DNA of 64,000 nt from Cobetia sp. L2A1 (lineage in GTDB: Bacteria > Pseudomonadota > Gammaproteobacteria > Pseudomonadales > Halomonadaceae). The notes beneath the pieces were generated by a model. The model saw nothing but the letters and a program-made list of their open reading frames with translations, searched no databases and had not been told where the DNA came from. Shown piece by piece: positions 1 through 64,000 of the stretch. A program made the position numbers and the translations under genes. Location of the stretch: the NCBI RefSeq assembly GCF_009796845.1, contig NZ_CP047025.1, forward strand, positions 3,596,001 to 3,660,000, written 5' to 3'. Every line of letters starts with the position of its first letter. The first letter of the stretch is position 1.

Positions 1-543
1 GATGTGCAGAAAGTCACCGGATTGCAGCGGGCCTTGGCGAGTGGTGTCGACAATACGCATGTCACTGACCTTGACCCTCCCCTGTTGCGCAGTCTGAGAA
101 CTTTCCGCCCACGTAGACGAATGTTGAGAGGTTGAGGAGGAAGCTGAGGAAGTAGCAGACGCGGATTCATTGGCGTTGCTCTTGCCAGTGTCGTACTGGC
201 GGCCGTCCGTGTGGTCGCCATCGGTTCCTTCGATATTGTTGCCGTGCTCATCACCTTGCTGATAGTTGCGTTCAAGCTCGGTGACATCCATCAGCAGGCT
301 GCCGCAGTTGGTATCAAGCTGGGCCACGATATGTTCGATGAAGATCGACTCGGCACTCATGTTACTGATGATGCACAGGCTATCGATGCCCTTGCTCTTG
401 CCGCGATTGATCAGCACACGCGGACGACGCTGGCGCCGAAAGTTGTGGTACAGCAGTTGCGCATAGACCAGCCAGATGAAAAACGAGCCGATGCTGGCAA
501 CTGCCGAGATGGTCTTTGAGTGATTCGCGACCCATTCAAGCAT
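1..543 (-). CDS. Hypothetical membrane-anchored protein, C-terminus cut by window edge
   Basis: I do not recognise this gene. The ATG at 541-543 is preceded by a GGGAGG ribosome-binding site, and the frame stays open to the window edge, giving the first 181 residues. Residues about 12-33 form one hydrophobic segment (SIGSFFIWLVYAQLLY), followed by a basic stretch (RRQRRPR) that would lie in the cytoplasm. A moderately conserved-looking segment follows, and then a low-complexity Ser/Thr/Ala-rich linker at about residues 125-155. The visible part therefore looks like a small membrane anchor, a short domain and a flexible linker to something beyond the edge. It points away from glnE's 3' end, separated by about 100 bp. 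No function is proposed. Confidence 0.6.
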   Translation of the reverse strand, partial: MLEWVANHSKTISAVASIGSFFIWLVYAQLLYHNFRRQRRPRVLINRGKSKGIDSLCIISNMSAESIFIEHIVAQLDTNCGSLLMDVTELERNYQQGDEHGNNIEGTDGDHTDGRQYDTGKSNANESASATSSASSSTSQHSSTWAESSQTAQQGRVKVSDMRIVDTTRQGPLQSGDFLHI

Positions 544-640
544 CCTGGCCTCCCTAGTCATGTTGATTGAAGACGTATTTACTGGGGATGGACGCACAAG
601 ATTGCGAGCATTGATGTGACGTTTAATGCGTCAGATTCAT

Positions 641-3600
641 TCAAGCAGCACTGGATTCACCCAGTAATGCCTGCCAGATGGCGACGACGCGCTCACGATG
701 CATGGCCAGCAGCGGATATTGATTCAATCGCACCAGGCTGCTGCGCTTTTCCAACGCCAAACGATGACTCGCATCACGATAGGCAAGATAGGCCTCACGC
801 AGCTCGCTGGCCTGCTCGCCAGGCAGGCGGCCACAGGCTTCCAACGTTTCCAGCAGGCGCATGTTGTCGCTCCACTCCAGCAACGCCGGTACCTGATGGC
901 TCATTGACAGTACGCAGTACTGGGCGAGGAATTCGATATCGACGATACCGCCGGCATCCTGCTTGAGATGGAACTGGCCAGTCTCGCGGTCCTTGGCGGT
1001 ACTGCCAAGGTGGTCGCGCATCTTGTGGCGCATGGCGATGACCTCCTCACGCAGACTGACGGCATCGCGCTCACGATCCAGCACCTCTCGCCGCACCTTT
1101 TCAAACGACTTCGCCAGGGCAGGATCACCGGCCACGGCACGTGCACGTACCAACGCCTGATGCTCCCAGGTCCATGCCTGGGTGAGCTGATAGTCACGAA
1201 AAGCCGTCAGACTCGACACCAAAAGCCCCGAGTTTCCTGAGGGCCGCAGGCGCATGTCGACGTCATACAGCGCACCGGCAGGTGTCACAGCAGTGAGCAG
1301 GTGAATGACGCGCTGCCCCAGACGAGTGAAAAACAAGGGATTGTCGAGGGGCCGAGGTCCGTCCGTCTGGCCCTTGCTAGCGGCGTCATGCAGGAAGACC
1401 AGATCCAGATCCGAGCCATAACCCAGCTCGATACCGCCGAGCTTGCCATAGCCGACGATCACGAAGCTGCCACTCAAGCCATCTCCCGTGATCGACTGAC
1501 CATCACGCCCAACTGGAAAACCGTGCTTGCGAGACAATGTCTTCCACGCCATCGCCAGTACCTGCTCCAACACCACCTCGGCGATGTAGGTCAGGTAATC
1601 GCTGACTTTCATCAATGGCCGAGCCCCTGCGATGTCAGATGCGGCAACGTGCAACACCTGCGCATGTCGGAACACACGCAGCGCCTCAAGCAGTGCCTCC
1701 TCATCGTCTTCGGGAATTCGTGACAGCGCGGTACGCAGCTCATTGGCGAGACGCGCCTTGTCGGCGGGCGAGTAGAGATTGTGCGGATGCAGCAACTCAT
1801 CCAGCAGCACCGGATAGCGCGCCAATTGTTCCGCGATCCACGGACTGGCAGCACATAGACGCATCAGCTGAGCCAGTGCATCAGGATTCTCACGCAGCAG
1901 TGCCAGATAGGCGGTACGACGCAGCACCGCCTCGATCAAGGGCAATACGCGTTCCAACACGCGACTGGCGTCATGCTCACCAGGCTTTTCAGGATCGCCA
2001 GCAGCGGCTCCCAGCGCCTGCAGCAGCGAAGGCATCAGAGCATCAAGTCGATCACAGCCAATACGCTGCATACCCTGCACCGCTCTGGAACGACGTAGCG
2101 TATCCAGCCGCCGCAAACTCTCGGTAGGCGACTCAAAGCTGCTGTCGGCCAGCAGTGTCTCGCCTTCCTCAGTGGTCAGCTCGCCACGCCACAGCGCGCG
2201 CCATTCATCCAACGCCAGCTGACCATCAGCCGGTTCGACATCTTCATCTTCCGGTGAGGCAATCACGTTATCGAAGTGATGACGAATACGGGCACGTACG
2301 GCCTCGAGCCGTTCGTACAGGGCATCCCAATCCGTTAGCGACATGGCCAACGCAAGGCGCTCTCGACCCAGTGGGTCCAGCGGCAATGTCTGGGTCTGGC
2401 GATCCGCCTGCGCCTGCAGTGCATGTTCAAGATCACGCAGGAAGACATAATCCGGCACCAGCTCATCCACCACGGATTGCGGCAGCAACCCCAGCGCCGG
2501 CAAGCGCGCAAAGGCCTGCCGTAGCGAGGTGACCTGTAACTCCGACTCACGTCCGCCACGAATCAACTGGAAAGCCTGAGCGACAAACTCAACCTCGCGA
2601 ATACCGCCAGAGCCAAGTTTGATGTTGTCAGAAAGCCCGCGGCGCTTGACCTCGCGGTTGATCATCGCCTTCATCTCACGCAGTGATTCGATGGCGCCGA
2701 AATCAAGATACTTGCGATAGACGAAGGGACGCAGATGAGCGATCAAGCGCTCGCCTGCTGTCACGCTACCGGCAACAGGACGCGCCTTGAGCATCGCGTA
2801 GCGCTCCCACTCACGCCCCTGATCCTGATAGTAACTGGCCAGCATCGAGAAGCTGCCGACCAGTGGTCCGCCATCGCCCAGCGGACGCAACCGCATGTCA
2901 ACGCGGAACACGAAGCCATCAGAGGTCATCGCGTCCAGTGCTGCGATCAGCTTCTGCCCAAGGCGTGTGAAATATTCCTGATGGTCCAGTGACTTGCGGC
3001 CACCTTCGGTCTCGCCTTTATCGGGGAAGGCGAAGATAAGATCGATATCGGAGGAGAGATTGAGCTCGCCGGCACCCAGCTTTCCCATGCCCAGTACGAC
3101 AAGGCGTTGTGGCTCACCGAAACGGTCCGGCGAGGGGTGGCCATAACGCGGTGCCAGCGAAGTCTCCAGCCACCCAAGCGCTCCCTCGAGCGTGACCTCG
3201 GCCAGCCGTGAGACGGCGCCGGCCGTATTCCACATTTCAGCACCATTCAGATCACGCCACACGATGCCAAGCATGCGCAGCTGTCGAAAGCGGCGCAGCA
3301 CACTCTGCATCATCTTTTCGTCAGTCGCTGTTGCAAGCCCTTCGGTCAATCTTGCCGTTAGCTCAACGGCCGGCAAGGCACGCTCAAGCTCGCCACTGGC
3401 GACAAGCTCCGCCAGCAATTCAGGACGACGACACAGAGTATCGAGAGCAAAATCAGACAGCGTAACAAGCCGCCCCAGCTGGTAGCGCTGCGCCTCATCG
3501 AGCGTAGTAAAGGCCGTCAGCGGCGATGTCTCATGACCTCGCATCTCGCTGAGATCACGGGCTTGCGCCAGACTGTCATTGAGACGCTCAAGTGCGCTGT

Positions 3601-3718
3601 GGACGGCGCTTTCAAGAATCGCGCGACTCTCTTCAGACTGCTCGGAAAGCAGTGATGACAGCGGAAAGAAATCAGCGGACAGCAATTGGCGGGACTGTGC
3701 GGGGGCGGGCTGGGGCAT
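641..3718 (-). CDS. glnE: Bifunctional glutamine synthetase adenylyltransferase / adenylyl-removing enzyme
   Basis: The enzyme adenylylates glutamine synthetase under nitrogen excess and deadenylylates it under nitrogen limitation, controlled by PII proteins. The protein has 1025 residues with the family's duplicated nucleotidyltransferase fold. The N-terminal (removase) copy carries GMGKLGAGELN...SDIDL at about residues 209-232. The C-terminal (transferase) copy carries GYGKLGGIELGYGSDLDL at about 752-772. The ATG at 3716-3718 is chosen because an AAGGAG site precedes it; an in-frame start 16 codons upstream has no such site. It is somewhat longer than E. coli GlnE (about 946 residues). It stands alone, with a hairpin separating it from dgkA upstream. 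Confidence 0.95.
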   Translation of the reverse strand: MPQPAPAQSRQLLSADFFPLSSLLSEQSEESRAILESAVHSALERLNDSLAQARDLSEMRGHETSPLTAFTTLDEAQRYQLGRLVTLSDFALDTLCRRPELLAELVASGELERALPAVELTARLTEGLATATDEKMMQSVLRRFRQLRMLGIVWRDLNGAEMWNTAGAVSRLAEVTLEGALGWLETSLAPRYGHPSPDRFGEPQRLVVLGMGKLGAGELNLSSDIDLIFAFPDKGETEGGRKSLDHQEYFTRLGQKLIAALDAMTSDGFVFRVDMRLRPLGDGGPLVGSFSMLASYYQDQGREWERYAMLKARPVAGSVTAGERLIAHLRPFVYRKYLDFGAIESLREMKAMINREVKRRGLSDNIKLGSGGIREVEFVAQAFQLIRGGRESELQVTSLRQAFARLPALGLLPQSVVDELVPDYVFLRDLEHALQAQADRQTQTLPLDPLGRERLALAMSLTDWDALYERLEAVRARIRHHFDNVIASPEDEDVEPADGQLALDEWRALWRGELTTEEGETLLADSSFESPTESLRRLDTLRRSRAVQGMQRIGCDRLDALMPSLLQALGAAAGDPEKPGEHDASRVLERVLPLIEAVLRRTAYLALLRENPDALAQLMRLCAASPWIAEQLARYPVLLDELLHPHNLYSPADKARLANELRTALSRIPEDDEEALLEALRVFRHAQVLHVAASDIAGARPLMKVSDYLTYIAEVVLEQVLAMAWKTLSRKHGFPVGRDGQSITGDGLSGSFVIVGYGKLGGIELGYGSDLDLVFLHDAASKGQTDGPRPLDNPLFFTRLGQRVIHLLTAVTPAGALYDVDMRLRPSGNSGLLVSSLTAFRDYQLTQAWTWEHQALVRARAVAGDPALAKSFEKVRREVLDRERDAVSLREEVIAMRHKMRDHLGSTAKDRETGQFHLKQDAGGIVDIEFLAQYCVLSMSHQVPALLEWSDNMRLLETLEACGRLPGEQASELREAYLAYRDASHRLALEKRSSLVRLNQYPLLAMHRERVVAIWQALLGESSAA

Positions 3719-3757
3719 GGTCGTCTCCTTCGATCCAGCCCTCAGCATAACGGAGGC

Positions 3758-3796
3758 CGCCGGCACATGACATGTGCTGAATGTCGTGTGCCGGCG
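3758..3796 (-). terminator. Hairpin downstream of dgkA
   Basis: CGCCGGCACA at 3758-3767 pairs with TGTGCCGGCG at 3787-3796 (10-bp perfect stem). It lies between the dgkA stop and the glnE start, both minus. No U-run follows, so termination strength is uncertain. Confidence 0.45.
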
Positions 3797-3834
3797 TTAT
3801 CTTTGCGACGACATGAGGGCCTGCCGAACAAGGG

Positions 3835-4212
3835 TCAACCGAACAGCTTGTCGTACAGCAGCATGCCCCACGTCAGGCCCGCAAAAATCAGGCTGATCAT
3901 CACTGCCGCCGACCCAAGATCCTTGGCGCGTCCAGATAACTCATGGAACTCGGGACCGATGCGATCAATCGCGGACTCCACCGCCGAATTGAGCAGCTCG
4001 ACCATCAATACGATCAAGCTGGAGCCCACTAGCAGCAGCCATTCGACATGTGAGTCACCAATCCACCAGGCGAACGGCAGGAGCAACGCACACAGTACCA
4101 ACTCCTGCCGGAAGGCCTCCTCGTTTCGCCAGGCAGCCTTGAGTCCTTTCAACGAGTAACGCGTGGAATGTTTGAGGTGGGTCAAGCCGGTATGACGTGA
4201 TTTCATCTTCAT
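3835..4212 (-). CDS. dgkA: Diacylglycerol kinase
   Basis: A small integral inner-membrane kinase that converts diacylglycerol to phosphatidic acid, recycling lipid released during envelope glycan and phospholipid turnover. The 125 residues match the family length (E. coli 122). Visible signatures are NEEAFRQE near residue 30, which belongs to the active site, and VELLNSAVESAID near residue 70, followed by DLGSAAV. Three hydrophobic segments are present. The first methionine is used; a second ATG two codons later is equally possible, as the upstream Shine-Dalgarno is weak. The gene lies upstream of glnE on the same strand with a hairpin between them. Confidence 0.93.
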   Translation of the reverse strand: MKMKSRHTGLTHLKHSTRYSLKGLKAAWRNEEAFRQELVLCALLLPFAWWIGDSHVEWLLLVGSSLIVLMVELLNSAVESAIDRIGPEFHELSGRAKDLGSAAVMISLIFAGLTWGMLLYDKLFG

Positions 4213-4443
4213 TTCTCGTGCGGAGGCAGAATGAATCGCTGCGCAGGGCCGGTTTCAAGATCGGTTTTCAAGGGGGCCTTTCAAGACCAGAGACTACCCG
4301 GAGCCTGGTGATCGAGCATGCTCCAAGACAAAACGGTACGTGATAATGGCGGCGATGATAGCAAAGCTGAGGCGACAAGATATCCGCAGTGCTGCCCGTG
4401 GCTCCGATCCAACAATAACAAGGTATCGAAACGGATATCGCCC

Positions 4444-4716
4444 ATGAATCCCACGCCTCGTGGAGGCCGTCAGACGCTTGGCTATGGACTGACTCGCAAC
4501 TTCCTCGGACAGTCGCCACGCTGGCACAAGCAACTGATGTGCCTATTTTTGATCACCAAACCGCTACTGCTGTGGCTCAGCGGGCCACTGGTCGGCCTGA
4601 TGACGGCACGCAGCGTCATTCAAGTGATACACGCCAGGCGGGGTGGCACCAAACCAATCATCGCAAGCGTTGCGTCGTTGTCATCCCAATGTCGGAGTCA
4701 CACGCCTTCCCCGTAA
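4444..4716 (+). pseudogene. nhaB: N-terminal remnant of Na+/H+ antiporter NhaB
   Basis: The open frame starting at ATG 4444 encodes 90 residues. Residues about 18-50 (RNFLGQSPRWHK followed by a hydrophobic LFLITKPLLLWLSGPLVG) resemble the N-terminus of NhaB antiporters as I remember it (RNFLGQSPDWYK, then FLI-NPL-----PFVAG). Real NhaB is about 500 residues with many membrane segments. Here the similarity stops right after the first segment, and the rest of the frame (arginine-rich, no membrane segments) is unlike NhaB. None of the other frames down to acuI continues the family. I read it as a decayed 5' end of a lost gene. The match is from memory of the family, not an alignment. Confidence 0.5.
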
Positions 4717-4824
4717 CGCGCCTTGCAGGCAAGGTGAGGTAGGGCGTCGACGCTGGACACCCAATGATTGTCACCCATCGGCACGCCGCCAGATAAAGAC
4801 ACTGCCAAGGAATCGGAGAACGCC

Positions 4825-5802
4825 ATGTCACGCGCACTAATGCTGCACGAAGATGCCCCCCGGGCCCGAGTCATCGAACTCGAGGATACCCAGTTGCCAG
4901 ACCTGCCAGTCACGGTGGCCATCGAGCGCTCCGGCCTCAACTACAAGGATGCGCTCGCCATCACCGGGCGCGGCAAGATCGTACGTGAGCTGCCCTTCGT
5001 ACCCGGCATTGATCTGGCAGGCCGCGTGGTGGCCTCCGATTCATCGGACTATCAGGTCGGTGACGAGGTCATCTTGACTGGCTGGGGCGTGGGTGAGCGC
5101 CATTGGGGCGGGCTGGCCGAGCGCATGCGCGTCAAGCCCGAGTGGCTGGTAGCACGCCCTGAGGGCATGAGTGCCGAACAGGCCATGGCCTTCGGGACTG
5201 CCGGCCTGACTGCCATGCTGTGCGTGATGCGTCTCGAAGAGGCAGGACTGACACCAGAACAAGGGCCTGTGCTGGTGACTGGTGCTACTGGCGGTGTCGG
5301 CAGTTGGGCAGTGCAGATGCTCGCGCAGCAGGGGTTTGAGGTGCATGCCGTCAGCGGCAAGGCCGAGCAACGCGAGTGGTTGATGTCGTTGGGCGCGCAT
5401 GAGGTACACCAGCGCAGCGACTTCGAAGCCAAGGGTCGGGCTCTAGAGAAGAGTCGCTGGGCGGGTGCCGTAGACACCGCAGGCGGGCAGGTACTCGCCA
5501 ACGTACTGGCACAGATGCACTACGACGGCAAGGTCGCGGCAGTGGGCCTGGCAGCAGGCGCAGATCTCCCCACCAGCGTGATGCCCTTCATCCTGCGTGG
5601 CGTGTCGCTACTCGGCGTGGATAGCGTGATGATCAACGCCCAGCGTCGCCAACAAGTCTGGCAGCGCCTGGCGGCATTACCGGCCACTATGCATTCACGG
5701 ATGCAATTGGAAACAGTAGGGCTGAATGATCTGGCGGAGCGGGCCGAGGCCATGCTCGACGGCACCACCAGTGGCCGTGTTCTTCTTGACCCTTCGCGCT
5801 GA
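4825..5802 (+). CDS. acuI: Acrylyl-CoA reductase-type medium-chain dehydrogenase (YhdH/AcuI family)
   Basis: A cytosolic NADPH-dependent quinone-oxidoreductase-like enzyme. AcuI/YhdH members reduce toxic acrylyl-CoA to propionyl-CoA, relevant to DMSP or acrylate metabolism in marine bacteria. The protein has 325 residues. An N-terminal GroES-like domain contains SGLNYKDALAITG and PGIDLAG. The Rossmann motif GATGGVGSWAVQ is at about residue 153. The start at 4825 follows a GGAG site and gives the usual MSRALML-type beginning; an upstream in-frame ATG would add 19 poorly conserved residues. It appears monocistronic. The substrate is assigned by family and not proven by the sequence. Confidence 0.88.
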   Translation: MSRALMLHEDAPRARVIELEDTQLPDLPVTVAIERSGLNYKDALAITGRGKIVRELPFVPGIDLAGRVVASDSSDYQVGDEVILTGWGVGERHWGGLAERMRVKPEWLVARPEGMSAEQAMAFGTAGLTAMLCVMRLEEAGLTPEQGPVLVTGATGGVGSWAVQMLAQQGFEVHAVSGKAEQREWLMSLGAHEVHQRSDFEAKGRALEKSRWAGAVDTAGGQVLANVLAQMHYDGKVAAVGLAAGADLPTSVMPFILRGVSLLGVDSVMINAQRRQQVWQRLAALPATMHSRMQLETVGLNDLAERAEAMLDGTTSGRVLLDPSR

Positions 5803-6004
5803 GTCGGCATTCAAACGAATGTCCCATGAGAAAAGTGGCATCTTCCGGCCAGAGATTGACCCAAGTCATTGATTGTTGCGGTGCAATACGGGGTTTGGCG
5901 TTAGCCATCGAGGCCACACAACGCTATGCTCTAGACATCTCGTTGCGCCCTGTCGAGCGTCCCGAGTGCCCTCCCCTCAGCCATGCCGGGCGTGTGGAGG
6001 ACCA

Positions 6005-6028
6005 CCCCGCCTTCGGGCGGGGTTTTTT
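6005..6028 (+). terminator. Intrinsic terminator
   Basis: CCCCGCC - TTCG - GGCGGGG followed directly by six T: a textbook rho-independent terminator in the plus direction. It lies 200 bp after the acuI stop, so it may serve acuI or a short RNA located between. Confidence 0.9.
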
Positions 6029-6079
6029 GTGTCTGTCTGTCACGAATTGGCCGTACAACTGCTGCCTAAAGCCCCAGAC

Positions 6080-6110
6080 GAAGACACCCCGCCAGAGGCG
6101 AGGTGTCTTC
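6080..6110 (-). terminator. Hairpin downstream of dacB
   Basis: GAAGACACC at 6080-6088 pairs with GGTGTCTTC at 6102-6110, with an inner CGCC/GGCG stem. It lies about 100 bp past the dacB stop in the minus direction. The U-run is poor. Confidence 0.45.
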
Positions 6111-6216
6111 ATTGATCACATGGCTTTCCGTCAGACTGTGTGTCGATGGATACAACGGCTCAGGCCACAAAGCCAGACAACCGAGCCAGCCGATCGCCTC
6201 GCCTGTAGCTGAGGGG

Positions 6217-7785
6217 TCAGTTGCGCTCGATCATCGCCGTCAGGTCCTCGGCGACCGGATCCAGCACCTGCGGCCAGGAGAGGTATGGCACGGCAGCACG
6301 GCCGTTGACCATGACCGCGAAGGCGCCCCAACGGCCACTCTTGCCACGGAAGTAACCCGAGATGGCACGCACCGGCACCGGCTGATTCAAGGTACCTGTC
6401 TTGACCATCACGTTGTTGCGGAAGGTCTCGCTTCCCCGGCGGATGAAGCGCATCGGACCATTGGTGGGTGCCTGCATACCCGCCACGAAGGTAGGGAACA
6501 GCGCCGCCCGATGATACATGCTGTCGAGCAGTGCGATCAGTCCATTGACACTGGTGCGGTTTTGCGAGGTCAGGCCACTGCCGGAATACATGGTCAGCGG
6601 ACCGTGATTCGGAATCGCACTCGCGAAGGTCTCGAGCTTGGCACCGCCTTGACGCAGCGTTGCCTGACTACCCCCCACCAGCGCCAGCGTCAGCTGATCC
6701 GCCATGAAGTTGTTGGAGTAGTTGAGCATGCGCGTCAGCAGCTCCTGCATCGGCTTGCCTTCGACACTGCCCAACTGGGTAGCGCTTGACGGCGGAGCAG
6801 TAGAGGTCAAATCCACTCCCCCGGTCACGTCGATACCTGCGCGTGACAGCATGTCACGCATCAGATGGCCGGTATAAAGCGCCGGATTTGATACCGCACG
6901 ATAGATACTGCGCGGCTGACTATCGGCAGCGATCGTACCGCTGACCACCAGGGTGTCACGACCGTTGCTCGTCGTGCGGCGTGCATTGATGGCGTTCTTG
7001 CCACCGGCGGCTACGGTAGTGACCTGATTATCGAATGCCTCTGCCGGTTGCGTCATATCACAGCTGGCCAGTTGCGCCGGTGCCTGGCTGCCCACGCCAG
7101 GCAAGACCTTCACACACCAGCTGGCATAGTTACTGGCAGCCGATGACAGCAATGCGTCATAGGCATTGCTGGAGCGACGCGACGCGTTGCAGCGATCAGT
7201 ACTGATGCAAGGCACCGGACCAAAGCGCCACTGGCTGACCAGCAGACGGCCATTGATGCGACGAATACCACGGAAGCGCAGCTCCTCCGTGAGACGCCAC
7301 AGCTCCTCGCTGGTCAGTGCTGGATCACCACTGCCTTCCAGTACCAGATCACCGTTCAATACACCATCGCTGACGGTTCCGGTGCTACGCAGCCGGGTAG
7401 AGAAGCGATATTGCGGCCCGAAGCGGTCCAACGAAGCTGCCGCGATATAGAGCTTGGAAACCGAGGCCGGCGTGAGCTGCAGTGCAGGATTGACCGACGC
7501 CAGCGTCTCACCACTATCCAGCATGCGCGCCTGGGCACTTACGATAAATCCTTTATCGGCGAGGCGAGCCAGGTTATCAAAGCCGGCGGCTGTCGCCTGT
7601 CCGGCTGCAAACAGTGCGGCACCAGTCCCCAGCGATAGCGTTAACCAGCGCAGGGAGCGCGCGAGGTGGCGGGACAGATCACGTGCCGGCGCAACAAGCA
7701 CTGGCAGTATTGCACGCGGCAGCGCAGAGGAAAGTGCAGAGGGAAGTAAGGGCATTAGGCATCCAGTGACGTCGTCGGTGAGCAT
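6217..7785 (-). CDS. dacB: D-alanyl-D-alanine carboxypeptidase/endopeptidase (PBP4 family)
   Basis: A periplasmic penicillin-binding protein of class C that trims D-alanine from, and cleaves cross-links in, peptidoglycan. The protein has about 522 residues. An N-terminal hydrophobic export segment (about residues 45-65, ending TATAAG) is followed by the serine-peptidase motifs in family order. These are SVSK (TPASVSKLY, about residue 107), SNN (NYSNNFMAD, about 357) and KTG (VKTGTLNQ, about 462). The 5' end is ambiguous: GTG at 7794, ATG at 7785 and ATG at 7755 are in frame and none has a strong Shine-Dalgarno. 7785 is used because AGGG lies upstream at workable distance. It is convergent with acuI. 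Confidence 0.93.
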   Translation of the reverse strand: MLTDDVTGCLMPLLPSALSSALPRAILPVLVAPARDLSRHLARSLRWLTLSLGTGAALFAAGQATAAGFDNLARLADKGFIVSAQARMLDSGETLASVNPALQLTPASVSKLYIAAASLDRFGPQYRFSTRLRSTGTVSDGVLNGDLVLEGSGDPALTSEELWRLTEELRFRGIRRINGRLLVSQWRFGPVPCISTDRCNASRRSSNAYDALLSSAASNYASWCVKVLPGVGSQAPAQLASCDMTQPAEAFDNQVTTVAAGGKNAINARRTTSNGRDTLVVSGTIAADSQPRSIYRAVSNPALYTGHLMRDMLSRAGIDVTGGVDLTSTAPPSSATQLGSVEGKPMQELLTRMLNYSNNFMADQLTLALVGGSQATLRQGGAKLETFASAIPNHGPLTMYSGSGLTSQNRTSVNGLIALLDSMYHRAALFPTFVAGMQAPTNGPMRFIRRGSETFRNNVMVKTGTLNQPVPVRAISGYFRGKSGRWGAFAVMVNGRAAVPYLSWPQVLDPVAEDLTAMIERN

Positions 7786-7824
7786 CCATGTCACAGCCCT
7801 GATGGCGCCGTGATGCCCCCTAGC

Positions 7825-8154
7825 TTAATGAGGACTGGCGCTGGAAAACAGATGCAGGATGGCGACACCGCCCACAATCATCGCCAGACCCAGTATCGCC
7901 GGCAGGTCCGGAACCTCTCGATAGACGACGACACCGAACAGAGTGACCAGCACGATACCCAGCCCGGACCACACCGCATAGGTCACGCCCAGCGGTAGAT
8001 CACGTAGTACCAGCGTCAACAGATAGAACGACACCCCATACCCCAGGACCACGACGAGACTGGGGCCGAGTCGCGAAAAGGACTCGGAGGCCTTCAAGGC
8101 ACTGGTCGCGATAACCTCGGCCAGAATCGCCAGCACAAGAAATACATAGGTCAT
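7825..8154 (-). CDS. Small multidrug resistance (SMR/EmrE-type) efflux protein
   Basis: A proton-coupled inner-membrane exporter of lipophilic cations such as quaternary ammonium biocides, working as a dimer. The protein has 109 residues with four hydrophobic helices, the standard SMR size. The essential membrane glutamate is present as E13 in LAILAEVIATSALK, and the helix-3 motif YAVWSGLGIV is also conserved. The start ATG lies four bases after the stop of the PACE gene. Its Shine-Dalgarno (GGGGGTG) overlaps that gene's end, so the two are almost certainly co-transcribed and possibly translationally coupled. A guanidinium exporter (Gdx) function is the main alternative within the family. Confidence 0.9.
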   Translation of the reverse strand: MTYVFLVLAILAEVIATSALKASESFSRLGPSLVVVLGYGVSFYLLTLVLRDLPLGVTYAVWSGLGIVLVTLFGVVVYREVPDLPAILGLAMIVGGVAILHLFSSASPH

Positions 8155-8158
8155 GTCA

Positions 8159-8611
8159 TCACCCCCGGTTTACCAGTATTGGGTCGTCCTGATGCCTGGC
8201 CGCCGTGCGGTCCATGCGATATTTCATGACGGCATCAAACACCGAATTGAAGATCAGCGCCCAGACGAGAAAGAAGATCACGAAGCCAAGGTCCAGCAAC
8301 AGTGCCTGCCATAGGCCGATATCCAGCCAGGCCGCCACGATGAAGACCGTCACCACCACCAGCCCCGCCTCGAACCCCAGTGCCTGAAGCACTCGCTGTC
8401 CGAAGGAGCGGGTGCGCGTCGGCACCCATCGATCAAACAACCAGTTCCAGGCAATGCTCCAGATCACGGCAAGTGAGGACATCATGATGGCCAGTGTGCC
8501 CATGCTCGCCAGATCGTGCCCCGTCACCAATACCGACAGCGGCGCCACGATCACGATACCGCCCAGTTCCAGCAATCCCGCCTGTGCCAGTCGCTCTTTT
8601 TTTGAACGCAT
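8159..8611 (-). CDS. PACE-family antimicrobial efflux transporter (AceI-like)
   Basis: Proteobacterial antimicrobial compound efflux proteins pump chlorhexidine, acriflavine and, physiologically, short diamines. The protein has 150 residues with four membrane helices arranged as two transmembrane-pair repeats. The first helix carries the family's functional glutamate at position 15 (LLELGG). The loop motif WNWLFDRW is at 55-62, and the repeat-2 segment has GFEAGL and IFNSVFDAVMKY. The ATG at 8609-8611 is chosen because AAGGAG precedes it; an ATG seven codons upstream lacks one. A LysR gene is divergent, like aceR beside aceI in Acinetobacter, suggesting inducible control. Confidence 0.88.
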   Translation of the reverse strand: MRSKKERLAQAGLLELGGIVIVAPLSVLVTGHDLASMGTLAIMMSSLAVIWSIAWNWLFDRWVPTRTRSFGQRVLQALGFEAGLVVVTVFIVAAWLDIGLWQALLLDLGFVIFFLVWALIFNSVFDAVMKYRMDRTAARHQDDPILVNRG

Positions 8612-8714
8612 GACGCTTGCTCCTTTCGACATTCACATGTGATGCCATGTGGCTGTGCTATGTGAATATGTCAGGCATTCTAAAGGGATTGGAGATGGAT
8701 AAAAGTTAGTACCC

Positions 8715-8729
8715 ATCTGATAATCAGAT
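8715..8729. promoter_or_regulatory. LysR-type operator candidate
   Basis: ATCTGATAATCAGAT is a perfect inverted repeat (7-bp arms around a central A) and fits the T-N11-A rule for LysR-family sites. It lies 24 bp before the LysR start codon and 104 bp before the PACE start, in the divergent promoter region. Confidence 0.6.
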
Positions 8730-8752
8730 AGATATCACTGGGAGGTCAGCAT

Positions 8753-9700
8753 ATGAACTGGACGCTGGAACAGCTGATGACGCTACGCTGCGTCGCTGAG
8801 ACAGGCTCTTTTTCAGCGGCCGCACGACGACTGGGTCGTGCCCAATCTGCCGTCAGTACCGCTATCGCCAATCTTGAGCTGGACCTGGGATGTGAGCTGT
8901 TTGATCGCAGCCCACGCACCCCTCGCCTGACCCCCGCAGGCGAGGCACTATTGCACGAAGCCGACAGTGTGCTGGCTCAGTGCCAGCGACTTGAAGCGCG
9001 CGCACGCACCCTGAGTCAGGGGCAGGAAGCGAGCCTGACCCTGGCCATCGATGAAGCGTTGGTGGAAATGCCGCCCGTGATGGCGGTTCTGGAGCGTCTG
9101 GCCGTGCACTACCCAAGCCTGACGCTGACACTGCTCAATGGCGCGCAGGATGAGGTATCACAGTGGGTTGAGCAGCACCGTGCCAATCTCGGCATCATGT
9201 TTCGCCAACCCTTGAGCGCCATGGCACTGGAGCGCGAACCCTTGGGCCGCCTGGAGCAGGTATTGATCGTCGCCAAGGACCACCCATTGGCAAGCATCGA
9301 AGCACCCAGCCCCAGTGATCTGGCCAGCCATCGACAGTTGATGATCGCCCAACGTCAGCAGATTGACAGTGAGCTGGGTAATACCCCGCCACAGGCGCAG
9401 CGCTTCTGGCAGCTCAATAGCTTCTATGCCATGGCAGAACTGGCAACCCGAGGACTGGGGTGGGCGCAGGTACCGCGTCATATCGCGGGTTACCCGCCCT
9501 TTCAGGCTCGCCTGGCCCTGTTGGATGTCGGTCCATTGGGCGCGGCATCCGACATCGACATCGAGCTTATCTCGCGCCGAGACAGTCCACGCGGCCCCGC
9601 CGCCAGCTGGTTGCGCCAGTCACTACGCAGCGCTTTCAGAGATAGTAGTGCGCTCAGAGAACACAACGCCCCCCTACTCGCTGGCTCATCAATGCCTTGA
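8753..9700 (+). CDS. LysR-family transcriptional regulator
   Basis: A one-component DNA-binding regulator of 315 residues, the usual LysR length. The winged helix-turn-helix is at the N-terminus, with GSFSAAARRLGRAQSAVST at about residues 18-36. An effector-binding periplasmic-protein-like fold follows (GNTPPQAQRFWQLNSF, ATRGLGWAQVP). The start ATG follows a GGGAGG site. It is transcribed divergently from the PACE-SMR pair across a 141-bp gap containing a T-N11-A palindrome. It therefore probably activates the efflux genes and represses itself. The inducing compound cannot be read from the sequence. It is not closely identifiable with any named LysR subgroup by eye. Confidence 0.88.
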   Translation: MNWTLEQLMTLRCVAETGSFSAAARRLGRAQSAVSTAIANLELDLGCELFDRSPRTPRLTPAGEALLHEADSVLAQCQRLEARARTLSQGQEASLTLAIDEALVEMPPVMAVLERLAVHYPSLTLTLLNGAQDEVSQWVEQHRANLGIMFRQPLSAMALEREPLGRLEQVLIVAKDHPLASIEAPSPSDLASHRQLMIAQRQQIDSELGNTPPQAQRFWQLNSFYAMAELATRGLGWAQVPRHIAGYPPFQARLALLDVGPLGAASDIDIELISRRDSPRGPAASWLRQSLRSAFRDSSALREHNAPLLAGSSMP

Positions 9701-9786
9701 GATCACATCAGGCATTGACGTCTTGTGCAGATGAAGGAGTGTGCGACAAGGGAGCCGGCGACAGGGTCGGCTTCCAATGCACGTTG

Positions 9787-10476
9787 TCAAAGCGCGAGAG
9801 GATAGCGTGCTGGCGTGTGCTCAAGCTGGCAGACAAGTCGCCATAATGTCTGACCGGATTCGTGATACTTACGCTCAAAGTGGGTCAGATAGTCATTCTG
9901 TGGCACGAAAGGCAGCGCGCTGACCTCGATACCAGTCGCATGCCCAACGGCCAGAGCGAACTCCCGCGCGTAAATATCCCAATTGGTTCGCAATTCCAGT
10001 TGGCCGCCCAGTGCCATGATGATGGGAAAGACGGGATGGCCCTGCCAGCGCATCTTCAGATGGCGCGCCTTGGGGTAGGGATTGGGATACAGCAGGGTGT
10101 GATGGGTCGGTGCCCACCCCGCGGCTAGTGCCAGGCGCCAGAAGTCCACCAGATCAGCACGGACCAACCGCGCATTGTCGGGTAGTTCACCGTGCTTGCG
10201 ACTCAGACGATCTTCACTACGGTCCACTCCTATCACGGCATGATCCGGATAGGTCAGCGCCAGTTGGCGCGTGGAACGCCCGACACCACAGCCGCTATCT
10301 AGCCACAGAGGCTTGTTCTGGGCCGACAACCATTGATCAGCTTGCGCAAATGCCTCACGGGTATGGTCTGCGACAGGCTTACGCAGTGGATGTGACATGG
10401 CGCGCTGTACTCGCCTCTCGAGGTCGTCGTGAGGTCCGGACTGCGGGGAGTCGATCTGGCGGGAGTTGGCGTACAT
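9787..10476 (-). CDS. TrmB-like SAM-dependent methyltransferase
   Basis: The 229-residue protein has a class I methyltransferase fold. The SAM-binding motif is LDSGCGVGRSTRQLA (about residue 60). A segment YPNPYPKARHLKMRW aligns with the TrmB tRNA(m7G46) methyltransferase signature FPDPWPKKRHxKRR, and TNWDIYAREF also recalls TrmB. The Asp and Trp of the classical P-D-P-W are replaced by Asn and Tyr, so it is probably a paralogue rather than the housekeeping TrmB. The substrate is unknown. ATG 10474-10476 is used, with GGAA upstream; a TTG six codons earlier is possible. It seems monocistronic. Confidence 0.7.
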   Translation of the reverse strand: MYANSRQIDSPQSGPHDDLERRVQRAMSHPLRKPVADHTREAFAQADQWLSAQNKPLWLDSGCGVGRSTRQLALTYPDHAVIGVDRSEDRLSRKHGELPDNARLVRADLVDFWRLALAAGWAPTHHTLLYPNPYPKARHLKMRWQGHPVFPIIMALGGQLELRTNWDIYAREFALAVGHATGIEVSALPFVPQNDYLTHFERKYHESGQTLWRLVCQLEHTPARYPLAL

Positions 10477-10599
10477 CAGGAATTCCGGTGGCAAACAGGC
10501 GGGAAAGTCGCAAGGGGATTCTACCAGATGCCTTGCGACGTGATCCGTCCGGCTATCACGTGAGTCACATGTACCTCTCGAAACCTCGGTTCAAGACGC

Positions 10600-10629
10600 A
10601 AAAAAGGCGCAAGCCAAAAGGCATGCGCC
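10600..10629 (-). terminator. Strong minus-strand intrinsic terminator
   Basis: Read on the minus strand: GGCGCATGCC - TTTT - GGCTTGCGCC followed by six T. It is upstream of, not after, the TrmB-like gene. It must therefore end a short minus-strand transcript originating between about 10640 and 10900. Confidence 0.85.
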
Positions 10630-10647
10630 GACACCAACTCTAGCGAC

Positions 10648-10821
10648 TCAAACAGCATATGCAGCATGACAGTAGGCCTCGAATAAATCAAACATACGTT
10701 TAATCACTCTTTGTTTGCGAGGGTATCCCAATGGTAGAAAGACATGTGAGAACACAGAGATATCGCACAGTGTTCGCAGCAAGCCCTTGCTACTGCCACA
10801 GCGCAGACACAGGGCGTGCAT
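10648..10821 (-). CDS. Possible 57-residue protein with CxxC motif
   Basis: The ATG at 10819-10821 opens a 57-codon frame (MHALCLRCGSSKGLLR... ending AYCHAAYAV). It contains a CxxC-type pair (C5, C8) and two further cysteines (C19 and C50). I do not recognise the family. The support is positional. The TGA is only 18 bases before a strong minus-strand intrinsic terminator that no other gene explains. The Shine-Dalgarno is weak (AGG) and third-position GC is lower than in neighbouring genes. Alternatives are a non-coding small RNA or chance. If real, it could be a small metal-binding or stress protein, but no function is assigned. Confidence 0.35.
   Translation of the reverse strand: MHALCLRCGSSKGLLRTLCDISVFSHVFLPLGYPRKQRVIKRMFDLFEAYCHAAYAV
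10689..10702. promoter_or_regulatory. CAAAC-N4-GTTTA palindrome (PsrA-like)
   Basis: The imperfect inverted repeat CAAACATACGTTTA resembles the G/CAAAC-N2-4-GTTTG/C sites of PsrA-type fatty-acid regulators. It lies 227 bp before fabY. It also falls inside the putative 57-codon gene, so chance is quite possible. Confidence 0.25.
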
Positions 10822-10928
10822 GACGCCTGTATTAAGGGGGTGTTATCATCTCGCCATCATTTGGACGAATACCCGTAGAGGTATCGCCCAGACCAACGAC
10901 TCACAGTATTTTTCACGAGGAAAGCGGC

Positions 10929-13798
<2,870 letters not shown>

Positions 13799-13849
13799 TT
13801 CCCCGCCTGAGGCCATGACTCCTCTGGCTCCGCTGCCATGTGTAAAATG

Positions 13850-13890
13850 CTGCCGTTTCGATCTGGTGTAATGCCAGGTTGAAACGGCAG
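13850..13890 (+). terminator. Long hairpin after the coaD-ferredoxin operon
   Basis: A 17-bp imperfect stem (CTGCCGTTTC...CTGG against CCAG...GAAACGGCAG) with loop TGTAATG lies 52 bp after the ferredoxin stop. No T-run follows. It is either a terminator without a U tract or a structured leader element for the cyclase gene. Confidence 0.45.
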
Positions 13891-14063
13891 TGTGCTGTCA
13901 GGCATTACAATAATAATTAAAATCAGCAGCTTGCTGACGCATTGATTGAGAACTTCAGCACTCGAAGCTCAAAAGGTTATTTCCTGTTAGCACAATGTAA
14001 CCAATCTAATCTATCCTGTAGCCACCAGTCACGGAACGCACTCCTCGTGCGCATGGATAGCCA

Positions 14064-16991
14064 ATGTCATCGCGTTACTTGTCATCTGTCCTTAAGTCCC
14101 CGCTCTTGCGCGCTCGTTTACAGCTGCCTTCCAAAGGGCTTATCGGGCTGGCTGGAATGCTGGTCATCATGCTGATATTGATGCTTCTGCCACGTCCTGA
14201 GCTCTTTTCCTCAGTCAATCAATATCTAGTACCACACTCCCTGTTGGAGATTGGCTCGGTACTGGTGGCATTGATGGCAGCCGTCTCGATCTTCCAGGGT
14301 CATCGCAGCACATTGCCAACTAGCTTTCTGGTGATGGGATGCGCCTTCGTGCTCTCGGCCTTATGTGATCTGGTGCATATCTTCAGTTACGAAGGCATGC
14401 CTGACTTCATCAGCGAAGCATCGGTTCAGAAAGCGATTCACTTCTGGCTGGCAGGGCGCACCGCCTTTGTCTTCGCACTTCTGGCCCCCTGTATCATCAC
14501 CTCACGTCCTGTGACACGCCGTCATTTGCCATTGGCTCTAGCAGCGACAATCGCCGTGGGGCTAGTCATTAGTTGGGTCGGTCTTTATCACCTCGACTAC
14601 CTGCCAGCGACCTTCGTCACCGGTAGCGGCTTGAGTGACTGGAAAATAGGCTACGAATGGGCATTGACGCTTTCCGCACTCGGTGCCGCGGTATTGCTGA
14701 TCAGTACAAAGCGCCTCCCCAAGGGGACGAATGCAGGCTGGTTAGCCGCTGCAGCGCTCGCCAGTGGTCTCTCTGAATTGTGTTTCACCCTTTATGCCAG
14801 CGCCTATGATGTCTTCAACCTGCTTGGTCATCTTTACAAGATGGTGGCCTATGCAATGATCTATCACGCCATCTATTCTTCACGCCTTACCTACCCCTAT
14901 CAGCAGCTGGAGAAAATGAGCACAGCGCTGGCAGAAGCCGAGCAACGCTGGCAGTTTGCGCTGGAAGGCTCCGGCGCAGGTGTCTGGGATTGGAAGCAGG
15001 ACAGCGATCACGTTTTCTATTCTACCCAGTGGAAAGCGACACTAGGCTTTGAAGAGGAGGATATCGGTAGCAGTTTCGATGAATGGAAATCGCGCATTCA
15101 TCCCGACGACATGCCGCGTACGCTTGATGATCTGAAACAACATTTCGAAGGGCATAGCCCAGAATATCGTAACGAACATCGCATGCTGACCCGCAGCGGC
15201 GAATGGAAGTGGATTCTTGATCAAGGGCGTGTCGTGGAGCGCGCCGAAGATGGCCGCCCGTTGCGCATGATTGGTACCCACAGCGATATCGACTTGATCA
15301 AGGAGCAACAACAACGCCTGATTACCAGCCGCGCGCGCCTGCGCTCCATTTATCACTCAGCTCCGATCGGCATTATCGTTGCAGATTGCAATGGCGTCAT
15401 CGCGGATGCCAACTCCGCCATGCACAGCATGTTAGGCAAGAGTGATACTGAGCTATTCCAGCAGTCGTTGTGGGGCTTGTTCTCACTCGAGGAAGTGAGT
15501 CGAATGAAGCGAGCCTGGGGACAATTGCAGCGCGAGGGCGGTAACTTTCAGGACGAGTACCGCATGCAGACTGAGCGTGGACACATGTTCTGGGCAGAGG
15601 TAACTCTCACCCCACTGGAGGGCGAAGACCGTACCCTAGTATTGATCAATAATATCGAGGATCGTCGTCGCGCCATCGAGCTGCTGGAAGAGAACGCCAC
15701 CCTTTATCAAGAAGTCTTCAGCACCGGTAACGCCATCAAGTTACTGATCGATCCAGAGCGTGCAGAAATCATTGATGCCAACCCCGTCGCGGCAGAATTC
15801 TACGGCTACAGTATTGGCGAAATGTGCGGCATGCCGCTGGGACGCATCAATGTGCTGGCAAGCCAGGCAATATCCCAGCGCATCCGTGCCGTGATCAGCC
15901 GTACCGACAACCACTTTGAAGCCAGCCATCAGCTCGCCAATGGCGAGTTGCGTGATGTCGAGATATTCACCGGCCCGGTGGATTTGAATGGCCGCACACT
16001 GCTGTTTTCCATCGTACACGATATTACCGATCGCAAGCGGGCTCAGCGCGATCTGCAGGCAGCCAATCTCAAGTTGTCGCGCCTGTCCGAGAGCCGCAGT
16101 CAGATTCATCATCTGGCGGAATGTCTGCTGACGTGTTCTCAGCTTGATGACATCATCACACAGCTCAATGTACGACTCCCCAGCCTGTTTGCGGGCAGTG
16201 AAGGTCGCATGACTCTGTCTATTCCGAATGATGAACACCAGACAATGCACATCAATTGGGGGGCGGCACCCACCGAAGCATGTCTGGTGAGCCATCCATT
16301 GATCATAGGCGATAGCGAAATCGGCAATTTCATCCTGCAGATTCCTATCGATGCAGAAAGCCAGGAGCGTCTACGACCGCTGGCGGAAGACGTCTGCCGT
16401 CTGATATTGCTGGCATTGGCAGATCTGCAGTTGAAGCAGGGTCTCTCGCATGAAGCGCGCAAAGACACACTCACTCGCCTGTATAACCGTCGGTATCTCG
16501 ATGAGATCCTGCCGCAGAAGCTTGCTGAAGCCAGCATCGGTAATCCGCTGTCGCTGGTGGTACTGGATCTTGACCACTTCAAACAGGTCAACGACACCTA
16601 CGGACATGAGATGGGGGATCGAGTCCTGACAAGGCTGGCCAAGCTGATTCGTGAATCCCTGCGCAGCTCAGACGAGGCTTGTCGTTATGGAGGTGAGGAG
16701 TTCGTCATTCTCATTCCCGGTGCCAGTGCCGCTGTCTCGCGAGCCAGAGTCGAAGCCATTCTTGAAGCCTTCCGGGAAGAAGTCTTTGAAAGTGAGATTC
16801 AACCACCACTGACAGGGCTGAGCTTCTCTGCCGGCGTTGCCAGCGCACCTCATGATAGTCAGGCCACAGAGACGTTATTCAGCATGGCCGATAACGCGCT
16901 GTATCAAGCCAAGCGCACCGGGCGACAACGTGTACTTTGCTATAGCGGTCTGCCGCCATCCGAAGATAGCCTGGCGCGCACGCCCAGCTGA
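14064..16991 (+). CDS. Membrane diguanylate cyclase (MASE3-PAS-PAS-PAS-GGDEF)
   Basis: It makes the second messenger cyclic di-GMP from two GTP. The protein has 975 residues. Residues about 25-285 form a multi-helix membrane sensor of the MASE3 type (ALCDLVHIFSYEGMPDF, then HFWLAGRTAF). Three PAS folds follow at about 290-420, 425-545 and 548-660 (for example VWDWKQDSDHVFYS with WKSRIHPDD). A GAF-like stretch at about 670-785 precedes the catalytic domain. The signature is the active variant GGEEF at about 876-880, with DLDHFKQVNDTYGH before it. The product-inhibition I-site RSSD lies exactly five residues upstream of GGEEF, so feedback control is expected. No EAL domain. The ligand is unknown and the start is weakly supported. 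Confidence 0.9.
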   Translation: MSSRYLSSVLKSPLLRARLQLPSKGLIGLAGMLVIMLILMLLPRPELFSSVNQYLVPHSLLEIGSVLVALMAAVSIFQGHRSTLPTSFLVMGCAFVLSALCDLVHIFSYEGMPDFISEASVQKAIHFWLAGRTAFVFALLAPCIITSRPVTRRHLPLALAATIAVGLVISWVGLYHLDYLPATFVTGSGLSDWKIGYEWALTLSALGAAVLLISTKRLPKGTNAGWLAAAALASGLSELCFTLYASAYDVFNLLGHLYKMVAYAMIYHAIYSSRLTYPYQQLEKMSTALAEAEQRWQFALEGSGAGVWDWKQDSDHVFYSTQWKATLGFEEEDIGSSFDEWKSRIHPDDMPRTLDDLKQHFEGHSPEYRNEHRMLTRSGEWKWILDQGRVVERAEDGRPLRMIGTHSDIDLIKEQQQRLITSRARLRSIYHSAPIGIIVADCNGVIADANSAMHSMLGKSDTELFQQSLWGLFSLEEVSRMKRAWGQLQREGGNFQDEYRMQTERGHMFWAEVTLTPLEGEDRTLVLINNIEDRRRAIELLEENATLYQEVFSTGNAIKLLIDPERAEIIDANPVAAEFYGYSIGEMCGMPLGRINVLASQAISQRIRAVISRTDNHFEASHQLANGELRDVEIFTGPVDLNGRTLLFSIVHDITDRKRAQRDLQAANLKLSRLSESRSQIHHLAECLLTCSQLDDIITQLNVRLPSLFAGSEGRMTLSIPNDEHQTMHINWGAAPTEACLVSHPLIIGDSEIGNFILQIPIDAESQERLRPLAEDVCRLILLALADLQLKQGLSHEARKDTLTRLYNRRYLDEILPQKLAEASIGNPLSLVVLDLDHFKQVNDTYGHEMGDRVLTRLAKLIRESLRSSDEACRYGGEEFVILIPGASAAVSRARVEAILEAFREEVFESEIQPPLTGLSFSAGVASAPHDSQATETLFSMADNALYQAKRTGRQRVLCYSGLPPSEDSLARTPS

Positions 16992-17011
16992 ATCATTTAT
17001 CCGAAAGTTTG

Positions 17012-17052
17012 GAAACGCCGCCGCCGGCCTTTATGGCCGGCGGCGGCGTTTC
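17012..17052. terminator. Bidirectional terminator, 18-bp perfect stem
   Basis: An 18-nt arm at 17012-17029 pairs perfectly with 17035-17052 around loop TTTAT. It sits between the convergent diguanylate cyclase gene and the small envelope protein gene. The arms end in GAAAC/GTTTC, giving a short T-run either way. Confidence 0.7.
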
Positions 17053-17120
17053 TACTCAGGTACACCTCACAGCGACCCACTCTTTATCCTGTCGCTACAT
17101 GAACTGACCCTGGCACTCTG

Positions 17121-17462
17121 TCAGTCCCAGTCCACACGCGTTGTCTTGCAGCCCAGACAGCGAGCAAAAGTCGCTTGCGCCGGTGTAGCGACCAGCACGC
17201 GCGCAGTTTCATCAATATTCCGCCCCATCGCCGCAAAGGGTGCTGAGACAACAAAGATCGCGGCCCCCACCACGGTTGTCGCCAACAGCAACGGGCGACC
17301 GATCAATGCATCCGCCACCATCATGCCGGCACTCGGCGTATCATCACCTTGCTCGCTGGGTAGCTCGATGGCGTATGCAGGTGTTGCCAATACCAGAGTC
17401 ATGCCAGCAGCTGCAATTCCTTTGCGCAGGCGCGCACTCCGCTGAAGAATCATGTGTTTCAT
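17121..17462 (-). CDS. Small exported membrane protein of unknown function
   Basis: The 113-residue protein starts MKHMILQRSARLRKG. A signal peptide is likely, with a hydrophobic stretch AAAGMTLVLATPAYA ending at about residue 31. A second hydrophobic segment (RPLLLATTVVGAAIFVVSAPF, about residues 57-77) would span or touch the inner membrane. The C-terminus carries TFARCLGCK. Proteins with the pattern GRPL..TV.G...FVVS.PF and a terminal RCLGC are widespread in gammaproteobacteria. They are often labelled multidrug transporter without evidence, and I give no function. ATG 17460-17462 is chosen over one ten codons upstream because it starts directly at the signal peptide. Confidence 0.65.
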   Translation of the reverse strand: MKHMILQRSARLRKGIAAAGMTLVLATPAYAIELPSEQGDDTPSAGMMVADALIGRPLLLATTVVGAAIFVVSAPFAAMGRNIDETARVLVATPAQATFARCLGCKTTRVDWD

Positions 17463-17738
17463 ACTCAGGTCCCTTGCGTCCGGACGCTCCATGCGTCCTT
17501 GTTATGGATCATCACTCCGAGTGCAATATCCACCATGAATAACAGCAGATCACTCCCTTGCCAATCAACGCATGGGGGAGCGCGCAGCCAGGGCCACTGA
17601 AATTAGATTAGTCTTCTCGTGACAATACGCCCAGCCCTTGCAGGCCACGCTGCTATCAACACCTGTCTTGCATGCTTTTTTGATGCTCAATTCTTGACGT
17701 CCTTGCCATGTATGAGCCAACACCCTTTCGGAAGCTCA

Positions 17739-19085
17739 ATGACTGATTCATCACGACTCATCACCTTGCTATCACGCCTGTTTCGTCCTGCTGATCGCCA
17801 TCTATGGCAGCTGGCATGGCCGATTATCCTGTCCAATATCTCGGTGCCGCTGCTCGGGCTGGTGGACACTGCAGTAGTAGGTCATCTGGAAGATGCTGTC
17901 TATCTGGGTGCCGTGACATTGGGTGCTGTGCTGTTCAGCTTCCTCTATTGGGGCTTTGGATTTCTGCGCATGGGCACGACTGGCATGACGGCTCAGGCCC
18001 ATGGCCGTGAAGACCACGACACGCTGCGCACCTTGCTCGGGCAAGGCATCATGCTCGCACTGGTGATCGGCGGCTTGTTGCTGTTGCTAGGGTCACCACT
18101 GATATCACTAGGCTTGAGCCTGATGGAGGCCAACGAGGCAACACGTGAACTCGCGCATGGTTACGCGAGCATTCGCCTGTGGTCTGCTCCTGCGGTGCTG
18201 ATGAACTATGTGATATTGGGTTGGTTTCTGGGGCTGGGTAATTCTCGTGTCACCCTCGGCATTCTTGTACTGACCAACGCCATCAACATCCTGCTGGATC
18301 TGGCCTTTGTGCCGGGACTGGGCATGACCAGCGATGGCGTAGCTCTGGCCAGCGTGATTGCCGACTACTGCGCATCAGGTGCCGGCTTATGGCTGGTAGC
18401 CCGTCAGCTTGCCCGCATGCCAGGCAACAGCAACCTTGCTACACTCTTCTCGCTTGCCGCATGGGGGGAGCTGATCCGGGTCAATCAGCATCTTTTCGTA
18501 CGTACCCTGTGCCTGCTTGGCGCTACTGCTTACTTCACCTCACAAGGCGCGAGCTTCGGTGACAATATACTGGCGGCCAACGCTGTGCTGCTGCAGTTCG
18601 TGATGATCACCTCGTATGGCCTTGATGGCTTCGCCCAAGCCGCGGAGTCAGAGGTTGGTCGCGCAGTGGGCCAGAATGACTGGCAGCGCTTCGCTCGTAG
18701 CGTCGGTGCAGCAACCCGTTTTTCACTGATTACTGCGACGGGCGCCAGTGTACTACTCTGGCTATGCGGCCCACTCCTGATCGGACTGCTGACTGACCTC
18801 CCGGAGGTCCGCGCCCTTGCGATCACCTATCTCCCCTGGATGGTCGCCATGCCATTGGTCGCGGTGTGGAGCTACCTGCTGGATGGCATCTTCATTGGTG
18901 CCACCGCCACGCGCGAGATGCGCAATACGTTGGTCATCTCACTAATCGCCTTTGTGGGCCTCTGGCCGTGGCTTGAGCAATACGGCAACCACGGCTTATG
19001 GCTGGCCTTCCTGCTATTTACTGGCGTCCGTTCGGCAGTACTCGCCGGCTATTATTTTCATCATCGCCGTCATCGCTGGTGCTGA
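17739..19085 (+). CDS. dinF: MATE-family efflux transporter, DinF type
   Basis: A cation-coupled multidrug exporter in the inner membrane. The protein has 448 residues and about twelve hydrophobic helices. MATE features include WPIILSNISVPLLGLVDTAVVGH in the first helix and WGFGFLRMGTTGMTAQAHG in the second; the latter matches the DinF branch. The second half repeats the fold (LDGFAQAAESEVGRAVG). ATG 17739 follows GGAAG at correct spacing; an ATG nine codons upstream (17712) is possible. DinF in E. coli is part of the SOS regulon, but I see no LexA box here, so the symbol denotes family only. Confidence 0.85.
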   Translation: MTDSSRLITLLSRLFRPADRHLWQLAWPIILSNISVPLLGLVDTAVVGHLEDAVYLGAVTLGAVLFSFLYWGFGFLRMGTTGMTAQAHGREDHDTLRTLLGQGIMLALVIGGLLLLLGSPLISLGLSLMEANEATRELAHGYASIRLWSAPAVLMNYVILGWFLGLGNSRVTLGILVLTNAINILLDLAFVPGLGMTSDGVALASVIADYCASGAGLWLVARQLARMPGNSNLATLFSLAAWGELIRVNQHLFVRTLCLLGATAYFTSQGASFGDNILAANAVLLQFVMITSYGLDGFAQAAESEVGRAVGQNDWQRFARSVGAATRFSLITATGASVLLWLCGPLLIGLLTDLPEVRALAITYLPWMVAMPLVAVWSYLLDGIFIGATATREMRNTLVISLIAFVGLWPWLEQYGNHGLWLAFLLFTGVRSAVLAGYYFHHRRHRWC

Positions 19086-19241
19086 TGGAGGGTTGATACA
19101 ACGCAGACTCCGCTTCAACACCTTGAAAGACCCGTGGGCTACTCGACCATCGCGCGATACTCACCTGTCGTGAGATAGATTAATGTAAGCATGCCAACCC
19201 AACTCCCATACCGATCAAGAAAAAGACTCAGGGAGCATCAC

Positions 19242-20552
19242 ATGCTGCAATTCCTATCCCGTCCAGCCGTCAAGCTGGTCGAGCGCTATCTACCTGACCC
19301 CTATATCTTCGTACTGCTGTTGACCGTGATCGCCGCGGCAGCTGCCATGCTGATCGAGCAACGCTCGCCAGTCGACGTCATGCGCTATTGGGGTGACGGC
19401 TTCTGGAGCCTGCTGACGTTCTCCATGCAGATGCTGCTGGTACTGATCTCCGGCTTCATGCTGGCCAATACGCCGCCCGTCAAGAAGGCACTGGCCAGTC
19501 TTGCCTCGTTGGCGAAATCTCCGGGCAGCGCCATCATCCTGGTCACTGTCGTTTCCCTGATCGCCAGTTGGATCAATTGGGGCTTCGGTCTGGTCATCGG
19601 TGCCTTGTTTGCCAAGGAACTCGCCAAGTCGATCAAGGTCGACTATCGCCTGCTGATCGCCAGTGCCTACTCCGGCTTTGTCATCTGGCATGCAGGGATT
19701 TCAGGTTCGATTCCGCTGACGATCGCCACTGCAGGCCACTTCACCGAGGACACCATCGGGATCATTCCGACGTCCGATACCATCTTTGCCTTCTTCAACA
19801 TGGCCATCGTCATTGCGCTGTTGATCATCATGCCGTTGGTCAACCGCGCCATGATGCCCTTCGAGAACGAAAGCGTTTACGTCGATCCAGCACTGCTGGA
19901 AGAAAAACCGACCGTTGTCAGCGATCAACCTCGCCCGGCTGAACGCCTCGAGAACTCCCCCATACTGGCGTGGATAGTGGGGCTATTCGGGCTTGCCTGG
20001 CTGATAGATCACTTCGTGTTTCGTGGCGGTGGCTTGAATCTGAACGTGATCAACTTCAGCTTCCTGTTCCTTGCCATCGTACTGCACGGCACACCGCGCA
20101 AACTGCTGGACAGCCTGAATGAGGCCATCAAGGGCGGTGCAGGTATCGTCATCCAGTTCCCCTTCTACGCCGGCATCATGGCCATCATGGTCCAGTCCGG
20201 CCTGGCGGCAACGCTGTCCGAAGGCTTCGTCTCGATAGCTACCGCTGACAGCCTACCGTTCTGGTCCTTCATCAGCGCCGGTATCGTCAATCTGTTCGTG
20301 CCATCCGGTGGTGGTCAATGGGCAGTGCAAGCGCCGGTCATGATCCCCGCCGCACAGGCATTGGGCGCAGACCTGCCGCGCGTCGCCATGGCGGTCGCCT
20401 GGGGTGATGCCTGGACCAACATGCTACAGCCATTCTGGGCGCTGCCGGTTCTGGCAATCGCTGGCCTGAAAGCCAAGGACATCATGGGCTTCTGCCTCGT
20501 CCAGCTGCTGGTCACCGGCGTCATCATTTCACTGGGCCTGACTCTGCTGTAG
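19242..20552 (+). CDS. atoE: Short-chain fatty acid transporter (AtoE family)
   Basis: An inner-membrane permease for short-chain fatty acids such as acetoacetate or butyrate. The protein has 436 residues with about ten to twelve hydrophobic helices. It shows the family's characteristic beginning (ERYLPDPYIFVLLLTVI) and the segments SWINWGFGLVIGALFAKELAK, YSGFVIWHAGISGS and FVPSGGGQWAVQAPV. ATG 19242 follows a GGGAGC site; an ATG 17 codons upstream gives a polar extension. No ato-type CoA-transferase or thiolase genes are adjacent, so the actual substrate is uncertain. It seems monocistronic, ended by the hairpin at 20590-20618. Confidence 0.88.
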   Translation: MLQFLSRPAVKLVERYLPDPYIFVLLLTVIAAAAAMLIEQRSPVDVMRYWGDGFWSLLTFSMQMLLVLISGFMLANTPPVKKALASLASLAKSPGSAIILVTVVSLIASWINWGFGLVIGALFAKELAKSIKVDYRLLIASAYSGFVIWHAGISGSIPLTIATAGHFTEDTIGIIPTSDTIFAFFNMAIVIALLIIMPLVNRAMMPFENESVYVDPALLEEKPTVVSDQPRPAERLENSPILAWIVGLFGLAWLIDHFVFRGGGLNLNVINFSFLFLAIVLHGTPRKLLDSLNEAIKGGAGIVIQFPFYAGIMAIMVQSGLAATLSEGFVSIATADSLPFWSFISAGIVNLFVPSGGGQWAVQAPVMIPAAQALGADLPRVAMAVAWGDAWTNMLQPFWALPVLAIAGLKAKDIMGFCLVQLLVTGVIISLGLTLL

Positions 20553-20589
20553 TCCAGCAGCACGCTTCACACACCACGCAAGCCCGCAC

Positions 20590-20618
20590 GTTGCCCCCGC
20601 CCTAATTGCGGGGGCAAC
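20590..20618 (+). terminator. Hairpin after atoE
   Basis: GTTGCCCCCGC (20590-20600) pairs perfectly with GCGGGGGCAAC (20608-20618) around a 7-nt loop. The following GTCGTTC is a poor U-run. Located 38 bp after the atoE stop. Confidence 0.6.
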
Positions 20619-20762
20619 GTCGTTCATGGGCTGCTTATATGCCGCAAACGAGGTGCCAAGCCGCTCTGATTCCCTCAAACTAGGGCATACAACGACACTC
20701 GAGGCCGTTCCCCGACGGTGACTTGATGCCTCCTGACTCCTGCCCCACCCAAGGACTTATCG

Positions 20763-21278
20763 ATGAGCGACCAGCACCCCGACCAGCATGACGCACTGCC
20801 AGGCCAACACCAGCTGATCATGACGGAGCTGATGACTCCTGACATGGCCAACTTCAGTGGCAAGGTTCATGGTGGCGCGATTCTCAAGAAGCTGGATGAA
20901 GTGGCATTCGCCTGTGCGAGTCGCTACAGCGGCAACTATGTAGTCACCCTGTCGGTAGACCAGGTTCGTTTCAAGCAGCCCATCCACGTCGGCGAACTGG
21001 TGACGTTTCTCGCCTCCGTCAATCATGTCGGCCGCTCTTCCATGGAGGTCGGCATCAAGGTGGTTGCCGAATCCATTCAGGGCCGCCTGATTCGCCACAC
21101 CAATAGCTGCTATCTGACCATGGTCGCAGTGGACCCGGATGGCCACCCCGTACCGGTACCGCCACTGAACCTGGAGACCCAGGAGCAGAAACTGCGCTTC
21201 CACAAGGCAGGAATCCGCAAGAAGCTGCGCAAGCAGGCCGAAGAAGAAGAGAAGCGTCAGGAATCGATGGAGTTCTGA
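20763..21278 (+). CDS. Acyl-CoA thioesterase, hotdog fold (YciA/BFIT-like)
   Basis: Hydrolyses acyl-CoA to free fatty acid and CoA in the cytosol. The protein has 171 residues with one hotdog domain: MTPDMANFSGKVHGGAILKKLDEVAF has the HGG element of the acyl-CoA thioesterase (ACOT) family. RYSGNYVVTLSVDQVRFKQP and the following strand V..VGRSSMEV complete the fold. The C-terminal 30 residues are a charged helix (KKLRKQAEEEEKRQE) probably outside the fold. The start ATG has AAGGAC upstream. Neighbours give no pathway hint. Chain-length preference cannot be deduced. Confidence 0.88.
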   Translation: MSDQHPDQHDALPGQHQLIMTELMTPDMANFSGKVHGGAILKKLDEVAFACASRYSGNYVVTLSVDQVRFKQPIHVGELVTFLASVNHVGRSSMEVGIKVVAESIQGRLIRHTNSCYLTMVAVDPDGHPVPVPPLNLETQEQKLRFHKAGIRKKLRKQAEEEEKRQESMEF

Positions 21279-21386
21279 GAAACTATCTCAATAGTCAGCG
21301 CAAGATGCGGAGTGCAGATGGTCAGTGGTACGGCGATACTTGTCAGAAACCTGCGTGACCACGAACTTGGCATAGCGAGATGAGCG

Positions 21387-22547
21387 ATGACGGCAGCATA
21401 TTCCGAGACCGACAGCGTACAGGCGAACAAGACAGCCGCTGATGAGGCACTATGGCAACGCGTGCTATCGCGCCAAGTAATTCCCGGCGAGACTATACGC
21501 TACGGAGTCATCACTACCGGCATCTTCTGTCGTGTTGGCTGCCCGTCGCCCTCTCCTCTGCGTGACAACCTGCGTATCTATCCGGATAACCAGACTGCGC
21601 GTGCCGCTGGCTTGCGTGCCTGCCGACGCTGTCATCCGGAGTCAGAACGCGAGGTCGGCGCTATCGAATCCAATCACTGGCTGCTTGCTACCTGTCGTCA
21701 ACTGGAAGCCGCCATCACTGCTGGTGAGACCGCGCCATCATTGGCCACGCTTGCGACACGTGCCGGGCTCAGCACCAGCCATCTCCAGCGGCGCTTCAAG
21801 ACACTGCTGGGCCTGTCACCGGCCGAGTACGTCAGCGGGCTACGACAGCTGCGCTTCCACGATCTGCTTGAACAGGGTAGCAATGTCACTGACGCCATAC
21901 TCGCGGCGGGATATCGCTCGACCAGCCGCGCCTATGCCCGCGCGGATGGCATATCGCCAAGCGTGCGTCAGCAAGGGGGCAAAGATGAAACGCTACTGGG
22001 TCTCCACTGGCCCTGCAGCTTCGGCATTCCCGAGCAGCACTGCTGGCTGAGTGCAGGGATCAGTGAACGCGGCGTCGTGGTCATCCAGCTGACAGACAAC
22101 CGCGAGGCCGGACAGCAGGCATTGGAAGCCCGTCTGCCAAAAGCCTGTTGGCAGCATATCGATCCTCAGGATGAGAATGGACAATCACTGCATGCGGTAC
22201 TCGGTGCGCGCCTGCTGGTGCTGTGTGAGCAACCGGAGATCAGTCACGCCTTGTTCCTTGAGCTTCCACTGGATATTCGCGGAACAGCCTTTCAGCTCAC
22301 GGTCTGGCAGCAACTGAATGCCACCTTGAGCGGCAATACACTGACCTATCGTCAGCTGGCTGAGGCATTGGAACGTCCCACCGCCAGCCGCGCCGTCGCC
22401 AATGCCTGTGGCGCCAATCCGTTGGCACTGCTGACGCCCTGTCATCGCGTGGTACGCGGCGATGGCGGGTTGGGCGGTTATCGTTGGGGCGTTGAGCTCA
22501 AGCAGGCTCGCCTGGCACAGGAGGCCGGAGACAGGGTCAAACCGTAG
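21387..22547 (+). CDS. ada: Ada regulator and O6-methylguanine-DNA methyltransferase
   Basis: A suicide repair protein and methylation sensor. The N-terminal domain takes methyl groups from phosphotriesters and then activates the adaptive response. The C-terminal domain removes O6-methyl from guanine. All parts are present in 386 residues. The zinc cysteines are C48, C52, C79 and C82, with the same spacing as E. coli C38/C42/C69/C72; C48 would be the methyl acceptor. An AraC-type helix-turn-helix lies at about 125-200. The acceptor motif PCHRVVRGDGGLGGYRWG has its cysteine near residue 351. No alkB or alkA is adjacent, but the unrelated glycosylase gene tag is at 28105. Confidence 0.95.
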   Translation: MTAAYSETDSVQANKTAADEALWQRVLSRQVIPGETIRYGVITTGIFCRVGCPSPSPLRDNLRIYPDNQTARAAGLRACRRCHPESEREVGAIESNHWLLATCRQLEAAITAGETAPSLATLATRAGLSTSHLQRRFKTLLGLSPAEYVSGLRQLRFHDLLEQGSNVTDAILAAGYRSTSRAYARADGISPSVRQQGGKDETLLGLHWPCSFGIPEQHCWLSAGISERGVVVIQLTDNREAGQQALEARLPKACWQHIDPQDENGQSLHAVLGARLLVLCEQPEISHALFLELPLDIRGTAFQLTVWQQLNATLSGNTLTYRQLAEALERPTASRAVANACGANPLALLTPCHRVVRGDGGLGGYRWGVELKQARLAQEAGDRVKP

Positions 22548-22702
22548 TCCTGCATACGAATCTTGAATACGAGCCTCGACTCGTTCATGGAATCAACGTG
22601 TCAGGCGTTCGTGACAACTCCCTGCCAGTACCGAAGGACTCAGTCTGGCAAGGGGCCACAAGCTTGCGAAATAGCGGACAGTACGGAAGGGAATGCTGCT
22701 GA

Positions 22703-22745
22703 AAAGGGCATGGCGTTTGTGACGTTGCGTCATGCCATGCCCTTT
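22703..22745. terminator. Bidirectional terminator between ada and ansB
   Basis: AAAGGGCATGGC (22703-22714) pairs with GCCATGCCCTTT (22734-22745). The arms provide a run of three to four U in either direction, suiting the convergent ada and ansB genes. Confidence 0.7.
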
Positions 22746-22753
22746 CATTGAAC

Positions 22754-23812
22754 TCAGCGGTCGAATACGGCCTCGAGGTCTTCCTTGCTGGTCTTGCCCT
22801 CATGCAATGCCAACATGAGCAACAGGCGAGCCTTCTGGGGATTCAGACCGCCAGCCATCACGGCACCGGCATCGTAGGTGGTTTTTCCGCCGCCCGGGAA
22901 GCCATATAGCGGCATGGTGCGTCCATTAGGCACACGTGTCGAGATGACCACTGCCACATCCTTCGACAGCGCATACTTCACGGCCTCGAACATGGAGACA
23001 TTCATGTTGCCCATGCCGGTCGCTTGAACCACGATACCTTTCGCTCCCTGATCGACGGCATAGCGCAGCAAGTCACCATTGGCGCCACCGAACATGGGCA
23101 GAATTTCTACGCGCGGCATGTCGCCAGTGCCGATATCGATGTGTTGGCGACGCAGCGGTGTACGCGAGAATACGACCTTGTCGTCCCAGACCTCGCCCAG
23201 AAACCCGAAGTCGCCTGACTTGAAGGTGTCAACATTGCCGGTATGCGTCTTGGTCACGCTGCGAGCGGCGTTGATCTGGCTGTTCATGGCAACCATGACA
23301 CCTTTGCCCGTGGCTTCCGGCGTGGTGACGATACGAATGGCATTGAGCAGGTTGCGTGGCCCGTCAAAATCAGGCTCTGACGCATTGCGTTGCGCGCCTA
23401 TCAGCACCACGGGCTTATCAGACTTGACCGTCAGGTCCAGCCAAAATGCGGTTTCTTCCATGGTATCGGTGCCCTGCGCGACCACGACACCCGCCACTTC
23501 TGGCCGAGCCAGTGCATCATCGACTGCCTGAGTGAGGCGTGACCACCACTTGGCATCGATATAGTTGGCAGACATCTGAGAGAAATTGTTGACCTCGATG
23601 GTGGCGTATTTGGCAGCATCCGGCACCGTCTGCATCAAGTCATCGCCTGAAATGGCAGGTACCACGCCCTTGGTCACAGGGTCCACCTTCATGGCGATGG
23701 TGCCACCCGTGGCGATGAACTGTACGACCGGCTTCGTATCTGCCATTGCAGCGTTCGAGATGCAAAACAATGCCGTTAGGGCAAGAGCCAAGATGGGGTG
23801 CTGGTGTCTCAA
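22754..23812 (-). CDS. ansB: Periplasmic type II L-asparaginase
   Basis: Hydrolyses L-asparagine to aspartate and ammonia in the periplasm. The protein has 352 residues. The start is a TTG at 23810-23812, seven bases after AGGAG. This yields a clean signal peptide (RHQHPILALALTALFCISNAAMA), whereas longer in-frame starts put a polar segment in front of it. Active-site elements are ATGGTIA (first catalytic Thr), QGTDTMEET (Thr-Asp pair) and the catalytic Lys in VTKTHTGNVDTF. It is isolated, convergent with ada. A glutaminase-asparaginase activity cannot be excluded. Confidence 0.93.
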   Translation of the reverse strand: MRHQHPILALALTALFCISNAAMADTKPVVQFIATGGTIAMKVDPVTKGVVPAISGDDLMQTVPDAAKYATIEVNNFSQMSANYIDAKWWSRLTQAVDDALARPEVAGVVVAQGTDTMEETAFWLDLTVKSDKPVVLIGAQRNASEPDFDGPRNLLNAIRIVTTPEATGKGVMVAMNSQINAARSVTKTHTGNVDTFKSGDFGFLGEVWDDKVVFSRTPLRRQHIDIGTGDMPRVEILPMFGGANGDLLRYAVDQGAKGIVVQATGMGNMNVSMFEAVKYALSKDVAVVISTRVPNGRTMPLYGFPGGGKTTYDAGAVMAGGLNPQKARLLLMLALHEGKTSKEDLEAVFDR

Positions 23813-24138
23813 AGGACATCTCCTGTGAAGATTTTTCCCGCTGCGACCTCCGACCGGAGTGCCACACGATAAAATCACGCAATTAGCATGCCACTGGAAA
23901 GCATCGATAACGTTCCATGCTCAGGTATAGCGGAGCTGGCTCGCTTTTCAAGGAATCACACCCTGGACTGGCACTATCGTGGTGCAAAGAAGATGACGAA
24001 CCGAGTGTCTCCGAGCCCCCTGCCCGCACATGGTGCGCCTGGGCGGAAGGCTGGACACATGACACGGGGACATCGAGCTCGAGCCACTTTTTTACACATG
24101 CCCTATCCAATGTCTTAAGACACTCTCTCCAGTCGCTT
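23813..24138. other. Intergenic region upstream of ansB
   Basis: No gene or clear structure seen. It contains the ansB promoter region on the minus strand and the 3' flank of the MocR gene. The short open frames here lack ribosome-binding sites and family features. Confidence 0.5.
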
Positions 24139-25590
24139 CTAAAGCGTCGTACAGCGCAGCGCTGGGGGAGCGAGCAGCAGCTCGCGAACGATTTCGAGCG
24201 CGTGCGTCAACGTCTCGCGACTCGCGGCGGCGCTCAGACAAAGACGCAGCGCCTGTGGTGGGGGTTCATTACCGACACAGAATGGCTCAGCGCTGGTGAC
24301 ATGAATGCCGCGAATCGCCAGTGATTCGACCATTGCCTGACTACGTTGTCCCTCGGGTAATTCAAGCCACAGGTCGAACGAGGAAGGCCGCGCCGCCAGA
24401 GACCACTCGTTCAGGACGGAGTGCGCCAACCGCTGTCGCGCACGCACCTCCTCCATCTGCCAGGCGATCAAGGGCGCGGCATTGCCACTGGTCAACCAGG
24501 TACACACCGTTTCGACCAGCAACGGCGCCACCATCCAGCTGTGACTGCGCAAGGTGGCACCAAGACGGGGAAGTAGCGCCACAGGCGCACGCAATACACC
24601 CAGTCGCAGGCCGCCTGCCAGAAGCTTGGAGGTGCTGAAGAGATACAAGGTTCGCTCCGGTGCCAGCTGATAGAGCTGCATACCGCACTCCTCTGGCGGC
24701 AGATACTGCACGCCATCTTCCAGAATCCAGAAATCGTACTGTCGTGCGAGCGCCACCAACGCTTCACGCCGTGCGTGGGATAATTGTGCACCGCCCGGAT
24801 TGTTCTGCTCGGCCATCACATAGACCATTCTGGGCACCTGCTGACGACATAGACGCGCCAGAGCCTCGATGTCCATGCCCTCTTCATCCAATGGTATGCG
24901 CAAGAGCTTCAGACCACGTTCGGCGCTCGCGGATATCAGCCCGGGATAGGTCAGCGCACCCGCCACCAGAGCTTCACCAGGGGCCATCAAGGCAGATAGC
25001 GCCAAGGTGATGCCATTCTGGCCACCCTGCGTCAGCATCAGCTCTTCAGCGACGACCGGCACGCCCAGCTCCCCCATCCAATTCGCCAGGAGTTGCCTTT
25101 GATTGTCACGCCCGAACTCATTCTGATAGTCGACACAATGCTGGAGAGCGGCAGGTGATTGGCTGATCGCCACTAGCGCATCTGCCATTCCTTGCTGTCG
25201 TGCAGGGTGCGGTGGCGGCAGGCTCATGGTGAGATCAATCGACTCAAGTGAAGCCTCCCAAGAGACCCCCGCATCCGGAGGTTCTCCACAGGCGGCCCCT
25301 ACCCGGAAGACATGACCAAAGCCTTCAGCAGATACACGCTGCGCGCTGACGAGGCCGTTGATGTAGGTGCCACTGCCGACACGTGACGTAACCAGCCCAC
25401 GACGCTCGGCCTCAGCGTAACCACGCGTGATGGTACCCACTGTCACGCCTAGCGCATCCGCCAGCCGTCGTTGAGGTGGAAGTCGCGTGCCGGCTGGCAG
25501 CCGGCCAGAGGCGATATCCAGCCGAATGGCATCCGCAAGCGCACGATAGCGTGGCATGGCCGGATCAAGCATGGGCATCCAGATTGTCAT
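24139..25590 (-). CDS. MocR-type regulator (GntR wHTH + aminotransferase-like domain)
   Basis: A PLP-binding transcription regulator of the MocR/PdxR/GabR class. The protein has 483 residues. A GntR winged helix is at about 8-75 (LPPQRRLADALGVTVGTITRGYAEAERRG contains the recognition helix). An aminotransferase class I fold follows, with YVMAEQNNPGG and the PLP-lysine motif FSTSKLLAGGLRLG (lysine near 320). The start is uncertain: the ATG at 25588-25590 is used and has no strong Shine-Dalgarno. It is divergent from a LysE exporter, with repeated GACAA motifs between them. It most likely controls that exporter in response to an amino acid or PLP adduct. Confidence 0.88.
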   Translation of the reverse strand: MTIWMPMLDPAMPRYRALADAIRLDIASGRLPAGTRLPPQRRLADALGVTVGTITRGYAEAERRGLVTSRVGSGTYINGLVSAQRVSAEGFGHVFRVGAACGEPPDAGVSWEASLESIDLTMSLPPPHPARQQGMADALVAISQSPAALQHCVDYQNEFGRDNQRQLLANWMGELGVPVVAEELMLTQGGQNGITLALSALMAPGEALVAGALTYPGLISASAERGLKLLRIPLDEEGMDIEALARLCRQQVPRMVYVMAEQNNPGGAQLSHARREALVALARQYDFWILEDGVQYLPPEECGMQLYQLAPERTLYLFSTSKLLAGGLRLGVLRAPVALLPRLGATLRSHSWMVAPLLVETVCTWLTSGNAAPLIAWQMEEVRARQRLAHSVLNEWSLAARPSSFDLWLELPEGQRSQAMVESLAIRGIHVTSAEPFCVGNEPPPQALRLCLSAAASRETLTHALEIVRELLLAPPALRCTTL

Positions 25591-25709
25591 GGTGACAAAA
25601 AACCTGTTGACGATAATTGTCATCAGATTATGCTCAAAAAGTGCCGCCATCAAGCGCCAAAAAACGTGTTATGGCGACAATCCCGCAACATCGGCTCGTA
25701 TCACGACAA
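25584..25709. promoter_or_regulatory. Repeated GACAA motifs in the MocR-LysE divergent region
   Basis: Copies with core GACAA are: ATGGTGACAA at 25589-25598, its inverted partner TTGTCAT at 25584-25590, TTGTCATCA at 25617-25625 (minus copy), ATGGCGACAA at 25671-25680 and ATCACGACAA at 25700-25709. The last two form a direct repeat 29 bp apart. MocR proteins typically bind spaced direct repeats. The first pair overlaps the regulator's presumed start. Confidence 0.5.
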
Positions 25710-25783
25710 CATTGAACCCATACAATAATGGCTGACACTGAGAGTCCTGCGCTCCGGACCAGCCTTCGCCTTCAAGGACACCC

Positions 25784-26386
25784 ATGGAATCCCTCGCCTT
25801 TCTGGCCCCCGCCACGCTATACATGCTGTCGATGACCCTGACGCCAGGTCCCAATAACGTCATGCTGACGGCCTCCGGTGCCAACTACGGCTACTGGCGC
25901 ACCCTGCCGCATATTTTCGGCATCATGATTGGCTGCCTGGTGTTATTCGTTGGCATCGCACTCGGTCTGGGATTGATATTCGAGCGTTACCCAATCGTGC
26001 AGACTCTGCTCAAGCTACTGGGCAGCGCCTACCTGCTGTATCTGGCCTGGAAGATCGCCACGGCACCACCGCCCGATTTCTCAAGCCAGCAGGACGCGAG
26101 ACCGATGACCTTCATGGCGGCAGCATTATTTCAGTTCGCCAACCCCAAAGCCTGGGTGATGGGTATCGCCTTGATGGCGGGGTTCCTGCCGGATAATGGA
26201 CCGGTATTGCTCAATGCTCTGCTGCTGGCGGGTTTCGCTGAACTGGTCGCCCTGCCGTGCATCTCGCTATGGGCCGGTTTTGGTACCGCCATCGGCCGTC
26301 TACTGCGCACAGAGCGCTCCTGGAAGATATTCAATCGCGTGATGGGTGTGCTGACCGCCTCCTGCGTCATTTTCATTCTCCGCTAA
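25784..26386 (+). CDS. LysE/RhtB-family amino acid exporter
   Basis: An inner-membrane exporter of amino acids or related small molecules. The protein has 200 residues with about six hydrophobic helices. The family signature at the N-terminus is LTPGPNNVMLTASGANYG, and the mid-protein motif FQFANPKAWVMG is typical of the family. The start ATG follows AAGGA. It is divergent from the MocR-type regulator, a frequent pairing in which the regulator switches on the exporter when its substrate accumulates. The substrate is unknown; threonine/homoserine or cysteine/O-acetylserine are possibilities based on family range only. Confidence 0.9.
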   Translation: MESLAFLAPATLYMLSMTLTPGPNNVMLTASGANYGYWRTLPHIFGIMIGCLVLFVGIALGLGLIFERYPIVQTLLKLLGSAYLLYLAWKIATAPPPDFSSQQDARPMTFMAAALFQFANPKAWVMGIALMAGFLPDNGPVLLNALLLAGFAELVALPCISLWAGFGTAIGRLLRTERSWKIFNRVMGVLTASCVIFILR

Positions 26387-26546
26387 TGATCGTGTTCTAG
26401 CGCACTCTCGAGCAAGGATGAGATGCCCTCGGTCTGATCCTTGCATCGCACGTATCGAACACTGTTCGCATTACCACTGTTTTCACGTGCGATGTTCGCT
26501 AGACTGTCGAGACGCCTATTCCACGCTCGCACAGGACGCTCCTTCC

Positions 26547-27152
26547 ATGCTGACCCTCTACGGTGATCGCCGCTCCGGTAACTGCTACAAGGTCGAGCTG
26601 CTGCTGCACCTTCTCGAACGTCACCATCATTACATCGAAGTCGACATTCTCGCCGGTGACACCCGCACGCCGGAGTTTCTGACCCGTAACGTCAACGGCA
26701 AGATTCCCCTGCTGGAACTGCATCGCGGTGAAACACTGTCCGAGTCCAATGCCATCCTGCATTACCTCGCCGATGGCAGCGATTACCTGCCAAGCGACCC
26801 CTTTCTGCATGCCAAGGTGCTCCAATGGCAGTTCTTCGAGCAATACAGTCACGAGCCCTTCATCGCCACCGCACGCTTCATCAACCGCTATCTTGGCTTG
26901 CCGGAAGAACGTCTCGCCGAATATGAAGCCAAGCAGGAAGGGGGACGACGGGCCTTGCGCGTGATGGAACATCACCTCAAGGATCATGACTGGCTGGTGG
27001 GAGAGCAATTCACGATCGCTGATATTTCACTTTATGCTTATACCCATGTGGCAAACGAGGGCGGCTTCGCACTTGAAGACTATCCTGCCATACGTTCCTG
27101 GCTCGCTCGCGTTGCCGCTCGTCCGGGGCACTTCGATATCCCACTCGACTGA
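26547..27152 (+). CDS. Glutathione S-transferase family protein
   Basis: A cytosolic enzyme of 201 residues with the two-domain GST fold. The N-terminal thioredoxin-like half starts MLTLYGDRRSGNCYKVELLL, with the SGN-YK element that holds glutathione. NVNGKIPLLEL contains the cis-proline, followed by LSESNAILHYLA (SNAI glutathione-binding site). The C-terminal helical half ends GEQFTIADISLYAY, the usual N-capping box. The start ATG is the one matching the fold; the Shine-Dalgarno (AGGA) is rather distant. The electrophilic substrate cannot be predicted. It is possibly co-transcribed with the following acetyltransferase gene. Confidence 0.9.
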   Translation: MLTLYGDRRSGNCYKVELLLHLLERHHHYIEVDILAGDTRTPEFLTRNVNGKIPLLELHRGETLSESNAILHYLADGSDYLPSDPFLHAKVLQWQFFEQYSHEPFIATARFINRYLGLPEERLAEYEAKQEGGRRALRVMEHHLKDHDWLVGEQFTIADISLYAYTHVANEGGFALEDYPAIRSWLARVAARPGHFDIPLD

Positions 27153-27211
27153 CCCGTTCTTTTCTTCATCGAACACTCATGCTCAGTCCTCCACCAATGA
27201 CAGGCCTATTG

Positions 27212-27655
27212 ATGCATCCCGTCACCTATCGCGCCATGACACCCGCCGATCATTCCGCCTTCATGACCATGATGGAGGCCACACCAGGCGTAGTCATCCG
27301 CAAGGCAGACGAATACGCCGCGGTCGAGCGCTATCTGATCCGCAACCCAGGCATGAGCCATCTGGCTTTCTCTGACGTACGATTGGTGGGCTGTGCCATG
27401 TCCGGTCATGATGGCAAGCGCGGCTATCTGCAACATGTCATGACAGCTTCTGACATGCGCGGAAAGGGGATCGCCCGTACGCTAGTCGAGCGGTGTCTTG
27501 ATGCGCTGGCACAGGAAGGTATCGACAAGGTGCATCTTGATACCCTTCACGATAATCATCAGGCGCATCGCTTCTGGGAGCGGCTTGGCTGGTCAAACCG
27601 TAACGCCGAGATCGTACGCTTCTCACGTCTGCTGGTGGATGACCTCAACGCCTGA
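27212..27655 (+). CDS. GNAT-family N-acetyltransferase
   Basis: The 147-residue protein has the GNAT acetyl-CoA fold. Motif A is seen as VMTASDMRGKGIARTLVERCLDAL (R/Q-x-x-G-x-G/A pattern as RGKGIA), then DKVHLDTLHDNHQAHRFWERLGW, the usual motif B with the F-W-E-R-LGW ending. Starts at 27179, 27197 and 27212 are possible; 27212 has AGG seven bases before it and begins at the conserved VTYRAMTPAD. The substrate (protein amine or small molecule) is unknown. It lies 59 bp after the GST gene in the same direction. Confidence 0.85.
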   Translation: MHPVTYRAMTPADHSAFMTMMEATPGVVIRKADEYAAVERYLIRNPGMSHLAFSDVRLVGCAMSGHDGKRGYLQHVMTASDMRGKGIARTLVERCLDALAQEGIDKVHLDTLHDNHQAHRFWERLGWSNRNAEIVRFSRLLVDDLNA

Positions 27656-27700
27656 ATACCGCCTTTGCAAAATACTATCTGCTGAGCAAGGAGCTCTGAC

Positions 27701-28105
27701 GTGCAATTTCTTGAAAACGATGACCTTGGCAAGCTGATCCTGCGCCTGACTCTAGGTGTGCTACTGCTGTTTCATGGCCTATCGAAGCTATTGGGCGATG
27801 GGGGAACCTTGAGCTGGATCGCTCAGCAGCTGGAAGGTATGGGCATCCCTGGCGTGGTGGCCTATGGCGTCTATATTGGCGAAATCATCGCACCGATCAT
27901 GCTGGTGCTCGGCTACCAGTCACGCGTGGCGGGGCTTATCGTGGTCGGTAACATGCTGTTCGCGTTTGCTGTGGCGCATATGGGTCAGCTGATCAGCCTG
28001 TCGCCCTCCGGTGGCTGGGGACTGGAACTGCAGGGCTTCTATCTCGCGACAGGCCTGGCCGTCGTCTTCCTTGGCAGTGGCCGCTTTGCGGTGCAGGAGG
28101 ACTGA
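27701..28105 (+). CDS. DoxX-family membrane protein
   Basis: A small inner-membrane protein of 134 residues with four hydrophobic helices. The DoxX signature includes LILRLTLGVLLLFHGLSKL near the N-terminus and GEIIAPIMLVLGYQSRVAGL in the middle. The start is GTG at 27701, preceded by AAGGAGC. The function of DoxX proteins is poorly defined; some take part in thiosulfate or quinone-linked redox or in oxidative-stress complexes. Its stop overlaps the start of tag (TGATG), so the two genes are probably translationally coupled. Confidence 0.85.
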   Translation: MQFLENDDLGKLILRLTLGVLLLFHGLSKLLGDGGTLSWIAQQLEGMGIPGVVAYGVYIGEIIAPIMLVLGYQSRVAGLIVVGNMLFAFAVAHMGQLISLSPSGGWGLELQGFYLATGLAVVFLGSGRFAVQED

Positions 28106-28689
28106 TGGCTGATATCGTCACTGCCAGTACCTATTGCGAGAATGCCCCGAATCACCCGTTTCATGGGCCGTATCACGATCACGAGTACGGCTTTCCGGTC
28201 AGTGATGATCGCGTGCTGTTCGAGCGTTTCGTGCTGGAGATCAATCAGGCGGGACTTTCGTGGCTGACGGTACTCAAGAAGCGTGAGGCCTTTCGCGAGG
28301 CATTCGAGGAATACGACATCGCCCGCATCGCCACCTATGATGACGATGATCGCGCACGATTGCTGAGCAATGCCGGTATCATCCGCAACCGACTCAAGGT
28401 CAATGCCGTGATCCATAATGCTGGCGTGGTCATGCAGCTCAAGGAATCGCATGGCAGCTTCCTTGGCTGGCTGGATACCCATCATCCACAACCATTGCCG
28501 CAGTGGATAACACTCTTCAAGAAGACCTTCCGCTTTACCGGCCCGGAAATCGTCAACGAGCTGTTGATGAGCTGCGGCTACCTGCCCGGCTGTCATCGTG
28601 ATGACTGCCCGGTGCAGGCACACGTGCTGGCCGCCAAGCCACGCTGGGCCGAACCGGGAGCGATGGCAGTGATACAGGCTGGCATCTGA
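28105..28689 (+). CDS. tag: DNA-3-methyladenine glycosylase I
   Basis: A base-excision repair glycosylase that removes 3-methyladenine from alkylated DNA. The protein has 194 residues. The zinc-snap ligands of the family are present: an N-terminal Cys (C11), His in GPYHDHEYG, and the C-terminal His/Cys pair in GCHRDDC with the H-x3-C spacing of E. coli Tag. The core motifs are FERFVLEINQAGLSWLTVL and FTGPEIVNELLMSCG. The ATG overlaps the doxX stop by one base. With ada about 6 kb upstream, the window carries two separate alkylation-repair functions, without evidence of co-regulation. Confidence 0.93.
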   Translation: MADIVTASTYCENAPNHPFHGPYHDHEYGFPVSDDRVLFERFVLEINQAGLSWLTVLKKREAFREAFEEYDIARIATYDDDDRARLLSNAGIIRNRLKVNAVIHNAGVVMQLKESHGSFLGWLDTHHPQPLPQWITLFKKTFRFTGPEIVNELLMSCGYLPGCHRDDCPVQAHVLAAKPRWAEPGAMAVIQAGI

Positions 28690-28754
28690 TGCAATTCGAC
28701 GGCTCCCCCCGACACCTTCCCTCGACACTCCCCACTTCGCGCAGGTAGCCGAGC

Positions 28755-29876
28755 ATGGATTCCCTTACCCAGATCTGCCTTGGAGCAGCCGTCGGTGGTG
28801 CAGTGATGGCGCCCGCCATCCGACGCATGCCTACCGCACGCCGAGGCGCCGCAATACGCTACGCTCTGCTCGGCGGCGCAATACTCGGTACGGTTCCCGA
28901 TCTCGATGTATTGATCAACTACGGCGACGCCGTGGCCAACTACACCCATCATCGTGGTTTCAGCCACTCATTGATCGTGTTGAGCCTGCTGGGGCTCGTC
29001 CTCGGCTGGGGACTCTCGAAGCTGCCGCGGTTGTCATCGCTGGGTAGTGGTCGGCTTATCGCATACTGCGCCCTGTGTCTCGTCACGCATCCGCTGCTGG
29101 ATGCCTTCACGACCTATGGCACCCAATTGCTGTGGCCATGGCCCAGCCGACCAATCAGCCTCGCCAGCGTATTCATCATCGATCCGCTTTATACCCTACC
29201 GCTATTGATTACCGCTGTGTGGGCGGCAATTCGTGGCCGAGCGGGACACCTTCTGAGCGTAGGTCTGGTGCTGTCGAGTCTTTATCTGGGCTGGGGGCTG
29301 GCGGCCAAGAGTTGGATCGACATGCGCATGACACCGGTGTTGGCAAGTCAGGGGCTAAAAGACGCGCCACGACTCATTCAACCTACTCCTTTCAATAGCC
29401 TGCTGTGGCGAGTCACTGTCGCCACGCCGGAGGCCGATCACGAATGGCAGGTAGGCGTACTGGATTCAGATGAGCAACTGATGCATCTCGCGCGTCGTGA
29501 TTATCCCCGCCAGCCGGCGCTCGATGATGCATTGCGCACACTTGAGGATGGCCAGCGTCTGCGCTGGTTTGCCGCGCCGTATCTGCGTACTTCTCGCGAG
29601 ATGAACGCACACGGCGAAATGCTGCTCGCAGTGACAGATATACGCCTTGGCTCGCCGGATTATCATGTCTTCCGCTTTGCGCTGGCCCGCCAGACACACG
29701 CTGGTAAATGGCAGGCGCTCGATGCTAGTCAGCGTCTGCCAAGCCAGCGTGTCGATCGCGCAGCACTGCTCGCCTTGTGGCAGTCCATTCGTGATCCCGA
29801 AACACGCATGCAACACCGCAGTCGTGCGGCGTCCGTCACCGAAGACATCGAGAAACAGCCTGCAACCAGCGGCTGA
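28755..29876 (+). CDS. YdjM-type membrane-bound metal-dependent hydrolase
   Basis: An inner-membrane protein of 373 residues from the DUF457/YdjM family. Metal-ligand motifs are PDLDVL (about residue 50), THHRGFSHSLIV (about 65-76) and THPLLDAFTTYGTQLLWP (about 113-130), embedded among five or so hydrophobic helices. The C-terminal 150 residues are soluble and more variable. E. coli YdjM is LexA-controlled, but I find no LexA box here. The natural substrate is not known for the family. It ends before a 27-bp perfect hairpin. Confidence 0.85.
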   Translation: MDSLTQICLGAAVGGAVMAPAIRRMPTARRGAAIRYALLGGAILGTVPDLDVLINYGDAVANYTHHRGFSHSLIVLSLLGLVLGWGLSKLPRLSSLGSGRLIAYCALCLVTHPLLDAFTTYGTQLLWPWPSRPISLASVFIIDPLYTLPLLITAVWAAIRGRAGHLLSVGLVLSSLYLGWGLAAKSWIDMRMTPVLASQGLKDAPRLIQPTPFNSLLWRVTVATPEADHEWQVGVLDSDEQLMHLARRDYPRQPALDDALRTLEDGQRLRWFAAPYLRTSREMNAHGEMLLAVTDIRLGSPDYHVFRFALARQTHAGKWQALDASQRLPSQRVDRAALLALWQSIRDPETRMQHRSRAASVTEDIEKQPATSG

Positions 29877-29902
29877 GCCGACCAAGTCCGGCCGTCGCTG
29901 AC

Positions 29903-29960
29903 CGCTAGATAAGACAACGCCCACCATGGTCAGCCATGGTGGGCGTTGTCTTATCTAGCG
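29903..29960. terminator. Bidirectional terminator with a 27-bp perfect stem
   Basis: The arms at 29903-29929 and 29934-29960 pair perfectly around a TCAG loop. It lies between the convergent hydrolase gene and oadB. The stem is far longer than needed for termination, and there is no clear U-run. Confidence 0.65.
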
Positions 29961-29981
29961 TGATGAAGCTCTCGTTGGCTA

Positions 29982-31301
29982 TTAGCCTAGATACTTGATC
30001 ATCACGCCTGCCGCGACCGCCGATCCGATGACACCCGCCACGTTAGGACCCATGGCATGCATCAGCAGGAAGTTGTGCGGATTGTACTCAAGCCCGACCT
30101 TGTTGGAGACTCGCGCCGCCATCGGCACCGCCGAGACGCCTGCCGAGCCGATCAACGGATTGATCGGGGTCTTCGATATCTTGTTCATCAGCTTGGCCAT
30201 CAAGACGCCACAGGCGGTACCGATCCCGAAGGCGACGACGCCAAGCGCCAGGATCCCCAGTGTCTCGACCGCGAGGAACTTGTCAGCCTGCAGCTTGGAA
30301 CCGACCGACAGCCCAAGGAAAATGGTGGTGATGTTGATCAGGGCGTTCTGAGCGGTATCCGACAGACGCTCCACCACACCACATTCGCGCATCAGATTCC
30401 CGAAACAGAACATGCCCAATAGAGGCGCAGCATCTGGTAACAGCATCGCGACCAGAATCAGCAGCACCAACGGGAACAGGACTTTCTCGGTCTTCGATAC
30501 CGGACGCAGCTGGGTCATGACAAGGCTGCGCTCCTTGGGCGTGGTCAGCGCACGCATGATCGGCGGCTGAATCATCGGCACCAGCGCCATGTAGGAGTAT
30601 GACGCGACGGCAATCGCACCCAGCAACTCAGGCGCCAACAAGCTCGCTACATAGATGGATGTCGGCCCGTCGGCCCCGCCGATGATGCCAATGGCGGCCG
30701 ATTGTTGCAGGCTGAAGTCCATCACGCCCACCGAAGTCAGCGCGACAGCCCCCAGCAGCGTCGCAAAGATACCGAACTGCGCTGCCGCACCAAGGAACAG
30801 TGTCTTGGGGTTAGCGAGCAGCGGGCCGAAGTCCGTCATCGCGCCCACTCCCATGAAGATCACCAGTGGCGCGATACCGGAAGCGATCGAGACATTATAG
30901 AAACTATAGAGCATGCCATTATTGAAGCCGGCATCCAGCGCCATGTTACTGGCCAGTTGCTTGAGCACCATCGGCACTTCGCCGTGCAAGGCCTGCTCAA
31001 CGACGTGGCGAGCCTCTTCCAGCGGCAGACTTGAGATATTGACGTTGAGCGCCTGAGCCATCGCACTGAGCAGCTCAGGCTTGCCCAGATGCGCCGCCTG
31101 CTCGGCAGCCGACAGGGCCAGTCCGGCCTCAGGAATATTGGCCAGGATGCCGCCGAAGCCAATCGGCACCAACAGCAAGGGTTCGAAGTTCTTGCGGATC
31201 GCCAGGAACAGCAGCAGCAGCCCGATGACGATCATCGCCAGCTGGCCGAAACTCATGTTATAGAGCCCCGATCCATGCCAGAGGTTGAGTATCTTGTCCA
31301 T
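29982..31301 (-). CDS. oadB: Oxaloacetate decarboxylase beta subunit (Na+ pump)
   Basis: The integral membrane subunit that decarboxylates carboxybiotin and pumps Na+ out of the cell. The protein has 439 residues with many hydrophobic helices. Family hallmarks are the [13 protein letters not shown] start, [15 protein letters not shown] containing the Na+-site Asp, and the C-terminal [22 protein letters not shown]. The start ATG has AAGGCGA upstream and lies 70 bp after oadA. Third gene of the oadGAB operon. Confidence 0.95.
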
Positions 31302-31371
31302 GTCGTGTCGCCTTGAAGAGGAACCTCATGATCCGGCCTGCTACGTGTCACTGCCGACCGGACGCACCAAC

Positions 31372-33189
31372 TTACAGGGTGATCAGGACGTCGCCGACAC
31401 TGACACTGTCGCCTTCCTTGACCTGTACCGCAGAGACGGTACCGGCCTGATGGGCGCGGATTTCGGTTTCCATCTTCATGGCTTCGAGAATGATGATCAC
31501 ATCCCCTTCGGCCACACTGTCCCCGACCTTGACGTTGACCTTGAAGATATTGCCCGCCAGCGGTGCATTGATCGGTTCACCTGAAGATGCCTGTGCGACG
31601 GGGGCGGCTGGCACAGCTGCTGATGCACTGGCCTGCACCTGGGTGATGTCCCCGCCCTCAGCGACCTCGACCACATACTGCTTGCCGTTGACGCTGAGCG
31701 TGTAGGTCTGCGGGCCACTGAGTGGTGCGACGGCAGCACTGGTGGCAGCAGGTGCACTGACAGCCTTGCCAGCAGCGGCTTTCTCATCCACGGCCTGCGG
31801 CGCCGGCTCGAAGGCGTCCGGGTTACCGCGATTACGCAGGAACTTGAGGCCGATCTGGGGGAACAGCGCATACGTCAGCACGTCATCAGTCTCGCGCTCG
31901 CCGCTCTCCAGAGAAATGCCCTCTTCGCGGGCCTTGTCCTTGAGCTCAGCTCGCAGGCGATCCATCTCAGACGCCAGATTGTCGGCGGGGCGACAGGTGA
32001 TCGGTTCGCCGCCTTCCAGCACGCGTGCCTGCAGTTCATTATCAAAGGGCGCCGGGGCAGCGCCATATTCACCCTTGAGCAGTGCCTGCACTTCCTTGGA
32101 GATCGACTTGTAACGCTCGCCCATCATCACGTTCATCACCGACTGGGTACCGACGATCTGTGAAGTTGGCGTGACCAGTGGGATATAGCCCAGATCCTTG
32201 CGCACACGCGGAATCTCGGCGAGCACGGCGTCCAGCTTGTCACCGGCGCCCTGCTCCTTGAGCTGGCTTTCCATGTTGGTGAGCATGCCACCGGGCACCT
32301 GCGCGACCAGAATGCGCGAGTCGATCCCACGCAAGCTGCCTTCGAAGGCGGCGTACTTCTTGCGCACCTCACGGAAGTAAGCCGCGATATCCTCAAGCTT
32401 TTCGAGATCCAGACCGGTATCACGCTCGGTTCCCGCCAGCATCGCCACCACCGACTCTGTCGGGCTGTGGCCGTAGGTCATCGACATGGAAGAGATGGAG
32501 GTATCGACGTTGTCGATGCCAGCTTCAATGGCCTTGAGCGCGGTTGCGGTGGAAAGCCCCGTGGTGGCATGACACTGCATGTGAATCGGGATCGATAGGC
32601 TCGCCTTGAGGCGAGATACCAGCTCAAAGGCAGTATAGGGCGTCAGTAGACCAGCCATGTCCTTGATCGCCAGCGACTGGGCGCCCATGGCCTCGATCTT
32701 CTGTGCCAGCTCGACCCACATTTCGAGTGTATGCACGGGACTTACGGTATAAGAGATAGTGCCTTGAGCATGCTTGCCTTGATCCAGCACCGCCTTCAGC
32801 GGACGCTCCAGATTACGCGGATCATTCATGGCATCGAAGACACGGAATACATCAACGCCGCTGGTCGCTGCACGCGCAACAAAGGCATCCACCACATCAT
32901 CGGCATAGTGACGATAGCCGAGCAGGTTCTGTGCCCGTAGCAACATCTGTTGCTGAGTCTTCGGCATTGCCTCCTTCAGCGCGCGAATACGCGCCCAGGG
33001 ATCTTCTCCCAGATAGCGGATGCAGGCGTCAAAGGTGGCGCCCCCCCAGCTCTCCAGAGACCAGAAGCCGATGTCATCCAGTTTGGCGGCAATCGGCAGC
33101 ATGTCATCGAGACGCATGCGCGTGGCCAACAATGACTGATGCGCGTCGCGCAGTACCACATCCGTGATGCCCAGCGGTTGCTTTTCCAT
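31372..33189 (-). CDS. oadA: Oxaloacetate decarboxylase alpha subunit
   Basis: A biotin-dependent carboxyltransferase: moves CO2 from oxaloacetate to its own biotin, yielding pyruvate. The protein has 605 residues. The N-terminal TIM barrel (about 1-290) shows [12 protein letters not shown] and the metal-binding MQCHATTG. A conserved carboxylase region follows, then an Ala/Pro-rich linker (about 480-530). The C-terminal biotinyl domain has the acceptor EAMKMET, with the lysine near residue 571. The start ATG follows AAGGGAT. Pyruvate carboxylase subunit B is related, but the flanking oadG and oadB genes identify the decarboxylase. Confidence 0.95.
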
Positions 33190-33353
33190 GAGTGATCCCT
33201 TGTTCTTTTAATGTAAATATCAAATTCTGCCGTCGCGGCATGACAGCAATCACCGACATAACACGCAATAGGATGGGCAAGGGACAATGCCTGCCCCGCT
33301 GATCAGCCCATGATAGAATCGCCAGGCTCGTCAGCTGGAATCCGAGTAGATCA

Positions 33354-33617
33354 TTAATGTCTGTTGTGGTCCTGACGGAAGCGATGGATCGCGGCAGTCA
33401 TGACTGCCGTCAGCTCGCCATCGTCCGCAGTCGCCGGCACACCAGAAGCATTGGCGGCACGACGCGGCGCAATGGCGGGTGGCTCAGGTGCAAAGCGGTC
33501 CACCAACTTGGCCATCGCCATCATCGCGACTACCAGCAGACTCAGAAACACGAACACGAACCCCATCCCGAACACCATCAGGTTCAAGCCTTCACCGAGC
33601 AGATCATTCTCTTGCAT
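33354..33617 (-). CDS. oadG: Oxaloacetate decarboxylase gamma subunit
   Basis: A small membrane anchor that assembles the alpha and beta subunits and binds zinc. The protein has 87 residues. One transmembrane helix (LMVFGMGFVFVFLSLLVVAM) lies near the N-terminus, followed by a Pro/Ala-rich spacer and a soluble tail ending in HRFRQDHNRH, whose histidines fit the Zn-binding C-terminus of OadG. The ATG has AGGA upstream. First gene of the minus-strand operon oadG-oadA-oadB; a 164-bp gap before oadA is larger than usual. Confidence 0.9.
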   Translation of the reverse strand: MQENDLLGEGLNLMVFGMGFVFVFLSLLVVAMMAMAKLVDRFAPEPPAIAPRRAANASGVPATADDGELTAVMTAAIHRFRQDHNRH

Positions 33618-33821
33618 GCCAGTGTCCTCGATTCTGTCTTATTGTCGAGCTGCCTTGTGAACAAGCGGCCTTGCCGTACGTTTCTAACAGGCCGTACGTA
33701 CCATCAGCAGATGATACAAGACGGACACAGCTATCCGCCGGCAGTCCCTGTCGGTGCGCTCATGCAAAAGCATCAAACGCTTGTTGGTCGCTCTAAAGTG
33801 CCTGATTCCACGGCAATTGCA

Positions 33822-34916
33822 ATGACACCATCGTTGACCTCACAAGCCCTGGCGCGGGCCGGCCGCATCGGCATCGCGCCGATGGAAGGCGTAATTGATG
33901 ACATCACGCGCGAATGCCTCACCGGCCTTGGTGGCTATGATTGGTGCGTCACGGAGTTTGTGCGCGTGACCCACGTCAAGCTGCCGCCACGAGTCTTCAA
34001 GCGTATCTGCCCAGAGTTAAATGAGGCGTCGCCGACTTATACCGCTCGCACTCGGCACGACACGCCGGTTGCCTTGCAACTGCTGGGCGCTGATCCTGCT
34101 GCACTGGGCATCAATGCCAGCGTCGCGGCGCGCATGGGCGCGCCAAGTGTCGACATCAATTTCGGCTGTCCTGCCAAGACCGTCAATCGACACGATGGCG
34201 GCGCAGCATTACTGCGCTCACCAGATCGCGTCTTCCGCGCGGTAGAAGGTGTGCGTGATGCTCTCAAGGGCAGTGGTGTGCCGGTGACGGCCAAGATTCG
34301 CCTTGGCTTCAATGACCGCCGCCTTGCACTTGCCTGCGCTCAAGCGGCTCAGGCGGGCGGCGCCACTCAGCTGGTCGTGCATGGCCGCACCAAGCAGGAA
34401 GGCTATCGCCCCCCCGCGCACTGGGAATGGATAGGCAAGATACAGTCAGAACTCACCATCCCCGTGGTGGCCAACGGCGATATCTGGGACATGCACTGTT
34501 ACTGGCGTGCCCGCTCCCTCTCTGGTTGTCGCGATGTGATGCTGGGCCGCGCTGCATTGGCAGACCCCTTCCTTGCCGCACGGATCAAGCATTGGCAGGC
34601 CACTGGCGAACTGCTGCCGGAGACGGACTGGACACAGCGCGCCCAGGTACTGCTGGCACATGCCGAACGCTGCTCACATCTCCCGGATAAGGTCATGGTG
34701 CCGCTACTCAAGCAGTGGATGAACATGATGCGCCAGAGCAATAACGCTGAGGCCGAAATGCGCTTCCAGGCCATCAAGCGTCATAAAGGACGCGCAGAGT
34801 TCTTCTCAGGCCTTGTCGCCGGTACAGCGTTGACACTGCCACCTAGCCTGCTGACTTCCGTTACACACATGCCAGAACTGGCATCAGCACCACAACCTGA
34901 AACCACGCTTGCTTGA
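33822..34916 (+). CDS. dusC: tRNA-dihydrouridine(16) synthase
   Basis: An FMN enzyme reducing uridine 16 in the tRNA D-loop. The protein has 364 residues. The N-terminus IGIAPMEGVIDDITRECLTGLGGYDWCVTEFVRVT matches DusC specifically rather than DusA or DusB. Further motifs are PVALQLLGADP, the catalytic Cys in NFGCPAKTVNRHDGGAALL, and GRTKQEGYRPPAHW. The start ATG 33822 leaves 13 residues before the conserved core; the Shine-Dalgarno is poor, and the longer in-frame extension upstream looks non-coding. It faces the tRNA genes with terminators between. Confidence 0.93.
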   Translation: MTPSLTSQALARAGRIGIAPMEGVIDDITRECLTGLGGYDWCVTEFVRVTHVKLPPRVFKRICPELNEASPTYTARTRHDTPVALQLLGADPAALGINASVAARMGAPSVDINFGCPAKTVNRHDGGAALLRSPDRVFRAVEGVRDALKGSGVPVTAKIRLGFNDRRLALACAQAAQAGGATQLVVHGRTKQEGYRPPAHWEWIGKIQSELTIPVVANGDIWDMHCYWRARSLSGCRDVMLGRAALADPFLAARIKHWQATGELLPETDWTQRAQVLLAHAERCSHLPDKVMVPLLKQWMNMMRQSNNAEAEMRFQAIKRHKGRAEFFSGLVAGTALTLPPSLLTSVTHMPELASAPQPETTLA

Positions 34917-34967
34917 TGAGTGCGCCTCTCTGCTCTCTCCTCTGCATCACCTAACTGATGTAGCCAC

Positions 34968-34997
34968 AAAAAAGGCGCCCTTCGCGAAAAGGACGCC
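34968..34997 (-). terminator. Second minus-strand terminator before the tRNA cluster end
   Basis: Minus strand: GGCGTCC - TTTTCGCGAA - GGGCGCC followed by six T. It lies 160 bp beyond the tRNA terminator at 35157-35185, so it either backs that one up or ends a separate short transcript. Confidence 0.75.
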
Positions 34998-35156
34998 CAT
35001 GACAATTATCCGCCCACATGGAGGTGAGCGACATTACAGTCGAGCAAGCAGACAGCCATCATATATCGCACGAACCGCTAAAAAGACGCGACCTCCGTAG
35101 GCCGCTCTATCTAAGGGAAGGGTGTTCTGAGCAATATGTTTTTCTTTCAGACAAAG

Positions 35157-35185
35157 AAAAACCCGTCTCGATGAGACGGGTTTTT
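35157..35185. terminator. Terminator of the tRNA operon
   Basis: ACCCGTCTC - GAT - GAGACGGGT flanked by A5 and T5. It lies immediately after the last tRNA-Arg gene in the minus direction and can work in both directions. Confidence 0.85.
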
Positions 35186-35189
35186 CAAT

Positions 35190-35266
35190 TGGTGCGCCCT
35201 GGAGGATTCGAACCTCCGACCGCCTGATTCGTAGTCAGGTACTCTATCCAGCTGAGCTAAGGGCGC
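35190..35266 (-). tRNA. tRNA-Arg (ACG anticodon), copy 2
   Basis: A 77-nt cloverleaf with acceptor GCGCCCT, D-loop AGCTCAGCTGGATAGAG, anticodon stem CCTGA/TCAGG with loop CTACGAA (anticodon ACG, expected to be deaminated to ICG), T-arm GGTTCGAATCC and encoded CCA. It is identical to the copy at 35335-35411 and forms one transcript with it and tRNA-Ser. Confidence 0.97.
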
Positions 35267-35334
35267 ATAAACCTGTAAACTTGTGGCCTGAGTCTCTCAC
35301 GAGATTCAACAGGACTTTCTCTTGCATGGTGCAG

Positions 35335-35411
35335 TGGTGCGCCCTGGAGGATTCGAACCTCCGACCGCCTGATTCGTAGTCAGGTACTCTATCCAGCTGA
35401 GCTAAGGGCGC
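35335..35411 (-). tRNA. tRNA-Arg (ACG anticodon), copy 1
   Basis: Sequence identical over its 77 nt to the copy at 35190-35266, including the anticodon loop CTACGAA and encoded CCA. The 68-bp spacer between the two copies is unrelated sequence, consistent with a tandem duplication followed by drift. Confidence 0.97.
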
Positions 35412-35433
35412 ATCTTACTGCATTTGTACCTAA

Positions 35434-35526
35434 TGGTGGAGAGAGAGGGATTCGAACCCTCGATAGGGCTATAAACCCTATACTCCCTTAGCAGGGGAGC
35501 GCCTTCAGCCACTCGGCCACCTCTCC
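35434..35526 (-). tRNA. tRNA-Ser (GCT anticodon)
   Basis: A 93-nt type II tRNA. Acceptor GGAGAGG, anticodon stem CTCCC/GGGAG with loop CTGCTAA (anticodon GCT, reads AGC/AGU), and the long variable arm TATAGGG...CCCTATC are all present. The T-arm GAGGGTTCGAATCCCTC and an encoded CCA complete it. The discriminator base is A (CTCTCC-A-CCA), whereas the E. coli serine tRNAs I know have G. First gene of the cluster tRNA-Ser, Arg, Arg, downstream of csrA as in many gammaproteobacteria. Confidence 0.96.
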
Positions 35527-35544
35527 GCATCAGGTACGGCGCAT

Positions 35545-35573
35545 ATCTTACTCATTTGATTAGGCTTTGTCTA
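35545..35573 (-). promoter_or_regulatory. Sigma-70 promoter of the tRNA operon
   Basis: Minus strand: TAGACA (35573-35568), 17-bp spacer, TAAGAT (35550-35545). This places transcription start about 12-15 bp before the tRNA-Ser 5' end. Close to the TTGACA-N17-TATAAT consensus. Confidence 0.65.
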
Positions 35574-35880
35574 GCCTCTGCGTCTATTTTTTGGCTTCAA
35601 TGTTAGACATCTCAGACCAAATCAACAGCAGGCTCAGGGCTGCGCGCGCCTGGGCAATCTCCCCGCATGAACCAAACCAAGACGATGGCTTGCCTGTCGT
35701 CGTGTCTCGTTCGAGGGAGCGAGCATATTACCCGACCAAAAGACGTCTGTCTTCCCCTTCGTGAGAAAAAAGTTATCTTTTTCCCTTATGGAACACTGAC
35801 TTGAGGCTAGCTGCCATCAAGAATGGCATTCAGGGACTGTCACGACATCGTGCTCGGCGCTCAATGACCGCCAGGGGACA
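35574..35880. other. Spacer between tRNA promoter and csrA
   Basis: No gene recognised. The short open frames lack start signals. The only notable structure is the csrA-side hairpin immediately to the right. Confidence 0.5.
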
Positions 35881-35927
35881 AAACATGAACGCCAGCCATG
35901 GGGACAAAATGGCTGGCGTTCATGTTT
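35881..35927 (-). terminator. csrA terminator, 19-bp perfect stem
   Basis: AAACATGAACGCCAGCCAT (35881-35899) pairs perfectly with 35909-35927 around a 9-nt loop. In the minus direction the stem ends GTTTTG. The decamer GGGGACAAAA occurs both in the loop and just beyond the stem, a direct repeat. Confidence 0.7.
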
Positions 35928-35969
35928 GCACTGCGTGTGACTTGTACAGTTCTCAGGTGCATTACGCAT

Positions 35970-36161
35970 TCAGGCGATAGCGTCACCATTATCTTCTTTT
36001 TCGCGCTGAATACGCTGGTAGATCTCTTCGCGATGAACGGCAACTTCCTTGGGGGCGTTCACACCGATACGCACCTGATTACCTTTCACACCTAGAACGG
36101 TGACGGTGATGTCATCACCAATCATCAGCGTTTCACCCACTCTACGGGTCAGGATGAGCAT
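35970..36161 (-). CDS. csrA: Carbon storage regulator CsrA
   Basis: An RNA-binding dimer that blocks or stabilises mRNAs at GGA motifs near ribosome-binding sites, controlling central carbon flow, motility and biofilm formation. The protein has 63 residues. The canonical start [24 protein letters not shown] has the RNA-contacting residues L4 and R6. The core [22 protein letters not shown] has the critical R44. An ideal AAGGAG precedes the ATG and itself contains a GGA, allowing autoregulation. It lies between lysC and tRNA-Ser. Its antagonist RNA is probably the one encoded at 46960-47729. Confidence 0.97.
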
Positions 36162-36489
36162 GACTGATCTCCTTGTCAGTAATTCATACGGCTTGGACTA
36201 CAACGGGATATGGCGGCGAACGACGGGACATGCCGAGCGCCGTTAAGCATGAAGCGTGAGGTTCGGATTATGCGTGATGCACGCGCCGACGGCCAATGCC
36301 ACCCTCTTATCACAACCGATAAGCTCGTTGAATGAAAGCGCCCGATCCATCACTTATCCCCCGAGGAGAAAAGACTGACGAATCGGGCGGCATTCACTCG
36401 ATTAACTGATGCGCGAATAATGTTCTCGGGCTCAGTCAGCCATCATTTCAATTAAAAATTAATAACACATTGATAATAATGGTTTTTAT
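36162..36489. other. csrA upstream region
   Basis: About 330 bp without a gene. It holds a promoter candidate (minus strand TTGGCC at 36296-36291, 18-bp spacer, CATAAT at 36272-36267) and a small CTTATC/GATAAG hairpin at 36309-36326. An AT-rich stretch next to the lysC terminator may be an UP element or a second promoter. Confidence 0.4.
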
Positions 36490-36515
36490 AAAAAACCCTC
36501 GAACACCACACGAGG
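36490..36515 (-). terminator. lysC terminator
   Basis: Minus strand: CCTCG...CGAGG stem followed by G and six T, 16 bp after the lysC stop codon. Confidence 0.7.
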
Positions 36516-36530
36516 TGTCAGACGACAAGA

Positions 36531-37778
36531 TCAAGCCATTTCGTCGCTGACAGCCTCTGCATCCAGGCCAAAGGCAGTGTGCAGAGAGCGTACTGCCAGC
36601 TCCATGAACTTCTCGTCGATCAAGACAGAAATCTTGATTTCAGAGGTAGAGACCATCCGGATGTTGATGCCCTCTTCCGCCAATACGCGGAACATCTTGG
36701 ATGCCACGCCCGCGTGAGAGCGCATGCCAACTCCTACCAGTGAGACCTTGGCGATGTTGTCATCCGCACGCAGTTCTCCACCGCCAACGGACGGAATGAC
36801 GATCTCGGTCAAAATGCGCTGAGTCGCCTTGAAGTCGCTCTTGGCGACAGTAAAGGAGAAGTCAGTCGTATTGCCGTCCGGAGAAACGTTCTGGACGATC
36901 ATATCGATTTCGATGTTGGAATCGGCAATCGGACCTAGAATCTTCGAGGCAACACCCGGAATATCCGGTGTGTTGAGCAGCGTCAGCTTGGCTTCATTGA
37001 CGTTGAAGGCGATGCCAGAGATCAGCGGTTCTTCCATGTTGTCTTCTTCCTCAGCGACGATCAGGGTACCCGGGCCGTCCTCGAAGGAGGACAGGACACG
37101 CAGGGGAACGTTGTACTTGCCGGCGAACTCTACCGCACGAATCTGCAGAATCTTGGAGCCCAGGCTCGCCATTTCCAGCATTTCTTCGACGGTCACCGTT
37201 TCTAGACGGCGAGCCTTGGAACACACGCGCGGATCAGTCGTATAAACACCATCCACATCAGTATAGATCTGACACTCATCGGCCTTGAGTGCTGCTGCCA
37301 GAGCGACACCGGTCGTATCCGAGCCACCACGACCAAGTGTCGTGATGTTGCCATCACCATCAACACCCTGGAAGCCCGCCACGACGACGACCTTGCCAGC
37401 ATCGAGGTCCGCACGCAGGTCATCGGTATCGATATGCTGAATACGCGCCTTGGTATGGGCGCTGTCGGTACGAATACCGACCTGGGCACCGGTATATGAG
37501 GTCGCGCTGACGCCAATCTTTTGCAGCGCCATCGCCAGCAGGGAAATTGTCACCTGCTCACCAGTGGAGACCAGCATGTCCATTTCGCGCGGCGTCGGAT
37601 CATCATTGATCTCGCTGGCGAGACCGATCAGTCGATTGGTCTCGCCGCTCATGGCGGAGACAACCACGACTATCTGATGTCCTTCATCGCGGAACCGCTT
37701 GACCTTCTCGGCGACGGCCTTGATGCGCTCAACTGAGCCGACCGAGGTGCCTCCGAATTTTTGAACGTATAGCGCCAT
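36531..37778 (-). CDS. lysC: Aspartate kinase
   Basis: Phosphorylates aspartate, the committed step toward lysine, threonine, methionine and, in halophiles, the compatible solute ectoine. The protein has 415 residues. The kinase domain begins [14 protein letters not shown] (KFGGTS nucleotide motif) and contains [14 protein letters not shown]. The C-terminal third carries two ACT domains for feedback control. ATG 37776-37778 is chosen since the conserved sequence starts there with GGAAA upstream. No ectoine-type ask or ect genes are nearby, so this is the general biosynthetic kinase. It lies between alaS and csrA, each separated by terminators. Confidence 0.95.
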
Positions 37779-37836
37779 GTGCGTTTCCGTTTTCCGTGTC
37801 CGTTTGCGTTGCCTCACATGATCTACATGCGAGCCC

Positions 37837-37873
37837 AAAAAAGAGGCCGGGTCTCCTCGTAAGAAGCCCGGCC
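37837..37873 (-). terminator. alaS terminator
   Basis: Minus strand: GGCCGGG - 15-nt loop - CCCGGCC, then TCTTTTTT. Located 14 bp after the alaS stop. Confidence 0.85.
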
Positions 37874-37887
37874 TTCATCTTGTTACG

Positions 37888-40491
<2,604 letters not shown>

Positions 40492-40788
40492 AGAGGTTCC
40501 GTAGCGATGTGCGTAAAGACGCTCCGGGGGTCTTCTGCATGACTTCCACATGGCTTCAGCATGTTCATCCATGTGGGTATGCATGGAGGTGCAATGAAAA
40601 GCATGAAAGAAGGCGCCTGCCCCGTGCCGTCGCAAGACGACCTAGTATAACGCCTGTTCGCGCAAGCTAAAGGGGGGTAAATACCTTGAGGGGCTGGTTT
40701 TCGCGTTCCAAAGCGCCGTCGGCAGATCTTATTTGAGAATTGGTCCACGGCAATCCACTGACAGCAGCACCTCCTGCCAGGCTTGCGG

Positions 40789-41415
40789 CTACTCTTCGCC
40801 TTCGTCGCTCCAGGCAGCAGACATCGCATAGCGAAGCTGCTCGTAGTCGAAGCCGCGCTGAAGGAGAAAACGTTCGCGTCTTGCGCGTTCTTTCTGCCCA
40901 TCGCCGGCTGACGAGAAGCGTCGCGCCAGTGTTTCACTGGCCAGTTCAAAGAAGTCCACCACGTCTACATGCCCAAAGACATCCGGCGTAGGGTCACAGG
41001 CTTCACGCATCACGGCATTCAGCGTCTCGTTATCGATACCACGTTGGCGCAGCTCTTGCTGAATACGCCTAGGACCTTGTCCTCTGAGCACCCGAGTTCG
41101 TAGAAAGCTGGCCGCGAAACGGGTATCTGACTGCAATCCCTCCGCTGCCATGCGTTCGAGCACATCATCAATCAGTAGCTCTACATCAAGCTCCGGCGTC
41201 GCTTCGCCATCATCATCAGATTCTGGGGCAAGCATTTCGCTGGCCGGCTTGAGGTAGTCACGGCCTTTTAGATAGTCGTATAGCTCGCGGCGACTGTGCT
41301 CCCGACGCGCCAATCGAGCGATGGCGTCACTGCGGGCACGCCGGTAAGGGCTGGCCTCGCCTGATTCAAGCGGCTGATACTCGGGGCCTGCCATATCTTC
41401 ACTATCGTCGTGCAT
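40789..41415 (-). CDS. recX: RecA regulatory protein RecX
   Basis: Binds RecA filaments and limits their growth and activity. The protein has 208 residues, longer than E. coli RecX (166). It has the three-repeat helical architecture: ARSDAIARLARREHSRRELYDYL at the N-terminus, then FAASFLRTRVLRGQGPRRIQQELRQRGI, then FLLQRGFDYEQLRYAM. An acidic insert (about 70-90) adds length. ATG 41413-41415 is favoured because AGAGG lies seven bases before it. It follows recA with a hairpin between them, so expression probably depends on read-through. Confidence 0.9.
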   Translation of the reverse strand: MHDDSEDMAGPEYQPLESGEASPYRRARSDAIARLARREHSRRELYDYLKGRDYLKPASEMLAPESDDDGEATPELDVELLIDDVLERMAAEGLQSDTRFAASFLRTRVLRGQGPRRIQQELRQRGIDNETLNAVMREACDPTPDVFGHVDVVDFFELASETLARRFSSAGDGQKERARRERFLLQRGFDYEQLRYAMSAAWSDEGEE

Positions 41416-41507
41416 GATCATACCTCTAGTGATTAGCGAGAAAATCCGCCCAGCTTGAGCGAACCTGATGTCGGCTGACAGGACCTTGATTGCTCCTCTG
41501 AAAAGCA

Positions 41508-41541
41508 CAGCGCCCGCCTCCGATGGACGGGGCGGGCGCTG
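41508..41541 (-). terminator. recA-recX attenuating hairpin
   Basis: CAGCGCCCGCC (41508-41518) pairs with GGCGGGCGCTG (41531-41541), 11 bp perfect, followed in the minus direction by TGCTTTT. Between recA and recX, as the partial terminator of E. coli recA. Confidence 0.65.
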
Positions 41542-41639
41542 ATATGGCACGGATGGCATCGCACGGGTAACGTGTGTAGCCCGGCGAGTGACTCACCTTC
41601 GTGTCAGAACACGTCTTATCACGTGCTCGTCAAACGTAC

Positions 41640-42701
41640 TCAGTCGAGATCGAGGTCATCTTCACCCGGCACAGCAGCAGCCTTGGCCGGCTCTTCCTTT
41701 GCCTCCGGCGGTGCCAGCAACTGAGCGCGAATCTGTGCTTCAATTTCTTCCATCACCGCAGGATTGTCTTCCAGGTACTGGGCAGAATTAGCCTTACCCT
41801 GACCAATCTTGCTGCCTTTATAGCTATACCAGGCACCCGCCTTGCCTACCAAGCCACACTGCACGCCCAGATCAATCACCTCACCGGCATGATAGATGCC
41901 TTTTCCGTAGAGGATCTGGAACTCGGCCTGACGGAACGGCGGTGCGACCTTGTTCTTGACGACCTTGACGCGAGTTTCGTTACCGGTGACTTCATCGCCG
42001 GACTTCACGGAACCTGTACGACGGATATCCAAACGTACGCTTGCGTAGAACTTCAGGGCATTACCACCCGTCGTGGTTTCGGGGCTACCGAACATCACAC
42101 CGATCTTCATGCGGATCTGGTTGATGAACACAACCATGCAATTGGCGTTCTTGATGTGACCTGTGACCTTGCGTAGCGCCTGAGACATCAGGCGTGCCTG
42201 CAAACCAACGTGAGAATCCCCCATCTCGCCTTCAATTTCAGCGCGCGGCGTCAGTGCTGCAACCGAGTCGATGATGATAACGTCAACACCACCGGAGCGT
42301 ACCAGCATGTCGACGATCTCTAGCGCCTGCTCACCGGTATCCGGCTGAGAGACCAGCATATCGTCCAGATTGACGCCCAACTTCTCTGCATAGGACGGAT
42401 CCAGTGCGTGCTCAGCATCGATGAAGGCGCAGACTTTACCCTGCTTCTGCGCCTGAGCGATGACCGAAAGCGTCAGGGTCGTCTTGCCCGAAGACTCCGG
42501 CCCGTAGATTTCCACTACGCGTCCGAGTGGGAGACCCCCGATACCGAGCGCAACATCCAACCCCAACGAGCCAGTAGAAATAGACGGCATGGTCACACGC
42601 GGGGTATCGCCCATGCGCATGACGGCGCCCTTGCCGAACTGACGTTCGATCTGGGATAGCGCCGCGTTCAGCGCCTTGGTGCGATTGTCGTCCTGTGCCA
42701 T
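41640..42701 (-). CDS. recA: Recombinase RecA
   Basis: An ATP-dependent strand-exchange protein and co-protease that triggers LexA cleavage. The protein has 353 residues. Walker A GPESSGKT is at 67-74. The MAW motif region, the Walker B segment [10 protein letters not shown], loop L1 [21 protein letters not shown] and loop L2 [22 protein letters not shown] are all intact. The acidic C-terminal tail ends GEDDLDLD. The start ATG follows AGGAGG. A good LexA box at 42875-42890 precedes it, overlapping the likely -10, so SOS induction is expected. Confidence 0.98.
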
Positions 42702-42874
42702 GTGGCCTCCTGTCGGACGGCGGTGCCACACGGGCAGCCACCTGGAATGAGGAAATACTGAATCTACAATACGGATTCTGAAATACAGTGCTCTCGGTGC
42801 TGAAGTGACAGCATGGAAGCATGCGAGTGATGCAATCGCTGCCAGCCTAGTGGATCCAGCATCGCAGCAAAACC

Positions 42875-42906
42875 CTGTATACATGGACAGTATGATGCCG
42901 CAAGTT
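42875..42906 (-). promoter_or_regulatory. recA promoter with LexA box
   Basis: CTGTATACATGGACAG at 42875-42890 fits CTGT-N8-ACAG, the LexA consensus. On the minus strand TTGCGG (42906-42901) and TATACA (42884-42879), 16 bp apart, could be -35 and -10, so bound LexA would cover the -10. The distance to the recA ATG is about 175 bp. Confidence 0.8.
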
Positions 42907-42958
42907 GCGTCACTCTGCCAGTCCAGTGATGCGCTTTTTCAGACAGGAGCCTCAACGC

Positions 42959-43516
42959 TTAGTCTTGCATTGCCTGCACTCGTTGGATCAAGCCCTGCAG
43001 AGCAACGCGCACGGCCGCATTCCTTACCGTTTCACGATCACCAGCAAAGTGATAATGCTCAGCTCGTTGTGTAGCTTCACTACCCCATGCCAGCCACACA
43101 GTGCCCACTGGCTTCTCCTCGCTACCACCGCCAGGCCCTGCCACTCCGCTGATCGCGACACCCAAGTCTGCCCCGCTATCACGACAGGCACCGCGGATCA
43201 TCTCGCAGACCACCATTTCAGAGACAGCGCCATAACGCGTCAACGACGCCTCACTAACCCCTAGCAAGCGCTGCTTGGCAGCGTTGGAGTAGGTTACGTA
43301 GCCCGATTCGAAATATCCGGAGCTGCCTGCAATGGCGGTAATCGCACAGCTCACCCCGCCGCCAGTACAGGACTCGGCAGTCGTGACCTGCAGTCCCTTA
43401 GATAACGCCAACTCTTGCAGATGCTCGGCCAACTCACTGATGGATGCACTGGTAGAGGGACTGCAGGATGCACTGACGGAGGATATCTCAGACGTGACGC
43501 CAGATGGTTCGTGCAC
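42959..43516 (-). CDS. pncC: Nicotinamide-nucleotide amidase (PncC/CinA C-terminal family)
   Basis: Converts nicotinamide mononucleotide to nicotinate mononucleotide, salvaging NMN released by DNA ligase. The protein has 185 residues, a stand-alone CinA C-terminal domain. The family core is visible: VTTAESCTGGGVSCAITAIAGSS with the catalytic Ser, GYVTYSNAAKQRLLGV, YGAVSEMV and GVAGPGGGSEEKPVGTVWLAW. The start appears to be GTG at 43514-43516, preceded by GGGGAG six bases away. The N-terminal 28 residues are Ser-rich and poorly conserved. It lies upstream of recA on the same strand, the classical cinA-recA order, and divergent from mutS. Confidence 0.93.
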   Translation of the reverse strand: MHEPSGVTSEISSVSASCSPSTSASISELAEHLQELALSKGLQVTTAESCTGGGVSCAITAIAGSSGYFESGYVTYSNAAKQRLLGVSEASLTRYGAVSEMVVCEMIRGACRDSGADLGVAISGVAGPGGGSEEKPVGTVWLAWGSEATQRAEHYHFAGDRETVRNAAVRVALQGLIQRVQAMQD

Positions 43517-43704
43517 GGTTGGCTCCCCGATTGGCTGGTAAATAGTGTGAGTGTCGTGGATGGCGCGTCACCGGCATTGGAGCCAGACACACCAGTCCGT
43601 AGAATATTGGGGCATCCAGTATGCCTCGCTCCAGCATGCCACTTTCCAGCATGTCTTTTGAGCAGTGTGCCTCTTTCACCGTTGCAGTGCAGTCAAGGAA
43701 GTCC

Positions 43705-46290
43705 ATGGCCATGGCCAAGAACAGCGCCCCGCAGATGACGCCAATGATGACGCAGTACATGAAGATCAAGCGCGAGCACCCCGGCGTGCTGCTGTTCTAT
43801 CGTATGGGCGATTTTTATGAGCTGTTCCATGACGATGCCAAGCGTGCATCTCACCTGTTGGATATCACTCTGACGGCACGCGGTAGCTCCAATGGCGCCC
43901 CGATCCCGATGGCTGGCGTGCCCTACCACAGTGCCGAGGGCTACTTGGCACGACTGGTAAAAATGGGCGAATCCGTCGCCATCTGCGAGCAGATTGGTGA
44001 TCCCGCAACCAGTAAAGGCCCCGTGGAGCGCAAGGTCGTTCGTATCGTCACCCCGGGCACCCTACATGATGAGGCACTTCTGGATGCCAGCCGCGATAAC
44101 TTGTTGGTAGCACTGCATCGTGATGGCGATAGCTGGGGTCTGGCCGCGCTTGAGCTTTCCTCCGGACGCTTCAGCGTGCTGGAGGTAGAGGGTGATGACG
44201 AGCTAATGGCAGAAATCCAGCGCCTATCACCTGCCGAGATAATGGTGGGCGAGAACCGCACACTCCCCGCGAGCCTCACCTCACGCCCCGGCCTGACACG
44301 CCAAAGCGACTGGCACTTTGATCATGAAACAGCGCTACGTCTGCTGTGTGATCAATTCGGCGTGCAGGATCTCAATGGATTTGGTTGCAGCCACCTGACA
44401 CGTGCCGTTACCGCGGCCGGTGCTCTGCTCGACTACGCTCGCGATACTCAGCGTACCGGCCTGCCACACGTAACCGCCCTGAGCGTGGAAAGTCGCGATG
44501 ACTCTGTCGTCATCGATGCCGCCAGTCGTCGCAACCTCGAGATTGACACCAATCTTGGCGGCGGTAGCGAGAACACACTCGCCAGCGTTCTAGATGTGAC
44601 TTCTACAGCGATGGGGTCACGTCTGCTCAAGCGCTGGCTGAATCGTCCGCTACGCGATCAGGAGCAAGTTGGACTTCGTCAGGCAGCCGTTCAGCGACTG
44701 ATGGATGGCGATTACCCTCTGGAGCTGCAAAGCCTGCTCAAGCGCATCGGCGATGTGGAACGCATCCTGGCGCGTGTCGCGCTGCGCAGCGCCCGCCCAC
44801 GTGACATGGCACGCCTGCGCGATGGCCTCAATGCACTACCAGAGCTACGCGCAGTGCTTGCCAGCATCGGAAAGGGCAGCGCTATCGATGATCTACGCGA
44901 AGCGATCCGCCTTTTCCCTGCGCTATCCGCCATGCTCAGTGAGGCAATAGTCGAAAACCCGCCCGTGGTGCTTCGCGACGGCGGCGTCATCGCGGATGGC
45001 TTTGATGACGAACTTGACGAGTATCGTGGTCTTTCCGAAAACGCCGGCCAGTATCTGATAGCGATGGAAACCCGAGAGCGTGAACGTACGGGCATCAGCA
45101 ATCTCAAGGTTGGCTATAACCGTGTGCACGGTTACTTCATCGAGCTGCCGCGCTCCCAGTCAGCCCAAGCACCAGTCGACTACATCCGACGCCAGACACT
45201 CAAGAATGCCGAGCGCTTCATCATCCCTGAGCTCAAGGAGTTCGAAGACAAGGCACTATCTGCCAAGTCCAAGTCACTGGCGCGTGAGAAGCTACTCTAT
45301 GAACACCTGCTGGACGACCTGAACACCGAACTTGATGGTCTACAGCAAACCGCTCGTGCCCTTGCCTCGCTAGATGTCCTCAACGCCTTCGCCGATCGTG
45401 CGACAGCGCTGGACTTCGTCCGTCCACAGCTTATCGAGACACCGGGAATTAATATCGAGGGCGGACGCCACCCAGTCGTGGAACATGTCAGCGACCACCC
45501 CTTCGTGCCCAATGATGTGCGCTTCGATGATGCACGTCGCATGCTAGTCATCACCGGCCCCAACATGGGCGGTAAATCGACTTACATGCGTCAAACGGCA
45601 CTGATTGCGTTATTGGCCCATACCGGCAGCTTCGTGCCAGCGACTCGTGCTGCCATTGGCCCGCTGGATCGCATCTTCACGCGCATCGGGTCCTCGGATG
45701 ACCTGGCCGGCGGCCGCTCTACCTTCATGGTCGAGATGACCGAGACCGCCAGCATTCTGCACAACGCCACCGACGAGAGCCTGGTGTTGATGGATGAGAT
45801 CGGCCGTGGCACCTCGACGTTTGATGGCCTTTCGCTGGCATGGGCAAGCGCCGAGCATCTCGCGCGCGCGCGGGCCTTCACCCTATTCGCCACTCACTAT
45901 TTCGAGATGACGGCGCTCCCCGAGCACGCAGATGGCGTCGTCAATGTCCATCTGACCGCTGCTGAACATGGTGACGGCATCGTCTTCATGCACCGCGTCG
46001 AAGAAGGCCCTGCCAGCCAGAGCTACGGTTTGCAGGTCGCGCAGTTGGCGGGTGTACCACAAAGCGTGATTCGTCGGGCGAGAGAGAAACTCACCAGTCT
46101 TGAGCAACAGGAAGTCGATCGTCCGCCTGTCTCACGACAAGATGCGCAAGGCCAGCCGGTGCCACAACAGAACGATTTATTTGCTGCCCCGCCGCATCCC
46201 GTCATCGAAGCACTGGATAACCTTGACCCTGATGACCTGAGCCCCAAACGTGCACTGGAGCTTATCTACGAATGGCGACAGGCCAAGTAA
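43705..46290 (+). CDS. mutS: DNA mismatch repair protein MutS
   Basis: Recognises mismatches and starts repair with MutL. The protein has 861 residues. The mismatch-binding F-x-E motif is in [11 protein letters not shown] (about 35-43). The ABC-type ATPase at the C-terminus has Walker [10 protein letters not shown] (about 618-626), signature [16 protein letters not shown] and Walker [17 protein letters not shown], followed by [12 protein letters not shown] 43705 follows AAGGA; another ATG two codons later is possible. It is divergent from pncC and followed by fdxA, the pattern of pseudomonads. Confidence 0.97.
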
Positions 46291-46516
46291 GTGCCTGGCG
46301 AAGCAGTACAAATACTCGACAGTACCCTCTGGGCATAGCACCATTCCAAAACGATCCGCCTGAGCAGATTGCGAGGGCGGCAGAGCGCTACTAGAATAGC
46401 GCCTTATAACGCATGCGCCGCTTATAACCTGAACCATGATTCCGCCCAGACGGTACATGGTCGGCGCCTGGACAACGACCCACGATAGCGACGCCGACCC
46501 GCGTCAGGAGATCTGC

Positions 46517-46840
46517 ATGGCATTCATCGTCACCGAGAACTGCATTCGCTGCAAATACACTGATTGCGTGGAAGTTTGCCCCGTAGATTGCTTTTACGAA
46601 GGCCCTAACTTCCTGGTGATCAACCCGGACGAGTGCATCGACTGTGCGCTGTGTGAGCCGGAATGCCCAGCCGAAGCCATCTTCTCTGAAGACGAAGTGC
46701 CGGAGAATCAGAAGGAATTCATCGAGCTCAATGCTGATCTGGCCGAAGTGTGGCCAAATATCAGCGAGAAGAAAGATGCCATGGCGGAAGCCGAGAAGTG
46801 GGACGGTGTCGACGGCAAGCTGGAATATCTGGAACAGTAG
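46517..46840 (+). CDS. fdxA: 7Fe ferredoxin FdxA
   Basis: An electron carrier with one [3Fe-4S] and one [4Fe-4S] cluster, of 107 residues as in Azotobacter/Pseudomonas ferredoxin I. The motifs are [18 protein letters not shown] (the 3Fe cluster ligand spacing) and [16 protein letters not shown], and the characteristic long C-terminal extension continues to GKLEYLEQ. The ATG follows AGGAGA at ideal distance. It sits after mutS. In Pseudomonas the gene next to fdxA is the regulatory RNA rsmZ, and here too a GGA-rich RNA gene follows, convergent with fdxA. Confidence 0.95.
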
Positions 46841-46887
46841 CATCTGGAACATCAGCATCTGCCCTGACCAGAGGCTGACCGCAATAC

Positions 46888-46929
46888 CAGGAACGGCTGC
46901 CGCGCTGACAAGCGCGGCAGCCGTTCCTG
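46888..46929 (+). terminator. fdxA hairpin terminator
   Basis: A 19-nt arm at 46888-46906 pairs perfectly with 46911-46929 around loop GACA, 47 bp after the fdxA stop. The U-run is absent. Confidence 0.6.
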
Positions 46930-46959
46930 CATCTGGCCTCGCCATGAAATTTCAGGCAC

Positions 46960-46987
46960 AAAAAAGGGCGACCCCGTAAGGTCGCCC
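46960..46987 (-). terminator. Intrinsic terminator of the CsrB-like RNA
   Basis: Minus strand: GGGCGACC - TTACGG - GGTCGCCC followed by six T. There is no minus-strand protein gene before it; it closes the GGA-rich transcript. Confidence 0.9.
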
Positions 46988-47729
46988 GCTCCAAGCGTGT
47001 CCCTGTCGATCCATCCTGGATCGTATTCCTGAGTGCTGTCCCTGCCCTTCGCAACATCCTGTCACTCGGAGCGCACTTTCACGCATGGTGGGTGTTGTGG
47101 CACTGCTTTCGCAGCTGTCCCACCACAACACCCGATGCCACTATCTTGCCTGCCCTGCTGTAGTACACATGCATTGCCCGGCATCCTGCCGATGCTGCTC
47201 CATGTCCTGCTTCAGCTAACAGCCTCATGACACTCCATGATCTGACAAATCCCTGTCGCGGCGTCCTGCCGCCAAGCTGCTGCTGACTGCCTCGTCTGCC
47301 CTGACACGGATGATGTCCCGTCATCCGTCACTCCTGTGAAGGCGAGCGTCCTGCTGCATATCCGAGCGATTCGATTCAAAATGACTCGCTCTCGACGTTC
47401 CCTGTCGCGGTGGACCGTCCTGGTCCTGGCACTCTCTCCGGTGCCATGTCCTACCATACCTGATCCTTGGCTCCGTCATGCCTGCTCCTTAGACATGATG
47501 GACATGCAGATATTCTGCTTTCGACGTCCTTGCCGAGTCCTTTTCACTGAACATCCTGTTCAGTAGAGCCAGAAATCCTGTCCGGCTGAAAACCTTGCAC
47601 TTGCTGCCCATCCCGTTTGCATCCTGCCGAGACTGCGGTGTCCCGCCGCACCCTCAAAGCCATGACGCTATTCTGGTCAGCTATGGTTCGCGTGGCAACT
47701 GCACCAACTAGCTAAAATGCTAAACGCTA
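46960..47729 (-). ncRNA. csrB: Long CsrB/RsmZ-class CsrA-sequestering RNA
   Basis: The stretch encodes no credible protein but on the minus strand carries about 35 GGA triplets by my count, many as CAGGA or AGGAC. Several sit exactly in apical loops of perfect short hairpins. These are GATCCA-GGA-TGGATC (47008-47022), CGGCA-GGA-TGCCG (47179-47191), GCGGC-AGGAC-GCCGC (47258-47272), ACGGATGA-loop-TCATCCGT with GGGA (47306-47328), GGACC-AGGAC-GGTCC (47412-47426) and CTGAACA-GGA-TGTTCAG (47547-47563). A longer stem-loop spans 47090-47133. This is the architecture of CsrB/CsrC/RsmZ decoys that titrate CsrA. The 5' end is inferred from a -10 at 47736-47741, giving about 770 nt against 369 nt for E. 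coli CsrB. A GacA-like box lies upstream. Exact ends and activity are inference. Confidence 0.88.
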
Positions 47730-47735
47730 ATTAAC

Positions 47736-47741
47736 ATAATA
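47736..47741 (-). promoter_or_regulatory. -10 element of the CsrB-like RNA
   Basis: TATTAT on the minus strand with GATTTA 17 bp upstream, in an AT-rich stretch. A start near 47729 would include every GGA motif. A weak -35 suits an activator-dependent promoter. Confidence 0.45.
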
Positions 47742-47838
47742 TCCGTATAAAACTATTTTAAATCAGTGGTTTGAATAAAAACACACGTTCGTATTCGTAA
47801 GCTGCCGTCAGTAGTTGTATTGATTATCCTTCGCCATT

Positions 47839-47856
47839 TGTAGGAAAAGGCTTACA
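47839..47856. promoter_or_regulatory. GacA/UvrY-type upstream activating sequence
   Basis: TGTAGGAAAAGGCTTACA matches the TGTAAG-N6-CTTACA palindrome bound by phosphorylated GacA at rsm genes, with one mismatch. It lies about 110 bp upstream of the inferred RNA start. Confidence 0.7.
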
Positions 47857-47930
47857 CAATATGACCAGTCATCCAGTGAACTTCTCACACTGCAGAAGAG
47901 CACTGCAGCGGCGATAGTGCGTGAAATACA

Positions 47931-47963
47931 AACGGGGCCGTGCCTTTTGGGCACGGCCCCGTT
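47931..47963 (-). terminator. eno terminator
   Basis: AACGGGGCCGTGCC (47931-47944) pairs with GGCACGGCCCCGTT (47950-47963) around TTTTG, 57 bp after the eno stop, ending GTTTG in the minus direction. It insulates the CsrB-like RNA gene. Confidence 0.8.
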
Positions 47964-48019
47964 GTGGAGCGATGGCTAAAGCACTACCAAAAGCCAGGCA
48001 GCACTCTCGATAGCGTGAC

Positions 48020-49400
<1,381 letters not shown>

Positions 49401-49411
49401 CATAGTCATCC

Positions 49412-50296
<885 letters not shown>

Positions 50297-50343
50297 TTAC
50301 CTCAGGGCGCGCAGACATTGGCCCACGCATCCTGATGGATCGA

Positions 50344-52032
<1,689 letters not shown>

Positions 52033-52133
52033 TCAGGATGGGTCGCCAGTCTAGCGGAAAGGAACCGCCGGCTCAATTTGATTGCCCATTCAGCATGCCA
52101 CATCATGACCTTTCTCGCAGGGTCAAGAGATGC

Positions 52134-52159
52134 ATCAGGCCCGCCATGGCGGGCCTGAT
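52134..52159 (-). terminator. gltD terminator
   Basis: ATCAGGCCCGCC (52134-52145) pairs with GGCGGGCCTGAT (52148-52159), about 60 bp after the gltD stop. No U-run. Confidence 0.55.
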
Positions 52160-52217
52160 AGCAGTCTTCACGCACCAGACTCAAGATTTCAAGACTGAGT
52201 GACACTACACGCCAACC

Positions 52218-53678
<1,461 letters not shown>

Positions 53679-53710
53679 TCATCTCCAATCAGTGAAGATG
53701 AGGGGCACGA

Positions 53711-56700
53711 TCACTCCGGCTGACGCCGGGATTGGGCAAGCAGGCCATTCAGACTTGCAGCCTTGGGCTTGACCAACCAGAAGTGACGCACGAAGTCAGG
53801 GAAGTCGCGCAGAATGCTACGCCCACGCTCGGAGCCGGTTTCAGCCACATATTCCTCGATGACTTCGCGCAGATGGCGACGATAGGCCTCCATGGCTTCG
53901 GTATTGATGCGGTGGATCTCCACCAGCTCATGATTGTATTTGTCGACGAAATCACGACCCTCGTCCAGCACGTAGGCGAAGCCACCTGTCATGCCGGCAC
54001 CGAAGTTGATGCCGGTTTCACCCAATACACAGACCAGGCCGCCTGTCATGTACTCACAGCAGTGATCGCCCGAACCTTCGATAACCGCATGCGCGCCAGA
54101 GTTACGCACGCCAAAGCGCTCACCCGCGGTACCAGCGGCATACAACTTGCCACCAGTAGCGCCGTACAGACAGGTGTTACCGATGATGGCGGTCTTGTGA
54201 CTTTCAAAGCGAGAGCCACGCGGCGGCACGATGGTCAACTTGCCACCATTCATGCCCTTGCCAACATAATCGTTGGCATCGCCTTCCAGATGCATGTCGA
54301 GACCGTGAGCGTTCCAGACACCGAAGCTCTGCCCTGCTACGCCGGTCAGACTCACCTTGAGCGGCGACTCAGCCATCCCTGCCTCGCCGAAGCGCTTGGC
54401 AATCTCACCGGAAATGCGCGCACCCACAGAGCGATCACAATTGGTGATGCGGAAACTGAAATCACCGCCAATACGACGCTCGATCGAATCTTCCATCGCC
54501 GCCAGCATTTCGAGGTTTTTAGCCCCTGGATCATGCGGCTCATTGCGGCTGACCTGACAGAACTGCGGTGCATCGCTGGGCACTGAGTCATTGCCCAGCA
54601 GCGGGGTCAGGTCAAGGCGGCGCTGGGAATTGGTCTCGCCTTCCAACACTTCGAGCAGATCAGTACGACCGATCAGGTCCGTCAGCTGACGTACACCCAA
54701 TAACGCCATCAGCTCACGCACTTCCTCGGCGATGAAACGGAAGTAGTGCTTGACCATCTCGACAGTGCCACGGAAGTGCTCATCACGTAACGCCTGATGC
54801 TGAGTCGCAACACCGGTGGCGCAGTTATTCAAGTGACAGATACGTAGATACTTGCAGCCCAGCGCAACCATCGGCGCGGTACCGAAACCGAAGCTCTCTG
54901 CCCCCAGGATTGCCGCCTTGACGACATCGAGCCCGGTCTTGAGGCCGCCATCTGTCTGCAGACGAATCTTGTGACGCAGCTGATTGATACGCAACGCCTG
55001 ATGCACTTCCGGCAGACCCAGCTCCCATGGAGAGCCCGCGTGCTTGATCGAGGTGATCGGACTGGCCGCAGTACCTCCATCATAGCCGGATACGGTAATC
55101 AGGTCGGCGTATGCCTTGGCGACACCGGTAGCGATGGTGCCGATACCCGGCTCAGAGACCAGTTTGACCGAGACCTGTGCCGTCGGGTTGACCTGCTTGA
55201 GGTCAAAGATCAGCTGCGCCAGGTCTTCAATGGAATAGATATCGTGGTGCGGCGGTGGTGAAATCAGTGTCACGCCCGGCACTGCGTAACGCAGCCGCGC
55301 AATCAGATCATTGACCTTGCCGCCAGGTAGCTGACCACCTTCACCGGGCTTCGCGCCTTGCGCGACCTTGATCTGCAACACTTCAGCATTGACCAGATAA
55401 GCTGGCGTCACCCCAAACCGCCCGGAAGCGATCTGCTTGATCTTGGAGGAGCGAATCGTGCCATAGCGCGCTGGGTCTTCACCGCCCTCACCAGAGTTGG
55501 AGCGGCCACCCGCTTCATTCATTGCCTGAGCCAGTGCCTCATGCGCCTCTGGTGACAATGCACCCAGTGACATGCCCGCGCTATCAAAGCGCAGCAGTAG
55601 CGACTCGACTGGCTCAACATCACTCAGCGCTAGCGGCTCGGCGACCGGCTTGAGGCGTAACAAGTCGCGAATGGTCGTTACCGGACGTTCGTTGACCAAG
55701 CGAGCAAATTCCTTCCACTTGCCATAGTCGCCCTGCTGCACAGCTTCCTGTAATTTCATGACGACATCAGGGTTATACGCGTGGTACTCACCGCCATGGA
55801 CATACTTGATCAACCCGCCTTGCTTGATGCGCTTGCGCGTCAACCAGGCTTCACGAGCCAATAGCTCCTGCTGCATCTGCAACTCAGCGAAACCGGCACC
55901 CTGAATGCGCGAGGCCATCCCGACGAAGCACATGTCCATGACTTCGCTGTTGAGCCCGACTGCCTCAAACAGCTGTGAGCCACGATAAGAGCCAATATGG
56001 GAAATACCCATCTTGGACAGGATCTTGTAAAGGCCCTTCTGCATGCCCTTGCGATAGTTCTCGCGGGCATCCGCCGGGTTGCCTGATAGCTCGCCGGTAC
56101 GATGCATATCCGCCATCACCTGATAGGCAAGGTACGGATAGACGGCGGTAGCGCCCACGCCGAACAGCACTGCCATCTGGTGAGCGTCACGGGCATAACC
56201 GGTCTCGATTACCAGGTTGACGCGCGGACGTAATGCCAAGGCACCAAGATGATGATGAATAGCCCCTGTCGCCAGCGCTGCATGAACTGGCAGCTGACCT
56301 TGCTTCAGTCCGCAATCGCTGAGCACGAGGATGACCTTGCCGGCACGCGCAGCATCTTCTGCCTGCCGGCAGATACCCATCAACGCCTGCTTGAGAGAAT
56401 CCTTGAGCGGGTCGTAGTGCAGCTTGATCGTCTGCGACGCGAAGGCCGCGTCTTCTTGAGTGACCAGCGCATTGAACTTGCGCGGTGACAGCACCGGCGT
56501 GGTCAGAATCAGGCGATGTGCGTGCTCTGGAGTTGCCTCGAAGATATTGAGCTCGGCACCACAACAGGTTTCCAACGACATCACTATCGCTTCGCGTAGC
56601 GGATCAATCGGTGGATTGGTGACCTGTGCGAATTTCTGGCGGAAGAAATCGGTCAGCACACGATTCTGGCGCGACAGCACAGCCATTGGTGTGTCATCGC

Positions 56701-58162
56701 CCATTGAGCCGACAGCTTCCTGACCACTTTCAGCCAGCGGGCGCAGCAACTGATCGCGCTCCTCGAAACTGACCTGGAACATCTTCTGATAGACGTCGAG
56801 GGTATCGGCTTCCATGGGCTGAAAGCGCGCCAGTTCGGTCAGTGCAGATTCGAGATAGTTTGCGTTCTCACGCAGCCAGCGCTTGTAAGGATGCGCGACC
56901 TTCAGACGCTCACTGACCTGATCGGTATGCAGTACTTCGCCAGTTTCGGTATCAATCCCAAGCACCTGCCCTGGCCCGACACGGCCCTTGGCCACGACGT
57001 CTTCCGGCTTGTAATCATAGGTACCGATTTCAGAGGCCAGCGTGATGAAGCCATTACGGGTAATCACCCAACGTGCCGGACGCAAGCCGTTGCGATCAAG
57101 CATGCACACGGCATGACGCCCATCGGTGAGCACGATGCCCGCCGGGCCGTCCCAGGCTTCCATGTGCATGGAGTTGTATTCATAGAAGGCGCGCAGATCG
57201 GAGTCCATCTGCTCGACGTTCTGCCAGGCCGGCGGCACCATCATGCGGATGGCGCGATAGATATCCATACCGCCGGTCAGCAGCACTTCCAGCATGTTAT
57301 CCATGCTGGAAGAGTCAGAGCCGACGGTATTGACGATTTCATCCAGCTCAGCGATTTCGGGCAGCTGCGGGGAGACGAAATTCTCCTTGCGCGCATTGGC
57401 CCAACCGCGGTTTGCCTCGATGGTGTTGATCTCACCGTTGTGTGCAAGAAAGCGGAACGGTTGCGCCAACGGCCAACGAGGGGCTGTATTGGTCGAAAAG
57501 CGCTGGTGGAAGACACAGATCGCCGTCTCAAGGCGCGGGTCACCGAGATCCTTGTAGAAGCGCGGCAGATCGACCGGCATCACCAGGCCCTTGAACGAAA
57601 TAACCTTGCTGGACAGTGAACAGACATAGAAATCTTCTTCACTTTTCAGCGCTTGCTCAGCACGGCGACGTGCCATGAACAGGTCCACATTGAACGCGAG
57701 ATCAGAACGAACATCCGAGGCGCCGACAAAGACCTGGCGGATACGCGGTAAGCAATCACGCGCCATCGGACCACAGACACTGTCGTCCACCGGCATGTCG
57801 CGCCACCCCAGCACCTCAAGATTACGGGCGCTCAGTGCTGCTTCGAATGCCTCGCGAGCCGTCTGCTCGCGCGCGTCATTATCCGGCAGGAACAAGGTGC
57901 CGACGGCATAGCGCTCGCCCAGCTCAAGCCCAAGACTCTCCTGGGCGATCTGGCGCATGAAACTGTCCGGCATCTTGAGCAGCAAGCCACAGCCATCGCC
58001 GGTCTTGCCATCCGCAGCAATACCGCCACGGTGTGTCATGCAGGTCAGGGATTCTATTGCGGTCTGCAGGAGTTCATGACTGGCTTGCCCTTCCATATGG
58101 GCAATCAGACCGAAGCCGCAGTTATCGCGGAACTCTCCCGGTTGGTGGAGACCTTTGTTCAT
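53711..58162 (-). CDS. gltB: Glutamate synthase large subunit
   Basis: Transfers the amide of glutamine to 2-oxoglutarate to give two glutamates, pairing with glutamine synthetase for ammonium assimilation. The protein has 1483 residues. The Ntn amidotransferase nucleophile is Cys15 in [11 protein letters not shown], so a 14-residue propeptide is removed. The FMN-binding synthase domain includes [11 protein letters not shown] and the 3Fe-4S cysteines in [15 protein letters not shown]. The C-terminal beta-helix ([18 protein letters not shown]) completes it. Together with glnE the window contains both a GOGAT and a GS regulator, though not linked. Confidence 0.97.
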
Positions 58163-58584
58163 GGGCGTGCCTCACGGAGAAATCGTATGTCCAGATGCTT
58201 TTCAAAAAGCATTATCCAGGTTATATTTATCGGTTATCTTTATTTTTATACCTGCCGATATTGACGTCATCAGTGTCGCTTCTTGACGCCAGATTTACCT
58301 TGAGCATATCCCTCAGCTTCCCGCTTACGCAATTCTCCAGACGTCGCCTATTTAGAAAAAAACCTGACAAAACCGAAGGTTATAAGCACAAACTCCAAAA
58401 AAACCCTGCAAGCTCAAGCGCTTAGCTTGTAGTCATGCTGCGCGACTTTCGCCTTGCAACTTTAGTCTCGGAATAATAAAAAACAGCGTTTTTTATTAAT
58501 TTACCCCATACCGATTACGCATACCGCATACCAATACGGGCATATTGGACGTCCACTCCCCTTCCAGAGGCGCGCTCAGACAGC
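58163..58584. other. gltB upstream region
   Basis: No gene seen. Features are an AT-rich hairpin AATAAAAAAC-AGC-GTTTTTTATT at 58475-58497, three CATACC hexamers at about 58506-58533, and a CAAGCT...AGCTTG inverted repeat near 58410-58432. These are candidate gltBD regulatory elements. Confidence 0.4.
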
Positions 58585-58618
58585 AAAAAGGCCGTCACCC
58601 CAGGGTGACGGCCTTTTT
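58585..58618. terminator. aroB terminator (bidirectional)
   Basis: AAAAAGGCCGTCACCC and GGGTGACGGCCTTTTT pair around a 2-nt centre. The five-base T-runs on both sides make it active either way; it ends the pil-aro operon. Confidence 0.9.
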
Positions 58619-58655
58619 CATGACACTGCATATGACACTGCGAGGCAATACATAT

Positions 58656-59771
58656 TCAAGCAGGCGTGGCAGTACTTCGCGGCCAGTGCTCAAGCATCTC
58701 ATTGAGCATACCTGCCGGCACCTCCTCGGTAATCACTGCCCGACCGATACGCTCAAGCAGGATAAGACGCAGCCGGCCATCGACATTCTTCTTGTCCAGC
58801 TGCATGTGACGCAGAAAATCTTCGACGCCCATGCTTTCCGGCGCCGCGACGGGCAGACCGGCCTTGCTGATGATCCGCGACACACGTTCGACATCAGCAC
58901 TGGAAAGCCATCCCATGTGAGCCGAGAGCTCCGCGGCCATCAGCATTCCAGTCCCCACTGCCTCTCCGTGTAACCAGACCCCATATCCCTGATCCGTCTC
59001 GATCGCATGCCCGAAGGTATGACCCAGATTGAGCAGGGCTCTTACGCCCTGCTCGGTTTCATCCTCGGCGACCACGTCTGCCTTGATGGCACAGCTGCGG
59101 CGAATGGCTTCACCCAATAGCGTCTCATCGAGACCCATCAAGGCCTCCATGTTGTCCTCAAGCCAACACAGGAAGCTCTCATCCCACAGCAAGCCATACT
59201 TGATGACTTCCGCCATGCCTGCTGATAACTCACGCTGCGGAAGAGTGCTCAGACTGGATGTGTCAATCAAGACCAGCCGGGGCTGCCAGAAAGCACCCAA
59301 CATGTTCTTGCCACGTGGGTGATTGACCCCCGTCTTGCCGCCGACAGAGGAATCTACCTGTGACAACAACGTTGTCGGCACTTGGATAAACGCAGCACCA
59401 CGCTGATAGCAAGCTGCCGCAAAGCCGGTCATGTCACCAATCACACCACCACCTAGCGCAATCAGAGTGCAACGGCGATTGAAGCCAGCTTCCAGCAAGG
59501 CATCCCAGATAAGACCGATACTGGCCATATGCTTGGTCTGCTCACCATCCTCGAGAATCACCTCGCGGATATCGAGACCTTCGCCCAACGACGCCTTTAA
59601 CGCGGCAAGATACAGCGGCGCGACGACAGTATTGGTGACAATCATTACCTGACGCCCAGCAAGATGCTCGCGTATCAGGTCACCACGCGCCGTAAGGCCC
59701 GGGCCGATATGAATCGGATAACTGCGCTCACCAAGCGCAACATCAAGACGATGAGCAGGCGCTTGAGACAT
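58656..59771 (-). CDS. aroB: 3-dehydroquinate synthase
   Basis: Second step of the shikimate pathway: cyclises DAHP to 3-dehydroquinate, using NAD and a metal ion. The protein has 371 residues. Motifs are [28 protein letters not shown] (NAD site), [20 protein letters not shown] and the metal-binding His cluster in [12 protein letters not shown] and [14 protein letters not shown] 59769-59771 follows AAGGAGAA; a long in-frame upstream extension is spurious. It follows aroK by 49 bp in the classic pilQ-aroK-aroB order. Confidence 0.97.
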
Positions 59772-59820
59772 CAGAATTCTCCTTGCAACGAGACTAGTGA
59801 CAGGGCCTTGTTTACAAAGG

Positions 59821-60363
59821 TTAGCCCGGTGCGTGCAGCGGATCCGCCAGCATCTTGATACGCCGACGAATCTCATTGGTGACGGCCCGAGGGCTACGTC
59901 GATCGGTACGCACGATAATATCAGCGGTATCGCGATAAAGCGGGTCTCGCACCTCAAACAGACGCTTGAGGACTCGACCGGGATCATCCTGCTGCAGTAG
60001 CGGCCGGTTACGATCACGACCAGCACGCTTGAGCTGCTGTTCGACAGGCGCGTAGAGATACACGACTGTGCCGCGTTCGCGCAGTACCCGACGATTGGCT
60101 TCCGCCATGATGGCGCCACCGCCTGTAGCCATGACGACACCACTCAGCGCGGTCAGCTCGTCGATGACGGACTGCTCGCGCTCACGAAAGCCAGACTCGC
60201 CTTCGACATCGAAAATCCACGGAATATTGGCTCCGCAGCGGTCTTCGATCACGTGATCGCTATCGCAAAACTCGCGATGCAAGTCGGCCGCCAGCAGGCG
60301 GCCGATAGTGCTCTTGCCGGCCCCCATGGGGCCGACAAGGAATACATTGGGAATCACAAGCAT
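59821..60363 (-). CDS. aroK: Shikimate kinase I
   Basis: Phosphorylates shikimate at the 3-hydroxyl with ATP. The protein has 180 residues. The P-loop GPMGAGKST is at 11-19, the shikimate-binding DSDHVIE follows, then the GGGAIM segment and the lid RDRNRPLL. The ATG overlaps the pilQ stop (TGATG), so translation is coupled. Functionally unrelated to the pili, but linked with them in most gammaproteobacteria. Confidence 0.96.
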
Positions 60364-62417
60364 CAGCGCACCGTCAGGCCGTCCTCGATGATCTTAGGAG
60401 TAATGAACACCAGCAATTCTACCTTCTCATTGGACTCTTCGGTATAGCGGAAGAGGTTTCCAATCACAGGCAGATCACCCAGGAAGGGAGTCTTGAACAC
60501 GCTCCGAATCTGTTCTGAGGTCAGAATACCCCCGAGCACCACCGTTTCGCCATCATTGACCAGTACCTGAGTCTCGATCTCATTGGTATCGATTGCCGGC
60601 TCACCATTGAAACTATCATCCGAGACATCATCATTGTTGATCAACAGGTCCATGATAATACGGTTATCCGGCGTGATCTGCGGGGTCACCTCAAGCGCCA
60701 GCACGGCTTCCTTGAACTCGATATTGGTCGCACCGCTGGACGTCGCTTCCTCATAGGGAATCTCCTGGCCCTGCTTGATGATGGCTTTCTTCTGATTGGC
60801 GGTAATGATCTTGGGCTGAGAGATGGTCTGGCTCTTGCCTTCACTCTCAAGTGCCGACAACTCGAGATCCAACAGGATGTCACCCGAGAGATAGCCGAAA
60901 CTGAAGGTACTGCTCGGGCTACTATCGTCGCCAAGATCAACACTCAAACCACCACTGTCAGAGGTGCCTGTGGAAGCACCACTCAAGTCCAGATTTCCGC
61001 CACTACCGCCAGAAGAGACCCCCCAGTTGACACCAATCTCACTGGAAACACTGCTGCGTGCAATCACGATACGCGCTTCGATCTGCACCTGGCGCACGGG
61101 GATATCCAAATACTCCAGTGTGCCGCGGATTTCCTCGAGAGTGTCACGAGTGTCTTGAATCAACATGGTATTGGTACGCTCATCAACCATGACGCGACCG
61201 CGCTCGGAGAGAAGACCAATACCACCTTCCCCTCTCAGCAATGCGGCTAGATCTGCTGCCTTGGCATAACGGACCTGCACATACTCCGTGGTCATCGGTG
61301 CCAATTCCTTGACCTGCTGATTCGCCTCAAGCTCCTTACGCTCCAGCGAGGCCAATTCTTCTGCAGGCGCCACCATCAGCACATTACCCATACGGCGACT
61401 GCCCAGCCCGTTGGACTTGAGTACCAGGTCCAACGCCTGATCCCAAGGAACCTCCTTGAGATTCAGAGTGACGTTACCCGTCACATTGTCACTGGCGACG
61501 AGGTTGAGCCCCGTGAAATCAGCAATGATCTGCAGCACGGAACGCACTTCGATATTCTGGAAGTTGAGCGAGATCTTCTTGCCGGTATACGGGAACTTGT
61601 CCTTGATACGCTCAGCCTGCTCTTCGCGAGTAAGCGGCTTCACCTCAAGCACCAGCTCATTTCCAGCCTGCGTCGCGATTTGCGTATAGTAACCACTGGC
61701 ATCGACCACCAGACGGACGCCATCACGGGTACGCTGCGGATCAATACGGGTCACGGGGGTGGCGAAGTCACCCACGTCCAGCACCTGATTCAGCTCTGGC
61801 GGGAGCGTGACGCCCTTGAGGTCGACATAGATCTTGCGCCCCCGCTCTGTTACACGAGACTCGACATTGGAGCGATTGAAATTGAGGACAACCCGCCCCT
61901 CGCCTTCGGTTCCGCGACGGAAATCGATGCCACTGATGGAAGGTTCACTGGCGACCTCAAGCGCATCACTGCCTGAGACTGACGCGGCATTCTGCGTAGC
62001 GGCAGGAGATTGAGTCGCCACCGGACCGCCTTGCTCCCCGACAATGACATAGAGGCTATTACCCTCTGTGCGGGTGACATAAGGCTTGGACTGATTCAAC
62101 TTCATGACAAGACGCGTCCGCGAACCGGCCTCAAGCGCTACCAGTTCTTCCACGCCATTCAGGCCCAGATTGAAGCGGCGCTTTTCAAGCTGACTGTGGG
62201 TATCCATCAGATCAATAGTGATACGTGGCGGCGTCTCGATACGGTAGCCCTTGACCTCCGGCACGCCACCGGCGAAATCGAGCTTTAGCTCCATGCGATC
62301 ACCGCCCAGCGAGGTGAACCCAAGGTCCTTCAGCGTAGAGGCTGCCAGCGCCACATTCGCCATCAAAGTGCCGAAAGCTGCCAACCCCAGCAGACTCATT
62401 CGTTGCAATCGCGTCAT
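60363..62417 (-). CDS. pilQ: Type IV pilus secretin PilQ
   Basis: The outer-membrane pore through which the type IV pilus and incoming DNA pass. The protein has 684 residues. A signal peptide (about 1-25, ending NVALAA) is followed by two AMIN domains (about 30-130 and 155-260), which bind peptidoglycan. Next come the N0/N1 region ([22 protein letters not shown]) and the C-terminal secretin domain, whose [21 protein letters not shown] and [30 protein letters not shown] are characteristic. The start follows AGGGAAC. It is separated from pilP by an unusually long 144 bp. Confidence 0.96.
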
Positions 62418-62561
62418 GTTCCCTAGTCCCCTGTCTCGCTATGGCTCCGCTCAGCCTTGGGGCTGATCGCGCCTTATTCTTATCGAAGCGTAATGGTGAC
62501 GGTCGCAGCCCCTTGAAGGTCGACCGCTCGTCTTCCGTGACAATATTCCTGGCTGTCTGTG

Positions 62562-63122
62562 CTATCGACCTTGGCCGTTCTTCTGCACAGGCTCTGTCAG
62601 TGCCAACGCACGCGTACGTTCAATCCAGCCGCCCTGACCATTGGGCACTATCTCCACGATATCGAGCTGCGTATCACCGATACGCGTGATTCTGCCAAAG
62701 TTGCTGCCCATGTGATTGCCTACGCGCACGCGCTGTACTTGTTGCTCCGGCGTCAGAATGAGTGCTGAGCGCGCGCCATCGACATCCAATGTACCGACCA
62801 TGCTGAGCTGTTCCATCGGCCAAGCCTCAAGAGGCTCGCGCCCGCGATCAAGATCCGGACGGACGCCATTATCCACTTCGGTGAGCTCTTCTTCCGGCTC
62901 TGGCAAACGAGCCTGAAACGGGCTACGTGCATCAGCCATGTCATACGTCACCGGATGATACTCGGGCTGAGGCGGCAACTCCTGGACCTGCCCGGAAGGC
63001 CGGCCTCTCAGAGACTCAAGCTCCCCTTCCAGTGCGGGTAACTGCGGATCTCCACAGCCCGACAACACCGTAAGCAAGACTGCGCTTCCCAGCATATGCA
63101 TTCGACGATTCATCAGGCTCAT
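62562..63122 (-). CDS. pilP: Type IV pilus assembly lipoprotein PilP
   Basis: An inner-membrane lipoprotein connecting the PilNO platform with the PilQ secretin. The protein has 186 residues. The N-terminal signal ends in the lipobox LSGC with the lipidated Cys23. A proline-rich spacer follows (about 40-80), then the conserved beta domain beginning LEAWPMEQLSMVGTLDVDG and VRVGNHMGSNFGRI. The ATG overlaps the pilO stop (ATGA), showing tight coupling. Confidence 0.93.
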   Translation of the reverse strand: MSLMNRRMHMLGSAVLLTVLSGCGDPQLPALEGELESLRGRPSGQVQELPPQPEYHPVTYDMADARSPFQARLPEPEEELTEVDNGVRPDLDRGREPLEAWPMEQLSMVGTLDVDGARSALILTPEQQVQRVRVGNHMGSNFGRITRIGDTQLDIVEIVPNGQGGWIERTRALALTEPVQKNGQGR

Positions 63123-63751
63123 TTCTTGCCTCCCGATGTAGCCGCCGTCTGACGGTAATTATAGGTCTTGGCCAATAGCGACAGCTCAAGCTCATCGGTT
63201 TTATCGACGGGCGTGAGGACGAAGTCATGCAGAGTCACGATACGTGACAAGCCAGCGACACCAGACACGAAAGCGGCAATGCGATGATAATCGCCACGCA
63301 CCTTGATATCGAAGGGCTGCTCAACATAGAAGTCGCGATTCTCGGCAGGCTTGAGACGGATATATTCCACTTCCAGCTGATTGCTGATCGCGGTTTCACT
63401 GATGTCGTCGAGCAATGCTGGCACTTCAGCATCGGTCGGAAGCATCTCGAGCAGCTGCTCCATTCTCGAATCCAGCTCTTTCATCTGCTCACGCATGGCG
63501 GGCAGATTGGCAGCCTTGAAAGCCTTGCCCTCGAACTGTTTCAACAGCTGGCTTTCCTGAGCCCGCAGCCGCTCAAGGTCTTCTGCCTTCGGAGCAGCGA
63601 GGAACCAGTGTGAAGCCCAGAAAAGAGCCCCCAGCACGATCAGCGCCAGCACTGCCTGCAGTGTGACTGGCCAGACACCCGCTTCCTTCAGATCAAGATC
63701 ACGAAAATCCGTAGACTTGAGGCGACGAACTTCGGCATCGATAAAACTCAT
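63119..63751 (-). CDS. pilO: Type IV pilus inner-membrane platform protein PilO
   Basis: A bitopic membrane protein that heterodimerises with PilN and aligns the pilus machine across the periplasm. The protein has 210 residues. A short cytoplasmic N-terminus precedes one transmembrane helix (VTLQAVLALIVLGALFWAS, about 29-47). A coiled-coil follows (about 55-100, LERLRAQESQLLKQFEGK), then a ferredoxin-like domain with FDIKVRGDYHRIAAFVSGVAGLSRIV. The start overlaps the pilN stop (ATGA), and its stop overlaps pilP. Confidence 0.94.
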   Translation of the reverse strand: MSFIDAEVRRLKSTDFRDLDLKEAGVWPVTLQAVLALIVLGALFWASHWFLAAPKAEDLERLRAQESQLLKQFEGKAFKAANLPAMREQMKELDSRMEQLLEMLPTDAEVPALLDDISETAISNQLEVEYIRLKPAENRDFYVEQPFDIKVRGDYHRIAAFVSGVAGLSRIVTLHDFVLTPVDKTDELELSLLAKTYNYRQTAATSGGKK

Positions 63752-64000
63752 TGCCGGCCTCCTTTCTTGGCGGCTTTCGTTTCAGTACCCCCCATCACGG
63801 ACGACATGGGTCGCTCCGGAATCATGATATTGAAGCTGCGCTGGTCATCATCCCTGCTCTGCACATCGGAAAGCGTGGGAGTACCAAAGGTGTCTGACAA
63901 TGCCAGCGTACGCATGAGACTGGAGACTTGACGCGTACTTTCAGCAGTACCGCTAGCTTTGATCTGGCGGCCATTACGACTGATGCTCTGGTACCAAGCG
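63748..64000 (-). CDS. pilN: Type IV pilus assembly protein PilN, C-terminal part
   Basis: Only the last 83 codons are inside the window. The peptide (WYQSISRNGRQIKASG...STRQVSSLMRTLALSD...PTLSDVQSRDDDQRSFNIMI) follows the ferredoxin-like C-terminal domain of PilN, where x-I-x-G-x-A is followed by V--MR-L--S--F--P-L. The stop TGA at 63748-63750 overlaps the pilO ATG. The gene order supports the call. The 5' part and pilM would lie beyond the right edge. Confidence 0.85.
   Translation of the reverse strand, partial: AWYQSISRNGRQIKASGTAESTRQVSSLMRTLALSDTFGTPTLSDVQSRDDDQRSFNIMIPERPMSSVMGGTETKAAKKGGRQ

Follow-up and report, generated by a model that had tools for sequence, protein, structure and literature searches.

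We conclude with high confidence that the minus strand of positions 46960-47663 encodes one noncoding RNA of about 700 nt, an RsmZ counterpart of fourfold size, whose GGA-containing loops are predicted to bind many CsrA molecules and to free CsrA-controlled mRNAs in this way. The reading is drawn from the DNA: a GacA box, a promoter-like site and a terminator, an enrichment and conservation of GGA, hairpins with compensatory changes and synteny with rsmZ, in a genome where genes assigned as csrA, gacA and a gacS-like kinase are present and where a Cobetia-specific insertion of about 525 nt holds 25 of the 35 GGA. The RNA would be transcribed as one piece, controlled by GacA and bound by CsrA, and its added length would serve to raise the CsrA-binding capacity per transcript.

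The locus lies between fdxA and eno in the analysed window, a 64-kb stretch of a 4.12-Mb, one-contig Cobetia genome. The gene order, with names assigned from the translations, is presumably mutS (+), fdxA (+), the RNA (-), eno (-), kdsA (-) and pyrG (-). The first-pass annotation had placed an RNA of about 770 nt at 46960-47729, bounded by a U6 terminator and an upstream promoter region. The locus and the terminator were confirmed. A promoter-like site was found as well; however, it falls inside that interval, so the predicted start moves to about 47663 and the length becomes about 704 nt rather than 770. All 35 GGA lie inside the predicted 704-nt RNA. The features of the locus are as follows.

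46960..47663, minus strand: predicted sponge RNA (giant RsmZ), about 704 nt with 35 GGA, delimited by promoter and terminator and marked by GGA excess, conservation and structure
46517..46840, plus strand: fdxA, convergent neighbour, presumably a 7Fe ferredoxin (named from its translation)
48020..49309, minus strand: presumably eno (named from its translation), which lies upstream of the RNA and shares its strand
47931..47963, minus strand: terminator-like hairpin past eno, 14-pair stem with tail TGTATTTC, which parts eno from the RNA gene
47693..47698, minus strand: -35 element TTGCCA
47670..47675, minus strand: -10 element CAGAAT, replaced by CAAAAT in one Cobetia; other Halomonadaceae have CACAAT, CAGAAT and similar forms
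46966..46987, minus strand: intrinsic terminator stem, 9 bp and G+C-rich, followed by T6 at 46960-46965

On the minus strand, TTGCCA-17-CAGAAT (47670-47698) was the sole promoter-like site of the region, and the T6 stem at 46960-46987 and the stem past eno at 47931-47963 were the only terminator-like sites. The expectation from the shuffled region was 0.8 promoter-like and 0.7 terminator-like sites.

The minus strand of 46960-47729 contains 35 GGA, 18 AGGA and 13 CAGGA, as compared to 5 GGA on the plus strand, in agreement with the earlier count of about 35. When both strands of the 64 kb were searched for their richest 770-nt segments, the maxima were 36 GGA, 19 AGGA and 14 CAGGA, all in segments overlapping the RNA locus; the plus-strand maxima were 20, 8 and 5, respectively. 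We also shuffled 46960-47735 1000 times with its dinucleotides preserved, so that the GG and GA content was unchanged, and obtained maxima of 34 GGA, 17 AGGA and 8 CAGGA versus the real 35, 18 and 13.

The locus is present in all six Cobetia genomes examined, with a length of 704-723 nt, 34-40 GGA and 73-99% pairwise identity. In the alignment, 24 of the 35 GGA (69%) are kept in all six genomes, compared to 34% for triplets overall, and no other of the 38 triplet types with eight or more copies is kept as well. In the consensus fold of the six sequences, twelve hairpins present GGA in their loops, and these hairpins comprise 68 pairs. GGA hairpins had been reported before as at least six perfect ones; their existence stands and their number is corrected to twelve, as listed below (all on the minus strand).

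47634..47650, minus strand: GGA-loop hairpin h1, pairs invariant
47567..47587, minus strand: GGA-loop hairpin h2, five pairs with compensatory change
47545..47565, minus strand: GGA-loop hairpin h3, two pairs with compensatory change
47521..47536, minus strand: GGA-loop hairpin h4, two compensatory
47428..47445, minus strand: GGA-loop hairpin h5, one compensatory
47412..47426, minus strand: GGA-loop hairpin h6, one compensatory
47328..47339, minus strand: GGA-loop hairpin h7, pairs invariant
47307..47327, minus strand: GGA-loop hairpin h8, pairs invariant
47258..47272, minus strand: GGA-loop hairpin h9, one compensatory
47178..47192, minus strand: GGA-loop hairpin h10, without both-side change
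47051..47065, minus strand: GGA-loop hairpin h11, two compensatory
47007..47023, minus strand: GGA-loop hairpin h12, pairs invariant

In these hairpins 397 of 407 cells are paired, and 14 pairs, distributed over seven of the twelve hairpins, have both partners changed in one or more sequences. As a control, we slid the partners by 1-3 columns, which left 26-48% of cells paired and 2-3 pairs with both-side changes. Because this alignment itself produced the fold, the unslid paired-cell count is favoured, and the both-side changes weigh more as evidence; five of the hairpins have no both-side change (four have no change at all) and so give no covariation evidence. Relative to column-shuffled alignments, the fold z values of eleven 120-column segments were -8.0 and -10.4 for the first two, between -2.3 and -3.3 for five others, and -1.3, -1.0, +0.2 and +0.5 for the remaining four. 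Columns 601-720, in the shared 3' module described below, are among these four with little or no structure beyond the shuffles. With four of eleven segments near the shuffle level, not all 35 GGA need be presented.

We folded each of the six Cobetia RNAs and found 9-18 hairpin loops with GGA per sequence. The mean unpaired probability of GGA was 0.62-0.73 in all six folds versus 0.36-0.39 for all triplets. GGA ranked second to fifth in openness among triplet types, with AAG, GAA and AGG similarly open.

Upstream of the promoter, two further features were found.

47839..47856, minus strand: GacA box TGTAAGCCTTTTCCTACA, the sole zero-mismatch match to TGTAAGN6CYTACA in the 4.12-Mb genome
47699..47838, minus strand: AT-rich linker from GacA box to promoter, 66% AT versus 42% in the RNA

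A reversed box pattern used as control occurred at 4 places per strand with up to one mismatch, versus 5 for the real pattern, so only the exact match counts. At the six Cobetia loci the box stands 157-159 bp upstream of the -35 element and 192-194 nt from the predicted start (193 nt in the source genome), with 11-12 of 12 box letters. For comparison, the distance from box to RNA in 19 Pseudomonas rsmZ loci was 179-191 nt, with 9-12 of 12 box letters; a passage of PMC4353343 gives the rsmZ GacA box as TGTAAGCATTCGCTTACT.

These Pseudomonas loci come from a scan of 20 of the 24 fetched loci named Pseudomonas, with the fdxA end at 4318 in each. In 19 of the 20, Rfam RsmZ lies directly past fdxA on the opposite strand, 56-242 nt after it, and the fdxA-rsmZ organisation described in portions of PMC9788540 and PMC4353343 agrees with this. 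The Pseudomonas helleri locus (L040) was the sole one of the 20 without an Rfam RsmZ match beyond fdxA. The Cobetia RNA has the Pseudomonas rsmZ order: it lies downstream of mutS-fdxA and opposite fdxA, with its terminator end facing that gene. Location and orientation are those of RsmZ, the GacA box stands at nearly the rsmZ distance, and the size differs (704 nt predicted, compared to about 130 nt). Judged by position, orientation and box distance, the Cobetia RNA is very likely the positional ortholog of RsmZ. The initial assignment to the CsrB/RsmZ class is thereby supported and, together with the compensatory GGA hairpins, narrowed to RsmZ.

In order to compare the RNA with its counterparts in the family, we searched 151 Halomonadaceae genomes, of which 149 had an fdxA match. 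The length sample consisted of 68 distinct fdxA-eno intergenic stretches of 400-1400 bp; we dropped 21 for lack of a match to the promoter pattern and 2 for lack of a terminator match, which left 45 loci with both. The promoter pattern was written after some of the 68 stretches had been seen. Predicted lengths were 704-723 nt for the six Cobetia and 168-192 nt for 38 of the 39 others, and these 38 contain 9-12 GGA. The sole other enlarged RNA (L172, genome G163) has 302 nt and 13 GGA. The GacA box is 153-159 bp from the -35 element in 32 of the 39 non-Cobetia loci and lies outside that range, at 121-170 bp, in the other seven; in two of these (L135 and L159, spacing 121-122) the chosen promoter may be wrong. 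The stretch between box and promoter was richer in A+T than the RNA in all 42 loci measured (of 45 in total, three lacked a box by the stricter pattern).

We then built a covariance model from the 38 short RNAs, in which 20 of 34 consensus pairs have both-side changes. It matched 111 of the 151 family genomes at E of about 1e-12 or better, where the genomes used for building the model match by construction. A further 22 genomes gave weak matches only (E 4e-6 to 6e-3), of a strength also scattered through the source genome, and 18 gave none. In the source genome the model scored 53.3 bits at the locus, covering the last ~179 nt of the RNA end to end, and 28.4 bits at the next best place. The match to the short-RNA profile splits around an insertion, as follows.

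47609..47638, minus strand: 5' piece common with the short RNAs (GGCAGGATGC..CGGGATG), profile E 9e-4 here
47084..47608, minus strand: Cobetia-specific interior insertion, about 525 nt with 25 GGA, around which the profile match splits
46961..47081, minus strand: 3' module common with the short RNAs, profile 41.7 bits and E 1.2e-13, covariance model 53.3 bits

The 5' piece corresponds to RNA nt 26-55. Its match is modest in the source genome, stronger in three Cobetia (E 1.3-1.9e-5), of E 1.5e-3 in a further one (G003) and absent in another (G001, E 1.1). The last two thirds of the profile match RNA nt 583-703 (E 1e-13; 1.5e-12 in G001). Among 58 genomes, no match outside Cobetia extends more than 4 nt into the insertion. 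The simplest explanation is that the enlargement took place in Cobetia, because both Pseudomonas and the remaining Halomonadaceae have short RNAs. Tandem duplication was rejected as its source, as the insertion has only two short direct repeats (18-19 nt) and no tandem array. A plasmid origin was rejected as well, since no plasmid match was found. A DNA search of the source genome with the RNA returned one place only, which speaks against a second copy other than a divergent one. Four of the 12 weaker model matches and all five one-mismatch GacA box places had at most 2-5 AGGA per 300 nt, compared to 12 here.

This two-part anatomy raises the question of whether the sponge is made as two or more shorter RNAs, with the 3' module as a working RsmZ and the insertion as a second transcript or a processed leader. 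The end-to-end fit of the short-RNA model to the last part of the RNA and the absence of the insertion from relatives would suit such a division, as would RNase processing of Csr RNAs, which is known in other genera. However, the single promoter-like and single terminator-like site of the minus strand bound the region with none inside, the promoter stands at the 5' end with the box spacing of the family, the 5' piece of the short RNAs is found there in most Cobetia, and structure is strongest in the 5' part. We consider a division unlikely and prefer one long RNA.

That the transcript is instead a long UTR, read through from eno, or an antisense RNA acting on the fdxA message and not on CsrA, appears very improbable. 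Although eno lies upstream on the same strand, fdxA converges, and Alcanivorax CsrR2 is antisense to a ferredoxin gene with a dual role proposed by its authors (in a portion of PMC9788540), the predicted RNA has its own promoter-like site behind the hairpin that follows eno, ends about 120 bp before the fdxA stop codon, and has GGA loops as its conserved elements. A protein-coding or decayed coding region, GGA-rich on one strand by chance, can practically be dismissed: open stretches exist in single sequences and are chance (87 codons sense in the source genome, 156 sense in another Cobetia, 241 antisense in one of six), but none of the frames of either strand stays open across the six aligned Cobetia sequences, indels relative to the source genome are mostly not multiples of three (lengths of 1, 2, 4, 8, 11 and 17 bases occur among them), mismatches show no codon period (26/29/33 by codon position, counted against the nearest relative), and the hairpin pairs change together. 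The coding reading was rejected by these frame, indel and codon-position tests, and the earlier statement that the region has no credible protein gene holds. Period-3 substitution without GGA hairpins, which had been named as evidence against a regulatory RNA, was looked for and the opposite was found, the GGA hairpins being kept.

As the first-pass annotation had recommended, the Rfam models were run, and no match in the window reached the gathering score. RsmZ (PrrB/RsmZ, RF00166) scored 20 bits at the locus compared to a cut-off of 44 (E 0.055), at the 3' end only (46960-47085). RsmY (RF00195, cut-off 57 bits) scored 11.3 bits at the locus and at best 23.9 elsewhere in the genome, and CsrB (RF00018, cut-off 71 bits) had no match at the locus at E up to 10, its best in the genome being 9 bits elsewhere. 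With all three under their cut-offs, membership in these families as modelled was rejected. At gathering score, none of 27 loci with short Halomonadaceae RNAs and neither of two further Cobetia loci was matched. The expectation that automatic annotation could miss the RNA fits these results. As a Csr/Rsm sponge more generally, the predicted RNA has multiple GGA in conserved hairpin loops (twelve, with compensatory change in seven), a noncoding sequence with its own putative promoter and terminator, and a CsrA in the same genome.

The gene for this predicted protein partner lies in the window, 11 kb from the predicted RNA, and three tRNA genes stand beside it on the minus strand (35193-36161).

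35970..36161, minus strand: csrA, 63 aa, predicted protein partner (NCBIfam CsrA 120.7 bits, cut-off 73), the sole CsrA match in the genome

A GacA gene was found beside uvrC (NF007018, 288.3 bits, cut-off 280). A hybrid kinase, with BarA and LetS as its best families, is encoded a few kb from a relA/spoT-family gene; it stays under the NCBI BarA cut-off (616 of 890 bits) and under that of LetS, and the BarA-type sensor domain PF09984 is absent from the genome.

Under the proposed mechanism, phosphorylated GacA would bind the box at 47839-47856 and activate the promoter about 160 bp downstream, and the RNA would be transcribed up to the T6 terminator. CsrA dimers would then bind the GGA loops and free CsrA would fall. 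CsrA is a dimer that binds two sites, so that the 35 GGA could accommodate about 17 dimers at most; judging from the twelve conserved loops, six would be the minimum. To our knowledge, 34-40 GGA per transcript is the most for any Csr/Rsm RNA. We further propose, at evenly balanced confidence, that the Gac/Csr switch of Cobetia runs on one giant sponge, in which the ancestral RsmZ of the family, about 170 nt long, received the insertion of about 525 nt and went from about 11 to 34-40 GGA. This single RNA would replace the several sponge genes of Pseudomonas, Vibrio and E. coli, Larsenimonas would have reached the same end independently through a row of four RsmZ units with inner terminators that lost their T-runs, and capacity would be tuned by RNA length and not by gene number.

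Several related loci deserve mention. In two Larsenimonas genomes (L142 in G034 and L198 in G069) the fdxA-eno intergenic stretch has four RsmZ-like units in a row, with four short-RNA model matches in each genome and, in L142, a 103-nt core of 63-86% identity. By eye, a T-run follows only the last terminator stem and none of the inner ones, suggesting that the array is read through into a single long RNA. Neither Larsenimonas genome had a GacA box of the usual form. In a Moraxellaceae MAG (L052), 400 nt of the minus strand at about 2900-3700 contain 14 AGGA; hairpins with AGGA in the loop and a terminator were seen by eye, and there was no Rfam match at gathering score. This region, about 1.5 kb beyond fdxA, is probably another unrecognised Csr sponge RNA. 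In nine Salinicola loci (L049, L068, L125, L149, L161, L163, L176, L177 and L181) the fdxA-eno gap is only 90-229 bp and the RNA is missing. The five short-gap Salinicola genomes searched all had GacA boxes elsewhere, and the 200-nt stretches past the Salinicola boxes had at most 9 GGA (highest in L207 and L212) and few AGGA. One locus (L022) has an unusually long fdxA-eno gap of 1689 bp, with 32 GGA on the plus strand versus 20 on the minus strand, and may hold an extra gene.

With the Cobetia RNA, the Gac pathway of the Halomonadaceae gains a concrete candidate for its sponge RNA. A table of the 2020 review PMC7366521 gives 'Unknown' for the sponge RNA of Halomonas anticariensis, and names quorum sensing, exopolysaccharide and biofilm as controlled by Gac. 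Our search of the open-access literature (Halomonas and Chromohalobacter with CsrB, RsmZ, GacA and CsrA) found no named Halomonadaceae sponge RNA; none is named in passages of PMC7366521, PMC12889724, PMC13414033, PMC6471967 and PMC9049629, and Halomonas, Chromohalobacter and Cobetia are absent from the main text of the InvenireSRNA paper (PMC5568370). Nothing was found in that literature on the rsmZ linker or on RsmB length. Position and promoter link the RNA to rsmZ even between families that the Rfam model does not bridge. With two separate enlargements of the sponge it can be asked directly, by experiment, whether the number of binding sites per RNA sets the Csr switch.

The proposed mechanism is the established Gac/Rsm scheme, in which transcription is switched on by GacA and CsrA is captured by the GGA loops of the accumulating RNA (as outlined in part of PMC7366521). 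Pseudomonas RsmZ/PrrB (RF00166) shares with the Cobetia RNA the place opposite fdxA, the GacA box distance, GGA hairpins and an intrinsic terminator; it differs in size, with Rfam matches of 119-136 nt compared to 704 nt, 35 GGA and the insertion in Cobetia. The short Halomonadaceae RNA at the same site has the GacA box, promoter, spacing, 5' piece, 3' module and terminator in common with it, whereas it has no insertion and the Cobetia RNA is about four times its predicted length. E. coli CsrB (RF00018), which lies at another genomic place than the rsmZ-type locus, resembles the Cobetia RNA in being long, in its many GGA hairpin loops and in repeats of the CAGGA type. It differs in having 356 Rfam model positions, so that the first estimate of about twice the length of CsrB was right, and it has no match over the cut-off in the Cobetia genome. 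A portion of PMC7366521 gives 18 CsrA sites for CsrB, 11 for CsrC and 23-28 putative motifs for the three Vibrio cholerae RNAs. Alcanivorax CsrR2, likened here by its published description (part of PMC9788540), also lies beside and opposite a ferredoxin gene and is regarded by its authors as a functional homologue of rsmZ, but it has fewer GGA (six unpaired) and overlaps the ferredoxin gene. The Pseudoalteromonas Pf1 sRNA is likewise a marine Csr sponge with a GacA-type box and little similarity to E. coli CsrB, and its effect on CsrA was shown by glycogen staining in E. coli (excerpts of PMC9927453). Pf1 has fewer GGA (21), and its authors report relatives from Pseudoalteromonas alone; the position of the Cobetia RNA, in contrast, can be traced to rsmZ. 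The kind of RNA is already known; the size and anatomy of the Cobetia RNA are new.
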